A DNA stretch of 64,000 bases from Candidatus Tumulicola sp. (GTDB lineage: Bacteria; Vulcanimicrobiota; Vulcanimicrobiia; Eremiobacterales; Eremiobacteraceae), in contig DATNNM010000003.1 of assembly GCA_035601835.1 (NCBI GenBank), forward strand, positions 62,001-126,000, given 5' to 3'. Positions 1 to 64,000 of the stretch are shown here, piece by piece. Numbering within the stretch: the first letter of the stretch is position 1; the number at the start of each line of letters is the position of its first letter. The position numbers and the translations under genes are program-made. The notes beneath the pieces were generated by a model, which saw only the letters and a list, made by a program, of their open reading frames with translations, was not told where the DNA came from and ran no database searches.

Positions 1-1054
1 CCACGGCACCTCTGGGACGAGCGGCCGGCCGACAGCATTCGCCTGGACGGCGGATGATATGGACCGCATCGCGGAGGCGCATGCTCGCATCATGTGGAGT
101 TTCGGTCTGCGGCCGAGCGACACGGTGTTCGTCGGCTCGATCTTCTCGCTCTACGTCGGGTCCTGGGGGACGTTGCTCGGCGCGGAGCGCCTGGGTGCGG
201 CGGTGTTTCCGTTCGGGGCCGGCGTCGCAGGCCAAACATCGCAGGCGATCCAGTGGATGAGGCAGCTGCGTCCGACCGCATTCTACGGAACACCGTCCTA
301 TGCGCTGCGGTTGGCGGAGGTCGCTCGCGCTGAAGGCATCGACCCGCGCTCGCTCGGCTTGCGCATCATGTTCTTCTCAGGTGAACCGGGAGCCGGAATC
401 CCGTCCATGAAGCGCTTGATCGAATCGACGTTCGGCGCGAGTTGCATCGACTCGGGCAGCATGGGTGAAGCGACGCCTTGGATGAACATCGCCGAATGCG
501 CTCAGCGGACCGGCATGCATCTTTGGCAGGATCTCGTCTACACGGAATTGCTCGATCCGCGAACCTGGCAACGCGTGCCATACGGCGGCACGGGTACGCC
601 CGTCTATACCCAACTCGAGCGGCGTTGCCAACCGATGATCCGGCTCGTCTCCGGTGATCTCGCCGAATGGACCGACGCGCCGTGCGCGTGCGGCCGGACC
701 TACCCGCGTTTTCCGCGGGGCATCATCGGCCGGATCGACGACATGCTCACGATCCGAGGCGAAAATGTCTATCCGAGCGCCATCGAGGATGTGCTGCGCA
801 GCTTCACCGGGCTCGGATCAGAGTTCGAGATCGTCGTCACGCGCGAAAACCAACTCGATGATCTGCGCGTTCGCGTCGAAACCACGCCAATCGGCGGTGC
901 GCCCGACGATCTGGCGGGACGCGTAACCGCGGCGCTGCGCCGGGTGCTTGGCATCCGGCCGACGGTCGAGCTCTGCGAACCGAATTCACTCAAACGAACA
1001 GACCTGAAATCGCGCCGCGTCCGCGATGAACGTCGGCTCAATACACGGACCTAA
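1..1054 (+). CDS. PaaK-like phenylacetate-CoA ligase family protein (5' end outside window)
   Basis: AMP-forming CoA ligase of the PaaK type, expected to activate an aryl or related carboxylate to an acyl-CoA through an acyl-adenylate. The reading frame is open from base 2, and the first visible residues, HGTSGTSGRP, match the glycine/serine-rich ATP-binding loop, so the N-terminal quarter of the usual ~430 residues is missing. Downstream come the adenylation core and the C-terminal lid region, with PRGIIGRIDDMLTIRGENVYP around visible residues 235-255. An internal ATG at 59 is not the true start. The stop TAA (1052-1054) lies in the loop of a palindromic element. No other phenylacetate-pathway gene is visible, so the substrate is unknown. 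It converges on the minus-strand gene that follows. Confidence 0.88.
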   Translation, partial: HGTSGTSGRPTAFAWTADDMDRIAEAHARIMWSFGLRPSDTVFVGSIFSLYVGSWGTLLGAERLGAAVFPFGAGVAGQTSQAIQWMRQLRPTAFYGTPSYALRLAEVARAEGIDPRSLGLRIMFFSGEPGAGIPSMKRLIESTFGASCIDSGSMGEATPWMNIAECAQRTGMHLWQDLVYTELLDPRTWQRVPYGGTGTPVYTQLERRCQPMIRLVSGDLAEWTDAPCACGRTYPRFPRGIIGRIDDMLTIRGENVYPSAIEDVLRSFTGLGSEFEIVVTRENQLDDLRVRVETTPIGGAPDDLAGRVTAALRRVLGIRPTVELCEPNSLKRTDLKSRRVRDERRLNTRT

Positions 1055-1068
1055 GGGTCCGTGGCTAC
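1044..1068. repeat. Palindromic element (CACGGACC type) at a convergent gene junction
   Basis: Eight-base arms CACGGACC (1044-1051) and GGTCCGTG (1056-1063) enclose the loop TAAG, followed by GGCTAC, which reads GTAGCC at the head on the minus strand. The loop gives the TAA stop of the upstream plus-strand gene. The GTAG head gives the TAG stop (1067-1065) of the convergent minus-strand gene. A near-identical copy lies at 36762-36786. Confidence 0.85.
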
Positions 1069-1607
1069 ACTAACGTCTCGTCGACGATGCCGATGCCTTG
1101 CTCGCGATAGTCCTTTGAAAGCCGGACGTACGCGTCGGCCGCGATCTCGATCCAGTGAGCCGCGCTGCCTTCGAGTTTCTTCTTCACCTTGGCCGGCGCG
1201 CCGGCAGCCAAACATGCCGGGGGTATTTCTTGGTCCTCCAGCACGACCGAGCCCGCGGCGATCAACGCACGTTCACCGATCTTGGCGCGGTCGAGGACGA
1301 CCGCGTTCATGCCGATGAGCGCACCGCGCCCGACATGGCAGGCTTCCAAGATAGCGCCGTGCCCGATCGTGACATGGTCTTCGATCACGGTGTCGTGACC
1401 TTCGTACACGTGGATGACGACATTATCCTGAACCGAGGTCTTCGCGCCGATGCGGATGCCGGCTTCATCGCCGCGCAGCACGGCGCCGAACCAGACGCTC
1501 GCGCCATCGCCGATCTCCACGTCGCCGATCAAGGCGGCCGTGGGCGCGATGAACGCGCCCTTGCCGATCTTGGGCGTCTTGCCGTTGAACGTCAGAATGC
1601 ACGCCAT
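1065..1607 (-). CDS. Gamma-carbonic-anhydrase-like hexapeptide-repeat protein (YrdA/PaaY type)
   Basis: A 180-residue left-handed beta-helix protein with continuous hexapeptide repeats (I-G-x-G-A and similar) from about residue 12 to 150, the normal length for the family. In true gamma-carbonic anhydrases three histidines bind the metal. His66 (VVIHV) and His83 (TIGHGAIL) are present, but the position five residues after His83 is Glu88, where the family usually has His; His91 is close by. Carbonic anhydrase activity is therefore doubtful, and a PaaY-like thioesterase or structural role is possible. It starts at ATG 1607, 11 bases after the RNase E/G stop, and is probably cotranscribed with it. 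Its TAG stop is formed by the GTAG head of the palindromic element at 1044-1068. Confidence 0.85.
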   Translation of the reverse strand: MACILTFNGKTPKIGKGAFIAPTAALIGDVEIGDGASVWFGAVLRGDEAGIRIGAKTSVQDNVVIHVYEGHDTVIEDHVTIGHGAILEACHVGRGALIGMNAVVLDRAKIGERALIAAGSVVLEDQEIPPACLAAGAPAKVKKKLEGSAAHWIEIAADAYVRLSKDYREQGIGIVDETLV

Positions 1608-1618
1608 TGCGTTTAGCC

Positions 1619-4600
1619 CTACTCCTCGGTCTCGTCGATGAACGGCTCGCCAATAGGCGCCCGGAAGTGCGGCGCACCCTCGGGTGGTCCTCCGTCGGGG
1701 GCGTCCTCGCGTCGGCGTTCCTCCGCGCGTTCGCGCGCGCGCAGGCGGCGCTCGTCGAGATCGTCTTCATCCGTGACGAAAAGCGAGCTATCCGGGGTAT
1801 GCGCTTCTGGCCTCTGCGATGCCATCGGCGTTTCGAATTCGTCATCGGGCGGCGGTGGATACAGCTGCCGGATCTTGCCCTTGGGCGGCGGCGCCGCTCC
1901 CGGCTGCCGCTTCATGGCGCCATGCGAAGGCCTGCGACGCCCCATGGGCGGGTTCTTGGGCGCGGTTCCGCCCTCCACGACCGGTTCCGGCTCGCTTCCG
2001 GGCGGCGGATAGAGTTGCTTGACGGTGCGCGGCGTGCCGTCGCTCCGTCCGCGTCCTCGACCGCGACCGCCCCGATCCTCGCGGCCGCCTCGCCCGCCTG
2101 GCGGGCGTTCCGGACGATCGCCTGGCCCACGCCCGTCGCGCGGTTCGCGCGGTCCGCGATCTTCGCGTGGTTCGCGCGGTCCGCGATCTTCGCGCGGTTC
2201 GCGCGGTCCGCGATCTTCGCGCGGTTCGCGAGGCCGCATGCGCGGCGGCGGCGCTTCCTGGAATTCGACATCGATCGCGGCCGGCTGTGATGGGCCGATG
2301 ACGACGTCGAGTTCGTCTTCGTCGAATTCGTCTTGCGGTGGCCGCGGTGCACGCGGCGCGGGCGCCGTTCGCTCGCGCTGATCGCGCGCGCGTGGTTCGC
2401 GCACGCGCGGTTCGCGCTCGCCCTCGCGGCGCGGTCGCTCGCGTATCGGCGCATTTGCTGATTCCAGGTCCACCGGTGCGCCATACAATTGTTTCACCGG
2501 CCCGAAGAATCGGCGTGGGCGGCGCGGTTCGGGCGCGTCCGAATCTCTCGGACGAGCTTCCTCTTCGTCGTCGATCGCCGGGGTATCCGCCACAACCAAC
2601 TCGTCTTCGGTCTCTTCGTCGCCCGCAGCCGTCTCGTGCGACGGCGCAGCCCTGCCTCCGCGTCCGCGACGACGGCGACGGCGACGGCGCGCGGCTTCTG
2701 CGCTCTCTTCGGTTTCTTGCGCCGCAGCCGGCGCGGGAAGTCCGCTTTGGCGCTTCTCCGGCACGATCACGACCGCCGAGTCGTCATCGTCATCGTAATC
2801 GATGTCGGATTCGCCGCCGACGATCAACGGTTGGAATCCACCGCGCGTTTCAGGGGCACGGCCGGGCCGGCCGCCGCGCGCAGAACCTGGTCGTCCTCCG
2901 CGCGCCGGCGGGCGTGTGCCGGTGCGCCGGCTCTCGTCGCGGCGTCCTTCATCGCGCTTGGCTTCATCGCGACGGGGTGCTTCACGGCGCGCATCATCGC
3001 GCCGGGGTGCTTCGCGGCGCGCATCATCGCGCCGGCCCGTTCCGGCCGCTCCGGCGCGCGCGACCGGACGATCGCGCCGCGCGCTGCCGCGCCCGGCACC
3101 GCCGGCCTGACGGCCGCCGCGCAGCGTATAATCCTCTTCTTCTTCGTCCTCTTCCAAACCGAACACGTTGCGCGGCATCGCTATCCGGTCGACGCGAGCC
3201 GGTGCCGGAGTCGCCGGCGGACGCGGCATCTCCTTGGTCTCCTCGCCCTCTGCGGCGGCACGGCCGCTGCGACCGCGCCTGCGGCGCCGTTTTGCGACCT
3301 GCAGCGGTTCTGCCAACTCGGCGTGCGCGATGTTCGCGTCAACCGATGTGATCTTCAACTTCGCCGTAAGACCCGCGCCGCTCGCAGCATCCTTGACTTC
3401 GATGAGCATGCCGTCCACCACGGCGATACCGGAGGACGGATCGGGCATGCGCACGGGCAGCAGGTCGGCCTCGATGTCTTTGCCGACCAGCACCGGGCGG
3501 CGCTGACGATGCGCCGGCTCGAAGACGATCTGCTCGCGATGGCGATGCGGCTGCACGAACAGGCGCAGCTCCGCGTTCATGCTCTTGGCCAGCTTGTCGA
3601 ACTCTTCGCGATACCAGCCCATCAACTGCGTGGCGACCGAAGGATCGATCACGATGTCGTAGTTCTTGTTGTTGCCCCCGTCGATGCCGGTTTGGCGGAT
3701 CTGGCGCAGCAGCGCGATCGCCAGCGTCTCGCTCGACATCACGGTGCCGAGCCCGGCGCAGTACGGGCACTCCGAGCGCAACTGACCTGCCAGGTCCTTG
3801 CCCACGCGCTTGCGCGTGAACTCGAGCAACCCGAGATTTGAGAATTCTTGGATGGTGCTGCGCGTGCGATCGCGCCGCAAGGCATCGGACAGCGTGGCGA
3901 TCACCTGCGCGCGGCTCCGCTCGTGCGCCATGTCGATGAAGTCGACCACGATGATGCCGCCGATGTCGCGCAGCCGCACTTGACGTGCGACCTCTGCCGC
4001 AGCCTCGATATTGGTGCGCACGAGCGTGTCTTCAAGGTTCTTGCCGCCGGTGAACTTGCCGGTGTTGACGTCCACCACGGTCAGCGCTTCGGTGGATTCG
4101 AGCACCAAATGCCCGCCCGAGGGCAAGAAGATCTTGGGCTTCAGCAGTTTTTGCAGCTCTTCATCGATGCCGCGCACCGCGAATAGGTTGCCCGGCCCCT
4201 GCCACAGCTTGAGCCGGCTCAGATATTGTGGGCCGAAGAGCGCCATGGTATTGCGGATCTCTTCGTACTGCTCTTTGGAGTCGATGAGGACTTCTTCCAC
4301 GTCGCTCGTGAGGAAGTCGCGCACGGCCTTGAAGACCAGGTTCAGATCTTTGTGCAGCAGCGAGGGCGCGCTAGCGCGCTTGTACGATTCGAGGATGCTG
4401 TGCCACAGGCGCAGCTGCACGCCGAGGTCGGCGATGAGTTCGGCTTCGCTGACGTTCGTCGCGGCGGTGCGCACGATCGTGGCCATGCCCTCGGGACGCA
4501 CGCGGCGCATGATCTGTTTGAGCCGGTTGCGCTCCTGCTCGTCTTCGATGCGCGACGACACGCCCGAGTAGCGGCCGGTCGGCATGAGCACGAGGTAGCG

Positions 4601-4978
4601 CCCCGGCAGCGAGATGTTCGTGGAGACGCGGGCGCCTTTGAGCCCGCGCGGTTCTTTGACGATCTGGACGAGGATCTCGTCGCCGACCCTGAGCAGTTCG
4701 CCGACCGTGCTGCCGCGGCGGCGGTCGGTGATCTCGGTCTCCCCGATGTTGATCGGGTCGCGGCGGATGTCGTCTACATAGAGGAACGCATTGCGGCCGA
4801 GCCCGATGTTGACGAAGCACGCCCCCATGCCCGGGAGGACGTTCTCGACGCGGCCCTTATAGATCGAGCCGATGACCTTTTCTTCGCGTTCGAAATAGAT
4901 CTCAGCAAGGGCGCCTTCTTCGAGCACTGCGACGCGGTTCTCCCAATCGTCGCATGAAATGAGTATCTCGGTTTTCAA
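1619..4978 (-). CDS. rng: Ribonuclease E/G with long disordered arginine-rich tail
   Basis: Endoribonuclease for rRNA processing and mRNA decay, 1119 residues. The catalytic core (about 1-470) has an S1-like RNA-binding segment (about 35-120), metal-binding Asp303 (VVDVNTGKFTG) and Asp346 (IIVVDFIDM), and the zinc-link cysteines Cys404 and Cys407 (CPYC), numbered as in E. coli RNase E. From about residue 560 the protein becomes low-complexity, rich in Arg, Gly, Pro, Glu and Asp, with tandem peptide repeats, resembling the disordered scaffold half of RNase E. A degradosome-scaffold or RNA-binding role for the tail is inferred. The start is a TTG at 4978; the residues after it align with the RNase G/E N-terminus, but only a weak ribosome site precedes it. 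It is followed 11 bases later by the carbonic-anhydrase-like gene. Confidence 0.93.
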   Translation of the reverse strand: MKTEILISCDDWENRVAVLEEGALAEIYFEREEKVIGSIYKGRVENVLPGMGACFVNIGLGRNAFLYVDDIRRDPINIGETEITDRRRGSTVGELLRVGDEILVQIVKEPRGLKGARVSTNISLPGRYLVLMPTGRYSGVSSRIEDEQERNRLKQIMRRVRPEGMATIVRTAATNVSEAELIADLGVQLRLWHSILESYKRASAPSLLHKDLNLVFKAVRDFLTSDVEEVLIDSKEQYEEIRNTMALFGPQYLSRLKLWQGPGNLFAVRGIDEELQKLLKPKIFLPSGGHLVLESTEALTVVDVNTGKFTGGKNLEDTLVRTNIEAAAEVARQVRLRDIGGIIVVDFIDMAHERSRAQVIATLSDALRRDRTRSTIQEFSNLGLLEFTRKRVGKDLAGQLRSECPYCAGLGTVMSSETLAIALLRQIRQTGIDGGNNKNYDIVIDPSVATQLMGWYREEFDKLAKSMNAELRLFVQPHRHREQIVFEPAHRQRRPVLVGKDIEADLLPVRMPDPSSGIAVVDGMLIEVKDAASGAGLTAKLKITSVDANIAHAELAEPLQVAKRRRRRGRSGRAAAEGEETKEMPRPPATPAPARVDRIAMPRNVFGLEEDEEEEDYTLRGGRQAGGAGRGSARRDRPVARAGAAGTGRRDDARREAPRRDDARREAPRRDEAKRDEGRRDESRRTGTRPPARGGRPGSARGGRPGRAPETRGGFQPLIVGGESDIDYDDDDDSAVVIVPEKRQSGLPAPAAAQETEESAEAARRRRRRRRGRGGRAAPSHETAAGDEETEDELVVADTPAIDDEEEARPRDSDAPEPRRPRRFFGPVKQLYGAPVDLESANAPIRERPRREGEREPRVREPRARDQRERTAPAPRAPRPPQDEFDEDELDVVIGPSQPAAIDVEFQEAPPPRMRPREPREDRGPREPREDRGPREPREDRGPREPRDGRGPGDRPERPPGGRGGREDRGGRGRGRGRSDGTPRTVKQLYPPPGSEPEPVVEGGTAPKNPPMGRRRPSHGAMKRQPGAAPPPKGKIRQLYPPPPDDEFETPMASQRPEAHTPDSSLFVTDEDDLDERRLRARERAEERRREDAPDGGPPEGAPHFRAPIGEPFIDETEE
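2142..2233. repeat. 27-nt tandem repeat inside the RNase E/G tail
   Basis: Three consecutive 27-nt units (2142-2168, 2169-2195, 2196-2222) differ at one or two bases, and a partial fourth unit follows. On the coding (minus) strand they encode a nine-residue Pro-Arg-Glu-Pro-Arg-Glu-Asp-Arg-Gly repeat. Near-identity at the DNA level indicates recent slippage expansion. Confidence 0.9.
2971..3030. repeat. 30-nt direct repeat inside the RNase E/G tail
   Basis: Two adjacent 30-nt units (2971-3000 and 3001-3030) differ at only two positions. They encode a repeated ten-residue Arg/Asp/Glu/Ala/Pro motif on the minus strand, a second independent expansion in the same disordered tail. Confidence 0.8.
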
Positions 4979-5022
4979 AAAAGTGTACCTGTTCTAAAGG
5001 AAAGCAAAAACGAGCGCTTTGC

Positions 5023-5053
5023 ATAGTAGCAAAGAGCTCCGGCGCAGCGTCAA
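5023..5053 (-). promoter_or_regulatory. Possible sigma-70-like promoter for the RNase E/G operon
   Basis: On the minus strand TTGACG (5053-5048) is followed after 19 bases by TACTAT (5028-5023), about 45 bases before the TTG start at 4978. The -35 match is good; the -10 match is only four of six and the spacer is long. The rest of the 300-base stretch 4979-5280 shows no convincing gene. Confidence 0.35.
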
Positions 5054-5280
5054 TCGAAGCTGCGCGCTTTGTTCTGGGGAAGGATTGTAGAATCTGTACG
5101 TTGCTCCGGATCGTAGTCCACCGGGTTGTTCCGCGAGCCGCGGCGGCCCTAGTCTAGTGCTGCCTGCTCAAGCGGGGCCCGATGAGTCGAAAAAACTTTC
5201 TCAGATGGCGGCGTCCGTTTTATCGTGTGGACTGCGGCGCCAACATCCATGGTATTCGCCGAACCGCCCTCATCCGCCCT

Positions 5281-5793
5281 TTATCGCGGGACAAGCAGTA
5301 TGGCTGCGGACGTCAGCCAGAGCACCATCCCGCACGCCAGGCACGTCACAGCCTGCCGCTGCCGGCGCTCTCGCAAAGCAAGCGCTGCTAGCGACGCGGC
5401 GGCGATCACCCCGCCGGTCAAATAGTACAGCTTCGCGCCAAAGATCCAGGCCAACGGCAAGAAGTGCAACCCCACGATGAGCGCGATGAGCGACACGATG
5501 AGATCGCGCCTGCCTTGGCGAGCGACGAGAATGATGGCGCCGATGATGAGGATCCATTCGAGGCTCACGATGGTCCAAAACCAGGCGCTCGTTGCCGAGG
5601 TCGCCGCAGCCGGGACCTGAGGCAGATGCTGTGCGATCAGCATCTGTTTGACTGCGCCGGCTGCGAGCGCCGCCGTGCCCAGGCCGACCCCGAGCCAGGC
5701 GCGCCAATCGAGGACGCTTGCAAAGTTCGCCGCCATCAGCAACCAGAGCGCGCCGAATCCAGTAAGCAGGAGGATGCCGATCGCCTCAACCAT
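5281..5793 (-). CDS. Small integral membrane protein of unknown function, downstream of rodA
   Basis: A 170-residue protein starting at ATG 5793, which overlaps the rodA stop in a TGATG junction, so translation is probably coupled. The sequence is mostly hydrophobic, with about five predicted membrane helices (near residues 4-25, 33-50, 70-92, 95-115 and 118-135, plus a possible one close to the C-terminus). There is no obvious catalytic motif and I do not recognise the family. The frame stays open upstream across rodA, but that extension is an out-of-frame shadow of rodA. Its position suggests an accessory envelope or cell-shape role, which is inference only. Confidence 0.7.
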   Translation of the reverse strand: MVEAIGILLLTGFGALWLLMAANFASVLDWRAWLGVGLGTAALAAGAVKQMLIAQHLPQVPAAATSATSAWFWTIVSLEWILIIGAIILVARQGRRDLIVSLIALIVGLHFLPLAWIFGAKLYYLTGGVIAAASLAALALRERRQRQAVTCLACGMVLWLTSAAILLVPR

Positions 5794-6911
5794 CAGCCTG
5801 ATTCTGAAAAGGACATCTTGTCGCGTTGCAGATGGATGTTCAGCAAGATGCCGACCGCCATGAGAGACGTGATCAGGCTGGAACCGCCATAGGAGATGAA
5901 GGGCAGCGGGATGCCCGTCACCGGCATGATGCCGATCGTCATGCCGATGTTCACCAGCATGTGGAAGGTGAACATAGCGATGATGCCCACCGCCACGAGC
6001 AAGCCGTACTTGTCGCGTGCCGCCGTGACCGCGAACATGGCGGACCCGAGCAGCAGCGCGTAGAGCCCGAGCAGCGCCAGCGCGCCGAGGAAGCCGAGTT
6101 CCTCGCCGATGACCGAGAAGATGAAATCGGTCGCGTGCTCCGGCACGAAGCCCAACTGCGTTTGCGTGCCCTGATACAGACCTTTGCCTGCGAGACTGCC
6201 GGAACCGACCGCGATTTTGGACTGGATGAGGCTCCAACCCGCGCCCTGGGGGTCGTGTTTGGGATCGAGAAACACGAGCAGCCGCTGGCGCTGGTAGCCC
6301 TTGAGGAAATACGGCGTCGCCACCGCGATGAAGCCTCCGAGCGTCACGGTTACGGCGTACGCCGCGAAATGAAGAATCTTCGGCAGCGCAAAGAAGAGCA
6401 TGACGGTGAGAATCGCCATGAGAACGAGCGCGGTGCCGAGATCCGGCTGCTTCATCACGAGCGCCGCCGGCACGACCACCGCCGCGATCGGCAGCCACAT
6501 CTCCCAAATGTGCTGGTACGAGCGCTTGGGGCTTGCCAGGATCGCCGCGAGCGAGAGTATCATGAACAATTTGGCCGGCTCTGACGGCTGGAAGACGAAG
6601 GGCCCGATGCCGATCCAGCGCTGAGCGCCAAGCGCTTGATGCCCCGCGACCGCCACCGCTCCCAGCATCAGGATGTTCAGAAGGTACAGCGGCCATGCCA
6701 AACGCTGCCAGAGATGATAATCGACGAAGGCGAACGCGAGCATGAGCGCCGCGCCGACGATGAGGAATGCAAGCTGGTGGGTGAAATCGCTACGGCCCCC
6801 CGGGATGTGCAGCGCGGCGCTCTTGATGACGATCAAGCCGAAGACCGAAAGCGCAATAGCCGCTGCGAGCAGCGGATAGTTCAGCGATTGATACCAGGGC
6901 CGTTCCAGCAT
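5793..6911 (-). CDS. rodA: RodA, SEDS peptidoglycan glycosyltransferase
   Basis: Polytopic SEDS-family polymerase that builds glycan strands from lipid II in the elongation complex, 372 residues, the usual length, with about ten membrane helices. Family signatures are visible: QRWIGIGPFVFQPSEPAKL (about 97-115), KQPDLGTALV (about 154-163), the conserved Gly/Gln-rich periplasmic loop (YQGTQTQLGFVPEHATDFIFSVIGEE) and the C-terminal GIPLPFISYGGSS. The extracellular Glu-His-Ala-Thr-Asp segment includes the catalytic Asp. It is the fifth gene of the min operon, about 40 bases after minE, separated from it by a palindromic element. RodA is preferred over FtsW because of length and sequence flavour, but the two are hard to tell apart without a tree. 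Confidence 0.9.
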   Translation of the reverse strand: MLERPWYQSLNYPLLAAAIALSVFGLIVIKSAALHIPGGRSDFTHQLAFLIVGAALMLAFAFVDYHLWQRLAWPLYLLNILMLGAVAVAGHQALGAQRWIGIGPFVFQPSEPAKLFMILSLAAILASPKRSYQHIWEMWLPIAAVVVPAALVMKQPDLGTALVLMAILTVMLFFALPKILHFAAYAVTVTLGGFIAVATPYFLKGYQRQRLLVFLDPKHDPQGAGWSLIQSKIAVGSGSLAGKGLYQGTQTQLGFVPEHATDFIFSVIGEELGFLGALALLGLYALLLGSAMFAVTAARDKYGLLVAVGIIAMFTFHMLVNIGMTIGIMPVTGIPLPFISYGGSSLITSLMAVGILLNIHLQRDKMSFSESG

Positions 6912-6933
6912 GGGGTTAGGGTAGGTTGGACAA

Positions 6934-6957
6934 CCGGGGCTAAAGCCCCGGCACTAC
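6934..6957 (-). repeat. 24-nt palindromic element (CCGGGGC type) forming the minE stop
   Basis: Arms CCGGGGC and GCCCCGG around TAAA, then GGCACTAC. Read on the minus strand it begins GTAG, and that TAG (6956-6954) is the stop codon of minE. Related copies are at 12020, 13175, 17248, 22936 and elsewhere. Confidence 0.88.
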
Positions 6958-7355
6958 AAGGACGTGTCCGGCTCCACGGGCGCGTCCGGCTCTACCGATG
7001 GCGTTTCCGCGTCAGGCGCGACCTGCGGCTTGCGGCGCCGGCGGCGGCGCCGAGGCATCTTCTCTGAGACGAGCGCTGCGTGTCCATCCCCATTGGGTTT
7101 CGGACGGATGCTGAGCACCGGGATGTTGGCCAGCAGCATGAAGCGCCGCTCGGCGCTTTCAAAATGCACGTCCAAGCCGCCCTCATCGATATCCAGGTAG
7201 CGGCGCACGACCGAGATCATCTCACCCTTCATCGCGTCGAAGATCTCCGGAGCCAGGGACACGCGGTCCGACATCAGCACCAAACGCAGCCGCTCCTTGG
7301 CCTGGCTGCCGCTGGCTTCTTCGCGCCGGAAGAACCTCGTGATGAAATCCAACAT
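6954..7355 (-). CDS. minE: Cell division topological specificity factor MinE
   Basis: A 133-residue protein. The N-terminus (MLDFITRFFRREE) is the amphipathic membrane-targeting and MinD-binding segment. Residues about 20-55 (AKERLRLVLMSDR) are the anti-MinCD helix or strand, and the dimerisation domain continues to about residue 95. It stimulates MinD ATPase and drives pole-to-pole oscillation. The typical length is ~85-90 residues; here a basic run (seven Arg) and an acidic/Pro-rich tail are added at the C-terminus. The ATG at 7355 has a GGAGG site eight bases upstream. It lies five bases after the second minD. The TAG stop belongs to the palindromic element at 6934-6957, so the present C-terminus may have been set by its insertion. 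Confidence 0.9.
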   Translation of the reverse strand: MLDFITRFFRREEASGSQAKERLRLVLMSDRVSLAPEIFDAMKGEMISVVRRYLDIDEGGLDVHFESAERRFMLLANIPVLSIRPKPNGDGHAALVSEKMPRRRRRRRKPQVAPDAETPSVEPDAPVEPDTSL

Positions 7356-7360
7356 GCTTT

Positions 7361-8287
7361 CTATCCTCCGCGCGTGTCCGGCCGCTGCAGGCCGAGCGTC
7401 ATTTTCAGACGTGTCAGGAATCCGTCCGCCGCTTGGAACGTCGGAATCGGTATGGATTCCCCAAGCAGCCGTTGCACGATGCGCCGAAAAGCCGCGCCGG
7501 TCTCCGAGCCTGGGATGTCGATGACCGGCGTGCCGCGATTCGCCGCGATGATGATATCCTTTTCGTCGGGCACGACGCCGATGAGCTCGAGCCGCAAGAT
7601 GTCCACGACATCGCTGACGCTCATCATCGTGCCTTTCTTGACGAGCGCCGGCCGCACGCGATTGACGATCAGCCGGGACTCGACGTCGGGCGGCAGCAGC
7701 CCGATGATGCGATCGGCGTCGCGCACCGCTGAGACCTCGGGCGTCGTGACGATGATAGCTTCCTTCGCGCCCACCACCGCGTTCCGAAAGCCTTGCTCGA
7801 TGCCCGCCGGGCTGTCGATCAACACGAAATCGAACCGCTCGGCGAGCGTGCGCACGAGCGCGGCCATCTTGTCCTGCGGCACGTCGTCCTTTTCGCGATC
7901 CTGCGCCGCCGGCAGCAAGAACAACGTGCGCCGCGCGCGATCGCGCACGAGCGCTTCGTCGAGCGAGCATTTCTCTTCGATGACGTCGAGGAGATGTTTT
8001 CGGACGCGGTTCTCAAGCCCGAGCGTGACGTCAAGATTGCGCAAGCCGACGTCCGCGTCCACGACGACGACGTTCTTGCCCGCTTCGGCCAGCCCGCTGC
8101 CCAGATTCGCGGTCGTCGTCGTCTTGCCGACGCCGCCTTTGCCCGACGTGACGACGATGGTGCGGCCCAACGAGACCTTCTTGTCGGGGCGTGCGATGGC
8201 TTCGCGGGCGGTTTCCGCCGGCGCCTCTTGATTCGAAAGGCTCAGCGCTTCTTCGACGGTCATCTCTTCGCGATTGATATCCGTCAT
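7361..8287 (-). CDS. minD: Septum-site determining ATPase MinD, second tandem copy with N-terminal extension
   Basis: A 308-residue ParA/MinD-family ATPase. An acidic extension of about 36 residues precedes the deviant Walker A motif SGKGGVGKTT. Other signatures are DADVGLRNLD, IDSPAGIEQGF and TTPEVSAVRDADR. The C-terminus has an amphipathic segment (GFLTRLKMTLGL) like the membrane-targeting helix. ATG 8287 overlaps the upstream minD stop by four bases (ATGA). Walker residues are intact, so it should be active. Having two MinD genes in one operon is unusual; the copies share motifs but are clearly diverged, so this is an old duplication rather than a recent repeat. The division of labour between the two is unknown. 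Confidence 0.93.
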   Translation of the reverse strand: MTDINREEMTVEEALSLSNQEAPAETAREAIARPDKKVSLGRTIVVTSGKGGVGKTTTTANLGSGLAEAGKNVVVVDADVGLRNLDVTLGLENRVRKHLLDVIEEKCSLDEALVRDRARRTLFLLPAAQDREKDDVPQDKMAALVRTLAERFDFVLIDSPAGIEQGFRNAVVGAKEAIIVTTPEVSAVRDADRIIGLLPPDVESRLIVNRVRPALVKKGTMMSVSDVVDILRLELIGVVPDEKDIIIAANRGTPVIDIPGSETGAAFRRIVQRLLGESIPIPTFQAADGFLTRLKMTLGLQRPDTRGG

Positions 8288-9075
8288 TGGCCGGTTCCGG
8301 TCACGAGGCGCCGCAGCCGGCCCCACAGACCGTCTTCGGAGAGATTGGTGAGCGGCACGTTTTCGCCGAGCAGGCGCCTGGCGATCGCGTTATAGATGCG
8401 CGCGAGCCGGCGGCTCGCATCCAACACGATTGGTTCGCCGCGGTTGGTGGTGTCGATGATCTCTTCGTCGTCCGGCACCACGCCGACCACATCGCGGCCC
8501 AAGATCTCGACGACGTCGTCCACGCTGAGCATGTCACCGGTGCGCACCATCTCGACGCGCACGCGATTGATGATGAGACGGCAGCGCCGATTGCCGAGCA
8601 TGCCCAAGATGCGGTCTGCGTCGCGGATGGCCGCTACTTCGGGAGTCGTGACGATGAGCGCCTGGTCGGCGCCGGCGACGGCATTGCGAAAACCGTGCTC
8701 GATGCCCGCAGGACAGTCGATGAGCACGTCATCGAAGTCAGCCGCCAGCTTGCGCATGACGATGCGCATCTGATCTTCCGTGACCGATTCCTTGTCCTTG
8801 ACTTGCGATGCGGGCAGCAGGTAGAGGTTGTCGAAACGCCGGTCCTTGATGAGCGCCTGGCGGGTCTGGCAGCGTTCTTCCACCAGATCCACCAAGTCGT
8901 ATACGATGCGCTTTTCGAGCCCAAGCACCAGATCGAGGTTGCGCAAACCGATGTCCGCGTCGACCAAGGCCACTTGGCGGCCCAGTTTGGCCAGCGCGCC
9001 GCCTAGGTTGGCCGTGGTGGTGGTCTTGCCGACCCCTCCCTTGCCCGAGGTGATCACATAAACTGTGCCTGGCAT
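8284..9075 (-). CDS. minD: Septum-site determining ATPase MinD, first tandem copy
   Basis: A 263-residue MinD of standard length: deviant Walker A (SGKGGVGKTTTTANLG, about residues 9-25), DADIGLRNLDLVLG, IDCPAGIEHGF, TTPEVAAIRDADR, and a C-terminal amphipathic segment (GLWGRLRRLV) matching a membrane-targeting sequence. It is the membrane-bound ATPase that recruits MinC and is turned over by MinE. It lies 10 bases after minC and overlaps the second minD by four bases. This copy looks closer to canonical MinD than its neighbour, which carries an N-terminal extension. Confidence 0.94.
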   Translation of the reverse strand: MPGTVYVITSGKGGVGKTTTTANLGGALAKLGRQVALVDADIGLRNLDLVLGLEKRIVYDLVDLVEERCQTRQALIKDRRFDNLYLLPASQVKDKESVTEDQMRIVMRKLAADFDDVLIDCPAGIEHGFRNAVAGADQALIVTTPEVAAIRDADRILGMLGNRRCRLIINRVRVEMVRTGDMLSVDDVVEILGRDVVGVVPDDEEIIDTTNRGEPIVLDASRRLARIYNAIARRLLGENVPLTNLSEDGLWGRLRRLVTGTGQ

Positions 9076-9085
9076 GTCTCTCCCG

Positions 9086-9832
9086 TTACAACGTCGCCGG
9101 TTCGGTTGTTATTCGCCCATCGCGCAGGCGCGCTATTTCCGGTTGCGCGGGCTTTTTGCGCCGCCGCTCGTCGGGCGCGACGGCGATGGCCCGGGATATG
9201 CGCAGTTGCATCGCCTCCAGCCGCAGCGCCGCAACGCTCGCGCTGTCGTCTCCTTCTGCGCCGGCATGCGCCACGCCCCGCAGCGCGCCCCAGACCACGA
9301 TGTCGCCGGTGGCCACCAATTCAGCTCCCGCGTTGACGTCGCCGATCACCACGATGTGGCCTACTGAGGAAAGCGACTGACCCGAGCGCACCGTGCCTTT
9401 GTAATAGAGCGTAGCGCTGCCGTCAGGGGCGGCGCCGGCGCGTCCGTTGCGGGCGCTCTTGCGCGAACGCCCGCCGTCTCGCTCGCGGCGCCGTTCGGGC
9501 ACATCGGTCCGATCGTCGCGGATGCGCGGCGCCGCCGCGATGCTCGCACCCACGAGGCGCAGCCCGGCGGAGCGGGCAAGCGCGGCCAGTTGCGCGTCGT
9601 CGCACACAGCGCCGTCTGCGACGATCCCGAATTGCTCCAACGTGGCGATGACCGCGCTTACTTCCGACTGCTCGGCCGGCAGCGAACCGAGCATGAGCAC
9701 CGCTCGGCTGCCTTTGTAGAAGCCCGGCAGTGAGGTCAGCCGCTCGCGCAGCTCCGCTACGGCGCCCGAGAGAGGCCGCTCTTGGAGGTGCAATAGCAGA
9801 CCCGACTTGGTTCCTTTAATCTGCACGGTCAT
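9086..9832 (-). CDS. minC: Septum site-determining protein MinC
   Basis: FtsZ-assembly inhibitor, 248 residues. The N-terminal domain (about 1-95) has the MinC_N pattern beginning KGTKSGLLLHL. A charged linker (about 100-135) leads to a C-terminal beta-helix domain (about 140-215) with the signature GTVRSGQSLSSVGHIVVIGDVNAGAELVATGDIVVWGALRG, the dimerisation and MinD-binding part. It is the first gene of minC-minD-minD-minE-rodA on the minus strand. Its start (9832) is divergent from the M48 protease gene, with 183 bases between, including a phased repeat array that could regulate either. Confidence 0.93.
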   Translation of the reverse strand: MTVQIKGTKSGLLLHLQERPLSGAVAELRERLTSLPGFYKGSRAVLMLGSLPAEQSEVSAVIATLEQFGIVADGAVCDDAQLAALARSAGLRLVGASIAAAPRIRDDRTDVPERRRERDGGRSRKSARNGRAGAAPDGSATLYYKGTVRSGQSLSSVGHIVVIGDVNAGAELVATGDIVVWGALRGVAHAGAEGDDSASVAALRLEAMQLRISRAIAVAPDERRRKKPAQPEIARLRDGRITTEPATL

Positions 9833-9888
9833 TCCACCAAGGCGTTAATCGGAAAATGTGCCGATTACGGACTCGGTTACGTTTCCCT

Positions 9889-9932
9889 TGTGGAAAAGCT
9901 GTGAAAGAACTGTGAAAGAAATGTGGATTGGA
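9889..9932. promoter_or_regulatory. Four phased 11-bp repeats between minC and the M48 protease gene
   Basis: Units at 9889-9899, 9900-9910, 9911-9921 and 9922-9932 all begin TGTGG or TGTGA. The middle two, TGTGAAAGAAC and TGTGAAAGAAA, are near-identical. A spacing of exactly one helical turn suggests a cooperative protein-binding array on one DNA face, in the intergenic space of two divergent genes. The binding protein is unknown. Confidence 0.5.
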
Positions 9933-10015
9933 TGGCATCGTTTGCGAGCGCGTCCGCAGGGAGTTCCCCGCAAGCCGTCGCAAAGTAAAGGACCTTGACC
10001 CTCGGGAGAGCAGCC

Positions 10016-11995
10016 ATGAACGTGTGGAAACGCGCCCTCGCAGCGCTGGTGCTGCTTGCATTGCTCGCCTCGAGCATGCCGTCGCCGGCAGGCGCCGTGT
10101 CGACCGGCACCGAGATCCGCATCGGGCAAGACGCCGTGAAACAGGTCGAGGCCGAAAACGCCCTCGTCAACGACCCCGTGCTCAACAACTGGGTCAATAA
10201 TCTGGCCGAGAACCTCAAGCGCTACCGCGCGCGGCCGGACATCAACTACACGTTCAAGATCATCGACACGAACAGCATCAACGCGTTCTCGCTGCCCGGC
10301 GGTTTCGTGTATGTGAATTTCGGACTGCTCAACTTCGTCAACTCGGACGACGAATTGGCCGGCGTCATGGGCCACGAGATGGGTCACGTGGAGCGGCGCC
10401 ACCAGATCACGCTGCAGGCGAAGGCTCAGGCTATCAACCTGATCATCGGCATCCTGTCGATCTTCTCGCCTTTCGCATACCGCTTCGGAAATCTGATCGG
10501 CGGGTTGTCCCTGTACAAGTTGTCGCGCATCGACGAGCTGCAGGCCGACCAATACGGCTTGCTGTTGATGACGCGCGCCGGCTACGATCCCATGGCCATG
10601 GTGTCGTTCATGGATCGCCTCCAGCACGAATACGGGCCGAATGCATCGGGGCTCGAGAAATACTTCGAGACGCACCCGGACCCCAAAGCGCGCATCGGGC
10701 ACCTGATGGGCTATCCGGAACTCGCAAAGACCAATACGCAGCAGCTCCTCGCGCAGGCGATCCACGACGAGGAAGAGGGCCGCTACGCGTTCGCAAACAA
10801 CAAGCTGGATCAAGTCCTGAAGGCCGATCCTGCGAACCAGCTCGCGCTGCTGCACAAGGGGCAGGTCGAATTGGCGCTTGGCAGCTTTGACAAGAGTCAA
10901 ACGGCGCTCGCGCAGGTCGCAAGCTCCTCCAAGAACACCGATCCGGCCGGTGCCGCGGCCGCCCGCATGCTCGCGATGCTGCCACGAGATCCTCAACCGG
11001 CCAAGGCGCTGCTGAATCCGAATCTCGACCCGCTGCGCCAGCAGGTCGCAGCCGCGCTTGCAGGTGCGAAGAACAATCAGGCGGCGATCGACGAGCGCGT
11101 CAAGCTCGGCAAAGACGATCTGAAGCAGCTCAACCAGCGTCTCGACGATCTTTCGTACGAAGTGCCCAATTTCGGCAACGTCGACATCAGGCCCGGAAGC
11201 CGCATCGAAGCCGTGTTCCAGGACCTGGAGCACATGTCCAAAGATCTCAACGTCCTGCTCGACAAGGTCGACTTCATCACGCAGGAAGCGCCCAGTCTGC
11301 AAAAGGACGATCTCGGCGTGCTGAACGAGATGCAAGCGCCGCTGCGCGAAAAGGCGCTGACCGGCGACACCTTGCGCCGCTTGCCCTATTACAAGGACTT
11401 GCTTTCGCAGATGAACACGTCGGCGGGCGATATCGTGAACTCGCTGACGGCGGCGCGCGGCGCGATGGCCTTGGCTTGGCAGTCATCGCCTGCGCTCGAT
11501 GCCTATTTCCGTGAGCTGTCGCGCAGTTCGCTCGATTTCGGCGGCGATATCTCGCCGCGCACGGCGCAAAAACTCAAACCGCTCGCGATCGCGGCAGAGC
11601 AGCAGCTCGACACCGCCGCCAACGCGGCTGAGGAAGCGAACCGGCGCTACTTCTCCGCGCAGGCGCGCCAGCTGCAAGCCCGCATCACGCTGCTCGGGGT
11701 CAACTTCCCCGAGGCACGCTACGAATCGCTCGCCCGCTCGATCCACGCTCGCCTCGGCATCGACGCGCCGAGCTACGACGAGGCGCTCGCCTTGAATCTG
11801 TCGCCGGGCGACGTCGCAGTCGCCTCGTGGTTCGCGGCCGAGGAAAAAGTGCCGGTGAGCACGGTCATCAACGAGCAGCGCGCCAGCAAGAAGACGTGGA
11901 TCGACCTAGCGCTTGACAAGCACCTCTCGCAGGAGTCGCTGGAAGTGACGCTTGGGATGTGGTTCTTAGGCTACGCCGAAACGCCGGCAATGTAG
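10016..11995 (+). CDS. Secreted M48-family zinc metalloprotease with TPR-like region
   Basis: A 659-residue exported protease. ATG 10016 is preceded by GGGAGAG and followed by a signal peptide (hydrophobic residues 6-20, AGA cleavage near 27). The M48 domain spans about 35-235, with zinc motif HEMGH at 120-124 and the third ligand region RIDELQAD (Glu174, Asp178). After it come TPR-like helices (about 260-310) and a long alpha-helical C-terminal part of unknown function, so it is longer than BepA/YfgC (about 480-490 residues). A periplasmic role in outer-membrane protein quality control is inferred from BepA-like architecture and the many envelope genes nearby. The TAG stop (11993-11995) is the GTAG head of a palindromic element. 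Confidence 0.85.
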   Translation: MNVWKRALAALVLLALLASSMPSPAGAVSTGTEIRIGQDAVKQVEAENALVNDPVLNNWVNNLAENLKRYRARPDINYTFKIIDTNSINAFSLPGGFVYVNFGLLNFVNSDDELAGVMGHEMGHVERRHQITLQAKAQAINLIIGILSIFSPFAYRFGNLIGGLSLYKLSRIDELQADQYGLLLMTRAGYDPMAMVSFMDRLQHEYGPNASGLEKYFETHPDPKARIGHLMGYPELAKTNTQQLLAQAIHDEEEGRYAFANNKLDQVLKADPANQLALLHKGQVELALGSFDKSQTALAQVASSSKNTDPAGAAAARMLAMLPRDPQPAKALLNPNLDPLRQQVAAALAGAKNNQAAIDERVKLGKDDLKQLNQRLDDLSYEVPNFGNVDIRPGSRIEAVFQDLEHMSKDLNVLLDKVDFITQEAPSLQKDDLGVLNEMQAPLREKALTGDTLRRLPYYKDLLSQMNTSAGDIVNSLTAARGAMALAWQSSPALDAYFRELSRSSLDFGGDISPRTAQKLKPLAIAAEQQLDTAANAAEEANRRYFSAQARQLQARITLLGVNFPEARYESLARSIHARLGIDAPSYDEALALNLSPGDVAVASWFAAEEKVPVSTVINEQRASKKTWIDLALDKHLSQESLEVTLGMWFLGYAETPAM

Positions 11996-12075
11996 GCCTG
12001 AGGCTTTAGCCCCGGTAATGTAGTGCCGGGGCTTTAGCCCCGGGGACATGGTAGCGGGACCCTTGTGGTCCCGCT
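11992..12075 (+). repeat. Cluster of three palindromic elements
   Basis: Three elements in direct order: 11992-12015 (GTAG head, imperfect arms CCTGAGGC and GCCCCGG), 12020-12043 (perfect CCGGGGC/GCCCCGG arms) and 12051-12075 (GTAG head, arms AGCGGGACC and GGTCCCGCT around CTTGT). All keep the GTAG head. The first one supplies the stop codon of the M48 protease gene. The first variant recurs base for base, inverted, at 15992-16015. Confidence 0.85.
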
Positions 12076-12128
12076 TCTCTTGTAACAAGGGCGCCGTTCG
12101 ATGGGTAAGGTACATTACACAAGACGCT

Positions 12129-13166
12129 ATGGCTACTGACGTTCCCGCACTCCCTCGCTCCGAAGACTCCGGCAGCCCGTTTGTCCGCTGGCTCGAGCAA
12201 TTCCGCGACCGCATCAATCTGGGCATGATCGACTCGCACGCTGCGAAGCGCATCCGCTTGCTCGTGACCGGTACCGGCGCCGACGAATTGCTCGACGTGT
12301 TGGACCCGGATGGGTCCGCGCGCAGCGCCGTGTTCGACCATCTGGAGACCGCGCCGGGCTGGTCGATCGCCGACAGCGCGACGCGCGCCATTTTGGTCTG
12401 CGGCGACGCAGGCGTCGTGGATCGACCTGCACCCGAACATCTCGAGTCCTCGGCGCTCCCCGTTTTCCTCATCGATCGGCCGATCGGCGACGACGAGAAC
12501 CCCGCCGTCACGACGCACGCGGTGCCGCATCGTCCGTCTCCCGGCCAGCCTGCTCGCTATCGCGTCAGCGAACTCACGCTCGCGCAGTTGCGCAGGCACG
12601 TCCTGCCCGACGTCGTCGAGGCGTGCCGCGGCCTCGAGGTGTCGCTCGGTGCCCAGGTGCCCGCATTTCGCCCGACCGTTGCAGCCAAACTGTCGGTCGA
12701 TTGCGCCATGAACAGCCTCAAGGTCGCGGGGGCATCGGCTCTCGTCGACCACGTGCCGGTGCTCGGCCTCGTCTTGGGGAGCATCGCTTCGGCCGGCGAC
12801 ACGATCGCGATCACCGGCATGCAGGTCGCCATGCTGCTCAATTTGGCAGCCACGTATGGCAAAAAGGCGGAGATGGCCCGCATCATCGAGCTGCTGCCGG
12901 TGATCGGGGGCGGGTATGGCTGGCGCGCGCTGGCGCGCGAGTTATCCGGCTTCATCCCGATCGCGGGGCCGGTGATCAAGGCCGGCATCGCGTACGCAGG
13001 ATCGCTGGTCATCGGTCAGGCTGCTTCATTCTACTACGAGACGGGCGACCGCATGGCGCCTGACAAGTTGAGCGCGCTCTATCGCGAGGCCATCGACCGG
13101 GCTAGAACGCTGGCAAGAGAGCTCGTCGACAAGCTCAAGAAAAAACCCGACAGCAAAACCCCCTAG
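12129..13166 (+). CDS. DUF697-like membrane-associated protein
   Basis: A 345-residue protein beginning MATDVPALPRSED at ATG 12129. The frame stays open further upstream, but only through palindromic elements, so the downstream ATG is chosen. The N-terminal half (about 15-180) is soluble and unrecognised. The C-terminal half (about 190-325) is rich in Gly, Ala and hydrophobic segments (VPVLGLVLGSIASAGDTIAITGMQ, FIPIAGPVIKAGIAYAGSLVIG), like DUF697/EcsC-type domains that often accompany Era-like GTPases. No GTPase motif is visible here. A short Lys-rich tail ends the protein. Function unknown. Confidence 0.7.
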   Translation: MATDVPALPRSEDSGSPFVRWLEQFRDRINLGMIDSHAAKRIRLLVTGTGADELLDVLDPDGSARSAVFDHLETAPGWSIADSATRAILVCGDAGVVDRPAPEHLESSALPVFLIDRPIGDDENPAVTTHAVPHRPSPGQPARYRVSELTLAQLRRHVLPDVVEACRGLEVSLGAQVPAFRPTVAAKLSVDCAMNSLKVAGASALVDHVPVLGLVLGSIASAGDTIAITGMQVAMLLNLAATYGKKAEMARIIELLPVIGGGYGWRALARELSGFIPIAGPVIKAGIAYAGSLVIGQAASFYYETGDRMAPDKLSALYREAIDRARTLARELVDKLKKKPDSKTP

Positions 13167-13174
13167 AAGCCCTT

Positions 13175-13198
13175 GTAGTGCCGGGGCTTTAGCCCCGG
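13175..13198 (+). repeat. 24-nt palindromic element between convergent genes
   Basis: GTAG head followed by perfect CCGGGGC/GCCCCGG arms around TTTA. It lies nine bases after the stop of the DUF697 gene and directly abuts the TAA stop (13201-13199) of recR on the other strand. The hairpin may also serve as a terminator for one or both genes, although no T-run follows. Confidence 0.85.
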
Positions 13199-13798
13199 TT
13201 AGATCGCCCGGCGGCCCTCGAGCGCGCGCGCCAGCGTCGTCTCGTCTGCGTAATCGAGTTCGCCGCCGATCGGCAGGCCGTAGGCGAGGCGCGTCACTTT
13301 GGCGCCGAGCGGCGCGAGGAGCCGCGAGAGATACAGCGCGGTCGACTCGCCCTCGGCGTTCGGATTGGTGGCGATGATGACTTCCTTGATGCCTTCGGCG
13401 CCGATCCGGTCGACGAGTTCTTTGACCTTGAGCTGTCCGACGCCGATGCCTTCCATCGGCGAGATCAGCCCGCCGAGCACGTGGTACAGCCCGTTGTACG
13501 TCATCGCCCGTTCGATGGCGTAGACGTCTTTGGCTTCGCCGACCACGCACAGCATGTGCGCATCTCGGCGCGGATCGTCGCAGATCGAGCACACCTCGCC
13601 CTCGCTCAAACCGAAGCAGCGCTTACAGAAGCGGATCTTATCTTTCACGGCGACGATCGCTTCGGCGAGAGCCTGCGCGTCCTCGCGGCTCGCGGACAGC
13701 AAGTAAAACGCGAGGCGCGCCGCGGTCTTGGGCCCGACCGTCGGCAGTTTTTCCAGTTCGCCGATCAGGGCCCCAAGCGGGCCGGCGAGAGAATCCAC
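13199..13798 (-). CDS. recR: Recombination protein RecR
   Basis: A 199-residue DNA-binding ring protein of RecFOR gap repair. The N-terminal helix-hairpin-helix is near 15-35 (LPTVGPKTAARLAFYLL), the four-cysteine zinc motif CKRCFGLSEGEVCSIC is at about 57-72, the Toprim domain is at about 78-170, and the C-terminal Walker-like GGELDYADETTLARALEGR closes the protein. The GTG start at 13798 follows ybaB by 16 bases in a dnaX-ybaB-recR operon, the classic arrangement. recF is also in this window (52.6 kb), so at least two RecFOR components are present. Confidence 0.96.
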   Translation of the reverse strand: MDSLAGPLGALIGELEKLPTVGPKTAARLAFYLLSASREDAQALAEAIVAVKDKIRFCKRCFGLSEGEVCSICDDPRRDAHMLCVVGEAKDVYAIERAMTYNGLYHVLGGLISPMEGIGVGQLKVKELVDRIGAEGIKEVIIATNPNAEGESTALYLSRLLAPLGAKVTRLAYGLPIGGELDYADETTLARALEGRRAI

Positions 13799-13814
13799 AG
13801 TCGGAATGGGCGCC

Positions 13815-14117
13815 CTACAAGCCCGGTATGCCGAGGCCGCCGGCGAGCGGGCCCATGCGCGAACGCGAAAGATCCGAGACCTTTTCCTGCGCGTCTTTGA
13901 AGGCCAACATGAGAAGGTCTTCGAGCGTGCCGATGTCTTCCGGATCGCATGCCGCTTTGTCGATCTTCACCGCAAGGATGCCGCCGTGGCCGTTGAGCGT
14001 GACGGTCACCACGCCTGAGCCGGCGACGCCGGTCACCGTTTCGTTGGCCAGTTCTTCTTGGATCCGCGCGAGCTGCTCTTGGAGCTGGCGGGCTTGTTTC
14101 AGCAGGTTTTGATTCAT
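13815..14117 (-). CDS. ybaB: YbaB/EbfC nucleoid-associated protein
   Basis: A 100-residue small DNA-binding protein of the YbaB/EbfC family: a helical N-terminal segment (NLLKQARQLQEQLARIQEELA) followed by the conserved strand TVTLNGHGGILAVKID and the ending MGPLAGGLGIPGL. It forms dimers that bind and bend DNA. The start is ATG 14117 with GGAG close upstream. It sits eight bases after dnaX and 16 bases before recR, the usual context. Confidence 0.95.
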   Translation of the reverse strand: MNQNLLKQARQLQEQLARIQEELANETVTGVAGSGVVTVTLNGHGGILAVKIDKAACDPEDIGTLEDLLMLAFKDAQEKVSDLSRSRMGPLAGGLGIPGL

Positions 14118-14125
14118 GCTCTCCT

Positions 14126-15754
14126 CTACAAAAGGTCAGCGCCGAGGACCGATTCTGCCACGGCGAAACTCGAAGCCGGCCTCCGCGCTTCGCCGATCAC
14201 GAACTCCACGCGCGGCCTCACGTCGGCGACCGCCGCGATCGCGTCTGCTACTACGGCTTTCATCGCGGCCGTGTTCAGCTCTTCGAGAAAGTGCTTCTTC
14301 GCCACGCCGAGCGTCACCATTTCTCCGGACGCCTCGACGACCGAAGCATGTTGGACGTACGCGAAACAGGTCTTGGACCGCTCCTGCACAGCGCTCAAGA
14401 ACAGCGGCCATTTGCCGTCGAGTTTGGCGCGGTTCAACGCACCTGTGCCGGCCCGTTGCGAGACCTCCGGGACCTCCGCTCGAGCCGCCGCCCTTGTGGG
14501 CGCTTTGCCGGCCTGCGTTTTATTGCCGCCGCCGACGCCGGATTCGGCTCTGCCGCCTGCGCGCTCTTCCAACGTGCGGACGCGATCCGTGAGCGTCGCA
14601 AGCGTGAGTTCGTCCGAGGGCACGATCAGGCGGGCCAGCGCAAGTTCGAGGTCGATGCGCGGCTGGGTGGAGAAACGCTGCGCGACGCTCTCGGAAAGGT
14701 AGCGCAACGCGGCCATCACGCGCGCCTTGCCCAGCTTTTCGGCGACGGCCGCGATGCGCTCTGCGGTTTCCGGCGGCGCTTCGGCTTCCAGCACGTCGCG
14801 GCTGGCACGCGCCAGCAGCGCGAGCCGGAACCAGCGCAGCAGTTCCTTGGCGAGCCAGCCGGGATCCACGCCCTGGGCTGAGGCGTCGGCCACGGCGTTC
14901 AACGCCGCGGCGATATCCGCGTCCGCGACGGCGTCCACGATTCGATCGATGATGTCACGGTGCGATTCGCCGAACGCCACGTCAAGAACGGCGTCGGTTA
15001 TGGCGCCTCCGTCTGCGAACCCGCGCGCCTGCTCGAGCAGCACCAAGGCGTCGCGCAGCGCGCCATCAGCGAGATGCGCGATGCGCCGGGCCGCGAGGTC
15101 GTCGATTTTCACGCCCTCTTTCTTGGCGACGTCGAGCACGCGGTCGGTGATGACCGCCGGCGACATGCGGCGGAACTCGTAGCGCTGGCAGCGCGACATG
15201 ATGGTGGCCGGCACTTTGTGCAGTTCGGTGGTGGCCAGAATGAAGACGACGTAGTCCGGCGGCTCCTCGAGGGTTTTCAGCAGTGCATTGAACGCCTCGG
15301 GCGTGAGCATGTGGACTTCGTCGACGATGTAGACCTTCTTGCGGAAGCGCGATGGCGGGAATTGCACGCGATCGCGCAGCTCCCGGATCTCGTTGATGCC
15401 GCGGTTGCTCGCCGCGTCGATCTCGATGACGTCGAAGGCGGTGCCGGCGGCGATGGACACACAAGCCTCGCAGTGCCCGCACGGATCCGGACGGGGGCCG
15501 TTGGTCATGCAGTTCAAGCACTTCGCGAAGATGCGCGCAGCGGAGGTCTTGCCCGTGCCGCGCGGACCGGCGAACAGGTACGCGTGCACGACGTGATTGG
15601 TCTTCACCGCGCTTTGGAGGCCTTGCACGACGGCCGGCTGGCCGACCAGTTCGTCGAAGCCGCCGGGGCGGTGCTTGCGGTAGAGGGTCACTGAATCTGA
15701 TGCCGTCTTTTGCGCCACCCTGACGCCTTCGGCGGCGCGTTCGTCATTCCTCAT
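14126..15754 (-). CDS. dnaX: DNA polymerase III subunit gamma/tau
   Basis: Clamp-loader ATPase, about 542 residues from ATG 15754. AAA+ signatures are AGPRGTGKTSAARIFAKCLNC (Walker A with the first zinc Cys), the zinc cluster CGHCEAC, VDEVHMLTPEAFNALLKTLEEPP (Walker B) and MSRCQRYEF (sensor 1 / SRC motif). Domain III and a tau-like C-terminal part (about 430-542) follow. The start is uncertain: the frame extends further upstream to 15847, a GTG closer to the conserved VTLYRKHRP is also possible, and no strong ribosome site marks any of them. It is the first gene of dnaX-ybaB-recR. Confidence 0.93.
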   Translation of the reverse strand: MRNDERAAEGVRVAQKTASDSVTLYRKHRPGGFDELVGQPAVVQGLQSAVKTNHVVHAYLFAGPRGTGKTSAARIFAKCLNCMTNGPRPDPCGHCEACVSIAAGTAFDVIEIDAASNRGINEIRELRDRVQFPPSRFRKKVYIVDEVHMLTPEAFNALLKTLEEPPDYVVFILATTELHKVPATIMSRCQRYEFRRMSPAVITDRVLDVAKKEGVKIDDLAARRIAHLADGALRDALVLLEQARGFADGGAITDAVLDVAFGESHRDIIDRIVDAVADADIAAALNAVADASAQGVDPGWLAKELLRWFRLALLARASRDVLEAEAPPETAERIAAVAEKLGKARVMAALRYLSESVAQRFSTQPRIDLELALARLIVPSDELTLATLTDRVRTLEERAGGRAESGVGGGNKTQAGKAPTRAAARAEVPEVSQRAGTGALNRAKLDGKWPLFLSAVQERSKTCFAYVQHASVVEASGEMVTLGVAKKHFLEELNTAAMKAVVADAIAAVADVRPRVEFVIGEARRPASSFAVAESVLGADLL

Positions 15755-15847
15755 GCCGCTGGGATGAAGTCCGCGTGAAAGTGGGCCTTCGCTTTGCGTG
15801 AACCGCGGCTCTCTCCGTGCGCTACTACTAGCGAAAGGAGAACACAA

Positions 15848-15979
15848 ATGTTCTTAACTCTCGCAGCCGTCGCGGCAGCCACCGTCATCTCGAGCCACGA
15901 CACGTCATACTTCCCCCACGATTACCAAACAGAGATCGTCGCGCGTGTGGACGCGCTTACCGGCGACGCAGGGGCGTAA
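15848..15979 (+). CDS. 43-residue small protein with hydrophobic N-terminus
   Basis: Small open frame preceded by a strong ribosome site (GAAAGGAG, seven bases before ATG 15848), in the gap divergent to dnaX. The product starts MFLTLAAVAAATVISS, which could be a membrane anchor or signal peptide, and continues with a polar, acidic stretch (HDTSYFPHDYQTEIVARVDAL). I do not recognise a family. The TAA stop falls in GGGGCGTAAAGCC, which looks like a decayed half of the palindromic element whose intact copy lies 13 bases further on. The strong translation signal is the main reason to believe it is real. Confidence 0.5.
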   Translation: MFLTLAAVAAATVISSHDTSYFPHDYQTEIVARVDALTGDAGA

Positions 15980-15991
15980 AGCCGAAGCAAC

Positions 15992-16015
15992 CCGGGGCTA
16001 AAGCCTCAGGCCTAC
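15992..16015 (-). repeat. 24-nt palindromic element (imperfect-arm variant)
   Basis: Read on the minus strand this is base-for-base identical to the element at 11992-12015, with the GTAG head and arms CCTGAGGC and GCCCCGG around the TTTA centre. It lies just beyond a separate terminator-like hairpin. Confidence 0.85.
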
Positions 16016-16021
16016 AAACCA

Positions 16022-16045
16022 GCCCGGCGTCGAACGACGCCGGGC
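16022..16045. terminator. Strong hairpin downstream of the anti-sigma gene
   Basis: Ten-base perfect arms GCCCGGCGTC and GACGCCGGGC around the loop GAAC. It begins seven bases after the anti-sigma stop on the minus strand. On the plus strand it is followed by ATTCTCTTATTTTT, so it may act in both directions. Confidence 0.6.
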
Positions 16046-16051
16046 ATTCTC

Positions 16052-16684
16052 TTATTTTTGCGACCAGTTGAGCGATTGCGGGCTCGTCGGATCCTCGCCG
16101 ATACTCGTGACGGAGAAACCGTCGATCGATCCGGGCGCCTGCTCGAAGTACCTCGCGGCGCGGCCGGCGCCATCGGCTGCGAATTCGCCCACTTTCGTCG
16201 GCGCACTTCCGCGCTTTTCCCACAGCACATACCGGGCGCGCGGAGTCAAGCCGTCAGCGACGACGTAGACCCAGCGCCCATCCGTTGCTTGAAGCACTTT
16301 CGCGCTGCCGCTCGGTCCGAGCAGTTCGTGGTGTTGGAAATGGCTATGCACGATGGCCGCGATCGGCAGCGTCGGTAGGCCTTGCTGAAGGTTGACGTTC
16401 CAGATCAGCAGGCCGATGCTCGCCGCCATCGCCGCCGTAGCGACAGCCCAGGACGGCGGGACGACGAAGCGCCGTGGCCGGCGAGCCAGCGGCGCCACGA
16501 GCGAGCGCCGCACGTCTTTCTCGCCGTCGAGTTGAGCGAGCGCGTCGACACCGGTCATCGCTTCCGTGATGAGCACCGCGCATGTCGGGCAGCTGTCGGC
16601 GTGACGCAGCAATTCATTCGCCTCGGCCGGCGTCAAGCTGCCGAGCGCGAACGCGTCGATGTCATCGTATGGATGCTGTGTCAC
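16052..16684 (-). CDS. RskA-like membrane anti-sigma factor
   Basis: A 210-residue anti-sigma factor. The N-terminal zinc-binding anti-sigma domain carries the motif His28-x3-Cys32-x2-Cys35 (HADSCPTC). One membrane helix lies at about 78-98 (WAVATAAMAASIGLLIWNV). The extracytoplasmic part (about 125-205) follows the RskA pattern (WVYVVADGLTPRARYVLWEKRG). It should sequester the ECF sigma factor encoded just upstream; the GTG start at 16684 overlaps the sigma stop in a GTGA junction, ensuring coupled synthesis. The stop is TAA 16054-16052, with a terminator hairpin beyond. Confidence 0.88.
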   Translation of the reverse strand: MTQHPYDDIDAFALGSLTPAEANELLRHADSCPTCAVLITEAMTGVDALAQLDGEKDVRRSLVAPLARRPRRFVVPPSWAVATAAMAASIGLLIWNVNLQQGLPTLPIAAIVHSHFQHHELLGPSGSAKVLQATDGRWVYVVADGLTPRARYVLWEKRGSAPTKVGEFAADGAGRAARYFEQAPGSIDGFSVTSIGEDPTSPQSLNWSQK

Positions 16685-17223
16685 GATACTTGCGGCCTCA
16701 GCACGCGGGCGAGACGCTGCAGTCCGAGCTGCGCGCGGCGTTTGACGGTGCCGAGCGGCGCGCCCGTCTGCTCGGCGATCTCCCGCATTGTTTTGAACTT
16801 GTAGTATGCCAGTGCGATCACGTTGCGTTGCTCCTCGGGCAATTCGGCGAGCGCCGCGCGCACCTGCGTGCTTGCGGCTTTGGCGCTCACGCTATCAAAG
16901 GGTTCGGCAACCGCCGGACTCTCTTGTTCGAAGACGCGTTCCTCTCGGCGGCCGCGGCGCTGATCGCTGCGCAGCGCCGCAAGCGCGGCGTTGCGCGTGA
17001 CCGTGACGAGCCATGGACTGATGCCCGCGGTGCGTACCACCAAGCCTTTCCGATGCAGCCACAAGGCTAGGAAGGCTTCCTGCACGGCGTCCTCGGCGCG
17101 CGCGTCGTCTTGCGACACGCGGTATGCGACGGCTTTGCAGCGCCGCGCGTATCGCGAAAACGCATCCTCTAAGGCAGCCGGGTCGTCGTCGCCCAGGCGG
17201 CGGATGAGATCGGTATCGTCCAT
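16681..17223 (-). CDS. ECF-family RNA polymerase sigma factor (SigK-like)
   Basis: A 180-residue sigma factor from ATG 17223. Region 2 (about 15-80) includes DAVQEAFLALW and a DNA-binding stretch ending TVTRNAALAALRS. Region 4 (about 120-170) includes LAELPEEQRNVIALAYYKFKTMREIAEQTGAPLGTVKRRAQLGLQRL with a helix-turn-helix. Partnered with a RskA-like anti-sigma it resembles the SigK group. An ATG 21 bases upstream (17244) is possible, but its only purine-rich sequence touches the start codon and lies at the edge of a palindromic element, so the downstream start is preferred. Targets are unknown; the adjacent metallophosphatase/cupredoxin pair is a natural candidate. Confidence 0.88.
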   Translation of the reverse strand: MDDTDLIRRLGDDDPAALEDAFSRYARRCKAVAYRVSQDDARAEDAVQEAFLALWLHRKGLVVRTAGISPWLVTVTRNAALAALRSDQRRGRREERVFEQESPAVAEPFDSVSAKAASTQVRAALAELPEEQRNVIALAYYKFKTMREIAEQTGAPLGTVKRRAQLGLQRLARVLRPQVS

Positions 17224-17247
17224 CGTTCTCAGGGTTAAAGCCATTCT

Positions 17248-17271
17248 CCGAGGCTAAAGCCCCGGCACTAC
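17248..17271 (-). repeat. 24-nt palindromic element abutting the metallophosphatase stop
   Basis: On the minus strand it reads GTAG, TGCC, then arms GGGGC and GCCTC around TTTA (one arm mismatch). Its first G completes the TAG stop (17273-17271) of the metallophosphatase gene, giving TAGTAG. A decayed AGGGTTAAAGCC follows at 17231-17242. Confidence 0.85.
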
Positions 17272-18179
17272 TACCCGAGCGTCTCGTCCGCTATCGCGAT
17301 CGGATGCGAGCCGGTCTGCACGGTGACCGTGCGAATCCCGAGGTGCTTGCCGAGCTCGCCGGCCGCGACCTTCAGCGGCCCCGGTTTGGGCGCAGTCCCG
17401 GGCGCGGGTTGTGGAAACGCGGTGGATGCGGCCGTGTAAAACGTCACTTTGCCGTCCACTTTGGTGAACACCTGATGGATGTGGCCGTTCAGCACCGTCA
17501 CCGAATCGAAACGTCCGAGCATCGACAGCAGTTCCATGTAGTCATCGGTGCTCCAACCCCAATCCGGGTACACCGCGGCGAGCGGGATGTGCGCGAAGAC
17601 CACGATCGGCGTGCCGTTGCGCTGCCCGGCGAGATCTTGGCGCGCCCATTCGAGCTGGTCCCGCCCGAGGATGCCGCCTTTTTTGATGTCGAGGACATTG
17701 GTGAGGGCGAGCGAGTGCACGCCCGCGGCGTCAAAACTGTACCAGGGTTTCATCACGTTGCCACGCGACGCGAACATCTTCCAGAACGTCTCGCCGCGAT
17801 CGTTGATCACGTCGTGCTCACCCGGCACGGCATAGAACGCGCCGGCCTTGATCGTGCCGAGCATCTGCTTGACCGTGTCGAACTCACTCGGCTTGGAGAG
17901 GTGTGAGAGATCGCCGGTATGCATGACGAAGTCCGGCCGCACCGGCAGCGCGTTGATCATGTCGATGGAGCGCTGGAACGTGCCGATGACGTCGTGGTTG
18001 GCCTCGCCCGGGAAGCCGATGTGCGTGTCGCTGATCTGCACGAACGTGCCCGTCGCGGGCGTGACCATCGCGTCTGCCAGCGTCTTGCCCACCAGGCCGG
18101 CAGGCGTCAGCGTGTACAGCACGCCTGTGCCGCACCACGCCATGCATTCGAGGAACTCGCTGCGGTTGAGGTCATTCAT
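17271..18179 (-). CDS. Calcineurin-like metallophosphoesterase with degenerate Tat-like signal
   Basis: A 302-residue phosphoesterase with the dimetal motifs SDTHIG, HTGDLSH, PGEHD (a variant of GNHE/D), AHIPL and NGHIHQ in order. The N-terminus MNDLNRSEFLECMAWCGTG has the layout of a Tat signal, but the twin arginine is replaced by Asn-Arg and its hydrophobic stretch carries Cys. Export by the Tat route is therefore uncertain. ATG 18179 overlaps the stop of the upstream cupredoxin gene in an ATGA junction, so the two are made together. The natural substrate of this family is not established. The stop codon abuts a palindromic element. Confidence 0.85.
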   Translation of the reverse strand: MNDLNRSEFLECMAWCGTGVLYTLTPAGLVGKTLADAMVTPATGTFVQISDTHIGFPGEANHDVIGTFQRSIDMINALPVRPDFVMHTGDLSHLSKPSEFDTVKQMLGTIKAGAFYAVPGEHDVINDRGETFWKMFASRGNVMKPWYSFDAAGVHSLALTNVLDIKKGGILGRDQLEWARQDLAGQRNGTPIVVFAHIPLAAVYPDWGWSTDDYMELLSMLGRFDSVTVLNGHIHQVFTKVDGKVTFYTAASTAFPQPAPGTAPKPGPLKVAAGELGKHLGIRTVTVQTGSHPIAIADETLG

Positions 18180-18529
18180 TGCCCACACTCCTTGACGATG
18201 ATAACGCCTCTCATAAAAGGATGCACTTTGCAGTAGTACTCATATTTGCCGGGTTTGTCGAAAACGTGCTTGTAGGTATCGCCCAGGCCGAGGCCCTTCG
18301 AATCCCACGACCCGTCCAAGCCGGTGACGGTGTGCGGATCGTCGTCGTTGTTCTTCCAGACGAGCGTTTTGCCGGTGCAGACGGTGAACGTCGGCGGCTT
18401 GAACGCGTAATTGTCGATCGCGAGGTCGGTATCGGCGGCGCTTCCAGCCGTGCCCGAAGCGACGCCGGTCAGCAATGCGGCGACCGCGAGCGCGATCGTC
18501 AGGCCGACTCTTTTGGCGAAGTCTTTCAT
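18176..18529 (-). CDS. Secreted cupredoxin (amicyanin/plastocyanin-like)
   Basis: A 117-residue periplasmic blue-copper protein. The signal peptide covers about residues 1-32 (hydrophobic 8-24, cleavage near GSAADT). The cupredoxin fold carries the type-1 ligands His66 (DDPHTVTG), Cys100, His103 and Met106 (YYCKVHPFMRG). Cys51 and Cys115 could form a disulfide. The start is ATG 18529, because further upstream the frame has no signal-like start. Coupled by overlap to the metallophosphoesterase, it may donate or accept electrons in the periplasm or scavenge copper; the partner is unknown. Confidence 0.92.
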   Translation of the reverse strand: MKDFAKRVGLTIALAVAALLTGVASGTAGSAADTDLAIDNYAFKPPTFTVCTGKTLVWKNNDDDPHTVTGLDGSWDSKGLGLGDTYKHVFDKPGKYEYYCKVHPFMRGVIIVKECGQ

Positions 18530-18577
18530 GACCCATATATGCCGCCGGGGGCAGGCCGGTTCACCCGGAGCCGGCTG

Positions 18578-18647
18578 GATACTTACCGGGTGGAAAGCGC
18601 CGGCAGGAGCAGTCAAGCGGAAACAAAACGTTTAGCCGTTAAGTATC
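18578..18647. promoter_or_regulatory. Inverted repeat GATACTTA / TAAGTATC between the cupredoxin and RecQ genes
   Basis: GATACTTA at 18578-18585 is mirrored by TAAGTATC at 18640-18647, with 54 bases between, in the 261-base space of two divergent genes. The arms could be paired operator half-sites. Eight-base matches can occur by chance in this much sequence, so support is modest. Confidence 0.25.
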
Positions 18648-18723
18648 TGGGAATAGGAAACGCGTAGGGCTGAAACTACGGCGGACGGTCCCTTATGAGC
18701 GAGGCCGTTTTCGTCATCCTACC

Positions 18724-18745
18724 ACTATCAATCAACTATCAATCA
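18724..18745 (+). promoter_or_regulatory. Tandem 11-bp direct repeat upstream of the RecQ-like gene
   Basis: ACTATCAATCA occurs twice without a gap (18724-18734 and 18735-18745), 45 bases before the RecQ start. It is AT-rich against a GC-rich background and has one-helical-turn spacing, as expected of an operator recognised by a cooperative regulator. No regulator is identified. Confidence 0.4.
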
Positions 18746-18790
18746 ACCGAACGTACGCTCGTCCCGTCCCTGAGAAAGGGTCATTTAGGC

Positions 18791-20455
18791 ATGAAGGTCG
18801 ATGTCGACCTGACCGAAGCGCTCCGCACGCATTTCGGCTACGAACAATTCTATCCGGGCCAAGAAGAGGTCATCCAGCGCATCCTGGGCGGCAAAGATAC
18901 GCTTGCCATTCTCGCGACCGGAGCCGGCAAGTCCCTGTGTTACCAGCTGCCGGCGCTGCTGCTGCCCGGCACGACCGTGGTCGTGTCGCCCCTGATCGCG
19001 CTCATGAAGGACCAGATCGACATGCTGGCCGAGGCCGGCATCTCGAGCACCATCGCGCTCAACAGCACGCTCTCCGACGAGGAAGAGGTTTCGTATCTCG
19101 AACGGGTCGCGCGCGGCGGCTTGAAACTCATCTACGTCACGCCCGAGCGCCTCGAGGACGAGAGTTTCGTCGACGTGATCAAGCGTCTGCACATACCGCT
19201 TTTCGTCGTGGATGAGGCCCACTGCATCTCGCAGTGGGGGCACGATTTCCGGCCGGCCTACCTCAATCTCGGGCGCGTGATATCGGCGCTGGGACACCCG
19301 ACCGTGCTCGCGCTCACCGCAACGGCGACGCCGGCGGTCCGCGAAGATATCGTCACCCAGCTCGGCATACCGCTCACCAAGCCGATCGTGCGCGGATTCG
19401 ACCGACCGAACCTCGTCTATGAAGTGGCGCGCACCGCCAGCGAGGCCGAGAAATTGCGCGCTCTGCGCGGCAAGTTCGGCGACTCGCTCAAGAATGCGCT
19501 GGGCATCATCTACACGGCCACCATCAAGAACACCTATGCCGTGTCGGAGTACTGCCGCGACGAGCTGGGCATCGACGCGGAAGTGTACCACAGCAAGCTG
19601 CAAAAAGCCGAGCGGGAACGCATCCACGACCGCTTCATGAGCGAAAACGTGAAGATCGTCGTGGCCACCAACGCATTCGGCCTCGGCATCGACAAGCCGA
19701 ACATCCGCTTCGTCATCCATTACGATCTTCCGGGCAGCGTCGAGGCGTACACCCAGGAGGCCGGCCGCGCCGGGCGCGACGGCGAGGAATCGCTGTGCAT
19801 GCTGCTGTACCGCCAAAGCGACACGCGCGTGCAGAACTACTTCCTGACCGGCAAGTACCCGGACGTGGAAGAGGTCCAAAAGGTCTTCGGCACGCTGCAG
19901 TACTTCGAATCGCAGGAGAACGGCGTTTCGCTTTCCGACTTGCGCAAGATCTCCCAGCTGCCGCTCACCAAGCTCAAAGTCATCTTGGCGCTGCTCAAGA
20001 AGGGCGGCTTCATCGTGAACGTCACCAAGGCGACGTACGGGCTGGCGCCGCTCGTCAAATCCGCCAAGGGGTTGCAGCTCAACCTGGCGAGCTACGAGAC
20101 GAAGCGTTCCTACGATCAGAGCAAGCTTGCCATGATGCTGCAGTATTGCGAGACGCGCGGCTGCCGGCGCAAGTTCATCTTGAACTACTTCGGCGAGGAC
20201 TACGACTTGCCGAATTGCGGCGCATGCGATAATTGCCGCGCGAGGCTTGCCAAGGGGATGACGGTCGAGGTGAGCGACGAGCCGTTCGGCGTCTCAGGAG
20301 AATTCCGCATCGGCGATGTCGTGCTCCACACCAAGTTCGGTCAAGGAACCGTCGAGCGGTCCGAGTCCGATTTGGTCACCGTGCTCTTCCCGGCGCATGG
20401 ATATAAGACGCTCCTCGCGACTGCAGTGAGTCGCCAAGAGCAACAAATCGCCTAG
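18791..20455 (+). CDS. recQ: RecQ-family DNA helicase with C-terminal PcrA/UvrD-like beta domain
   Basis: A 554-residue 3'-5' helicase from ATG 18791 (GAGAAAGG about ten bases upstream). The helicase core (about 15-350) has ATGAGKSLCYQLPA (motif I), VDEAHCISQWGHDFRP (motif II), LTATAT (motif III) and YTQEAGRAGRDG (motif VI). RecQ zinc cysteines follow in CETRGCRRK and CGACDNC (about 455-495). Instead of an HRDC domain, the end (about 510-550) reads FRIGDVVLHTKFGQGTVER and VLFPAHGYKTLLA, which resembles the small C-terminal domain of PcrA/UvrD (DUF3553-like) that contacts RNA polymerase. The stop overlaps the next start in TAGTG. Confidence 0.9.
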   Translation: MKVDVDLTEALRTHFGYEQFYPGQEEVIQRILGGKDTLAILATGAGKSLCYQLPALLLPGTTVVVSPLIALMKDQIDMLAEAGISSTIALNSTLSDEEEVSYLERVARGGLKLIYVTPERLEDESFVDVIKRLHIPLFVVDEAHCISQWGHDFRPAYLNLGRVISALGHPTVLALTATATPAVREDIVTQLGIPLTKPIVRGFDRPNLVYEVARTASEAEKLRALRGKFGDSLKNALGIIYTATIKNTYAVSEYCRDELGIDAEVYHSKLQKAERERIHDRFMSENVKIVVATNAFGLGIDKPNIRFVIHYDLPGSVEAYTQEAGRAGRDGEESLCMLLYRQSDTRVQNYFLTGKYPDVEEVQKVFGTLQYFESQENGVSLSDLRKISQLPLTKLKVILALLKKGGFIVNVTKATYGLAPLVKSAKGLQLNLASYETKRSYDQSKLAMMLQYCETRGCRRKFILNYFGEDYDLPNCGACDNCRARLAKGMTVEVSDEPFGVSGEFRIGDVVLHTKFGQGTVERSESDLVTVLFPAHGYKTLLATAVSRQEQQIA

Positions 20456-22218
20456 TGGCTCGTTCGGGCGCCGGTGTGCTCGCGTTGTGCGCGGCCGTCG
20501 CTCTCAGCGCGGCAGCGGCCGTGATAGGCGGCATGCCGGACTTTCGTCCGGCCCTAGCATCGCCGCCGCAGTATCTCGCCGACCCCTCGCCGCTGCCGAC
20601 GCTTTCCGCAACACCGTCCCCGGCGATCGTGCCATCGCTGGCGCCGCCACAACCCATCTACCCGCCCAGCCCGTGTCCATCCGAGGGCTGCCCATCGCCG
20701 TCGCCGTGTCCTTCGGGCTGCAGCCCCGCGCCTGAAGCATCGCCCGCGGTGCCGCCGTCGCCGGTCCCGGTGCAAGTGAACCCGGACTCGCTTCTCATCC
20801 TGCTCGGGCACAGCCAGACTGCGCGGCTGCTCTCTCCGCCGAGCGGGCTCGTCACGTTCTCGGGCTACGACGATGCCATCGTGCGCCCGGTCTTCAATCC
20901 GCTCAATCGAAGCGTTGAGGTCTTCGGCCTCCACACCGGTGCTACGAAAATCGTCGTCACCGACATGTACGGCCTCAACGCCACGCTGTCGGCAAAGGTG
21001 GAGGTTTCCGCAGGCAAGGCCTACGATTGGACCTCGATCAGCATCACCGGTCATCCGGCGACGGCGGACTTCGTCGCGGAGATGGCGGCCTCGGCGGCCA
21101 GGCGTGTCGCGTATCCGCTCGCGGGAGCGGTCGTGTCGGCCGACCCGAGCGGCGTGCAGGACGCACTCGAGCTCCAGCCAGACCAGACCTCGATCGTGCG
21201 TGTGCCGCTGGAGATCACCGGCTTCGGCTACTTCAACTTCAGCACGACCGTGCGCGTGCGAGTCACCAATCTCGCGCAGCCGCGCGTGGCGCCCAAATAC
21301 ATGCTGGTGTCGGATTTTCCGGAGACCATCACTGAGGACGGCACGCTCTTCTACGGCCAAGTGAACTTCGGGGAACCGGCTCGGCTCCTCTATTACCATT
21401 ACGCGCCGCCCGGTGCGCCGAAGCGCCGCATCCTCGTGAAAGTCCAGAACAACGGTACCGATTCCGTGCTGCTCGATCTCACCACGGGCCTCGCGGGCCC
21501 GTACACCGATATCCTCGGCGTGGGCCACGAGTGCACGCGGCGCTATCTCGTGCACGACGCCCTCGGTGAGGGCGAGATCTATGAAGTGCCCCCGCAAGCG
21601 ACCATCAACGTCGTGGATCAGCCGCTTCCGGCCGACAACCTGATAGCCGGGTTGATGCAGATGCGCGTGATCTCGGGCAACGGCGTGCGCATCGCGGTCG
21701 TCGTCCAAGCCGCAGACGCGTCGCCGGTGGACCCGATATCTGAGACGCTTCTTTCGAGCGCCGTGAAGCATTCGCGCGGCATCTATCAGGTGCCGGAGTT
21801 CTTCTACGACGAGGCCTACACGGTGGGCGACCAACCGACGTACCTGGAGATCGGCAAGCTGCCTCTTCCCAACTTGGTGCAGGGCGAGGTGCTTGGCGGC
21901 GATTACGGCGTCAAGCAAAGCGCAGACGTCAGTTTGTTGAATCCGACCGGCCAAGCGGCCGACGTCGGGCTATGGTTCGAGCCGCGCGGCGGGCGAGCCA
22001 CCGGCACGCTGCTCGTGGATGATGCCGTGGTCCAACTCCATCCCGTTGAAGCTCGGAAAATGGCGCTGGTGCGGCGCTTTAACGTGCCTGCGCACGGCTA
22101 CCGGCACGTCTCGATCGTGACGATGCCCGAGGGCGGTTCGAGCTACCCCGTCAACCTGCTGTTCGCCTCAGACCCGCCGCCCGGCGCGGGCTGGAACATC
22201 TCGCCCGCGGTGCACTGA
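20455..22218 (+). CDS. Secreted proline-rich protein with pilus-assembly (CpaC N-terminal-like) beta domain
   Basis: A 587-residue exported protein from GTG 20455, which overlaps the RecQ stop by one base. The signal peptide is about 1-36. A Pro/Ser/Cys-rich linker (about 43-105) holds repeated PSPCPS-type motifs. A beta domain (about 107-190) reads VNPDSLLILLGHSQTARLLSP through GLHTGATKIVVTDMYGLNATL, the pattern of the Ig-like N-terminal domain of CpaC-type pilus proteins. The remainder (190-587) is beta-rich and unrecognised. There is no secretin domain. Function unknown; surface or periplasmic location is likely. Confidence 0.75.
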   Translation: MARSGAGVLALCAAVALSAAAAVIGGMPDFRPALASPPQYLADPSPLPTLSATPSPAIVPSLAPPQPIYPPSPCPSEGCPSPSPCPSGCSPAPEASPAVPPSPVPVQVNPDSLLILLGHSQTARLLSPPSGLVTFSGYDDAIVRPVFNPLNRSVEVFGLHTGATKIVVTDMYGLNATLSAKVEVSAGKAYDWTSISITGHPATADFVAEMAASAARRVAYPLAGAVVSADPSGVQDALELQPDQTSIVRVPLEITGFGYFNFSTTVRVRVTNLAQPRVAPKYMLVSDFPETITEDGTLFYGQVNFGEPARLLYYHYAPPGAPKRRILVKVQNNGTDSVLLDLTTGLAGPYTDILGVGHECTRRYLVHDALGEGEIYEVPPQATINVVDQPLPADNLIAGLMQMRVISGNGVRIAVVVQAADASPVDPISETLLSSAVKHSRGIYQVPEFFYDEAYTVGDQPTYLEIGKLPLPNLVQGEVLGGDYGVKQSADVSLLNPTGQAADVGLWFEPRGGRATGTLLVDDAVVQLHPVEARKMALVRRFNVPAHGYRHVSIVTMPEGGSSYPVNLLFASDPPPGAGWNISPAVH

Positions 22219-22227
22219 CCCTAAAGA

Positions 22228-22368
22228 CTATTTACAGTTCGGGTGCCCGCACTCGCATTTATGCGGTTCCGCGTGCTCGGCGTGTTTCGCGCAGTGCCCG
22301 CTGCAGAAACGACTCGATGTGACCTGGCACGTGCAATGAGCGTGCTCGCATTTCTTTTCGTCTGCCAT
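22228..22368 (-). CDS. Small metallothionein-like cysteine/histidine-rich protein
   Basis: A 46-residue protein starting MADEKKCEHAHCTCQVTSS, with Cys at 7, 12, 14, 22, 26, 38, 40 and 45 and His at 9, 11, 25, 29, 32, 36 and 42. Eight Cys and seven His in 46 residues, in CxC and CxxxC spacings, match bacterial SmtA-type metallothioneins that bind Zn, Cd or Cu in the cytoplasm. The ATG at 22368 has GAGAGG seven bases upstream, and the TAG stop is at 22230-22228. It lies 55 bases beyond the glycosyltransferase gene on the same strand and ends 9 bases from the stop of the convergent secreted-protein gene. Confidence 0.85.
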   Translation of the reverse strand: MADEKKCEHAHCTCQVTSSRFCSGHCAKHAEHAEPHKCECGHPNCK

Positions 22369-22423
22369 GAGTCATCCTCTCTCTTAGTAGAGCGCGACTT
22401 GGTGTGGCACTTCTCAGATGATC

Positions 22424-23461
22424 TTACACCAACCTCCGATACACCTCGACCATGCTGCCGGCGACCGCCGGCCACGTGAACGTGCGTGCGCGCTCGATGC
22501 CGCGCTCGATGAGCGCGCTCGGTCCGCTCAACGCGCCGTGCAACGCCCCGGCAAACGCGCTAGCATCGCCCGGGGGCGCGAACAGGGCGCAATCGCCAAG
22601 CACTTCTTCCAGCACCGGAATGCGTGCGGCGACCACCGGTACTCCAGCCGCGAGCGCCTGCAGCGGCGGCAGTCCGAACCCCTCGTAGCGCGACGGGAAG
22701 ACGAAAGCCGCCGCGCCGGCATAGAGCGACAACAGCTCCGCGTCGTCGACGAAGCCTTTCAGCTCGACTCTTGCCTCAACGCCCAGCGATTCGATCTCGC
22801 GCATGACCTCGCGCGCGTAGGGCGTGAGGTGCCCAGCCGAGATCAGGCGCACGTCCGGCATCTGCGCGACCGCGCGCACGGCCGTGATCAGATCTTTGCG
22901 TTCTTCAACCGTGCCGACGCTGAGGATGTAGGGGTCCGGGGCTAAAGCCCCGGCACTACGTTGGTTTTTCAAGTCGAAGAAGCTGGGGTCGACGCCGGCG
23001 CCGCACACGCTGATCCGTGCGGGGTCGATCCGTAATCCCTCGGCGATGTCCCAGCGCGCGGCTTCGGTGTCCGCGACGATCGCGTCGGCGCGGCGCGCCA
23101 GTCGAGGCTGCACGTCTCCGAAGTACCAGCGCACGTAGGGCCTGCCGCGGTTCGCTCCGCGCAGCCACACCAGATCGTGCAGCGTAAGCACGACCGGGTG
23201 CGGCGTGCGCCACGGGAGCGTGCCGCCGGTGCAGTGCACCACGTCGGCACGCGCTGCGCGCAGCAGGCGCGGCGCGCGCAGTTGATCCCAATAGAGCCTA
23301 CGGTCGAAGCGCCACACATCAAATGAGGGATCCGCGATCTCGACCACGTCCACATCGTCGCGCTTCTTCAACGCCTCGCAAAGCCGGCGCGCATAGACGC
23401 CGAGTCCGGTCGCGGGGCCGTACGCGTATTGCGTCTCGAGAGCGACGCGGAGACGCTTCAC
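22424..23461 (-). CDS. GT4-family glycosyltransferase
   Basis: A 345-residue GT-B fold transferase from GTG 23461, which overlaps the upstream TPR gene stop (GTGA). N-domain: RVALETQYAYGPATGLGVYARRL and LTLHDLVW. C-domain: ILSVGTVEERKDL, KGFVDDAELLSLYAGAAAFVFPSRYEGFGLPPLQALAAGVPVV, the EX7E-type nucleotide-sugar site of GT4 enzymes. It probably acts in LPS, exopolysaccharide or glycan assembly; donor and acceptor are unknown. Residues about 168-175 (RSAGALAP), just before ILSVGT, are encoded by an in-frame copy of the palindromic element. Longer N-terminal extensions in this frame run through the TPR gene and are discounted. Confidence 0.9.
   Translation of the reverse strand: MKRLRVALETQYAYGPATGLGVYARRLCEALKKRDDVDVVEIADPSFDVWRFDRRLYWDQLRAPRLLRAARADVVHCTGGTLPWRTPHPVVLTLHDLVWLRGANRGRPYVRWYFGDVQPRLARRADAIVADTEAARWDIAEGLRIDPARISVCGAGVDPSFFDLKNQRSAGALAPDPYILSVGTVEERKDLITAVRAVAQMPDVRLISAGHLTPYAREVMREIESLGVEARVELKGFVDDAELLSLYAGAAAFVFPSRYEGFGLPPLQALAAGVPVVAARIPVLEEVLGDCALFAPPGDASAFAGALHGALSGPSALIERGIERARTFTWPAVAGSMVEVYRRLV
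22936..22959 (-). repeat. Palindromic element inserted in frame in the glycosyltransferase
   Basis: A perfect 24-nt copy (CCGGGGC/GCCCCGG arms plus GTAGTG head on the minus strand) lies inside the coding sequence. It adds eight codons (Arg-Ser-Ala-Gly-Ala-Leu-Ala-Pro) to the linker between the two Rossmann domains without breaking the frame. Confidence 0.88.
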
Positions 23462-24249
23462 CTGGGGCGCGGCCAAGCCGATTCGCCGGCCCCGAGCCGC
23501 GCCAACGCTTGTTCCGCGTCGGACTGATGGGGATGCAGGGCCAGCACGCGGCGAAACGCCGAACGAGCTTCGCGCTTGTCGCCCCACTGCATCTGCGAGA
23601 AGCCGTACGAAAGAAGGTAGCCCTCGTTGAAGGGAGCGACTGCGCCGGCTTTTCCGAAGGACAGGATCGCGTCGCGGCGATAGGCCGCCGCCGCGCGCAG
23701 GCGCTTCTGTTGCTCCGCCTTCTTTGCCGCGTCGACGTCGAGCTTGCCGATCGTGCTGTACGCGGCGCCCAGGTCCGCTCGCTCGAGCAGGCTGCCTTCA
23801 AGCCGAGCCGCCAGCGCCCGCTCCAGACGGATGGCTTCGTCAAAGCGGCCGCGCGCCGCGATTTGGGTGACGGCCGCGGCAAGCCGGCCGGCCGCGCGCG
23901 CATCGAGGTAATCCGCAACCGCGGCGTCGGCGTTGCCGAGCCTGCTCTCTGCGTCGCCGCTCTCCGCGATGCATGGCGCGCCGCATCCCGCTGCCTGAAA
24001 GTCGCTCAGCGCGCCGGCTGGGTCCGCGTCGAGGCGCGCGCGGCCGCGATCTTCCAACAGCAGACGCGACGTCGAGAATCGCAGTCCACGCTCGAACCAC
24101 GCCTGCGCGCCTTGCGGATCGCCGCGCGCGAGCGCGACGTTGCCCATGTCATCGCACCACCACGATGCCAGTGGACGCCATGAGAGGGCGAGGATGGCGA
24201 CGACGGCGAGCACGAGCGCGAGGCGCTGCATCGCGGTGAGCTTGGGCAT
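23458..24249 (-). CDS. TPR-repeat protein with N-terminal membrane anchor
   Basis: A 263-residue protein from ATG 24249. A hydrophobic segment at about 10-28 (LALVLAVVAILALSWRPLA) is followed by helical TPR-like repeats: GNVALARGDPQGAQAWFERGL (about 36-56) and, near the end, GYLLSYGFSQMQWGDKREARSAFRRVLALHPHQSDAEQALARLG (about 210-252). It is probably anchored in the inner membrane with the repeats in the periplasm. TPR proteins coupled to glycosyltransferases often belong to polysaccharide assembly, and the GTGA overlap with the GT4 gene supports that link. No specific partner is known. Confidence 0.75.
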   Translation of the reverse strand: MPKLTAMQRLALVLAVVAILALSWRPLASWWCDDMGNVALARGDPQGAQAWFERGLRFSTSRLLLEDRGRARLDADPAGALSDFQAAGCGAPCIAESGDAESRLGNADAAVADYLDARAAGRLAAAVTQIAARGRFDEAIRLERALAARLEGSLLERADLGAAYSTIGKLDVDAAKKAEQQKRLRAAAAYRRDAILSFGKAGAVAPFNEGYLLSYGFSQMQWGDKREARSAFRRVLALHPHQSDAEQALARLGAGESAWPRPR

Positions 24250-24262
24250 GCGCAAAAGATTC

Positions 24263-24287
24263 GGGGGTCGGGCTATGCCCGACCCCC
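24263..24287 (-). terminator. Perfect 11-bp hairpin between the SLH porin and the TPR gene
   Basis: Arms GGGGGTCGGGC and GCCCGACCCCC with a three-base loop. On the minus strand it lies 30 bases after the porin stop and is followed by GAATCTTTT, a weak T-tract, then within nine more bases the start of the next gene. It shares a GCTATGC centre with the palindrome at 36670-36688. Confidence 0.55.
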
Positions 24288-24316
24288 TTTACCTTGTCCG
24301 AGCTTCGATCGGAACG

Positions 24317-26938
24317 CTAGAACTTGACCGTGAAGTACAGGTTCTGGCGGTTCTGCGTCCAGTTGTACGACGGCAACACGTCATCTTTATACTCGTAGCG
24401 AGTGAAGAACGTGTTGATCGACGAGTTCGTGTTCGGGATGTTGTAGAGCACGCCGACGCTCAGCGCGGTCTTCTTCTCGCTGATGTTCTGCGACAGCGTG
24501 CTGGAGAGAGCGTCGCCGCCGTAGCGCTGATCGACGTAGGATGCGTTGGCGGTCAGCGCGGCCGTGATCGGCAGCGCGACTGAACCCGAGCCCACCAAGT
24601 GCCTGAGGTTCACGTGGTTCGGGTAGAAGAACACGACCGAACCGGTGCCGGTCAGCTCTGCGCTGCCAAGCGGATTGAACGCGGCAAGCCCGAGCAGCGG
24701 ATCCGCTGCATAGACGAACTTGGTGCTGTCCGGCCGCTGCAAGCGCTCGAACAGGGCGTCGAAGTTCACCGTCGCCTTGCGATCGAAGACCGGGAGGTCG
24801 ACCGTGAAGCCGCCCGTGAGTGCGTCGTACCGCTCCGCCACCGTCGACACGAACGCCGGGCCGAGGATGGCCGTGGTCAGCGAGTTCGGCCGAATCTCAC
24901 GAAGCGACTGGCCGCTGAGGCGCAGCTTCGCGCCGAGCGTGCCGACCTTTAGCGGGAAGTTCAGCTGCGCCGAGGCGCCGCGCGTGTTCGGCGCGTACGT
25001 GCTGTACCAGTACGGCCCCTGCGCCTTGAACTGGCTGAACAACGGAAACGCGAACGTGCCGTTCGGGAACGAGCCGTTGGCTGCCAGCGTGCCGGGATTG
25101 CCGCCGGCGATGGCAGCGGCGTCAACCTGACTGTTCAGGATGAAGTTGTTGCCGATGCCGAACGGGCCTGGCAGCTGCGGGTAGTTGTAGAAGGCGAACA
25201 GCGCCGGCGCCTGGCCGGACCACATGAACTGCGCGCCGTCGATCCAGAACGGCCCGACGCTCTGGTAGGTGAAGGTCTGGTCGCCGCCCAGCAACTTGAA
25301 GCGTATCCCGATCACGCCGGCGCTATCGCTGGCCGCCGGGATGCGCTGGAAGTCGCGCGTGTACTTGCTCTGCGATATCTCGCCGAACAGCACCGGTGTT
25401 TGGACCGGACCCCACGCGTAGGCCAGCGGCAGCGTGAAGTCCATGCCGAAGACGGTGTCGCTCACGATCTGGTTCGGGATCGAGGCCGTCTGGAAGAACA
25501 CCGTGTTGCCGGCGGCTGCCGAATCGCCGCGCAGGTCGAAGATGCGATTGAACGACAGCCCGATCGTTCCGGACGGGATGCCCGGAACGCGCCACACAGC
25601 GCGGCCGCCCACGTCATAGCGTTTCGGGAACGTATTGGCGGACACCGAGAAGCCCTGATACGTGATCGCGACGGTCGAGCCGGCGGGCAGCACCGAGCCG
25701 AAGACGACTTGGTTGGCCGTCTGCACGTATGTGAACGACGGCTCGCCTGCCTGGTTCGCAGCGGTGAAGAAGCAACCCGACACGCAGCCAGGACCCAAGA
25801 AGTACGAGATGAAGATCGTGCCCGGCTGCGCGTTCGACGTGAGACTCACCGACGCCAGCGGCGATGTCCCGGCGTTGAACGTGTCGGTCGTCGGCGCCGA
25901 GCCGTAGCTGTTGGAGGTCTGCTGGAAGTAATACGGGCCGAGGAAGATGTTCGACGTGATGCCCGTGTTCGGTCCGAAGGGTCCCGAGTTGACGCCGACC
26001 GGATCGAGGCGATAACCATAGACTTGCACATCGAGATAATTGAACAAGGTCCCCGTCACGTCCACGCCCTGCGGGAACGGCCGGTACGGGTCGGTGTATG
26101 CGATGTGGAAGTTGTCCGGCGGGCTGAAGGTGAGGCCGGTCAGCGAGCCTTTCAGGTTCTCGAGCTGGCCGATGCGGATATCCAGACCTTTGACGCCGTT
26201 GAAGTTCGGCACGCTGACGTCGATTGTCGGGTTGATGCCGATGCCGGTCTGCTGTTGGCGATAGCCGCCGTAGTTGTAATCGAGGATCTTGACGGGCATC
26301 GAAACGACGACGTTGGGCGTGACCGCATACGACGCGGTGAACTCCCACTGCGAGCGCGGCAGGATCACGTCGGGACCGAGTCTGCCGTAGTACGGATCGT
26401 TGCTCGCATCGGTCTCGATGAACGAGTCGGTGAAATTCTGGACCGCATCGGCGCGGGCGAACGCACCGGCCACGGTGATCGGGTTCACCGGCTGGTTGCG
26501 CTGTGAATACGCGGAATACAACGTGCCGTGAATCGCGAAGCGCTGCGCGAACTGCGTGGCCTTGTCGAGCGCGCTGATCTTGTCTTCGAGCGCGGTGACG
26601 CGGACGCCCATGCCGTCGAGCTCATCTTTGTACGCGTCCATGAGCTTGGAGAGTTTGTCGAGATCGGCTCTGCTTGCTCCGCCTTCTGCTTGGATCTTGG
26701 CGATGGCGCGAGCGATGATGACGGCCATCTCGTTGCGCGTCATCGATCGATTGCCCAAGAACTTCCCATTGGGATAGCCGGCAATGATGCCGTCGGCAGC
26801 AAGCGTTTGAATCGCGTCGGCCGCCCAGTGGCTGGCCGGCACGTCCGAAAACGGCGTTGCTGACGCGGGTAGCGGCCGCGCCGCCACAATTGCGACCAAT
26901 GCGATCGCGCATACCGCGAGGTAGGCGAATCTGTTCAA
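24317..26938 (-). CDS. Outer-membrane porin with S-layer-homology domain
   Basis: An 873-residue protein. The TTG start at 26938 is fixed by AGGAGG six bases upstream. The signal peptide is about 1-27 (cleavage after ASA). One SLH domain follows (about 29-75: FSDVPASHWAADAIQTLAADGIIAGYPNGKFLGNRSMTRNEMAVIIARAI), then a coiled coil (about 85-120) and a long beta-barrel ending in the aromatic-rich NRQNLYFTVKF, typical of an outer-membrane barrel signal. SLH porins tether the outer membrane to peptidoglycan or its secondary polymers in Cyanobacteria, Deinococcota and Negativicutes (OmpM type). The 279 bases upstream (26939-27217) hold no gene; hairpin-prone GC-rich leader sequence is present but matches no riboswitch I can name. 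Confidence 0.9.
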   Translation of the reverse strand: MNRFAYLAVCAIALVAIVAARPLPASATPFSDVPASHWAADAIQTLAADGIIAGYPNGKFLGNRSMTRNEMAVIIARAIAKIQAEGGASRADLDKLSKLMDAYKDELDGMGVRVTALEDKISALDKATQFAQRFAIHGTLYSAYSQRNQPVNPITVAGAFARADAVQNFTDSFIETDASNDPYYGRLGPDVILPRSQWEFTASYAVTPNVVVSMPVKILDYNYGGYRQQQTGIGINPTIDVSVPNFNGVKGLDIRIGQLENLKGSLTGLTFSPPDNFHIAYTDPYRPFPQGVDVTGTLFNYLDVQVYGYRLDPVGVNSGPFGPNTGITSNIFLGPYYFQQTSNSYGSAPTTDTFNAGTSPLASVSLTSNAQPGTIFISYFLGPGCVSGCFFTAANQAGEPSFTYVQTANQVVFGSVLPAGSTVAITYQGFSVSANTFPKRYDVGGRAVWRVPGIPSGTIGLSFNRIFDLRGDSAAAGNTVFFQTASIPNQIVSDTVFGMDFTLPLAYAWGPVQTPVLFGEISQSKYTRDFQRIPAASDSAGVIGIRFKLLGGDQTFTYQSVGPFWIDGAQFMWSGQAPALFAFYNYPQLPGPFGIGNNFILNSQVDAAAIAGGNPGTLAANGSFPNGTFAFPLFSQFKAQGPYWYSTYAPNTRGASAQLNFPLKVGTLGAKLRLSGQSLREIRPNSLTTAILGPAFVSTVAERYDALTGGFTVDLPVFDRKATVNFDALFERLQRPDSTKFVYAADPLLGLAAFNPLGSAELTGTGSVVFFYPNHVNLRHLVGSGSVALPITAALTANASYVDQRYGGDALSSTLSQNISEKKTALSVGVLYNIPNTNSSINTFFTRYEYKDDVLPSYNWTQNRQNLYFTVKF

Positions 26939-27217
26939 AGTGGTCCTCCTCAAGCGTAGAGGCACAAGTCTTCGGGGGCCGTCTCGAACGTCACGCATGC
27001 AGAATCTTCGTTCCCTGCTGTGCGATGAGCCGCCGACGGCACAAATACCCGTCGCTGGTTCGCCCTGTTTCGCCGGCTCAAAACCGACCATGAAGGCGGA
27101 CCAAACGCCGGTAACCTGCACGCCTCAGTTATGCGCCAAAAATGCCCTTTCCTCCCCTTGCTTGATATGCCCAACTGGCTTAGCGGTTCCCGATGGGTGG
27201 GACCGTTTTAAGACCCC

Positions 27218-27622
27218 TTAACGCGACGCAAGAAAGCGCTCAACGATGAGCAATGCGGCGTAGCCGTCGAGCGGCTCTTTTGGCACCAAGAGACCGCGGG
27301 GTACAAGGCGCAAGAGCCCGCGGGGGGGATGATCTTGGTAGTAGCGCTGGCGCGCTTGAAGGGTGGTATTGCGCTCGTCCACCAACGCGACCGGAATCGC
27401 CGGCCAGCGCGACCTGCACAACTCCAGCATGGACTTCGAGGTCGTCGCATCGCCGACGCAAATCCCCGCGATGTCGCCCATTCGGACGTCGGATTCGATC
27501 CGTCCGGCGATGGATCCCGTCGGTACCACCTCAAGCGCAGTGCGTTCGCCGTCTTCGAAAACCGTCGCATAGCCGCACTTGGAATGGCCCGGATCGATGC
27601 CGACGAAGCGCTTGCGGGTCAA
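27218..27622 (-). CDS. ruvX: RuvX/YqgF-like RNase H-fold nuclease
   Basis: A 134-residue protein with the RNase H-like core: GIDPGHSKCGYA (catalytic Asp10 in strand 1) and VDERNTTLQARQRYY, as in YqgF-type enzymes that process pre-16S rRNA or Holliday junctions, and the later acidic site in PLDGYAALLIVERFL. The sequence is closer to the RuvC/YqgF variants found beside DUF3084 proteins than to E. coli YqgF. The TTG start at 27622 overlaps the DUF3084 stop (TTGA). It is the last gene before the 279-base gap leading to the porin. Confidence 0.8.
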   Translation of the reverse strand: MTRKRFVGIDPGHSKCGYATVFEDGERTALEVVPTGSIAGRIESDVRMGDIAGICVGDATTSKSMLELCRSRWPAIPVALVDERNTTLQARQRYYQDHPPRGLLRLVPRGLLVPKEPLDGYAALLIVERFLASR

Positions 27623-28548
27623 TGCACGGACGGCAGCCTGCTCGGCTCCACCACGATCTCCGTCGTCAACGGTCCGTGCGCGTACGTGTCGTTCGCCGCG
27701 ACCGCTTGCACGACCGTCCGTCCTTTGATGGACGACAGTTCGCGCGCGACCCTGTCGACCGCGTCGGGCGTGATGGTCGGATTGGCGATCGAGTCGGGCA
27801 TGCCGTGCTGGATCGCGTTGCTTCGGATCGACGCCGCCAGCTGGTTCAGCGCGACGGTCTCGAGCTGGCGGTTCGCCGTGTTGACCAAATCGATGTGCGC
27901 GATGATCTCGCCTTTGCGATAGAGCAGACGATCCTCGTAGACGCGGAACGAGATCTTCATAGCGCCGTGCCTGAAGATGTTCTCGCCGGCGACCGGCACG
28001 ATGATCGCGGCGGTCGGCGCAAAACCCTTGACCGTTTTCGCAAGGGCGACCAGATTGGCGCGCGCCGCGGGCGTCAACGTTTTCGGATACGGGCGCACGT
28101 CGGGGATATTGCTGTAGTAGCCGGCGACGCCGAGGAAGAGCTGCTCGAGGCCGCGCTCGATGACGGGCTCGGGGTCGGTCGATGCGATGACCACCGGCGA
28201 GAAGATCGGCTCGCCGTTGCGGAACACGACCGGCTCTTGCAGCAGTTGATCGCGCTCCGCGCTGAGCGTTTTGATCTGATCGTTCAGCGTATTGATCGAG
28301 AACAGGGCTTGGCGAGCCTCCTGGTTGACCAGCGACACGAACACGATGACCGCCAGCGCGATGAACATGCCGAAGCCGACGGCGAAAATCGTGCTCGTGT
28401 AGCGTGGGCGCAGTCCGAACAGGGTCATGCGCCTGCGCCCGACGTTGTGGCCCACGCGGTCGCCCACGAATGCGATCGCCCCGGCGATGATCACGATCAC
28501 CAGCACCGTGATGCCGCTGCGCACGTCGATGGCCATCAGCGCGTACAT
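27619..28548 (-). CDS. DUF3084 membrane protein
   Basis: A 309-residue protein of a family best known from cyanobacteria. Two membrane helices (about 12-32 and 53-75) flank the family signature GHNVGRRRMTLFGLRPRYTS. A coiled coil (about 80-105) and a soluble domain follow. Its function is not established. It lies one base after the LptF/G-type permease and overlaps ruvX, so it is part of the LPS-export transcript and may act on the envelope. Confidence 0.85.
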   Translation of the reverse strand: MYALMAIDVRSGITVLVIVIIAGAIAFVGDRVGHNVGRRRMTLFGLRPRYTSTIFAVGFGMFIALAVIVFVSLVNQEARQALFSINTLNDQIKTLSAERDQLLQEPVVFRNGEPIFSPVVIASTDPEPVIERGLEQLFLGVAGYYSNIPDVRPYPKTLTPAARANLVALAKTVKGFAPTAAIIVPVAGENIFRHGAMKISFRVYEDRLLYRKGEIIAHIDLVNTANRQLETVALNQLAASIRSNAIQHGMPDSIANPTITPDAVDRVARELSSIKGRTVVQAVAANDTYAHGPLTTEIVVEPSRLPSVH

Positions 28549-28549
28549 C

Positions 28550-29631
28550 TCACACCTTGGCGGCCAGCTGCAGCAGCCAGACGCCGGTCGCGCAGAACAT
28601 GACGTTCGGCAGCCATGCCATGGTGAAGCTGAGTTCAGGGGTGGTGCGCCCGATCGCCAGACAAATCGTGGTCACGACGTAGAACGCGAACACGATCGCG
28701 ATGCTTATGCCGAAACCGGCGCCGGATGACGAGCGCTGGCGCCGGATGCCCAGCGGGATGGCGAGCAGCGTGAACACCAGACTCGCAAAAGGCCGAGCCA
28801 GCTTGCTGTCGTAGGTGACGAGTAAGAGCGCATAGCGCGAGATGTCGCCGTTCTTCTTGGCGTTGTTCATGAGCGGGCGTATCTGCGCCCGGGAGAGATC
28901 CTCGGGTTGCTTGCGCAATTCGAGCAGCTGGGTTGGATCGGCGCCGATGTCGACGTCCAGCAGCGGGTACTTGCTGACCAGGCAGCACGTCGGAGACATG
29001 GCGTAGGCGACGGCGTTTTGGAATTCCCACGAAGAGTTGCGGTAGCTCGCCCGCGGCGCGACCAACAGCGAGGTCAGCGCTTCTCCGCGATACAACTGCA
29101 CCGAGACCTGCACGAGCTGCTGCGTGGCCGGGTCGTAGCCCTCCGCGTACGTCACCTGAGAGTCTTGGTTCGGCAGCACCGTCCTGACTACTTCATTCTG
29201 CAAGATGTCCACGCCGCCGGACTGAATCTCGCGTTTGAGGATTTCGGTTGCGCGCTGCGTGGCTTCAGGCACGACGAATTCTTGGAACAAGAGCGCGACG
29301 ATCGACGCGGTCAGGCCGATCGCGACGACCGGCGCGGCGATGCGATAGAGGCTGACACCGCCGGCGCGCATGGCCGTGATCTCGGAGTCGGCGGACAGGC
29401 GGCTCATGGCGAGCAGCACGGACAGCAACATCGACATCGGGAACGTCAACACGAGCGTCTGCGGCAGGGTGTATACGAAGTATTTGGCGGCGGCGAAGAG
29501 GCTGGCGTGCTCTTCCGACACCAGCCGCGCGATGTTGAGCAGCTGGCCCGCTACGAAGATCAGCGTGAAGGCAGCGAGTCCGAAGAGAAAGGAACCGCCG
29601 AGCTCCGTGACCATGTAGCGGTCGAGGATCT

Positions 29632-29635
<4 letters not shown>
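28550..29635 (-). CDS. LptF/LptG-family LPS export permease
   Basis: A 361-residue inner-membrane permease of the LPS transport ABC system: N-terminal MKILDRYMVTELGGSFLFGLAAFTLIF with helices at about 12-32, 50-80 and 100-120, a periplasmic beta-jellyroll domain at about 130-265, and three C-terminal helices (about 275-355) with SKLARPFASLVFTLLAIPLGI. It extracts LPS from the inner membrane with LptB. Only one permease gene is seen here; LptF and LptG normally form a heterodimer, so either it works as a homodimer or the partner is elsewhere. It overlaps lptB by four bases. Confidence 0.92.
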
Positions 29636-30384
<749 letters not shown>

Positions 30385-30394
30385 GCTATTTCCG

Positions 30395-32245
30395 TCATTT
30401 ACCGATGCTCATGGATTGGGATCCATTGCTGCCGAACACGCGAATGGTCTGCAGGTCGAGGTCCGCTTCGGCGCGATTGCCGGAGAACGAGTTGCCTTTT
30501 TCGTCGGTCGCCTTCACGTGACCGGTGGCGGTCAGCAAGTGGCTCTTAGCATCGTACGCCATGCGGTCGGCGAGCAAAGCTGCGCCGTTGGTGCCGTAAG
30601 CTTCGACACCCCCTGCCAAACCGACATTGCGGGACGATGGATCCACGAACGCTGCCGGGGCGGTTAGTCGTGCCCGCACCGTTCTTCCTTTGAAGAAGAA
30701 CAGCTTGATGTTGGAAAGCGAGCCCTTGGAGCGGCTGGTGAGATAACCGACACGACTCGCCTGGAGCAGATATATCGTCTGGCCGTGCTGGGTGTCGCTG
30801 ATCTCGACTTGCTGGTCTCCGCGACTGCGTGCCACGACGTAATACGCCGGCTGCGGCGGTATCACGGTCGCCGTCGGGCTCGGCGGACGCGGCCCGTTGG
30901 CGGAGAGCCAACTGCACCCGGCGAGCAGCAGGCCGAGGACTACCGGAGTGGCGAGAGCGAGCGGAGCGAGTTGTGGCTGTGCGACCGGTGCTCGCGCTTG
31001 ATCCGCGCCGGCTTCTTGCTTTTCGGTCGCTGCTTCGGGCGCGAGCGCCGTCATGAGCCCCAGCATGGGCCACCACAGCAAGAACACGAAGGTCGAAACG
31101 ACGTCGACCGCGTTTTGCACGGCGGATGCGACGAAGGCCGCCGAGAGTCCATAGAAGAGCAGCACGCGCTCGCGATCGGTCGGTGGTATGCGCTTGCCGG
31201 TGGCGCGCGCAGCTCGGATCGCGGCGACGACCGTCCACACGAACGCGGCGAACCCTAAGATGCCGTTTTCCACCAGGACGTTGAGCGGCAGGTCGTGCGC
31301 GTGGACCTCATCGACCGCGGCGTCTGGTTCTTTGAGCATCGGGTAGACGCGACTAAACGCGATCGGTCCGACGCCGGTGAGCGCGAAGCGTTCCACCATG
31401 CGCAGCGCTCCGCGCCAGACCGCGATGCGCGAAGTGTTCTCACTCGGGTCGTGCTGCACGTCGCGAAACGTCGTCGTGCCGAGGATCAGCGCAAGGGCAG
31501 CCGCGCCGATATACAGCAGCATGGCGCGCCGCCCGAAACGCACGATGAGCAGCGGCAAGCCCACGATCGAGCCCAGCCACGCCGCGCGAGAAACGCATAG
31601 CGCGAGCCCGATGATGCCGACGACCGCAGCGGAGAGGCCCAAGCGCCGCAGCAGCGGCGTCGCGCCCAGCTGCGCGAGCCCGAGCGGCACAAGGAAGAGC
31701 AGATATCCGCCGAACTCGTTGGGTTGCAAGAACGTGCCGGCGGCGCGGCCGTGCTGGTAGGCGAACGCTGCGGGAGGGTGGCGCGTGAGCGTCAGCGCGA
31801 TCGCGAAAACCGTCGCGATGATTCCCGAAGCGAAATACAAGGCGAGCCAGCGGCGACGCATGTGCTCGTCGGACATCGTCCACCAGAAGATCACGAGCGC
31901 GATCAGATCGCCGAACTCGCAGACGATCTCGAACGAGCTCGTGCGCAAAGAAACGCCGGCCACGCCGGCGAGCATGGCGGTCGCTACCATCGCGGCGAGG
32001 GGCAGAGCAAGCGGCGGCCGCGCGAGCGCGCGCCAACCGCGCTCCGCGATGAGCCCGCAAACAGAGGTGAGGGCGGCGATCGTCACGATGATCGCCAGAG
32101 CCACGGCGTAGGCGCGACCGCCGATCGCCACCCCGCGCGGCAGCACGTCGGCCAGCAGCACGAGCATCGGCATGACCGGCAGCAGGATGCCGCAGGTCAA
32201 TGGCAGCGCGGCTTGCGCGGCTCTGGCGAGCGACGTCGATTGCAT
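30395..32245 (-). CDS. O-antigen-ligase-like protein fused to an LptC domain
   Basis: A 616-residue single open frame. Residues about 1-415 are a polytopic Wzy/WaaL-type O-antigen ligase or polymerase (about 11 helices; GTFLQPNEFGGYLLFLVPL, ENTSRIAVWRGALRMV, and HAHDLPLNVLVENGILG with the conserved ligase His). A further hydrophobic segment at about 430-447 (LATPVVLGLLLAGCSWL) contains a lipobox-like LAGC at Cys444. Residues about 448-616 are an LptC/LptA-like beta-jellyroll (VEAYGTNGAALLADRMAYDAKSHLLTATGHVKATDEKG). No stop and no good internal ATG with ribosome site separates the parts. The topology fits: ligase C-terminus in the cytoplasm, then one helix into the periplasm, as in LptC. It starts in a TGATG overlap and precedes lptB. 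Confidence 0.85.
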   Translation of the reverse strand: MQSTSLARAAQAALPLTCGILLPVMPMLVLLADVLPRGVAIGGRAYAVALAIIVTIAALTSVCGLIAERGWRALARPPLALPLAAMVATAMLAGVAGVSLRTSSFEIVCEFGDLIALVIFWWTMSDEHMRRRWLALYFASGIIATVFAIALTLTRHPPAAFAYQHGRAAGTFLQPNEFGGYLLFLVPLGLAQLGATPLLRRLGLSAAVVGIIGLALCVSRAAWLGSIVGLPLLIVRFGRRAMLLYIGAAALALILGTTTFRDVQHDPSENTSRIAVWRGALRMVERFALTGVGPIAFSRVYPMLKEPDAAVDEVHAHDLPLNVLVENGILGFAAFVWTVVAAIRAARATGKRIPPTDRERVLLFYGLSAAFVASAVQNAVDVVSTFVFLLWWPMLGLMTALAPEAATEKQEAGADQARAPVAQPQLAPLALATPVVLGLLLAGCSWLSANGPRPPSPTATVIPPQPAYYVVARSRGDQQVEISDTQHGQTIYLLQASRVGYLTSRSKGSLSNIKLFFFKGRTVRARLTAPAAFVDPSSRNVGLAGGVEAYGTNGAALLADRMAYDAKSHLLTATGHVKATDEKGNSFSGNRAEADLDLQTIRVFGSNGSQSMSIGK

Positions 32246-33438
32246 CAGGCGGTGTTCTGCGACGCCTGCGCCAGCACGGCCTTTGCGACTGCGGCTGCGC
32301 CGCCGGGCTGCCCCATGCGCTCTTGACCCAGGCGGGCCATCGCGGCTTTGCGGGCCGGGTCGTCCAGCAGCGCCACGACGCTCGCCGCAAATTCGATCTC
32401 GTCGCCGCCGACGACGAGCAGGGCGTCGCCAAGCAGACGCTGCTGGCGCATCCGATACCAGCCGATTCTCCCGGGGCGTTCGCCGCTTTCGGCCGATGCG
32501 ACGACCGGGCGGCCGAGGCCGGCCGCCTGCTCGTTTCCGGTGCCGGCTTGTCCGAGCACGATTTGCGAGGCGCGCAACAAATCGCCGAACGCTCCCGAGA
32601 CGGCGAGCACTTCAAGATTCTCCGCCTCTCCTCTGGCGATGACGCCGTCGCGCGCACCGGTCGGCGCCATGCTGATCCCCGCGGCCGCGCTGGCTTCGAG
32701 CACTGCTTCAATCTCCACGCTCGGCGCGATGGACATGAACGCCTGAACCGCAGCCCCGCGCGTTTTCAACAACCGCGCGATGGCCAGCAGGCGCCGCGTC
32801 GCGGTGCCCGCGTTCGCCGCCGCGTCAGCCCGGCTGCCCGGCAGCACGCCCAAGCGAATCGCATCGTCCCTGACCGGGAGCGGCGTCCGGCCGGGCTCAA
32901 GCCCGTCCATCATGAGGTTGCCCGCATACTCTGCGCGCACGCCGCGGCTGAGCAGCGCTTGCGCCGTGGCCGCGTCGCGCGCGAAGACGATGTTGGCTCG
33001 GCGCGCGATGCCGATCTCGAGCGGCGAATGCGGCGCCACGTGTTGGGACTTGGCCGTCGCCACGAACACGGTCGGACGCCGCGCGAAGAAAAGACACGCT
33101 GCCAGACAATAGACATCGCCGACCGCGACCACCACGCTGCGCTTGCGCTGGCGGCCCAGGAATGCATACTGACGCAGCGTCAGGCCGATGAGTCCGGCGC
33201 GAACGTCGCGGATCAGGTTTGCGAAATTCCAATAAGCAATGAGCCCCCCGCTCGGCATCGCGGCGAGCGGTCCGACGTTTGTGGTGTGCCAGGCCTGATT
33301 CTGGTTCGTATTGCCGACCAGCGGCATGTGTTCGATTTTCGCATCCGGCGCGCTGCGCGCGATCTCACGCGCGAGGTACCCCGCGATGGCAGCCTCGCCA
33401 AAACCATTGCTCACGAGCAGGATGTCGGGTGCGCTCAT
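32245..33438 (-). CDS. LpxB-related glycosyltransferase (lipid-A-disaccharide-synthase-related)
   Basis: A 397-residue protein resembling the 'lipid-A-disaccharide synthase-related' group found in cyanobacteria and deinococci: N-terminal VSNGFGEAAIAGYLAREI, VAVGDVYCL, HSPLEIGIARRANIVFARD, GVLPGSRADAAANAG and a nucleotide-sugar site IVLGQAGTGNEQAAGLGRPVV near the end. A true lpxB lies two genes upstream, so this one probably adds a different sugar or acts on another lipid. It overlaps its upstream gene by four bases and the ligase-LptC gene by one. Confidence 0.82.
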   Translation of the reverse strand: MSAPDILLVSNGFGEAAIAGYLAREIARSAPDAKIEHMPLVGNTNQNQAWHTTNVGPLAAMPSGGLIAYWNFANLIRDVRAGLIGLTLRQYAFLGRQRKRSVVVAVGDVYCLAACLFFARRPTVFVATAKSQHVAPHSPLEIGIARRANIVFARDAATAQALLSRGVRAEYAGNLMMDGLEPGRTPLPVRDDAIRLGVLPGSRADAAANAGTATRRLLAIARLLKTRGAAVQAFMSIAPSVEIEAVLEASAAAGISMAPTGARDGVIARGEAENLEVLAVSGAFGDLLRASQIVLGQAGTGNEQAAGLGRPVVASAESGERPGRIGWYRMRQQRLLGDALLVVGGDEIEFAASVVALLDDPARKAAMARLGQERMGQPGGAAAVAKAVLAQASQNTA

Positions 33439-34166
33439 CGCGCGGCGGCTTCCAGCAACGGCACCAACCGGTATGATGCCAGTCGCAAGCGGCCGGCTCC
33501 GTCCGGCGCGAGTTCCAAGCGCCCGGCGAAGCGCGCATAAGGACCGGCGTGCGCGATCGGCACGCCGTTCACGACCTCCGGAAGCTCGAGCGTTTCGTGG
33601 CTGTGACCGCCGATGATCGCGGACAATGAGGGATAGCGCGAAGCTATCTCCCGATCGGCAGCCAGTCCCAGATGCGAGAGCAAGATAGTGGCGTCGGCCG
33701 GCTCCGGCAGCGCGAGCATCTCGTCGAGCGCCGCGTGCGTGCTCAGAAATCGCCAGCCGAATATCGCTTCCCAGCCGCTGCCCGTGCGGTACTGCGGCGC
33801 GAGAAGCGCCACGAGACGTATGTCGGTATCACCGGCGCTGAGGCGCAGCGACCGGACGAACGGGGGCGTGCGCCCCCAAAGATCGAGCAGGTTCGAGCAG
33901 ATCATAGGCATGGGCATCGCCCGCGCGCGCGCCGAGAAGCAGGCGTGCAGATAATGGAACTCCCGGTTGCCGACGGCTTGGGCGCTATACCTCGCGGCAG
34001 CGAACTCTTGCATGACCGGCTCGTTCCGGCGGTAGATGGTCGACGATCCGCGCAGGCTGTCGCCGCAATCGACGCGCAGCGCGTCCGGTTCCACGATCTT
34101 GGCCAGCCGCTCGCCGAAACCGCGCCGGTCGTGCACGTCGGACGTGTGATAGATGAGGACGCTCAC
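33435..34166 (-). CDS. Calcineurin-like metallophosphoesterase in the lipid A cluster
   Basis: A 243-residue phosphoesterase with dimetal motifs HTSDVHDRRGF, VDCGDSL, GNREFHY, LLSHLGLAAD and IIGGHSHE, the layout of the 5'-nucleotidase/UshA N-terminal domain without its C-terminal domain. No signal peptide is seen, so it is cytoplasmic. The GTG start at 34166 overlaps the lpxB stop (GTGA) and its end overlaps the LpxB-related gene, so it is coupled into the lipid A operon. The UDP-2,3-diacylglucosamine hydrolysis step (LpxH/LpxI/LpxG) has no other candidate in the window; LpxH and LpxG are themselves calcineurin-like. Assignment to that step is inference. Confidence 0.78.
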   Translation of the reverse strand: MSVLIYHTSDVHDRRGFGERLAKIVEPDALRVDCGDSLRGSSTIYRRNEPVMQEFAAARYSAQAVGNREFHYLHACFSARARAMPMPMICSNLLDLWGRTPPFVRSLRLSAGDTDIRLVALLAPQYRTGSGWEAIFGWRFLSTHAALDEMLALPEPADATILLSHLGLAADREIASRYPSLSAIIGGHSHETLELPEVVNGVPIAHAGPYARFAGRLELAPDGAGRLRLASYRLVPLLEAAAR

Positions 34167-35305
34167 GCAGGCATTTGCTCGAGCATGAATCGGGCGATTC
34201 GTCGCAGCGCGTCGGGCGGACCGAGCGCGGCGCGCAGTTCGGCGTAGACGGCCGCTTGTTCGGCTCGCGGACGCGGGTCGTCCAAGTAGCGCTCGGTCAG
34301 TTCGTGGAGGCGTTCGGGCGTGAAATCGCCTTGCAGCAGCTCGGGCACCACCGGTCGCCCCAACACGAGGTTCGGCAGCGTGATCGGTCCGTGCACGAAT
34401 TGCGGCACGCGACGCTGTGCGATGCGATATTGCGCCGCCGAGATCTTATAGAACGCGATTTGTGGGATCGCTCGCAGTGCGACCTCGAGCACCGCGGTGC
34501 CCGACGCGACCCACGCCAGATGTGCGCTATCGCGCGAGGTCTCGATCGCATCGCCGCGCACGATGGTTGCAGCGGCCGGGCCGTCCGCGCGCGCCCAGAG
34601 CGTTTCGATCTGTTTCGCGCGCGCCCTCGACGAGGCGGCTATCGTGAACGTCGCGCCGCGCTCTGAGGCGAGCTGCTTGGCCGTGCGAGCGATGACGGGC
34701 AGGAGCAGGTCGACCTCTTCTTTGCGGCTGCCTGGGTAGGCGATGATGTTCGTGCCGCCGGACGGCGGCTGCAGGCTGCGCGGGGCGATGGCCGACACGA
34801 GAGGGTGCCCGAAATACTCCACCGGCAAGGAAAGGCTGCGGTAGAAATCGCGCTGCTGCGGGAACGTCGCGACCGGTGTGGCCGCCGCCGCCACGTCGCG
34901 CGCCTGTCGTTCGTTGAACAGCCACGCGCCCGGCGGGAAGTAGTAGATGATCCTGCCGCGATATTGGCCGCGGCGCAAACGCATGATGAGGCGCAGATTG
35001 AAAGCGCCGAAGTCGATCGGCACGAGCAACCTCGGCGGCTGCTTCGCGAAGCGCCGGGCCATCCACAGCATGGTGAGATAGAGCACGGGGATCTTGCCGA
35101 GCGCGGAGATCGGCCCGATGCTGGCCCATTCGCTTGAATCAGCGAGCAGCGCTGCGCCCGCATCGAGCAGCCGCTGCGCGCCGATCGCCTCGCAGCGCAA
35201 ATCCGGTCGCAACGCGCGCATCTCGCGCAGCAGCAGGGCGCCTAGCAGATCGCCCGACGCCTCGCCGGCCAGTAGCACGAGGTCGGCCGGAGCGAGGGCC
35301 GTCAC
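34163..35305 (-). CDS. lpxB: Lipid-A-disaccharide synthase LpxB
   Basis: A 380-residue GT19 enzyme that joins UDP-2,3-diacylglucosamine and lipid X. Signatures are LLAGEASGDLLGALLLREM (N-terminus), IDFGAFNLRLIMRLRRGQYRGRIIYYFPPGAWLFNERQARD, YFGHPLVSAI, YPGSRKEEVDLLLPVI and WVASGTAVLEVALRAIPQIAFYKISA. The GTG start at 35305 comes one base after the lpxA stop. The length is normal. It lies in the order lpxC-fabZ-lpxA-lpxB, as in many diderms, with an extra small gene between lpxC and fabZ. Confidence 0.96.
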   Translation of the reverse strand: MTALAPADLVLLAGEASGDLLGALLLREMRALRPDLRCEAIGAQRLLDAGAALLADSSEWASIGPISALGKIPVLYLTMLWMARRFAKQPPRLLVPIDFGAFNLRLIMRLRRGQYRGRIIYYFPPGAWLFNERQARDVAAAATPVATFPQQRDFYRSLSLPVEYFGHPLVSAIAPRSLQPPSGGTNIIAYPGSRKEEVDLLLPVIARTAKQLASERGATFTIAASSRARAKQIETLWARADGPAAATIVRGDAIETSRDSAHLAWVASGTAVLEVALRAIPQIAFYKISAAQYRIAQRRVPQFVHGPITLPNLVLGRPVVPELLQGDFTPERLHELTERYLDDPRPRAEQAAVYAELRAALGPPDALRRIARFMLEQMPA

Positions 35306-35306
35306 T

Positions 35307-36179
35307 TTAGGCCGCGCCCGGGTCTTCCTCCGTGGCGTGTTCGCGCGCGCGGCCGCCGCGCCGGCCGGCGTTGCTCGTGATGCCGCGTTCCGAAGCTGTT
35401 TCGAAAAACGTGAGCAGCTCTTTGCCTTCGGACGTGACCATGGATGCGCGCAGCCGTTCGATCACGGTGGACTGGCGATCGTCCCCCATATACAGCAGCC
35501 GATACGCTTCCTTGAGCTCGGAGATCGCCTCGGGCGCGATGGCGTTTCGTTTGAGTCCGACGCGGTTGAGCCCGCGCACCGACGCCGGATTGCCCTCGAT
35601 GAGGAAAAAAGGCGGCACATCTTTCAAGATCTTGCTGCGGCCGCCGAGAAACGACAGGCGACCGATGCGCACGAATTGGTGGACGCCGACCATGCCGCCG
35701 AGATTGGCGCCGTCGCCCACGCTGACGTGCCCTGCGAGCTGCGAGAGATTCGACATCACGACGTTGTTGCCGATGCGGCAGTCGTGCGCGATGTGCGCGT
35801 AGGCAAGCAAGTGGTTGTCGGAGCCGATGACGGTCTCGGATTCGGGGTCAGTGCCGCGATTGATGGTGACGTATTCTCGGAGGATATTACGATCGCCGAT
35901 ACGGACGTACGATACTTCGCCGCGATGCTTCTTGTCCTGCGACGCGCCGCCGATCACCGAAAAAGGATACACCGTATTGTCGCACCCGATCCTGGTGTGG
36001 CCCAGCACGACGACGTTGGCGAGCAGGCGCGTGCCATCACCGATCGTGACGTTCTCGCCGATCAAACAGTACGGGCCGATCTCCGTGCCTCGGCCTAGCT
36101 TCGCACTTGGATGCACCACCGCGGTCGGGTGCACGTTCAATGAGTAGACGTTGACCGAAGGCACTCGCGCGGTCCCCAT
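35307..36179 (-). CDS. lpxA: UDP-N-acetylglucosamine acyltransferase LpxA
   Basis: A 290-residue trimeric left-handed beta-helix acyltransferase that starts lipid A synthesis. Hexapeptide repeats run from about residue 15 to 190. The catalytic His is His132 in AYAHIAHDC (equivalent to E. coli His125), and the substrate loop NRGT is at about 107-110. The C-terminal helical domain (about 200-265) is followed by a charged extension of about 25 residues not usual in the family. ATG 36179 overlaps the fabZ stop (TGATG); a GTG one codon earlier is also possible. Confidence 0.96.
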   Translation of the reverse strand: MGTARVPSVNVYSLNVHPTAVVHPSAKLGRGTEIGPYCLIGENVTIGDGTRLLANVVVLGHTRIGCDNTVYPFSVIGGASQDKKHRGEVSYVRIGDRNILREYVTINRGTDPESETVIGSDNHLLAYAHIAHDCRIGNNVVMSNLSQLAGHVSVGDGANLGGMVGVHQFVRIGRLSFLGGRSKILKDVPPFFLIEGNPASVRGLNRVGLKRNAIAPEAISELKEAYRLLYMGDDRQSTVIERLRASMVTSEGKELLTFFETASERGITSNAGRRGGRAREHATEEDPGAA

Positions 36180-36652
36180 CACATGTGCAGCACGGACGCG
36201 TCGAGCTTGAAGAGCCGCGCATCCGTGACGACCGAAAAGGTCAGCTCACCACTGCATACGAGTTGGTCGCCTACGCGCGTTTCGGCGGCGAGGCGTCCAT
36301 AATTCATCTTCGTCCACAGCAGGTTCACCTCCATGCGGAGCGTGTCGCCGGGAATGACGGGCCGACGGAACTTGAATTTGTCGACGCCGACGAGATACGG
36401 CACCGTCGTCGCCGAACTGTTCGGCTCCATAATGACGGTGCCCCCGAGCTGCGCCATCGCCTCGATGATGATCACGCCCGGCATGACCGGGTTGTTCGGG
36501 AAGTGCCCGGTGAAGAACGGTTCGTTGAAGGTGACGTTCTTGAAACCGACCGCGCGCTTGAGGTGTTCGAGTTCGGTTATGCGGTCGATGAGGAGCATCG
36601 GATAGCGATGCGGTAGGATCTCCATAATGGAGCGGATATCGACATATGCCAC
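36179..36652 (-). CDS. fabZ: 3-hydroxyacyl-ACP dehydratase FabZ
   Basis: A 157-residue hot-dog-fold dehydratase of type II fatty acid synthesis, which draws on the same hydroxyacyl-ACP pool as LpxA and LpxD. The active site is His50 (FFTGHFPNNPVMPGV) and Glu64 (IIIEAMAQLGG); N-terminal ILPHRYPMLLIDRI is typical. The GTG start at 36652 is supported by TGGAGG eight bases upstream. That site sits in a small self-complementary GCCTCTGGAGGC, right after the palindrome at 36670-36688, so initiation could be structure-sensitive. Confidence 0.96.
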   Translation of the reverse strand: MAYVDIRSIMEILPHRYPMLLIDRITELEHLKRAVGFKNVTFNEPFFTGHFPNNPVMPGVIIIEAMAQLGGTVIMEPNSSATTVPYLVGVDKFKFRRPVIPGDTLRMEVNLLWTKMNYGRLAAETRVGDQLVCSGELTFSVVTDARLFKLDASVLHM

Positions 36653-36669
36653 GTGCGTAGCCTCCAGAG

Positions 36670-36786
36670 GCCGGCGCTATGCGCCGGCATGCCTGTCCAA
36701 TTCGCCGTGAGGTGACCGCGTCCCGTCATTGGAATGTAGCGTTCCGAGCGAAGACTTTAGCGTAGCCACGGACCTTTAGGTCCGTG
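36670..36786. repeat. Palindrome cluster upstream of fabZ
   Basis: Three elements: a perfect GCCGGCGC/GCGCCGGC hairpin with loop TAT (36670-36688); a GTAG...CTTTAG stretch without clear arms (36736-36759); and a full CACGGACC-type element with GTAGCC head and perfect arms (36762-36786), matching the copy at 1044-1068. They fill the 170-base gap between fabZ and the compositionally odd small gene. Confidence 0.8.
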
Positions 36787-36822
36787 CCAATCCTCCGCCC
36801 TTGCGTCACGGGGTCGCCGCGC

Positions 36823-37083
36823 CTATTTGGACGTATCGTCGAGTCTGCGAAGGCGACTTTCAGCCCTGGTGACGGCCTCTTGGAAAGCGACTAGCTCAAA
36901 TGTCCATATCGAGCCGTCCTTCTTGGGCCAGATCTCTAGGTCGAAGACAGCCTCGCCCCGCTCTTCACTAACTATTGCGACAATTTCGTCGTTGAAGTAT
37001 ACTTCGGCAATCAGTTTTTCGAACAACGGATCCGATGCGACGACAATGCGAAAACCAGGAACTCGTTCAACCTGCAAGGTCAA
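36823..37083 (-). CDS. Small hypothetical protein in a low-GC insert between lpxC and fabZ
   Basis: An 86-residue protein from TTG 37083 (start uncertain). It is compact and mixed-charge, with DPLFEKLIAEVYFNDEIVAIVSEERGEAVFDLEIWPKKDG and the C-terminal helix WTFELVAFQEAVTRAESRLRRLDD, a pattern seen in small stand-alone proteins of unknown function. I cannot name a family. Base composition is far from its neighbours: 36961-37020 counts 23 G+C in 60, while flanking lpx genes are about two-thirds GC. Position and composition point to horizontal acquisition. Confidence 0.6.
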   Translation of the reverse strand: MTLQVERVPGFRIVVASDPLFEKLIAEVYFNDEIVAIVSEERGEAVFDLEIWPKKDGSIWTFELVAFQEAVTRAESRLRRLDDTSK

Positions 37084-37104
37084 ATGCTCGCATGAAGTCG
37101 TCGT

Positions 37105-37938
37105 TTACAATGCGGCGGCGAGGGGGGCGCGCAGCGATTGCGCGGCTGCGACGTGCAGCGCGTGACCTGATTTCAGCGCGATCACCTCGCCGCGCAAACG
37201 CGCGCCGATCAGTCCGAAATCTCCGATGAGATCGAGGGCCTTGTGACGCACGATCTCATCCGGGAAACGCAGCGGTCCCGCGTAGCCGTCACGCTCGATG
37301 ACGACTGCGTTGTCCAGCGCGCCCCCGAGCGCCAGGCCTTGTGCGTGCAGCGCTTCGACTTCGGCGCGGAATCCGAACGTCCGATTCGGCGCGATCTCGC
37401 GCAGGAAATAGTCGGGCGTCAGTGGCGGCGTCTGCAAGAACTGTATGCCGACCGGCTCCGGAAACGCGACGAAGAAATTGATGGTGAGGTCGCGCGCGGG
37501 TACGATGACCAGCAGCTTATCGCCATCGCGATGCCAGGACGGCGAGCGCACGATCATCTCGCGACGCGGAACTTTCTGCTCGAGCGAGCCCCCGTCGGCG
37601 AGCGCTTGCGCGAAGGGCAGCGCGCTGCCGTCGAGTATGGGCACTTCGGGCCCAGCCACGGCGATGATCGCGTTGTCGATCTCCATGCCGACCAGCGCGG
37701 CAAGCACGTGTTCGACGGTATGCAGTTCAGCGGTCGCAGAGGCGACCGTCGTGCAGCGCGTGGTCGAGCGGACCACCTCCGGCGTCGCTGCGATTCGCGA
37801 GCCGTCGGCGAGGACAAAAGAAATGCCGGCGTTGGCCGGCGCGGGTGATATGGTGACGCGGGATTGAGACCCGGTGTGCAGGCCCACGCCCGACACCGTG
37901 AACTCGTTTGCGAGCGTATGCTGGAGGTGTGCGTCCAT
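37105..37938 (-). CDS. lpxC: UDP-3-O-acyl-N-acetylglucosamine deacetylase LpxC
   Basis: A 277-residue zinc deacetylase, the committed step of lipid A synthesis. Motifs: SGVGLHTGSQSRVTISPA (about 16-33), LHTVEHVLAALVGMEIDNA with zinc ligand His77, ILDGSALPFAQAL, and RHKALDLIGDFGLIG with the remaining zinc His and Asp. Length is somewhat short of the E. coli enzyme (305) because the C-terminal tail is trimmed. It starts at ATG 37938, 11 bases after lpxD. It is the first lpx gene followed by foreign-looking DNA rather than directly by fabZ. Confidence 0.96.
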   Translation of the reverse strand: MDAHLQHTLANEFTVSGVGLHTGSQSRVTISPAPANAGISFVLADGSRIAATPEVVRSTTRCTTVASATAELHTVEHVLAALVGMEIDNAIIAVAGPEVPILDGSALPFAQALADGGSLEQKVPRREMIVRSPSWHRDGDKLLVIVPARDLTINFFVAFPEPVGIQFLQTPPLTPDYFLREIAPNRTFGFRAEVEALHAQGLALGGALDNAVVIERDGYAGPLRFPDEIVRHKALDLIGDFGLIGARLRGEVIALKSGHALHVAAAQSLRAPLAAAL

Positions 37939-37949
37939 CCCGTTCGGCT

Positions 37950-38987
37950 CTAGCGTTGTTTGCGCAACTCGTCCACGAGTGCTGACAGCGCCGCGACCTG
38001 TTCGGCGAGCTTAGGCAGTTTTCGAAGCATGACCTTCTGCTGCATCTCTTCACGATACGCGACTGCCGGCGTGCCCCAGTACGTGCCTGCGTTCTTGATC
38101 GAACCGACGATGCCTGATTGGCCTCCGAAAATCGCGCCGTCGCAGATCTCGATGTGCCCGTTCACGCCGACCTGTCCGGCCATGGTCACGACTGCGCCGA
38201 CCTTCGTCGATCCCGCGATGCCGACTTGCGCGCACAGCGTGCCGTCTTCGCCGATCTGAACATTGTGTCCGATCTGCACGAGATTGTCGATTTTGGTCCC
38301 GCTGCCCACCACGGTCGATCCAGTCACCGCCCGATCGATGGTCGAGCAAGCGCCGATCTCCACGCGGTCGCCGATGACCACGTTGCCGATCTGCGGGATC
38401 TTGATCTGTTCTTTGCCCACGCGCACGAAGCCGAAACCGTCGCTGCCGATCACGCAATTCGAGTGCAGGATGCAGTCGTCACCGATGACGCACGCATCGA
38501 GCACGCACGCGCGCGGATGGAGCAGGGTGCGCGCGCCGATGCGCGCGTTCACACCGACATAGGCCCCGGGAAGCAGGATCGCGCCGTCGCCCAGCGTCGC
38601 GCCGCTGCGAACGATCGCGCCCGCGCCGATCCAGACTTGCGCGCCGCGCTGCACGTCTGCCTCGATGATCGCCGAGGGATGCGTGAAATCAGCGTGCGGC
38701 AGCGGCGGCGCAAAGGATGCCAGGATGGAGGCGAGCGCCGCGCGCACATCCGCTGCGACGATCAACGTCTTGCCGCGCGCGTCGGAGACGGTCACCGCTG
38801 CGGGCACGATGACGGCCGACGCTTTTGAAGCAAGCGCTCTGTCGATCCACTTCGCGTCGACCGCGAAGGTCAGCGTGCCTGCGACGGCTTCATCGACGGC
38901 GCTGACGCGTTCGACCGGCAGCCCCGCGTCGCCCGACACGGTCGCGCCGGCAAGCGCCGCAAGTTCGCCGACGGTGCGCGCTATCAA
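37950..38987 (-). CDS. lpxD: UDP-3-O-(3-hydroxyacyl)glucosamine N-acyltransferase LpxD
   Basis: A 345-residue enzyme. The N-terminal uridine-binding domain (about 1-100) is followed by a left-handed beta-helix (about 105-305) with SNCVIGSDGFGFV, IPQIGNVVIGDRVEIGACSTIDRAV and the catalytic His in DNLVQIGHNVQIGE, and a short C-terminal helix (LRKLPKLAEQVAALSALVDELRKQ). It adds the second acyl chain of lipid A precursor. The start is TTG at 38987 with no strong ribosome site. It follows three OmpH/Skp-like genes, as skp-lpxD does in proteobacteria. Confidence 0.96.
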   Translation of the reverse strand: MIARTVGELAALAGATVSGDAGLPVERVSAVDEAVAGTLTFAVDAKWIDRALASKASAVIVPAAVTVSDARGKTLIVAADVRAALASILASFAPPLPHADFTHPSAIIEADVQRGAQVWIGAGAIVRSGATLGDGAILLPGAYVGVNARIGARTLLHPRACVLDACVIGDDCILHSNCVIGSDGFGFVRVGKEQIKIPQIGNVVIGDRVEIGACSTIDRAVTGSTVVGSGTKIDNLVQIGHNVQIGEDGTLCAQVGIAGSTKVGAVVTMAGQVGVNGHIEICDGAIFGGQSGIVGSIKNAGTYWGTPAVAYREEMQQKVMLRKLPKLAEQVAALSALVDELRKQR

Positions 38988-38998
38988 GGCGAGCCGGT

Positions 38999-39439
38999 CT
39001 ATTTACCCGGCGACGGAGATACCGGCGTGATCTTCAGCGCCTTTTCGACGTCGTCCGTGATGTCGTCGCCACCGTAGGCCACGCCCTGGCGCGTCACCAC
39101 CAGCTCGTAGTGACGCTGTGCGGCGATGTCCTTGACGACGCCGCGCACTTCATCGGTCACTTCGTTCTGCCAGCGATGCTCTTGTTGCTGGAACTGCAGT
39201 ATTTGCCGCTGTCGCTCCGACGGGCTCATCTTCGCCGTGATGATGCTATTGTAGTTCGCCTGCAACTGGTTGGCGTAGTTGATGAATTTCGGCCAATGCT
39301 GCTCGATGCTCGTGACGTTGACGACCGCGACTTTCGAGTGCGCATGCGCGCAGCCGCCTAGCATGACCGCGACGAGCAGCACCAGCAGCATGGACGCGAG
39401 CTTCGCTCGCAGCGCGCTATGAAAGAGAGTATTATTCAT
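38999..39439 (-). CDS. OmpH/Skp-like lipoprotein (third of three)
   Basis: A 146-residue lipoprotein with a type II signal ending LGGC (about residue 30). The mature part is a short version of the OmpH/Skp pattern: AVVNVTSIEQHWPKFINYANQLQ, a coiled-coil arm, then a hydrophobic strand (HYELVVTRQGVAYGGDDITDDV) matching the end of the OmpH domain. A periplasmic chaperone-like or envelope-associated role is likely. The ATG lies next to the stop of the 467-residue paralogue, so both are probably translated together. Confidence 0.82.
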   Translation of the reverse strand: MNNTLFHSALRAKLASMLLVLLVAVMLGGCAHAHSKVAVVNVTSIEQHWPKFINYANQLQANYNSIITAKMSPSERQRQILQFQQQEHRWQNEVTDEVRGVVKDIAAQRHYELVVTRQGVAYGGDDITDDVEKALKITPVSPSPGK

Positions 39440-40843
39440 TCATCCCCCGGATTGCGTTGGTGAAGGCGCGGGCGACGGCAGCGCCGCGACCGCTTGGGTC
39501 ACTTGGTCCGTCAGGTCAACGGCCGAGCCCGCTCCGCGCACGGATGTGAGGACGACACCCACGCCTTGCTTCTGAGCGATGACGGCGATCTGCTGCCGCA
39601 CCTGCTCGACGATCTTGTCGAGCAGATCACGGCGCTGCTGCGCGAGCCGGTTCACCTCGTCAGCGAGCGCGGCGTTGTCTTGGAACTGCATGTGCGCGAT
39701 AGCGCTGTACTTCGCGACGAGCGATTTGCGCGTGTCCGCGTACGACGCCATCGACTTGTTGAATTCGGCGGTATACTTGGCTTGCTGTTCCGAGTGGATG
39801 CGGTCGATGTCCGCCTTCACTTTCGGATTCTTCGCCAGCGTCTCGTTCGCGCTCTTGAGCTGCTCCTGGAACTTCGAGCCGATGCCGGTCACCTGCGTCT
39901 TGAGCTGGTCGTTCATCTGCTGTTGACGGCCTTGAAGTTTTGCCTGGGTCGCAGCGGCGGTGGCGTTGCGCTCAGAGTCGAAGCTCTTGGCCGCATCGCG
40001 CTGCAGACCGTCCTCGTACTTCTTGAGCTCGGTGTTGTCTTGGGATTTCATCCGGTTGATCAGCGCATCCTCACGCGTCTGGATGTTCTGCAGCTGGCCG
40101 GCGTACTGCGCGCGCTCTTCGGGCGTGAGGTTGCTCGAGTCGAGTTTGAGTTTGAGGTTCAGCTTCTGGTCTTGATCCTCGCGCGACAATTTGAGCTGGT
40201 ATGCCGTCTCCGCCGTCTCGAGCTTGTTGCGCTTGTCTTGGATCTTGGCGAACACGTCGGCGTGGAGCCGCTGCGACACTTCCGCCAGGTGCTGATTGTC
40301 TTGCTTGTACAGCGATTTCTGATATTCGACGAAGGCCTTGCCCGCCTCGGTTTGGATCTGTTTCACTTGTTCGCCGAATTGCTGCTGGACGTTGCCCGAG
40401 ATCTGCGTCGAGCTCGTGCCGGCGAGCGCGCGGTTTTGCACCGCGGCGATCGCTTGGGCTTCTTGCTGTTCGTAGAAGCTGCGCCGCCGTGCGACCTCTT
40501 CTTGGAATTGCGCCTGTGCCGCGGCGAGCTCGCGCTGCATCGCGGCCTCGGCGGCGCGCTGCTCTGGCGTCTGCGCCTGCGGCGCTTGTTGCTGCTGCGC
40601 ATTGAGCGCCACGATCTGCGTCTGCAGCGAATCGATCTCGTTATGCAGCGGATGCGCGGTGACGATCTTGCTCATGTCGACGTAGCCGGCCTGACCGCCG
40701 CCCGCCGGCATCGTGAACAGCGACGCTGAGGGATAGCTCAGACCGCCTGAACTGCTCTGCTTGTTGCACCCGGTCAGGCACGCGGCGATAACCAGCGCGA
40801 CAAAACAGAAGCTTCGCAAGCTATTTGAGCGCTGCGACGACAT
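39440..40843 (-). CDS. Long coiled-coil OmpH/Skp-like lipoprotein (second of three)
   Basis: A 467-residue lipoprotein: signal with LTGC near residue 25, GYVDMSKIVTAHPLHNEIDSL at the start of the OmpH-like core, then a very long Gln/Ala/Lys-rich coiled coil (about 85-400), and a closing strand region (QKQGVGVVLTSVRGAGSAVDLTDQV). Skp is normally ~160 residues, so the coiled-coil arm is greatly extended and could span much of the periplasm. It overlaps the upstream paralogue by 23 bases; a later TTG start is possible but poorly supported. Confidence 0.82.
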   Translation of the reverse strand: MSSQRSNSLRSFCFVALVIAACLTGCNKQSSSGGLSYPSASLFTMPAGGGQAGYVDMSKIVTAHPLHNEIDSLQTQIVALNAQQQQAPQAQTPEQRAAEAAMQRELAAAQAQFQEEVARRRSFYEQQEAQAIAAVQNRALAGTSSTQISGNVQQQFGEQVKQIQTEAGKAFVEYQKSLYKQDNQHLAEVSQRLHADVFAKIQDKRNKLETAETAYQLKLSREDQDQKLNLKLKLDSSNLTPEERAQYAGQLQNIQTREDALINRMKSQDNTELKKYEDGLQRDAAKSFDSERNATAAATQAKLQGRQQQMNDQLKTQVTGIGSKFQEQLKSANETLAKNPKVKADIDRIHSEQQAKYTAEFNKSMASYADTRKSLVAKYSAIAHMQFQDNAALADEVNRLAQQRRDLLDKIVEQVRQQIAVIAQKQGVGVVLTSVRGAGSAVDLTDQVTQAVAALPSPAPSPTQSGG

Positions 40844-41651
40844 CCGCCGTGACGTCCGTCCCGCCGTATACGCGATCGGCCATATCGATCACGAGCATCA
40901 AGTTCTTCTTCCGCGCGACGTCGGAGATGGCTTTCTGCGTCTGATCGATGATGGGCTGGATTACTTTCTTCTGCTCGTCCGCGAGCTGCTTGTTGAACGA
41001 ATCCACGATCTGCTGCTTTTGCGAATCCGTCTTGCCGGCGCTCTGCTTGGTGAGATCCACGCCCAGCTTCTGGCGGTACTGGATGAATTCGTCGTTGGCA
41101 GCCTTGAACTTCGGCAGCGCGTCGAGCTGGCTCTGATCCACATAACCGACCTCGGAGGCCGGCGGCGTGTTGACCGGCGGCACGACCTGGCCTGGTTGGT
41201 TGAACAGCGCGATGACATCGCCCGTGATCTCTTGCCCGCCGAAGACGACGATCTGCTTGTCCACGACGACGCCGAGACTCTTGTTGGCCGCGACCGCCGC
41301 GATGGCGGTCTGGGCTCGGGCGAGCAGTTGATCGAAGAGCTCGTGCTGTTTGGCCGCCAGCTTCTGGTTGAAGTCATTGAAGATCTTCTGCTTGTCCGCG
41401 TCGCTTTTGCCCTTGACGGCCGCCATGAATTGGCCGTTCATGCCCCCGCGGTACTGCGCGAATTGCCGCTGCGCGTCGACGAACGGTTTGAGACTCCCCA
41501 GGGCCTGCTGGTCGACGAAGCCGATATCGACGATGTCCGTCGCCAGTGCCTGGGGCGCCAGCGCTATGAAGAGCGCGAGTACGAGGCCGGCCGCCACGGC
41601 GCCTGAAGCGGGCATGCGCCCAGTCCAAAAAGCGGTATGAGTGCTTTGCAT
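40821..41651 (-). CDS. Tandem-domain OmpH/Skp-like periplasmic protein (first of three)
   Basis: A 276-residue exported protein with signal peptide (about 1-38, cleavage after ALA). It contains two consecutive OmpH/Skp-like domains, each beginning GFVDQQAL or GYVDQSQLDALPKF, with a helical arm, and ending in a strand region (LGVVVDKQIVVFGGQEITGDV and LMLVIDMADRVYGGTDVTADV). An internal duplication is thus visible. It sits directly downstream of bamA (66-base gap), fitting a chaperone that delivers outer-membrane proteins to the BAM complex. Confidence 0.85.
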   Translation of the reverse strand: MQSTHTAFWTGRMPASGAVAAGLVLALFIALAPQALATDIVDIGFVDQQALGSLKPFVDAQRQFAQYRGGMNGQFMAAVKGKSDADKQKIFNDFNQKLAAKQHELFDQLLARAQTAIAAVAANKSLGVVVDKQIVVFGGQEITGDVIALFNQPGQVVPPVNTPPASEVGYVDQSQLDALPKFKAANDEFIQYRQKLGVDLTKQSAGKTDSQKQQIVDSFNKQLADEQKKVIQPIIDQTQKAISDVARKKNLMLVIDMADRVYGGTDVTADVVAALK

Positions 41652-41717
41652 GTTCGTCCGTTTTCTATCCTTATATAGTAGCGTTTGTCTGACCTTGGGG
41701 AGCGGCCTGGTCCGGCG

Positions 41718-43982
41718 TTAGAACGCTTGGCCGAAGCCGAACGAGATGTGCGACCCTTGTTTCCCCGTGGCCAGATCGATGCGCACCTGCTGCGGCAGCA
41801 GCGGCGTCGTGAGGCGTATGCCGATGCCGAAGTCGGTCTTAAGGCGGAACGGCGCACGCACGTACGTCACCTGCGGGAGCGCCGCCGGTTGGAACGGCGC
41901 GTGCGGCCCGGATGGCGGCGTGGGCGTGGGCGCAGGCGTCGCTCCCACGATGGGGGTGACGTACGGAGCATCGCCGGTGTCCGCGAAGAAGACCACGCCG
42001 ACTTTGCGATCCTGCGTGATCGGCAGTCGCAATTCCACTTGGCCGAGGATCTGGCGATCGCCGTAGTAGACGAATTTCGTGCCGCGCAGCTGTTGGTCTG
42101 AAAGACTGAAGAGGTCGTTGTACGGCAGGCCTGCGCCGGTCGACGGATCGTAGCTGCTCGAGAAGCCGAAGTTGAGATGGACGCCCAAGGTCGAATGCCG
42201 GCGCACCGGCCAAAAGCGCGTCGCATCCAGGTCGGTCTTGGAGAAGCGATAGTTGGAGCCGAATGCCTTGATCGATACCTCTTCTGCGACCGAACCCGTG
42301 CTGCCGGAACGCGGGTTGACCACGTCGTCGCGGCTGTCTCGGATCAGCCCCGCATTGACGCTGCGCAGGTTGGAAGCGCCGGACTGCTGCGCGACGCCGC
42401 CGCTGGTCGTGCTCGTCGGCTGCAACACGGCGCCGCGGAGATCCAGCAAGTCCTGAGAGAAGCCCTGCGCGGTGAACTGTTGGAAGAGCCGCGTCGCGGA
42501 AACGCCGTAGCTCAGGCGCGTGTAGTCGGCGACCGGATGACCAAGTGACAGCGCGATGCCCGCCTGGCGTGAAGAGTAATTGGCGAACTCGTTGTTGCAC
42601 GGCGTGCTGCCGGCGACGCACGGACCGCTGAACGTTCCCGGCGCAGGCGTCGCCACGAGCGGCGTCGTGGGCGAGCCGCCGACCGGCGACAGCGTGAAGA
42701 ACGGATTGTTGCCCGGCTCCTTGTACACCGGATACGGCTGGTTGATCACCACGTTGTTGAAGAGCTGCACCTGGACCGAACTCGGCTTGAACTTCTTGAT
42801 GTACGGCACGGTGAACGACAGACTGACATCGCTGACGTGCGAGCCGCGCTGCGCGCTGATCGAGCCGCCGTTGCCGGTGCCGTTGATATTGCTTTCGGAG
42901 TATGAAATGCTGCCGGACAGACCTTGGCCGTATTGACCGCCGCCGCCGTAGCTGACGCCCACGCTCGCCGTTCCGGTGCGCTGTTCGACGACGGTCCAGA
43001 CCAGCGTGATGTAACCGCACTTGTCGGCGAACGGTTTCGTGCCGAGGTCGACCGACTTGAAGAATTGCGTGTTGTTGATCGCCTCGTAGTCGCGGCGCAC
43101 CCGCGAGTCGGTGACGAGCTCGCCGGGTTTCATGCGCAGCAGGCGCCGGATCACGTAGTCTTTGGTCTTCGAATTGCCCTGGATCTCGACGGCGCCGACA
43201 CGCGCCTCGCAGATCGCCACGTTCAGCACGCCGGGATTCTTTTCGTCCGGATCGCCGCTGACCACGGCTTGCAGTCCGAGATCTTTGTACAGATTCCCGA
43301 TCGCGAGCAGATCATCGCCGAAGGCTTGCTGCGAGAACACGGTGCCCGGTTTTATCTTCATCACCGCGAGAATCGCCGGGGTGCGCACGACGGTGTTGCC
43401 GGTCACGTCGATCTTCGTGATCGTCACGCCTTCCTTGACGTCCAATGCGAGCGTGCCTTCTTTGTCGATGTGGATGTTGGCGACGTGCCGCGTGCCGGTG
43501 TAGCCGAGCTTGTCGTAATACGAGTTGATCTTCGCGACGTCATCGCGCAAAGTGTTCGTGTTCAGCACCGAGCCTGCGGTGGTGTCCATCAGCGCGGTGA
43601 GGATCTCCGTGGTGACGTGCGTATTGCCGTCGAACAAGATCTTCGACACGACCGGGTTCTCGATGACGATGAACGTGACGGCCACGCCGCCGGGCGTCGC
43701 ACGGATGTCGGTGCGCACGTCTGAGAAGTAACCGAGATTCACAATGGCCGCTTGATCGGCCGCCAATTGCTTCGTGTCGAGGGGCCGGCCGGCTTGGGAA
43801 TGGATGACGACGGCGATCTTGTCCGTCGGTACGTGGGCGTTGCCGCGCACGTTGATCGCGGTGACGATCGGCTGGCTTGCGGCTGGTGTGGCTAGCGGGT
43901 TCGCCGCGATCGCGAGGGCCGCGACTAGGCACACTACCACCGCCAAACGCATCACTAAGGCCACAGGCAGGGGGCTCCTCAT
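41718..43982 (-). CDS. bamA: Outer membrane protein assembly factor BamA
   Basis: A 754-residue Omp85 protein. The signal peptide is within the first 35 residues, then four POTRA domains (about 38-110, 111-185, 186-262, 263-340; each starts like PIVTAINVRGNAHVP, VVSKILFDGNTHV, VTITKIDVTGNTVV, RVGAVEIQGNSKT) and a C-terminal 16-strand barrel with the VRxD-like RDSRDDVVNPRSG region and the final IDLATGKQGSHISFGFGQAF ending in Phe. Proteobacterial BamA has five POTRA domains. The start is uncertain: ATG 43982 lacks a ribosome site, whereas AGGAG inside it would suit a GTG at about 43964. It inserts barrel proteins into the outer membrane. Confidence 0.94.
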   Translation of the reverse strand: MRSPLPVALVMRLAVVVCLVAALAIAANPLATPAASQPIVTAINVRGNAHVPTDKIAVVIHSQAGRPLDTKQLAADQAAIVNLGYFSDVRTDIRATPGGVAVTFIVIENPVVSKILFDGNTHVTTEILTALMDTTAGSVLNTNTLRDDVAKINSYYDKLGYTGTRHVANIHIDKEGTLALDVKEGVTITKIDVTGNTVVRTPAILAVMKIKPGTVFSQQAFGDDLLAIGNLYKDLGLQAVVSGDPDEKNPGVLNVAICEARVGAVEIQGNSKTKDYVIRRLLRMKPGELVTDSRVRRDYEAINNTQFFKSVDLGTKPFADKCGYITLVWTVVEQRTGTASVGVSYGGGGQYGQGLSGSISYSESNINGTGNGGSISAQRGSHVSDVSLSFTVPYIKKFKPSSVQVQLFNNVVINQPYPVYKEPGNNPFFTLSPVGGSPTTPLVATPAPGTFSGPCVAGSTPCNNEFANYSSRQAGIALSLGHPVADYTRLSYGVSATRLFQQFTAQGFSQDLLDLRGAVLQPTSTTSGGVAQQSGASNLRSVNAGLIRDSRDDVVNPRSGSTGSVAEEVSIKAFGSNYRFSKTDLDATRFWPVRRHSTLGVHLNFGFSSSYDPSTGAGLPYNDLFSLSDQQLRGTKFVYYGDRQILGQVELRLPITQDRKVGVVFFADTGDAPYVTPIVGATPAPTPTPPSGPHAPFQPAALPQVTYVRAPFRLKTDFGIGIRLTTPLLPQQVRIDLATGKQGSHISFGFGQAF

Positions 43983-44186
43983 CTACTGCGGGACCGGCTA
44001 CAAGACGCGCGCGTGGTTTCTCCGCGCATCGGGTCGCTCGTCTGGGCTATGGGATGTGCTCGCCGGAACGCACAAGCAGCGGCCCGGTTCGCCGCTGCCT
44101 CGGGTAAGCCCGTTGGCCGCTGTCGCCGTTCGTACGATGCTTCCGTGACTTCCCGGATTTGAGGGACATTCCTGCACGGCGGCGCT

Positions 44187-47100
44187 TTAGCGGAACGTCA
44201 CACGTATGTCGAGCTTGTAGCTTTGTAAGCCGGTCGGGCCTTGCGTCTGCAAGAATTCTAGCGACGCATAATCGCGCAACGCATACGCGAAACCGTAGGC
44301 TTGCGATTGATATGTAGAATAGAGCGACGACCGGTAGATCGCCGCCACCGTCGGCGTCACGAACTTGCGCACTTCGAGGTTCAGGTTTCCGCGTTCGTCG
44401 AAATTGAAGGCGACTTCTTCGATGTTCAGCGATTGAGCGAGTGCGGATTCGAACGGGAACAACACGCTGCGCTGCAGTTCAGCGGTGAAATAATTCTGCG
44501 CGAGGTTCACGAATTGCGACTGCGCATCCGCCGGACCATTGAGCACGGATTCGATCTGCGTGCCGTGCAGCAGCGCCGCGATGATCTGATCGCGGCTTTG
44601 CGGCGGTTCCGAAGAAACATCGGTGTTGAGGTTGTCCAGGCGTCCCGTCACCACGACTGCGATGCGCTGTCCGGAGGCGTTGGTCACAGCTTTGACGTCC
44701 AGGGTCGGCAGCAAGCCTTCTTCCGGCGTGAACGTGACGACGCCGCGCTCCAGGCGGAAGACCGTATCGAAGTAGCTCACTTGCCCGCGCCGTGCTTCGA
44801 GCGTGCCCGCCAGCGTCGGCGCACCGATGCTGCCGCCGATCACGAGCGTACCGCCGCCGGTGAGATCGATCGCGCCGCCGCGCACGCGCAAGTTCTGCGC
44901 CGTGGTGGTCAGTCCGAGATCAATGGATGGAAGGGCGAAGAGCGGCGCAGGCAGCGCTTGCGGCGTCTCACCGGTGATGAGATGCTCGCCGGGCGGATAC
45001 AGCGGGCCGCCATAGGCCACCATCTGTCCGGGCTTGAGCGTAGGGATTCCGGGTATGAGCGTATGCTCGGGCGGCGCGCTCGTCTGACCAAACCCTTGCG
45101 CGAGCGCGAAGATCGCCGAGGTCGGGATGGTCGCGTTGCGCATGGTCAGGTTTCCGGAGAGATACGGCGTCGCGCCGGATTTCGTGAAACTCAAATCGCC
45201 GTCGAAGGTGCCGGAGACCCAGCGCGGCACGTCGATCGACGCGTTGTGCAGGGTGACGTGCGACCAGTACGACAATCCGGCGACGGAACGCACGCCCACT
45301 GCGGGGACGACGTGCGCCGCGCCGCGAGCGTCAACGGTGCCGGACCCAAGCGCACCGTGGAACTTCTGGAGCGTCAGCGTGTCTTGGGCGAGGGCGACGT
45401 CGGCGTTGACGCCGGTGAGCGCCTGCGCACTGGTCTTGACGGATCCGTTGCGCAGCGTCGCGCTGCCCGCGAGGTCGGGCGCCCCGGCGCTTCCGGCTGC
45501 CGACACGCGCACATCCAAAATCCCGCCGAGCGAGTTGTTCTTGCCGACGAGCGGATCAAAGGCGGCGAGGTCGATACCCGCGGCGGTGAAACGCATGTTG
45601 ACGGCCTTGCGCGCGGGGCCCAGTGCGAGCGGCTGCAGCTTCAGCGGCAGGCTTCCGGAGAGCGCGAGCGTTCCATGGCGATGCGCCAGCACCAATTCGG
45701 TGTCGCCGATGCTCAGTTCGCCCGGGGCATACGACGCGCTGCCATTGAGGCTGTCGAACGCGACCCCGTACGCCGTCCCCGCGCCTGCCCGGAGGCCTGC
45801 GCTGACGTATGGGCGCGCTACGGTTCCGGAAAACGCGAGGGTTGCGGCGGCGCTGCCGGTCAACGCACCGGGTTGTTGCACGAGCATTGCGATGCGACTG
45901 AGGTCTTTGGCGTTGATCTTCGCGGTGCCCGCGATGCGCGCACCCGGCCCGAAGGTCACGTCGCCGCCGGCATCCGCGTACGGCACTGATAGCTGCGCAC
46001 CCGACAGACGCGTGATGACGCCGTTGGAGTCGACTCGTCCGGATGCGACGAGGATCTGCAGCTTTTGGACGTAGCCGTCGTGCAGGGTGAAGTTCGCGTG
46101 CGCCGATGGGTGCTTCAATGATCCTTGCATCGAGCCGGCCGCATCGAGTTTGCCGCTGAGCCCGAGATCCTCACGGCGCACCAGCGGCGCGATGATGCCG
46201 AGGTCGAGGCGGCTCACGCGGCCGCTCACGTCGAATGTCGCCTGCGAGAAATCGGGAAGCAGCGTGGCGGCGTTCGCAAAGCGGACGCTCCCGTTCAGCG
46301 ACGATGATCCGATCGCGCCGTCTTGACTCACGTTCGCGAGAACGGAACCGCGGCGGCCCCCGAACACGACGTTGACCGAGCCCAGCGGAACGCCGGCGAT
46401 CTCCGTGGCGGTGATGCCGATCGAACCGCTCGCGCGCGCGCGACCGGGTGACACCGCGAACTCGACGTTGCCCCGGCCGGTGCCTTCGAGCGTATCATAC
46501 CCGTTGAAAAAGTCGTTGAAATCCGAAAGATCGACAGCCTTGCTGGCCGCGCGAACGTCGATCTGACCGGGCGAGAGGCTGCCGCCGAACGAAAACGCCG
46601 AGGAGCCCAAACGCACGCGGCCATTGTCGAGGCGCGCGACGCGGCCGTTCACCGAGACGTCCGTTTGCAAATCGCCGAACGCGACGCCCCGCAGGGTGCC
46701 TTCACTCGTGGCAAGCGATCCGGAAAGCGAAGGGCGCGCGAGCGTGCCGCGAATCGCGAAGTCCGAGGCGACGCTGCCGGTCATGGCGGCCGAAGCCGGC
46801 AGAAAATGATCCACCAACCGCCCGAGATCGCCTTCGTGTAGGGACCCGTTAAAGTCGAGCGTCGCGCCGGACAGATCTTTTCCAAACGTGAAACCTAGCG
46901 CGTTGCCGCTCACGACCGCCCGGCTGCCTGCAAGATCGACGCGTCCGGTGGCTGCCAGGTTCGCAGGCGCGTAGTTGACGTCGAGTTCGGCGGCGAGCGG
47001 CAGGCCTTGAATGGACGAATCGCTCAATGCCACTGCGCCGGTAAAGCCTGGCCCGCGCCGGCCGGCCTGAATCGCGCCGAGCACGGTCGCTTGGCCGCGA

Positions 47101-49445
47101 TCGAGCCGCACGCCGAGCGATTGCAAGTCGGCGACGTTGACGCCGCTCGCCCACAATCCGACGGTGTCATTCCCCGACGCCGGGCTCGAGCCGGCGAGTG
47201 CCACGTCGCCTCCCGCGGCGCTGAGGGCGGCAGCGATCGTAGTTTTTCCACCGCTGCGCGCGGCGACGGCATTCGCCGCGCCAATCGGGATGCCGGCGAT
47301 CGAGGCATTTGAGTTGGACGAGCGGGCCGCCACGGCCCACCGGTCGCCGTCGAGCAATGCATCGAAGCGCAGCTGTGTCCGCCCGGTTACGCGGGCCGCG
47401 GAGACAAGGGGAATGCGCGCCAGATCCGCGCTGACCACTCCCTCGAGCGCCGCTGCGTACGCGCCTCGCGCCGGCTCGAGGTCGACCGTGCCGCTCGCAA
47501 CGATGGTCGCGTCGCGGCCGTGAACGCTCGCCTCGCGGATGTCGAATCGGCTTCCTTTGCCAACGGCGCGCAGTTTTGCGTCACCGAGGTCGGCGCCGGC
47601 CACCTGGACGCCGCGAGCGCGCAGATCGAGCACACTTGCATTGGTCTGTTGCGTGCCCGGCTTTGGTCTGACTAAGCCGTCCGCCGCGCCGAGATCGAAA
47701 CCTGATCGCACGACGCTGACGCCGTCGAGCGTGCCTGCCATCGCCGGCGTGCGCACGGGCGCGTCGCCGAACAATCCGGGCAGGCGCACGTCCGATGCGT
47801 CGACGCTCACCGGTGCGTGCGTCGCGACGAGCTCGGCGCTGAGCACGCGCCCTGTGTGCAATCGATCGACCGTCGTCGCAAAAGCGATCTCACCGTTGGG
47901 CCAGCGCGCGATCGCCGGCCCGATGACGTACGCAGAACGGGCGACGTCGTACATCGTGCGTACGCTCGTGCGTTTGTCGCTGACTTGCGCGTATCCCCAG
48001 CCGCGCAGCGAGTTTGAGGTCACCTCGATCAGGGCGAGCGTTTCGGCGCGTCCGTGGTGCACCAAGCCCGCGACCACCGGCACTTGTGATGACGGCAAAC
48101 TCCCGACGGCGACAAAGGTCCCCACAGGCACGGCCTGAGCAAGATCGACGTCTCCTTCTAAGTATGCCTGGCCGGCGCCATAGCCCGCGTTCAAGCTTTG
48201 AATCGCGAGGTGGCCATTGTTGTAGAAGAACGCGCCCGCGATGCGGCGCAGCGGAATGCCGGCAAGCGTGGCGATGCCTGGGCATTCAAACGAGCCGCTC
48301 ACGTCGATGCCGTCGATCGGGCCGTCGAGACGCACGTGCGCTCGGATGCGCCCGCGCGCGTCCTTGTGGATCGAAAAGGCGAATAGCTTAGCCGCGCGCT
48401 CGAGCGCGCCGTCCGCATCGACCGCGAGCGCGAAGCGGAAACCGCTCAAAAGACGCATGCCGCCGGAACCCCGGAGCGGGATGCCCCCGGCGGTCCCATG
48501 CACGCCATCGAGCGTGAGGATATCGCCGCTATAGCGCAAGCGTCCGGAGATGTAGCGTACCGGCGCGATGAGAGGGATGAAGCGAATGCGACCGTCTCGG
48601 ATCGGAGCGACGCCGCTCCATTGCCACTGCGGACCCTGGTTCGCGTCATAGCCGAGCGCGTAGCCGCGCAGCTCGACGTCGGCGAAACCGGTTTCGACCG
48701 CAAACGCGGAAGTCGACGCGATGTAATCGACGAGCGGCGCGACCGGGACTCCGCGCGCCGCGATGCGGATCTCCGCGTAACCAACCCGATCTTTTTCAAC
48801 CAGCTTCGCAGTGATGGGCGTCGAGTTGGAACCGGCCACGAGGCGACCCGTCAGCGCGCCTAGGGATTGCTGCCCTTGCGCGATGCTCGCGAAGCTTTGC
48901 AACTCCGTGAGCGAGAAAGCGCGACCCGGCTTTGCGAACGCAGTCGGGTTGAGGAAATCGATTCTGCCGTTGACGATCCGCAGGCTCAAGTGCAGCAACG
49001 GACCTTTACTTCCGTTTTGCGGCAACGGACCTTTAGGTCCGTTATTGGTCTGCCCGAACAACGGCGACGTGTTGTAATCGCCGGAGGCCAGACGCACCAC
49101 GCGCAGCACCGGCTCGATGAGTTCGATCCTGGAAACGCCAAAGCGGCGGTCGCCGCCGCCGAAGAGGCCGCGAGGATCGTAATCGACCGTGATGCGCTTC
49201 GCCGCGAAGAGGAGGCCGCCGAAGCGGTCGACGATCCTGACGTCGCCGGCTGTCAGACGGTGGGATCCTACGTCGATTACGCCGCGTTCTAGATGAAAGC
49301 CGCCGCGCAGGAAGAGCGTCGTCTGGAGCGCCGCGCCCACGAAAGCGGAGCGCGGCCCCTGGAAGGTGACCACGACAGCAGCAAGCACGCAGACGACCGC
49401 CGCGACGATCGCCACAGCCCAGAGGAACCGCCGCAGCCTGGCCAT
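44187..49445 (-). CDS. tamB: TamB/AsmA-like translocation and lipid-transport protein
   Basis: A 1752-residue envelope-spanning protein. One N-terminal membrane anchor (about 8-28, LWAVAIVAAVVCVLAAVVVTF) is followed by very long repetitive beta-taco sequence and the C-terminal TamB domain (DUF490; GGTLVIGGSIGAPTLAGTLEARRGQVSYFDTVFRLERGVVTFTPEEG) ending YKLDIRVTFR. TamB-like proteins form a hydrophobic groove carrying phospholipids to the outer membrane and assist barrel assembly with Omp85 partners; bamA lies next to it, with 204 bases between. Residues about 135-150 (NGPKGPLPQNGSKGPL) come from two palindromic elements inserted in frame. Confidence 0.9.
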   Translation of the reverse strand: MARLRRFLWAVAIVAAVVCVLAAVVVTFQGPRSAFVGAALQTTLFLRGGFHLERGVIDVGSHRLTAGDVRIVDRFGGLLFAAKRITVDYDPRGLFGGGDRRFGVSRIELIEPVLRVVRLASGDYNTSPLFGQTNNGPKGPLPQNGSKGPLLHLSLRIVNGRIDFLNPTAFAKPGRAFSLTELQSFASIAQGQQSLGALTGRLVAGSNSTPITAKLVEKDRVGYAEIRIAARGVPVAPLVDYIASTSAFAVETGFADVELRGYALGYDANQGPQWQWSGVAPIRDGRIRFIPLIAPVRYISGRLRYSGDILTLDGVHGTAGGIPLRGSGGMRLLSGFRFALAVDADGALERAAKLFAFSIHKDARGRIRAHVRLDGPIDGIDVSGSFECPGIATLAGIPLRRIAGAFFYNNGHLAIQSLNAGYGAGQAYLEGDVDLAQAVPVGTFVAVGSLPSSQVPVVAGLVHHGRAETLALIEVTSNSLRGWGYAQVSDKRTSVRTMYDVARSAYVIGPAIARWPNGEIAFATTVDRLHTGRVLSAELVATHAPVSVDASDVRLPGLFGDAPVRTPAMAGTLDGVSVVRSGFDLGAADGLVRPKPGTQQTNASVLDLRARGVQVAGADLGDAKLRAVGKGSRFDIREASVHGRDATIVASGTVDLEPARGAYAAALEGVVSADLARIPLVSAARVTGRTQLRFDALLDGDRWAVAARSSNSNASIAGIPIGAANAVAARSGGKTTIAAALSAAGGDVALAGSSPASGNDTVGLWASGVNVADLQSLGVRLDRGQATVLGAIQAGRRGPGFTGAVALSDSSIQGLPLAAELDVNYAPANLAATGRVDLAGSRAVVSGNALGFTFGKDLSGATLDFNGSLHEGDLGRLVDHFLPASAAMTGSVASDFAIRGTLARPSLSGSLATSEGTLRGVAFGDLQTDVSVNGRVARLDNGRVRLGSSAFSFGGSLSPGQIDVRAASKAVDLSDFNDFFNGYDTLEGTGRGNVEFAVSPGRARASGSIGITATEIAGVPLGSVNVVFGGRRGSVLANVSQDGAIGSSSLNGSVRFANAATLLPDFSQATFDVSGRVSRLDLGIIAPLVRREDLGLSGKLDAAGSMQGSLKHPSAHANFTLHDGYVQKLQILVASGRVDSNGVITRLSGAQLSVPYADAGGDVTFGPGARIAGTAKINAKDLSRIAMLVQQPGALTGSAAATLAFSGTVARPYVSAGLRAGAGTAYGVAFDSLNGSASYAPGELSIGDTELVLAHRHGTLALSGSLPLKLQPLALGPARKAVNMRFTAAGIDLAAFDPLVGKNNSLGGILDVRVSAAGSAGAPDLAGSATLRNGSVKTSAQALTGVNADVALAQDTLTLQKFHGALGSGTVDARGAAHVVPAVGVRSVAGLSYWSHVTLHNASIDVPRWVSGTFDGDLSFTKSGATPYLSGNLTMRNATIPTSAIFALAQGFGQTSAPPEHTLIPGIPTLKPGQMVAYGGPLYPPGEHLITGETPQALPAPLFALPSIDLGLTTTAQNLRVRGGAIDLTGGGTLVIGGSIGAPTLAGTLEARRGQVSYFDTVFRLERGVVTFTPEEGLLPTLDVKAVTNASGQRIAVVVTGRLDNLNTDVSSEPPQSRDQIIAALLHGTQIESVLNGPADAQSQFVNLAQNYFTAELQRSVLFPFESALAQSLNIEEVAFNFDERGNLNLEVRKFVTPTVAAIYRSSLYSTYQSQAYGFAYALRDYASLEFLQTQGPTGLQSYKLDIRVTFR
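48997..49043 (-). repeat. Two palindromic elements in frame inside tamB
   Basis: AACGGACC...CCGTT palindromes at 48997-49016 (imperfect) and 49024-49043 (perfect arms AACGGACCT/AGGTCCGTT). They share the CCTTTA centre with the intergenic CACGGACC-type copies. Together they add a Gly/Pro/Lys-rich insert of about 16 residues near the protein's N-terminal region. Confidence 0.8.
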
Positions 49446-49470
49446 ATTGTCCTTGTACCCGGAACGGCCC

Positions 49471-49668
49471 TCAGATTGACCATTCCCAGGTATTCCAAAA
49501 TTCGCTCACTGCGTAAACGTACTTATACCCTTTAGAGTCGGTGTCGAACACGGCCAGCCGCCGGGTGTACCACAGCACGATGACCGGCGTTGGCAAATCC
49601 AATAGCCACGTTAGCTCGGTTGGATCCTCATCAGGCCGGTCCAGGTCGTTCGCGAAAGCGGATCTCGT
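49471..49668 (-). pseudogene. Orphan C-terminal coding fragment between tamB and gyrB
   Basis: A 65-codon open frame following an in-frame TAG, with no ATG or GTG start near its beginning. The sequence (FANDLDRPDEDPTELTWLLDL, then PVIVLWYTRRLAVFDTDSKG and YKYVYAVSEFWNTWEWSI at the end) is rich in Trp and Tyr and reads like a real protein end rather than chance. It probably is the tail of a gene whose front was lost when this junction formed, or a small gene with an unusual start. Composition is less GC-rich than tamB. Confidence 0.35.
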
Positions 49669-49697
49669 CTATCGCCTTCCAACGAGGGAAGAGGGCC

Positions 49698-51653
<1,956 letters not shown>

Positions 51654-52577
51654 TTATCGCATACTTCTACTTATCTTTGTGTGTTCGTCGAATAACGCAT
51701 TGGCCCATTCTCTACCGAGCAGATCCTCGACGACGGCGCGTCCGATTTCGGCTTGCGGCCGGTGCGCGACGAGCATCACGAAACTCCACGCCACGACGCG
51801 ATCTCCCGGCTCCAGCGCGCCGCGGCGCATCCTCGCGCGGGCGTATGCCAAGTGCTGCTCCCATGCAGAGCGCAAGCGGCGGCACACGCGCTGGAAGGCG
51901 TGCTTCGTCGCTCCGGCCACCTGCTTGACGATGTCGTCGTGCGATAGCCAGGGCGCCGCGTTGAGGCTGTGCGCGATGCGCGCATCAGCTTTGCGGCGCG
52001 CCATGTCCGCGCACGGCTCGCAGCGTGAAGCCGGACCAGCGGGTCGGGCCGGCCCCGGGCGCCACACGCCGCACTCGGCGCAGCGCTGCCAGCCGGCGCG
52101 CGAGCGTTGGCGATCGAGCGCCTCTTGCTCCATCCGCAACGCGGCCATCACTTCTTCCAAGCTCCGTTCTTGCAGCGACGGACCTCGCTCATGTGGCAAC
52201 GGACCTTGTGGAGCGGGACCTTTAGAGCCCGCTGACTCCCCTCGTTTCTCAATGCCGCGGTCCAAGAGTATCCTCGTGCGCCCGGTGGCGATCGTGAAAC
52301 GCAAACGGCGCAGCGGTGCGCCGGGAACGCGCGCGCGCAAGCGCTCGATGATCGTCGGCGCCAAGAACGTGAGTTGATGGCTCCATGCGCTGCCCGCGGT
52401 CAGAACCGCAAGCGTTCCGTCGCGGTATTTCGCCGTGCGCGTGCGGCGCGCGATGTCGTTGCCGACCGCTTCGGCCCACGCGGCCGCGAGCATGTTCGCT
52501 TCGTCACCGCCGTCGGCGCGCCGCCCTGTGGGCTTCCACGCATCCAGCAACGCTCGGAGCGGGCGTGGACCGCTCAT
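51654..52577 (-). CDS. DciA-like (DUF721) protein with added zinc-finger C-terminal domain
   Basis: A 307-residue protein. Residues about 10-108 match the DUF721/DciA domain (LLDAWKP, AWAEAVGNDIARRTRTAKYRDGTLAVLTAGSAWSHQLTFLAPTIIERL), the bacterial replicative-helicase loader or operator. About 115-134 is an insert encoded by palindromic elements. About 165-195 holds a CxxC...CxxC zinc finger (CAECGVW and CEPCAD), followed by an unrecognised helical domain. Standard DciA is under ~200 residues. ATG 52577 overlaps recF (ATGA), and gyrB follows: the recF-DUF721-gyrB order typical of actinobacteria and relatives. Confidence 0.85.
   Translation of the reverse strand: MSGPRPLRALLDAWKPTGRRADGGDEANMLAAAWAEAVGNDIARRTRTAKYRDGTLAVLTAGSAWSHQLTFLAPTIIERLRARVPGAPLRRLRFTIATGRTRILLDRGIEKRGESAGSKGPAPQGPLPHERGPSLQERSLEEVMAALRMEQEALDRQRSRAGWQRCAECGVWRPGPARPAGPASRCEPCADMARRKADARIAHSLNAAPWLSHDDIVKQVAGATKHAFQRVCRRLRSAWEQHLAYARARMRRGALEPGDRVVAWSFVMLVAHRPQAEIGRAVVEDLLGREWANALFDEHTKISRSMR
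52175..52233 (-). repeat. Palindromic elements in frame inside the DciA-like gene
   Basis: A composite of element pieces: GACGGACCTCG..., CAACGGACCTTG..., and a nearly perfect AGCGGGACCTTTAGAGCCCGCT hairpin written here as arms AGCGGG and CCCGCT (52212-52233). The centre TTTAG matches the family. They encode a Gly/Pro/Lys/Ser-rich linker between the DUF721 domain and the zinc finger. Confidence 0.75.
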
Positions 52578-53692
52578 GGATATGCGCCGCTCAGTTCGAG
52601 TTGGCCGTTGCGCACTTCGACGACCCTACCGGCGGCCTCGAGCGCGGGGTCGGCGAGATCCGTCGCCGTGATAAAGGCTTGCTCGTAGCCTGCGATGCTG
52701 TCCAAGAAAGCACGGCGGCGCTGCGCATCGAGTTCCGAAAGGACGTCATCGAGCAAAAGGACCGGTGCCTCACCGGCCGAGGCGCGCAAGAGCGCGTATT
52801 CGGCGGCCTTGAGGGCGAGGACGGCGGTGCGTTGCTGGCCCTGAGAGCCGAATCGCGCGAGCGGCAAGCCGCGCAGTGCGAGCAGCACGTCGTCGCGATG
52901 CGGTCCCACCAGCGCCATCTTTCGAGCCAGTTCCGCGGGTTTGCTTGCATCCATCGCGGCGCGCAGGTTTGCAGCCACGGCGTCCGGCGATTCGTCGGGC
53001 TGTTCAGGCACGGGCTCGTAGGTGACGCTGAGCGCTTCGTGCGTGCCGACCCAGCGCGCGTGCGCGGCAGCAGCTTCACGATCCAAACGGCGCACGTAAC
53101 TCGCCCGCGCCGACACGAGGCGGGCGCCGCTGTCCGCAAGCTGATCGTTGTAGGTCGCGAGCAGCGTGCGGTCGGCGGCATCCGGCGAGCGCAGGAACGC
53201 GTTTTTCTGCGCGAGCGTCTTCGCGTAGCGCGCCAGATCTCCGTAATAGGTGCGGGTCGCCTGCGAGAGCGCCGCGTTCAGCATGCGCCGGCGCCCGCTG
53301 GCCGGTCCGGATGCAATGTCCAAATCGGCCGGCACGAACGTCACGGCGGCCACGCCGCCGAGAAAGTTCGCGTACGAGACCGCCCGGCCGTTGCGCAGGA
53401 AACGTTTGCGCGCGCCGCTGCCTTCGCGCGTGATGTGACACGCGATCACCTGCTCGCCGTTGCGCGTGCGCACGCGCGCGCTCACGCTCGCCGCCGGCGT
53501 ATCGATGCGCACCAGATCCGACTCGCGAGTGGCCCGGAAAGATTTGCCGAGCGCCAAGAGCGCGAGGGCTTCGAGCAGGTTGGATTTGCCCTGCGCATTG
53601 GCGCCGATGAGAACGCACGCGCCCTCCGGCGGTTCGAAGCAGAGGGCGGCGTAGTTGCGGAAGTTCGCGAGTTCCAGCGAGAGGACGCGCAC
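52574..53692 (-). CDS. recF: DNA replication and repair protein RecF
   Basis: A 372-residue SMC-like ATPase of gap repair: N-terminal LELANFRNYAALCFEPPEG, Walker A GANAQGKSNLLEAL, signature region LGSQGQQRTAVLALKAAEY (in the ABC-type signature position) and Walker B APVLLLDDVLSELDAQRR. It loads RecA at gaps together with RecO and RecR (recR is at 13.2 kb). It starts seven bases after the dnaN stop and overlaps the DciA-like gene by four bases. Confidence 0.96.
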   Translation of the reverse strand: MRVLSLELANFRNYAALCFEPPEGACVLIGANAQGKSNLLEALALLALGKSFRATRESDLVRIDTPAASVSARVRTRNGEQVIACHITREGSGARKRFLRNGRAVSYANFLGGVAAVTFVPADLDIASGPASGRRRMLNAALSQATRTYYGDLARYAKTLAQKNAFLRSPDAADRTLLATYNDQLADSGARLVSARASYVRRLDREAAAAHARWVGTHEALSVTYEPVPEQPDESPDAVAANLRAAMDASKPAELARKMALVGPHRDDVLLALRGLPLARFGSQGQQRTAVLALKAAEYALLRASAGEAPVLLLDDVLSELDAQRRRAFLDSIAGYEQAFITATDLADPALEAAGRVVEVRNGQLELSGAYP

Positions 53693-53699
53693 GGCGGTC

Positions 53700-54812
53700 C
53701 TATTGCCGCAACGGCATCAGGATGTAGACCTGCTTGTCCGCGAGAGCGCCCGAGCCGGGTTGCAGGGCGGCCGGATTCAGCGCCCCCAGAAAGCTCATCG
53801 CAACTGTGTCGGTCTCGACGTGATTGAGGATCTCCACCAGATACTTCGCGTTGAAGGCGATGGTCAGAGGATCGCCCGTGCGCTCGACGTCGATCTCTTC
53901 GTACGCCGTGCCCGCTGTGTCCGAACTGGCCGTAATGACCAAGCTCGATCCGTCCATCGCCAGCTTGACCATGCTGGCCCGGTCGCCGGCGACCACCTCG
54001 GCACGGCGCAGACTGGCGAGCAGCTTTTCCGTGCTGGCGACCACCTTCTTGTCGAACTCTTTGGGGATGACTTGTTGATAGTTCGGGTACTGTCCGTCGA
54101 CGAGCCGCGCGATCACCTTGATGTCGCCGGTGTTGAAGACGAGCTGATTGGCTTGACCGCCTAGCACCGTGGCTTCGATCACGCCGCCACCCGCCGCGCG
54201 CACGACTTCGCCCAAAGCCCGGGCGGGTACGATGAGCCTAATCGCGCCTTTGGTGGGCTCGGCGAGCGTCAGCTCGCGGCGCGCCAAACGGTAGCCATCC
54301 GTCGCCACGAGCGTGAGTTTTGAGCCGTCGATCTCCAGCAGCGTCCCCATGAGCACCGCGCCGCGCGCCTCTTCGCTGCTCGCGGCGAAGGTGACGGCGC
54401 TGCACGCTTCGCGAAACGCTTTCGCGTCGACCCGGAACTGGTCCGCCGATTTGCCGTCGGGCAAGGGCGGATACTCTTCTGCCGGAAGGGCGAAGAACTC
54501 GTAGTTCGAGCGCTCGCATTTGAGCGTCGCACGGCTTGCGGTGCCGTGCATCTCCAGTTGCGCGGCCGGGAGGTTCGCGAGGTAGCCGGAGAACAACCGA
54601 GCCGGCACGGTGCACGCACCCTCTTCGGCGACGTCCGCGGAGAACGCGTTTTCCAGGGTCAGTTCGAGATCAGTCGCGCGCACGCTCACGCGGCCCTTCT
54701 TCGCCGACAGCAACACGTTGCTCAAAATCGGCATCGTCGTATGCGCATTGACTACTTTACTCGCAGCAGCGACCGCACTCGCGATGTCCTTTGCGTTGCA
54801 CGTGAACTTCAT
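53700..54812 (-). CDS. dnaN: DNA polymerase III beta sliding clamp
   Basis: A 370-residue clamp monomer. ATG 54812 (MKFTCNAKDIASAVAAASKVV) is chosen over an upstream in-frame ATG because AGGGGC precedes it and clamp proteins begin this way. Three repeated clamp domains follow (about 1-120, 128-245, 247-370), ending YILMPLRQ, the usual M-P-x-R terminus. It forms a dimeric ring that tethers polymerases. The 266 bases between it and dnaA show no further gene. Confidence 0.97.
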   Translation of the reverse strand: MKFTCNAKDIASAVAAASKVVNAHTTMPILSNVLLSAKKGRVSVRATDLELTLENAFSADVAEEGACTVPARLFSGYLANLPAAQLEMHGTASRATLKCERSNYEFFALPAEEYPPLPDGKSADQFRVDAKAFREACSAVTFAASSEEARGAVLMGTLLEIDGSKLTLVATDGYRLARRELTLAEPTKGAIRLIVPARALGEVVRAAGGGVIEATVLGGQANQLVFNTGDIKVIARLVDGQYPNYQQVIPKEFDKKVVASTEKLLASLRRAEVVAGDRASMVKLAMDGSSLVITASSDTAGTAYEEIDVERTGDPLTIAFNAKYLVEILNHVETDTVAMSFLGALNPAALQPGSGALADKQVYILMPLRQ

Positions 54813-55078
54813 ATTGCCCCTTTTATTCGCAACCTCGTCCGTTTCATTCACGGGAGATAGATTCTTATAGATAGCCGTCTTCATCGTATTAGAGCCGTGG
54901 ATTGCGGGGATGTCGCGTGGCGGCCTTTAGCGGTGGGCTCCGGAGCGATGGTCTGCATGTGGACGCGCGGGGCGGGTCATTCGCAGCGTACACATGCGGG
55001 CGCCCTCATCCCGAAGAGCGCGACGCTCATGCACCCGCGTCCTCAGGCCATCCACTTCACGTCCCCGGAGCGCTTCGT

Positions 55079-56455
55079 CTAGCCGTCCTGGCTGATCGTC
55101 GACAGCACGGACTTCACTTTGCTGCGGAACTCGGGATCGCGCTCCATCTGATCTTTGACCTTATCGCGCGCGTACATCACCGTGGTGTGGTCCTTCTTGC
55201 CGAACTCCCGCGCGATCTGGGGCAGCGACGCATTGGTGAGCGTGCAGGCCAAGTACATGGCGATCTGGCGCGGCACGGTGAGGCGATGGTCGCGGCGCTG
55301 GCCCTCCAGCTCGCGCAGCTGGATGCCGTGGAAGCGCGAGACTTTCTCCTTGATGAGCGAGATGGTCACCTGGCGCAGCGGCAGCTCGTTGATCTCGTTG
55401 CGCAGCACTTCGGTGGCGAGCTCGACCGTGATCTCCTTGTCGTACAGGGAAGCGTACGCGGTGAGCTTGATCAGCGCGCCCTCGAGCTGGCGGATGTTCG
55501 AAGGGATGCTCTTGGCGATGTATGAGGTGACGTCGTGCGGCACGTCGATGCCATCGCTCTCGGCCTTCTTGCGCAGGATCGCCTCGCGCGTCTCGAGGTC
55601 GGGTTGCTGGATGTCGGTCAGCAAGCCCCACTCGAAGCGCGAGCGCAACCGGTTCTCCAAGGTCTGGATGTCTTTGGGCGGCCGATCGCTTGAGATGACC
55701 AGCTGTTTGGAGGCCTCATGCAGCGTGTTGAAGGTGTGGAAGAACTCCTCTTGCGTCTGCTCCTTGCCTTCGAGGAACTGGATGTCGTCGATGAGCAGCA
55801 CATCGACCGTCCGATAGCGGTTGCGGAACTCGACGGTCTGGTTGTTCTTGATCGCCGTGATGAACTCGTTGGTGAAGGTCTCCGACGAGACGTACACGAC
55901 GCGAGCCCGCGGATCGCTCATGAGCACGCGATGTCCGATCGCGTGCATGAGATGGGTCTTACCCAGGCCGACCGCTCCATAGATGAAGAGCGGATTGTAC
56001 GCCCGCGCGGGCGAGTCGGCCACCGCCTGCGCCGCGGCGTGCGCGAACCGGTTCGTGGCACCGACGACGAATTGTTCGAACGTGTACCGATCGGTGAGCC
56101 CGGTGTGTCGGAAGTCGGCGGCAAGAGCCTGTCCGGCGGAGCCGGCCGGGGTTCCGGAGTCCTGCACGATTCCGGCGGACCCATCGGCTGACTCATCCAC
56201 CACGAAGCGGACTTTGAAATCGGAACCTAAGAGCTCGGAGAGTGTCCCGAGAATGGTGGCTTTGAGGCGATTTTCGGCCCAGTCTTTGGCAAAGGCGTTT
56301 TGGACGGTGAGCGTGACCTCGTCCGGGGTCATCCGCACCAACCGCATCGGCTTGATCCACATCTCGAAGATGGGCTTGGTGAACTTAGTCTCGAGGTTGC
56401 CGAGGCATGTCTGCCACAAGTATTCTTCGTTGGTGGTGGGGAGAACAGTTGCCAT
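55079..56455 (-). CDS. dnaA: Chromosomal replication initiator DnaA
   Basis: A 458-residue AAA+ initiator. Domain I is about 1-80 (LWQTCLGNLETKFTKPIFEMWIKPM), the linker is short, and the AAA+ domain is about 115-335 (YGAVGLGKTHLMHAIGH Walker A; VDVLLIDDIQFLEGKEQTQEEFFHTFN Walker B). Domain IV contains the signature DHTTVMYARDKV for DnaA-box recognition. ATG 56455 has only a purine-rich AAGGGA touching it. It is the last gene before the origin region on this side and begins the dnaA-dnaN-recF-dciA-gyrB run. Confidence 0.98.
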   Translation of the reverse strand: MATVLPTTNEEYLWQTCLGNLETKFTKPIFEMWIKPMRLVRMTPDEVTLTVQNAFAKDWAENRLKATILGTLSELLGSDFKVRFVVDESADGSAGIVQDSGTPAGSAGQALAADFRHTGLTDRYTFEQFVVGATNRFAHAAAQAVADSPARAYNPLFIYGAVGLGKTHLMHAIGHRVLMSDPRARVVYVSSETFTNEFITAIKNNQTVEFRNRYRTVDVLLIDDIQFLEGKEQTQEEFFHTFNTLHEASKQLVISSDRPPKDIQTLENRLRSRFEWGLLTDIQQPDLETREAILRKKAESDGIDVPHDVTSYIAKSIPSNIRQLEGALIKLTAYASLYDKEITVELATEVLRNEINELPLRQVTISLIKEKVSRFHGIQLRELEGQRRDHRLTVPRQIAMYLACTLTNASLPQIAREFGKKDHTTVMYARDKVKDQMERDPEFRSKVKSVLSTISQDG

Positions 56456-56582
56456 TCCCTTATCACATCTTTCTTTATAGTCTCGTAAAGGAAATCGCTG
56501 TCCGAGTCGTAGTCGGAAGGCGCGCAGTCGCGCGGGTTTAGTGAGCGGAAACCCTTACTCCTTCAGGGTTTGCGCGTTTTCT

Positions 56583-56824
56583 TTATGCACATATCCACAC
56601 TTCGCTTGTCGCGCGTGTGGATAGTTCTCGCGCGCGCGTCCGCTTTTGCTTACGCGATGCGGGTTCGCGGATTTTCTCCGGCGCGATCAGTTTCCAGCAG
56701 TGCGCGATCTACGCTTTCAATTCTTGTCCGGGTCGCGGTGCCAAAAAACGCACAATCCTAATCGGCGCCGGGCATTGCCGATTCGCTCCCCGCTATCCAC
56801 AGTCTTATCCACAGGTGTGAATAA
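56583..56824. other. Putative replication origin (oriC) with DnaA boxes
   Basis: Two clusters of DnaA boxes lie in the 640-base gap between dnaA and rpmH. First cluster: TTATGCACA (56583-56591), ATATCCACA (56591-56599, one mismatch) and reverse TGTGGATAG (56616-56624, one mismatch). Second cluster: CTATCCACA (56793-56801, one mismatch), TTATCCACA (56805-56813, consensus) and reverse TGTGAATAA (56816-56824). Three match TTATNCACA exactly. The switch of gene direction across this gap supports origin function. The rest of 56456-57095 has no other gene. Confidence 0.8.
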
Positions 56825-56990
56825 GGCCATTTTCACCCGCTTCGGCTGGGATCTTCACCTTGTGGCATAAGGGTTTGCGAGCTTTTATCAGATTCGGCCG
56901 TTCAGCATCCATGCACGGCCTGTCCACGCCTAGGGCTCGAAAGCGAAGCGGCCGGCCGGCGCCGCCCGCCGACAGCGGGACGCGCGTTCC

Positions 56991-57020
56991 TTGACGCGCT
57001 TTGCGGGCCGCGGCTATAAT
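56991..57020 (+). promoter_or_regulatory. Sigma-70-type promoter of rpmH operon
   Basis: TTGACG (56991-56996), an 18-base spacer, and a perfect TATAAT (57015-57020). It is about 75 bases upstream of rpmH. It is the best promoter match in the window and fits a strongly expressed ribosomal-protein gene. Confidence 0.82.
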
Positions 57021-57045
57021 GAACATTCGCATTCATTCTCGAAGG

Positions 57046-57066
57046 GTGCCGCCACAGTGGCGGCAC
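57046..57066 (+). promoter_or_regulatory. Hairpin in the rpmH 5' leader
   Basis: Perfect nine-base arms GTGCCGCCA and TGGCGGCAC with the loop CAG, between the predicted transcription start (about 57027) and the rpmH start codon. It is not followed by a T-run, so it is unlikely to be a simple terminator; an mRNA-stability or control element is possible. Confidence 0.55.
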
Positions 57067-57095
57067 TTACCGCGTGAGGAGCTAGAGAAAAACCC

Positions 57096-57233
57096 GTGAA
57101 ACGGACGTACCAACCGCATAACCGACGGCGCAAACGGACGCACGGTTTTCGAGCCCGCATGGCTACGAAGAACGGCCGGCGCGTGCTCGCCGCCCGCCGG
57201 CGCAAGGGGCGGCAGCGGTTGACGCCGGACTAG
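57096..57233 (+). CDS. rpmH: Ribosomal protein bL34
   Basis: A 45-residue basic ribosomal protein beginning [20 protein letters not shown] and ending [11 protein letters not shown], the universal bL34 pattern and length. The start is GTG 57096, the stop TAG 57231-57233. A GAGGAG lies 15 bases upstream, rather far for a ribosome site. It is the first gene to the right of oriC, followed by rnpA, as in nearly all bacteria. Confidence 0.97.
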
Positions 57234-57257
57234 CGCAGGAAAGAACTTCGCAGCGCC

Positions 57258-57614
57258 GTGCGCACCTTTGCGAGTCTGCGCGGCCGGCGGGAATTCACGC
57301 TCGTCATTCGCCGCGGTCGCTCGAGCCGCTCGGGCACCTTGACGGTCTTCGGCTACGCACCGCGTCAAGACCGAACCGGCGGCACGAAGCTCGGCGTGAT
57401 CATCCCAAAGACCGTCGGCAAGGCCGTCGTCCGCAACCGCCTGCGAAGGCGATGCAGGGCGATCGTCGACGGAGCCGCGCTCGGCCAGCCGTTTGAGTGG
57501 TACGTCATACAATGCAGACCGGGCGCAGCCCGGCTCACTTATGAAGAATTGAAGACGCAATTGATAAGCGTGCTGCGCGCCGCGCGCGCGCGCAACCCTC
57601 GGCGCTCGACGTGA
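57258..57614 (+). CDS. rnpA: Ribonuclease P protein component
   Basis: A 118-residue RNA-binding protein that, with RNase P RNA, matures tRNA 5' ends. The fold starts [14 protein letters not shown], and the family RNR motif appears as [18 protein letters not shown]. The GTG start at 57258 is 24 bases after rpmH, and the last four bases overlap yidD (GTGA). Sequence beyond about residue 105 is a short Arg-rich tail. Confidence 0.93.
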
Positions 57615-57817
57615 ACCCGCTCGTCGTCGCCATCCGATTCTACCAGCGCTCGCTGTCGAAGATGTTGCCGCCGGCGTGCCGCTTCACGCCCTCCTGTTCG
57701 GAGTATGCTGCGCAGGCGATCGAACGGCACGGCACGGCAAGAGGCAGCATGCTGGCTGCGCGCCGGCTGATGCGCTGCGGCCCGTGGCATCCCGGCGGGA
57801 ACGATCCGGTGCCGTGA
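57611..57817 (+). CDS. yidD: Membrane protein insertion efficiency factor YidD
   Basis: A 68-residue small membrane-associated protein with the family signature [33 protein letters not shown] and the ending [18 protein letters not shown]. It helps YidC-dependent insertion. GTG 57611 overlaps the rnpA stop by four bases; yidC begins four bases after its stop. Confidence 0.96.
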
Positions 57818-57821
57818 TCGC

Positions 57822-58763
57822 ATGACGCTCTTCTCCGCACTGCTTGCGCTGTTCGCCTTCGTCAACCCGATCGACGTCATCGGCGATCAGATCGCGCACG
57901 GACTCGACCTCATCAACGGCGTCACCCACAACTACGGCTGGGCGCTGATCGTCTTGGCTTTTGCGGTGCGCCTCTTGCTGTTCCCGCTGTACGCGCAGCA
58001 ATTCAAATCGATGAAAGAGATGCAGGCACTCGGTCCCTACATCAAGCGTCTGCAGACCCGCTACAAAGACAACAAACAAAAGCAGCAAGAAGAGATGCTG
58101 AAGCTCTACCGCGAGCACGGCGTCAACCCGTTGGGGGGCTGCTTGCCGGTGCTGGCCCAGCTGCCGATCCTCTACGCGGTGTACCACGCCATCGCGCTGC
58201 ACAACGAGCAGTTCAAGCATGCGGGCTGGATGTGGATCGGCTCGCATTGGGCGACGCAGTTCCATGGCTGGCTCGCGAGCAGCCTTTTCGGGCCCGATAA
58301 ACTCCTCACGCTGTTGTACGCGGCTTCGCTCTACTTCTCGATGCGGATCACGCCGATGGCGACCATGGACGCGCAGCAGCAGCAGATGATGAAGATCCAG
58401 AGCCTGCTGATGCCGGTCATGTTCTTCTTCATCGGGCAGAATTGGGCATCGGGCTTCATCCTGTATTGGATGAGCTACAACGTGCTGCAGATGCTGCATC
58501 AGTGGATCGTCATGCGGGCGCCATCGCGCATACCCTCGCCGCCGGAAGAGACGCCGGCGACGCTGGCCGGTTATCCGATGGACTGCCCATCCTGCAACAC
58601 GCGCTTGGTCGTGGTCAAGGGCAGCAAGTGCGAGAACTGCGGCGCGAAAGTGCGCAAGATCGTGCCGGCGAGCAACGGCGCTGCGAGCCCCGCCGCCGGC
58701 GTGGGTCAGCCCGCGCTGGGCAACGGCGGCAGAGCTTCGCAAACTCCGAGGAAGACATCATGA
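57822..58763 (+). CDS. yidC: YidC/Oxa1 membrane insertase with C-terminal zinc ribbon
   Basis: A 313-residue insertase of the short type, lacking the large periplasmic P1 domain of proteobacterial YidC. The core (about 25-225) includes NYGWALIVLAFAVRLLLFPLYAQQFKSM with the hydrophilic-groove Arg, NPLGGCLPVLAQLPILYAVYHAI and MPVMFFFIGQNWASGFILYWM. The tail (about 248-275) carries CPSC...CENC, a zinc-ribbon pattern unusual for YidC, then a Gly/Ala/Pro-rich end. The ribbon may bind ribosomes or RNA; that is inference. Its stop overlaps the jag start (ATGA). Confidence 0.93.
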   Translation: MTLFSALLALFAFVNPIDVIGDQIAHGLDLINGVTHNYGWALIVLAFAVRLLLFPLYAQQFKSMKEMQALGPYIKRLQTRYKDNKQKQQEEMLKLYREHGVNPLGGCLPVLAQLPILYAVYHAIALHNEQFKHAGWMWIGSHWATQFHGWLASSLFGPDKLLTLLYAASLYFSMRITPMATMDAQQQQMMKIQSLLMPVMFFFIGQNWASGFILYWMSYNVLQMLHQWIVMRAPSRIPSPPEETPATLAGYPMDCPSCNTRLVVVKGSKCENCGAKVRKIVPASNGAASPAAGVGQPALGNGGRASQTPRKTS

Positions 58764-59560
58764 GCGATTATGGTTCAAACTACGGCCGGCCGGATCGGCC
58801 GCGCGGCGGGGGCGGCGGGGGCGGTTCACGCTATGGCGGCGGCAGAGCGCGCGGCCCGGATGCCGGGCGCGGCGGGCGCGGACGCAATGAAGGACGAGAC
58901 GCGCGCTACGGCTCACGTAACGGCGGACCGCGCGGCGGGCGCGGACGCGCGGATCACGCACACCCGCAGTGCCCGACCGAGCTGCGCGAACCTTTCATGG
59001 AAGCGCGCGATTTTCTCGCAGGTTTGATCCGCGCGTTCGGCTTGCCGGCGCGGCTTTCGTATGGCGGCGTCGAGCCGGCCCGCGACGGTCGGCAGATCAC
59101 GATCGACATCCGCGGCTTGACCGCGCATGCTGAGCGGCCGAGACCGTACGGCGCCCAAGGCCGCGACTTCGAGCCGGATGAGGACGACCTGAGCATGCTC
59201 ATCGGCAAGCATGGCGCGGCGCTTGACGCGCTGACCGCGATCACCAACGCGGTGATGCACCGCGGCGAGTCCGAGGGCTTGTTCTTCGCGGTCGACGTCG
59301 AGGGCTATCGCTCGCGGCGCCTGGCAACGCTGCGCTCGATCGCGTTGCGCAGCGGCGATCGGGCGCTACGCGAGGGCGTGGCGATCGAGTTGGCGCCGAT
59401 GCCGCCGTCCGAGCGGCGTATCGTCCATCTGACGCTCGCCGCGAATCCAGAGCTGGCGACCGAAAGCACGGGCACGGGCATCAACCGCCGGGTCGTCATC
59501 GTGCCGCGCGGCTTTCCACCGCCGCGTCCTGGCATGGACGAGCCCGAAGAAGAATACTGA
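58760..59560 (+). CDS. jag: Jag/KhpB-like KH-R3H RNA-binding protein
   Basis: A 266-residue protein from ATG 58760. The N-terminal ~70 residues are Gly/Arg-rich low complexity (RPRGGGGGGGSRYGGGRARG), replacing the usual Jag_N domain. A Jag-type KH domain follows (about 75-185) with the GKHG loop in LSMLIGKHGAALDALTAIT, then the R3H domain (about 190-245; LAPMPPSERRIVHLTLA). It binds RNA and in other bacteria works with KhpA in cell-division and envelope control. It overlaps yidC by four bases, the standard yidC-jag arrangement. Confidence 0.92.
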   Translation: MSDYGSNYGRPDRPRGGGGGGGSRYGGGRARGPDAGRGGRGRNEGRDARYGSRNGGPRGGRGRADHAHPQCPTELREPFMEARDFLAGLIRAFGLPARLSYGGVEPARDGRQITIDIRGLTAHAERPRPYGAQGRDFEPDEDDLSMLIGKHGAALDALTAITNAVMHRGESEGLFFAVDVEGYRSRRLATLRSIALRSGDRALREGVAIELAPMPPSERRIVHLTLAANPELATESTGTGINRRVVIVPRGFPPPRPGMDEPEEEY

Positions 59561-59576
59561 TCCTGAAAAACCTAAT

Positions 59577-59600
59577 GTAGGCCCTAGGCTTTAGCCCCGG
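59577..59600 (+). repeat. 24-nt palindromic element forming the epimerase stop
   Basis: GTAG head, imperfect arms CCCTAGGC and GCCCCGG around TTTA. Read on the minus strand its centre gives GGCTAAAG, and that TAA (59593-59591) ends the epimerase gene. The preceding codons Arg-Gly also come from the element. Confidence 0.85.
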
Positions 59601-60583
59601 TTTTTTCCCCACTCCGCGAGCAGCTCCGTTTCGCGCTCGCGCGTGAGGCCTGCGTTCAGCTTTCGATCCAGTCCGCGCTCTTTCGTCCATGCAAGCGTCG
59701 CGCGCACCGTTTCGCCGACGTCTCGCCGCCTCAAACCTGCGGCGACCGCGCGCGCTGAGCTCGCGCGCAACAGCGAGTCTTCTTCTCCCGGGATCCATAA
59801 CGGCAGTTCGGTCCACGGCGCGACGTTGCGCTCGATCAGAAATGACTCTGCGACCCACACAGGACGCGCTTGCGCGGCGCTTGCGGCGAGGCACGCGCTG
59901 ACGACGTCACCCATCGTCGCACGCCCGTATTCACCGCTGACGTTGAAGGTACCGTCGAGCGCGTTTTCCGTCGCGTGGACGATCCATTCGGCGAGGTCGC
60001 GGACGTCGATGATGGAGATGGGTTTCTCGGGCACACCGGGCACAAGGACGTCGCCGCCCTGCGCGAAGCGATGCGGCCAGTAGGTGAAGCGATCGGTCGG
60101 GTCGAGCGGGCCGCAGATGAGACCCGGGCGCACGATCAGCGCGCCATCACCCATCAGCGCGCGCACCTCTTCTTCACACAGCGCTTTCAACGCGCCGTAG
60201 GTCTCGTTCGTCACCTCTTCTACCGCCGGGTCGGCCAGCATCGCCACCGGCTCGCGCTCGTCGAAGTTGCCGCCAAACGGCTCTGCGTACGCGCTGATGG
60301 AAGAGATGAAGGCATAGCGTTTGGTTCGGGCCCGGAGCGCGTCGAGAGAAAGCCGCACGACGCGCGGCACGAATCCGCACGTGTCGATGACGGCATCCCA
60401 ACGTTGCCCGGAGACCTTGTCGATATCGGTGGCGCGATCGCCGGCCACGCCCGTGACGCCGTCGATCGCCGCGCCGCTCGAGCGGCCCCGATTGAAAAGC
60501 GTCAACGCATGGCCGCGCCGGCGCGCTGCCTCGACGACGTGCGGCCCCAAGAACTTCGTTCCACCGATGATCAAGATTCGCAA
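59591..60583 (-). CDS. NAD-dependent epimerase/reductase (extended SDR family)
   Basis: A 330-residue Rossmann-fold protein: dinucleotide-binding GGTKFLGPHVVEAARRRGH (about 7-25), DTCGFVPRVVRLSLDAL, SSISAYAEPF and the catalytic Tyr-x3-Lys in TYGALKALCE (about 131-140). It resembles isoflavone-reductase-like/UDP-glucose epimerase-like SDRs found in actinobacteria and relatives; the substrate is unknown. The TTG start at 60583 has AGAGGT six bases upstream. It is the only solid minus-strand gene right of oriC, interrupting the usual jag-mnmE run. Its C-terminal residues and stop come from a palindromic element. Confidence 0.88.
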   Translation of the reverse strand: MRILIIGGTKFLGPHVVEAARRRGHALTLFNRGRSSGAAIDGVTGVAGDRATDIDKVSGQRWDAVIDTCGFVPRVVRLSLDALRARTKRYAFISSISAYAEPFGGNFDEREPVAMLADPAVEEVTNETYGALKALCEEEVRALMGDGALIVRPGLICGPLDPTDRFTYWPHRFAQGGDVLVPGVPEKPISIIDVRDLAEWIVHATENALDGTFNVSGEYGRATMGDVVSACLAASAAQARPVWVAESFLIERNVAPWTELPLWIPGEEDSLLRASSARAVAAGLRRRDVGETVRATLAWTKERGLDRKLNAGLTRERETELLAEWGKNRG

Positions 60584-60660
60584 AGCTTTACCTCTAATGT
60601 CCGGCCGAACGATTCATCACCCGCAAAGAGAATCCCGACGTTTTGATAAAAGTTTCCGGC

Positions 60661-62025
60661 ATGCAGCCGGACGACACGATCGCCGCCATCGCAACGCCGC
60701 CGGGCGTCGCTGCGGTCGCCATCGTGCGCATCTCAGGAACGCGCGCGCGCGACGTTGCGCACGCATGCTTCGTGCCCGCAAGGCCGGGGCCGCTCGTCCG
60801 GGCGCACATGCGCCGCGGCTGGCTGCGCGATCCGGAAAACGGCGCGAAACTGGACGATGCGCTCGCCGTCATGTTCGCGGCGCCGCATTCGTATACGGGC
60901 GAGGACGTGGTCGAACTGCACGTGCATGGGGGCGCGGGCGTCGTCGGCACGTGCCTGGCGCACGTGCTGCGCGCCGGCGCGCGGCTGGCCGCGCCGGGAG
61001 AATTCACGCGCCGTGCGTTCGTCAACGGCCGTCTCGATCTGGCTCAAGCCGAGGCGGTCGCCGATCTCATCGAAGCGCAGTCGAAAGCCGCAGCGGCAGC
61101 GGCGGTCGCACGTCTCGATGGCGCGCTGGGGCGCGGCTTAAGCGAACTGCGCGACGAATTACTCGCGCGACTCGTGGAAATCGAGGCGCACGTCGATTAC
61201 CCCGACGAAGTGCCCGAGCCGGCGCGCGCGCCGCTAACGCAAACCGTGAAGGCGCACATCGCGCGCATCGAGGCGCTGCTGAGCGCTTCGGGCGCGGCGC
61301 GGGCTTTGCGCGACGGCATCGAGTGCGCTATCGCAGGGCCGCCCAACGCCGGGAAGTCGTCGCTGCTCAACGCCTTGGTCGAAGCGGAGCGAGCCATCGT
61401 CTCTGACATTCCCGGCACGACGCGCGACATCGTGGAAGATCGGGTCGTCGTCGACGGGGTCGTGCTGCGCCTGCGCGATACCGCCGGCTTGCGGACCGCA
61501 GCCGACGCGATCGAGGTCGAGGGCGTGTCGCGCGCGCGGGGAGCGATCGAACGCGCGGAATTGGTGATACTCGTGATCGATGGTTCGCAGCCGTTGAGCG
61601 CCGACGCGCGCGCCGCGCTGGCGGCGACGGCGGGCCGGCCGCGCATCGTCTTGAGCAACAAAGCGGACCTCGGAGATCGCGCGCGCGCGGAGCTGACCGG
61701 ACTTGACGGAACGCTGATCGCGGGCAGCGTGCGCCGGCCCGACACGATCGCGCAGATGCGCGCGGAAATCGCGCGCTTGGGGTGGGGCGGCGGCGTCATC
61801 GACGCGCAGCGCGCGCTGGTCGCCAACGCGCGGCAGATCGACGCACTGACGCGCGCGCGGGTTTCACTCGTGCATGCGCGCGAGACGCTCGCGAGCGACA
61901 TGCCGATCGACATGCTCGCCGTGGATCTGCGCGCGGCGCTGGCAGCCTACGGAGAAGTGACGGGAGAAACGGTGACCGAGGAGGTGCTGGACGGCATCTT
62001 CTCGCGCTTTTGCGTCGGTAAGTAA
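60661..62025 (+). CDS. mnmE: tRNA uridine-5-carboxymethylaminomethyl GTPase MnmE
   Basis: A 454-residue GTPase that, with MnmG, modifies U34 of tRNAs. The N-terminal tetrahydrofolate-binding domain (about 1-115; DTIAAIATPPGVAAVAIVRISG) is followed by a helical domain and the G domain (about 215-375): GPPNAGKSSLLNAL (G1), GTTRD (G2), DTAGLR (G3) and SNKADL (G4). The C-terminal FCVGK contains the essential Cys. ATG 60661 is used; a TTG 18 bases upstream is possible. mnmG follows 325 bases downstream. Confidence 0.96.
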   Translation: MQPDDTIAAIATPPGVAAVAIVRISGTRARDVAHACFVPARPGPLVRAHMRRGWLRDPENGAKLDDALAVMFAAPHSYTGEDVVELHVHGGAGVVGTCLAHVLRAGARLAAPGEFTRRAFVNGRLDLAQAEAVADLIEAQSKAAAAAAVARLDGALGRGLSELRDELLARLVEIEAHVDYPDEVPEPARAPLTQTVKAHIARIEALLSASGAARALRDGIECAIAGPPNAGKSSLLNALVEAERAIVSDIPGTTRDIVEDRVVVDGVVLRLRDTAGLRTAADAIEVEGVSRARGAIERAELVILVIDGSQPLSADARAALAATAGRPRIVLSNKADLGDRARAELTGLDGTLIAGSVRRPDTIAQMRAEIARLGWGGGVIDAQRALVANARQIDALTRARVSLVHARETLASDMPIDMLAVDLRAALAAYGEVTGETVTEEVLDGIFSRFCVGK

Positions 62026-62177
62026 GGCGAAGCGGTCAGCAGCCAGCGAGCGAATCTGGCGTCGGCCAAGGTTTGGTAAAAACTCAACGGCGTGTGCCGC
62101 GCGAAGTTGCCCGCTTGTGCCGCGCACGAGAGCGCCACGATCATCGCGGCGAAGAGCAGGCGCATCGGTTTCGGCAT
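61947..62177 (-). CDS. Possible small secreted protein antisense to the mnmE end
   Basis: A 76-residue frame with a convincing signal-like N-terminus (MRLLFAAMIVALSCAAQAG after MPKP) and a short mature part (NFARHTPLSFYQTLADARF). About one third overlaps the 3' end of mnmE on the opposite strand, and the ribosome site (AAAGG) is 14 bases away. The signal-like start argues for it and the overlap argues against. Of the 325-base mnmE-mnmG gap, the rest holds only an AT-richer stretch (62262-62330) that may carry the mnmG promoter. Confidence 0.3.
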   Translation of the reverse strand: MPKPMRLLFAAMIVALSCAAQAGNFARHTPLSFYQTLADARFARWLLTASPYLPTQKREKMPSSTSSVTVSPVTSP

Positions 62178-62350
62178 CGCGTTTTTTGGCCTTTCTACTC
62201 ACGTCAACGCGCCGCGAGCTCGCGCGATTGCCGGCTCCGGTGAGAACGAAGTGAGAAAATGCTCGCACGATGCTTTATATAGTCCATGATTAAGCGCCTA
62301 ACGAGTTAACGCGCAAGAGTTTTTGAACGCCTGCGGCCAAGTGGGGCGGC

Positions 62351-64000
62351 ATGAAGCGCGATTTCGGCGTGATTGTGATCGGAGGCGGACACGCCGGCTG
62401 CGAAGCAGCGCTCGCGGCAGCGCGCATGGGCGTGTCCACGCTGGTGGTTACGGGAAGACTGGACACGGTCGGATTGATGCCCTGCAACCCGTCGATCGGT
62501 GGGCCGGCGAAGGGTCAGCTGGCTCGAGAGGTCGATGCGCTGGGCGGCGAGATGGGGCGCTGCATAGACCAGACGTTCCTCCACGTGCGCTGGCTCAACG
62601 AGAGCAAGGGGCCTGCGGTTCGGGCGCTCCGGGCGCAAGCCGACAAGGCGGCATACGCCAAGACTATGCAGCGCGCGCTGCGCGAGCAAGCAAACCTCGC
62701 CGTGCTGGAAGCCTTTGTCGTGGACCTCATCATCGAACGCGATGCGGTCGCGGGCGTCGTGTTGGCCGACGGCTCGCGCATCCGCACTCAGCAGGTGGTG
62801 CTGTCGGCCGGCACATTCATGGCCGGCACGATGTTCGCGGGGGAGAAGAAGAGCGCCGGCGGGCGCGTGGGTGAGGCGCCGAGCATCGGGCTGTCGGCGG
62901 CGCTGCGGCGGCTAGGTTTCCCGACCGGCCGGCTGAAGACCGGCACGCCGCCGCGGGTGCGAAAGGGGTCGATCGACTTCTCCAAGACGGAGGAGCAGCC
63001 GCCGAGCCCCGTGCCGTTGATGTTCTCCTACCGCAGCGAGCCTGCGTTCCCCGGCCCGCAGCTTTCCTGCCACATCACCCAGACCAATGCCGCCACGCAC
63101 GAGTTGATCCGCGCCAACTTGCACCGTTCGCCGATGTATGGCCTGGGTCTCATCGAAGGCATCGGACCCCGCTATTGTCCTTCTATCGAAGACAAGGTCA
63201 TGAAGTTCGCGCACAATCCCAGCCATCAGATCTTCCTCGAGCCGGAGGGCTGGGAGACCGAGTCCACCTACATCGGCGGTTTCTCGACGTCGCTGCCGGA
63301 AGAGGTGCAGCTTGCGATGCTGCACAGCCTGCCGGGACTCGAGTGCGCGGAGATGCTGAAAGCGGGCTACGCGGTGGAATACGATTTCGTGCCGCCCACC
63401 GAGCTTGGCCCAAGCCTTGAAACCAAGCGGGTTTGCGGGCTTTACCACGCGGGCCAGGTCAACGGAACCTCAGGCTACGAAGAGGCCGCCGCGCAGGGGC
63501 TTGTGGCAGGCGTCAACGCGGCCCTTCGGGCGCTTGGTCGCGAGCCGGTCACGTTCTCCCGGACGACTTCGTATGTGGGGACGCTGATCGACGACCTGAT
63601 CACCAAAGGCGCGCCCGAGCCCTATCGCATGCTCTCATCGCGCGCCGAGCACCGCTTGCTGCTGCGCCACGATAATGCCGACGAACGGCTGACGCCCGTC
63701 GGTAGAAGCGTTGGCCTCATCGACGACGAGGCGTGGAAGGCCTTCGAAGGCCGCATGAAGAGCATTCGCGGGGAGCGCGAACGGCTCGAGTCCACGAAGG
63801 CCGCACCCGCGCTCGCGCTCGCTGTCGGTGCAAGCGCGGGAACGACGCTGGCCGGCCTGCTCAGACGCCCGCACGTGGATTACGCGGAGATCGGAGGCAG
63901 CGAAGGTATAGATCCGGAGCTTGGCGATCGGGTGGCGATTGAGCTTCGCTACGAGGGCTACATACGGCGCCAGAGCGCCGCGATCGAGCGCATCGCAAAG
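62351..64000 (+). CDS. mnmG: tRNA uridine modification protein MnmG/GidA (3' end outside window)
   Basis: FAD-dependent partner of MnmE, 550 residues visible of about 620. The FAD site [20 protein letters not shown] opens the protein, followed by the family signatures [86 protein letters not shown] and [23 protein letters not shown]. The start is ATG 62351. The reading frame is open to the last base of the window. Confidence 0.97.

Follow-up and report, generated by a model that had tools for sequence, protein, structure and literature searches.

The question raised by this locus is whether a single open frame that joins an O-antigen ligase to LptC encodes one lasting protein or a precursor from which two are released. 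The frame lies in the window, the whole stretch of 64,000 nucleotides analysed here, and the preliminary description had placed it directly upstream of lptB as a ligase and LptC in one reading frame, an assignment confirmed by the ORF itself and by its Pfam and NCBIfam domains. The genome to which the window belongs is denoted G000, and the relatives are denoted G001, G002, G004, G006, G009, G011, G012, G013 and G045. The features concerned are as follows, with coordinates referring to the window.

34163–38987, minus strand: upstream LPS genes lpxB, lpxA, fabZ, lpxC and lpxD (NCBIfam matches).
32245–33438, minus strand: gene related to lipid-A-disaccharide synthase (TIGR03492, E = 8e-73), with a stop that overlaps the start of the fusion.
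30395–32245, minus strand: ligase–lptC fusion ORF of 616 amino acids in an uninterrupted frame; the same frame is found in G004, G011, G006 and G013.
31040–32245, minus strand: ligase part, residues 1–402, with about 12 predicted membrane helices and a loop of the Wzy_C catalytic type.
31238–31630, minus strand: Wzy_C (PF04932) match, residues 206–336 (Pfam E = 7.6e-17).
30971–31039, minus strand: linker, residues 403–425, predicted to be cytoplasmic, without ATG, GTG, TTG or CTG.
30917–30970, minus strand: hydrophobic segment, residues 426–443, a former lipoprotein signal peptide that is now a predicted 13th membrane segment (hydropathy).
30914–30925, minus strand: lipobox LAGC, residues 441–444, with a predicted LspA cut before Cys444 (consensus match and PS51257-type core).
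30398–30916, minus strand: predicted mature LptC lipoprotein, residues 444–616 (TIGR04409; AF2 model and Foldseek matches to LptC).
29632–30384, minus strand: lptB, the ATPase of the LPS exporter (TIGR04406, E = 2.3e-100), directly downstream of the fusion.
28550–29635, minus strand: lptF/lptG-type permease (PF03739, E = 2.8e-75).

The fusion ORF starts with an ATG that overlaps the TGA stop of the upstream gene (TGATG). A phosphoesterase-like gene is also found among the genes ahead of it, together with the lpx genes and the disaccharide-synthase-related gene, and lptB and lptF/G follow directly downstream both in the window and in the relatives. Since lpx genes stand ahead and lptB and lptF/G behind, the ligase and LptC are both part of an operon for LPS synthesis and export. 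In thin sections of a cultured member of Candidatus Eremiobacterota, the phylum to which G000 most likely belongs, the outer membrane is seen to be covered with LPS (PMC9758169). The LPS cluster ends with a gene (24317–27121, minus strand) for a large protein in which an S-layer homology domain is accompanied by what may be a β-barrel, an arrangement of the SLH-porin type. Two adjacent OmpH/Skp-like proteins (38999–39439 and 39440–40843, minus strand) carry lipoprotein-type signals, LGGC and LTGC, respectively; Skp is normally soluble.

Both halves of the fusion belong to known families. The match to PF04932 scores 61.9 bits against a gathering score of 31.7, and in the second half PF06835 (residues 485–604, E = 2.9e-7) scores 30.7 bits against a gathering score of 21 and TIGR04409 (residues 434–604, E = 2.1e-10) scores 40.4 bits against a cut-off of 38. 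A chance open frame was considered and is ruled out by the LptC homology in the same frame. When modelled alone, the LptC part folds into an LptC-type β-jellyroll (AF2 pLDDT 81, pTM 0.76), for which the best PDB match in Foldseek is the LptC chain of LptBFGC (6mit chain C, E = 1.3e-5), further matches being the LptC chains 4b54, 6mjp_C and 3my2, E. coli LptC included. As an LptC, this half would be expected to bind LPS and LptA and to join LptB2(FG). A second LptC-family protein is encoded elsewhere in G000, directly behind lnt (contig C11, about 28400–28900; L003:1447–2037, minus strand); it matches PF06835 (4.5e-5) and falls just below the cut-off of TIGR04409 (2.3e-8), and it has a plain N-terminal helix without a lipobox, so that in G000 a helix-anchored LptC-like protein accompanies the lipoprotein-type one. 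In addition, a 581-residue protein of G000 (contig C1, L002:871–2616, plus strand) contains repeated LptA/LptC-like domains (PF06835 in three stretches and PF03968 in two) and is possibly a pre-assembled multi-domain LptA bridge.

In the ligase half, residues R167, S219, R220, H265, R273, H315, H317 and E326 are invariant in all 44 aligned relatives, which is what an active Wzy_C enzyme would show; we take R220, R273, H315 and H317 to be the conserved Arg and His residues of the periplasmic loops of WaaL. Its family and operon suggest that the enzyme may attach O-antigen to lipid A-core rather than polymerise it or act on protein. At least one further Wzy_C match is present in every genome of the family, and this second protein could be a polymerase or another ligase. 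A sequence search of the PDB gave no match, and the closest NCBIfam ligase models (IctB and PEP O-ligase) score below their own cut-offs. About 12 helices are indicated by hydropathy and by a full-length AF2 model of low confidence (pLDDT 45.7), which served only for rough helix placement; a 12-helix topology is that of O-antigen ligases (PMC9938171).

The ligase is present in all 14 family genomes, and in five of them, G000, G004, G011, G013 and G006 (genera g1, g5 and g7), it continues into LptC in one open frame; in G013 the contig ends within LptC and the remainder stands at the start of another contig. A search for the same architecture in related genomes, as had been proposed beforehand, thus found it in four, which belong to two other genera and are 55–65% identical to the protein of the window. 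In the other nine family genomes the ligase gene and lptC are adjacent but separate; they stand in different frames except in G001, where the frame is common to both and a single TAA intervenes. When 117 genomes of the class were searched, of which 110 gave a match, separate genes were the rule wherever the junction was read, and because of this rule they are most likely the ancestral state, from which the fusion is derived. The preliminary description had held that relatives with two genes and a stop would speak against the fusion; most relatives are indeed of this kind, but the fusion is not undone by them, being common to relatives of 55–65% identity. Its alternative, in which the stop that separated a ligase from a former lipoprotein LptC has disappeared, is instead supported as history, with two genes and a lipoprotein LptC in nine of the 14 family genomes and, wherever read, in the rest of the class, and the comparison supports an origin of the fusion by loss of the boundary, stop and start, between the ligase gene and lptC. 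G000 and genus g5 form a supported clade (support 95/97 and 100); the grouping of G006 with them was tested with a p-AU of 0.203, and a single origin was not rejected. Known parts have thus been joined in a real, lineage-specific gene fusion, the likely maturation of which is unusual.

The sole further in-frame case seen was G045, from another family. It was rejected as an instance of the same fusion, since its lptC, although in frame without a stop, keeps an ATG and a strong ribosome-binding site and the draft may hold an indel; this locus (L063) reflects either a separate fusion that is still under way or an indel introduced by assembly.

The lipobox-like LAGC with Cys444, which had been pointed out at the junction, is present at residues 441–444 and fits the lipobox consensus [LV][ASTVI][GAS]C (PMC8048626). 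The Cys444 codon occupies 30916–30914 and encodes the sole cysteine beyond residue 217. A lipobox-type cysteine is found in every LptC examined, fused (6/6, the five family proteins and G045) or unfused (23/23), and in each fused protein it is the only cysteine of the LptC part, the lipoboxes of the five family proteins being LAGC, ISGC, LAGC, LSAC and LSGC. In the 23 unfused LptCs it ends an N-terminal lipoprotein-type signal segment, to which segment 426–443 of the fusion is equivalent. The stretch from a WWPM motif to this cysteine varies from 42 to 134 residues among the fused proteins and aligns poorly, and the cysteine is nonetheless kept; that the cleavage site has been kept while the linker around it drifted is our main reason for thinking that the site still works, and it points to cleavage by LspA. 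The longest stretch, of 134 residues in G013 (L070), contains an insert. Chance lipobox-like patterns do occur in hydrophobic segments, one extra match being found in the G006 frame, and the retention could partly reflect the shared ancestry of the fused genomes. The segment is also not an N-terminal signal peptide with a positive n-region, but lies internally behind about 12 helices, and in the window the linker that precedes it is net acidic.

We favour a reading in which the polyprotein is translated as one chain that LspA probably cleaves in front of Cys444, so that the ligase is freed and LptC is held by a lipid anchor. The matching topology that had been claimed agrees with hydropathy and with the rough model, which indicate about 12 ligase helices followed by a membrane segment; this topology, the lipidation and the cut are inferred. 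The ligase would insert as 12 helices with its two ends cytoplasmic, since an even helix number leaves the C-terminus there and the next helix places LptC in the periplasm; the old LptC signal peptide would become this 13th helix, and Cys444 would come to lie at the outer face of the inner membrane, where the established lipoprotein pathway of Lgt and LspA acts (PMC8048626). Lgt would then lipidate Cys444 and LspA would cut between Gly443 and Cys444, so that the products would arise 1:1, the ligase with the signal peptide as a C-terminal tail and the lipid-anchored LptC joining LptB2(FG). Lgt is encoded in 14 of the 14 family genomes and LspA in 13, both of them in G000, where Lnt is also found, and the lipoprotein-type N-termini of two other genes in the window (LGGC and LTGC) count in the same direction. 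It is because the topology places Cys444 where Lgt and LspA act, and because Lgt, LspA and Lnt are encoded, that the LspA-cut polyprotein is favoured over a lasting tether and over internal initiation. In the openly searchable literature we found no documented case in which LspA processes an internal signal or a signal peptide that comes after 12 helices, and no direct precedent for a ligase–LptC fusion.

Alternatively, the chain may stay uncut, with the 13th helix anchoring LptC to the ligase and O-antigen ligation physically tied to export, as the preliminary description had envisaged. This we consider doubtful, and equally doubtful that the whole chain would form a dedicated supercomplex that passes newly ligated LPS directly on to the export bridge, the cysteine being either lipidated without cleavage or left unused. 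The continuous frame in five genomes, with an internal start missing in three, is consistent with a tether, as is the topology, in which an even number of ligase helices is followed by a periplasmic LptC. Moreover, in well studied exporters the helix of LptC is not cleaved and alternately enters and leaves the LptFG interface (PMC10094684), and Brucella WadA is a natural fused O-antigen ligase, with a glycosyltransferase domain. However, there is no obvious reason for a whole chain to keep the lipobox cysteine in every fused copy, the hydrophobic segment has the length of a signal peptide, notably in G011, and LptC was already of the lipoprotein type in all of the unfused relatives read. That the lipobox has been kept across so variable a linker gives no support to a mature state in which ligation and export are lastingly linked, and the fusion by itself is no evidence of a standing ligase–exporter complex.

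A second alternative, somewhat less probable still, is that the frame is open but that LptC is made mostly from an internal start, as in the unfused relatives. Unfused lptC has a start codon 14–29 codons before the cysteine in all 21 genes tested, often with a strong ribosome-binding site, whereas a start is present in two of the five fused genes (Fisher p = 0.004, with kinship ignored). No ATG, GTG, TTG or CTG occurs at codons −35 to −12 before the cysteine in G000 and G004, or at −34 to −12 in G011, and in G000 codons 399–438 contain none of the four. Candidate starts are found in G013 (GTG at −26 with a fair ribosome site) and in G006 (TTG/ATG), and since these two keep possible starts the case for start loss is strongest for G000, G004 and G011. 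Internal initiation is also favoured by the in-frame lptC of G045 with its retained ATG and ribosome site, and in G000 by ATG394 and ATG398, which come after a GGTGG stretch. However, these two codons encode a conserved helix end (WWPM..LM) that is also present in unfused relatives, and the nearest ATG would give a 46-residue signal peptide with a net-acidic n-region. Internal initiation yielding free LptC only, named earlier as evidence that would overturn the fusion, is therefore unlikely in G000. In G002 and G012 (L083 and L082), lptC seems to begin with a CTG that is preceded by a very strong ribosome site (GGCGGAGG) and stands where G009 has a GTG; a usable ATG, GTG or TTG was not found in the expected range in these two, and a gene finder would misplace such a start.

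Finally, although the fused relatives include draft metagenome assemblies, an artefact of sequencing or assembly, by which a stop was lost or the frame displaced, is refuted, to the point of being negligible, by the same open frame in four other genomes, the five separate assemblies having differing linkers at 55–65% identity and lacking the ancestral start in three cases.

If the LspA-cut polyprotein is the correct reading, signal peptidase II would be able to mature a polyprotein whose signal peptide stands behind an enzyme of many helices, and the range of substrates known for the lipoprotein pathway would become wider. The fusion also couples, naturally and 1:1, the synthesis of an enzyme that finishes LPS to that of a component of the export machinery. 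A ligase-type gene and lptC are paired across the class, in itself a lead that both act together.

Among known systems, Brucella WadA also has an O-antigen ligase domain naturally joined to another domain in one chain, but there the fusion is N-terminal, to a cytoplasmic glycosyltransferase, with no tie to Lpt proteins (PMC9938171). The present protein resembles the Wzy_C/WaaL O-antigen ligases (PF04932) in its profile match, its roughly 12 helices and its conserved Arg and His residues near a large periplasmic loop, and differs from them in carrying a C-terminal LptC. That LptC in turn resembles known LptC (TIGR04409, PF06835) in sequence profile, fold and position beside lptB and lptF/G; however, in E. 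coli LptC stands alone and its helix is not cleaved, whereas here a lipoprotein-type LptC forms the C-terminal part of a ligase ORF. For the proposed maturation, the comparison is with the cytochrome b–c1 precursor FbcH of Bradyrhizobium, a polytopic protein that is cut at an internal signal sequence. The two share a polytopic protein, an internal signal sequence, a periplasmic partner and a cut after insertion, but FbcH is cut by ordinary signal peptidase, whereas the lipobox site of the fusion leads us to expect Lgt and LspA.
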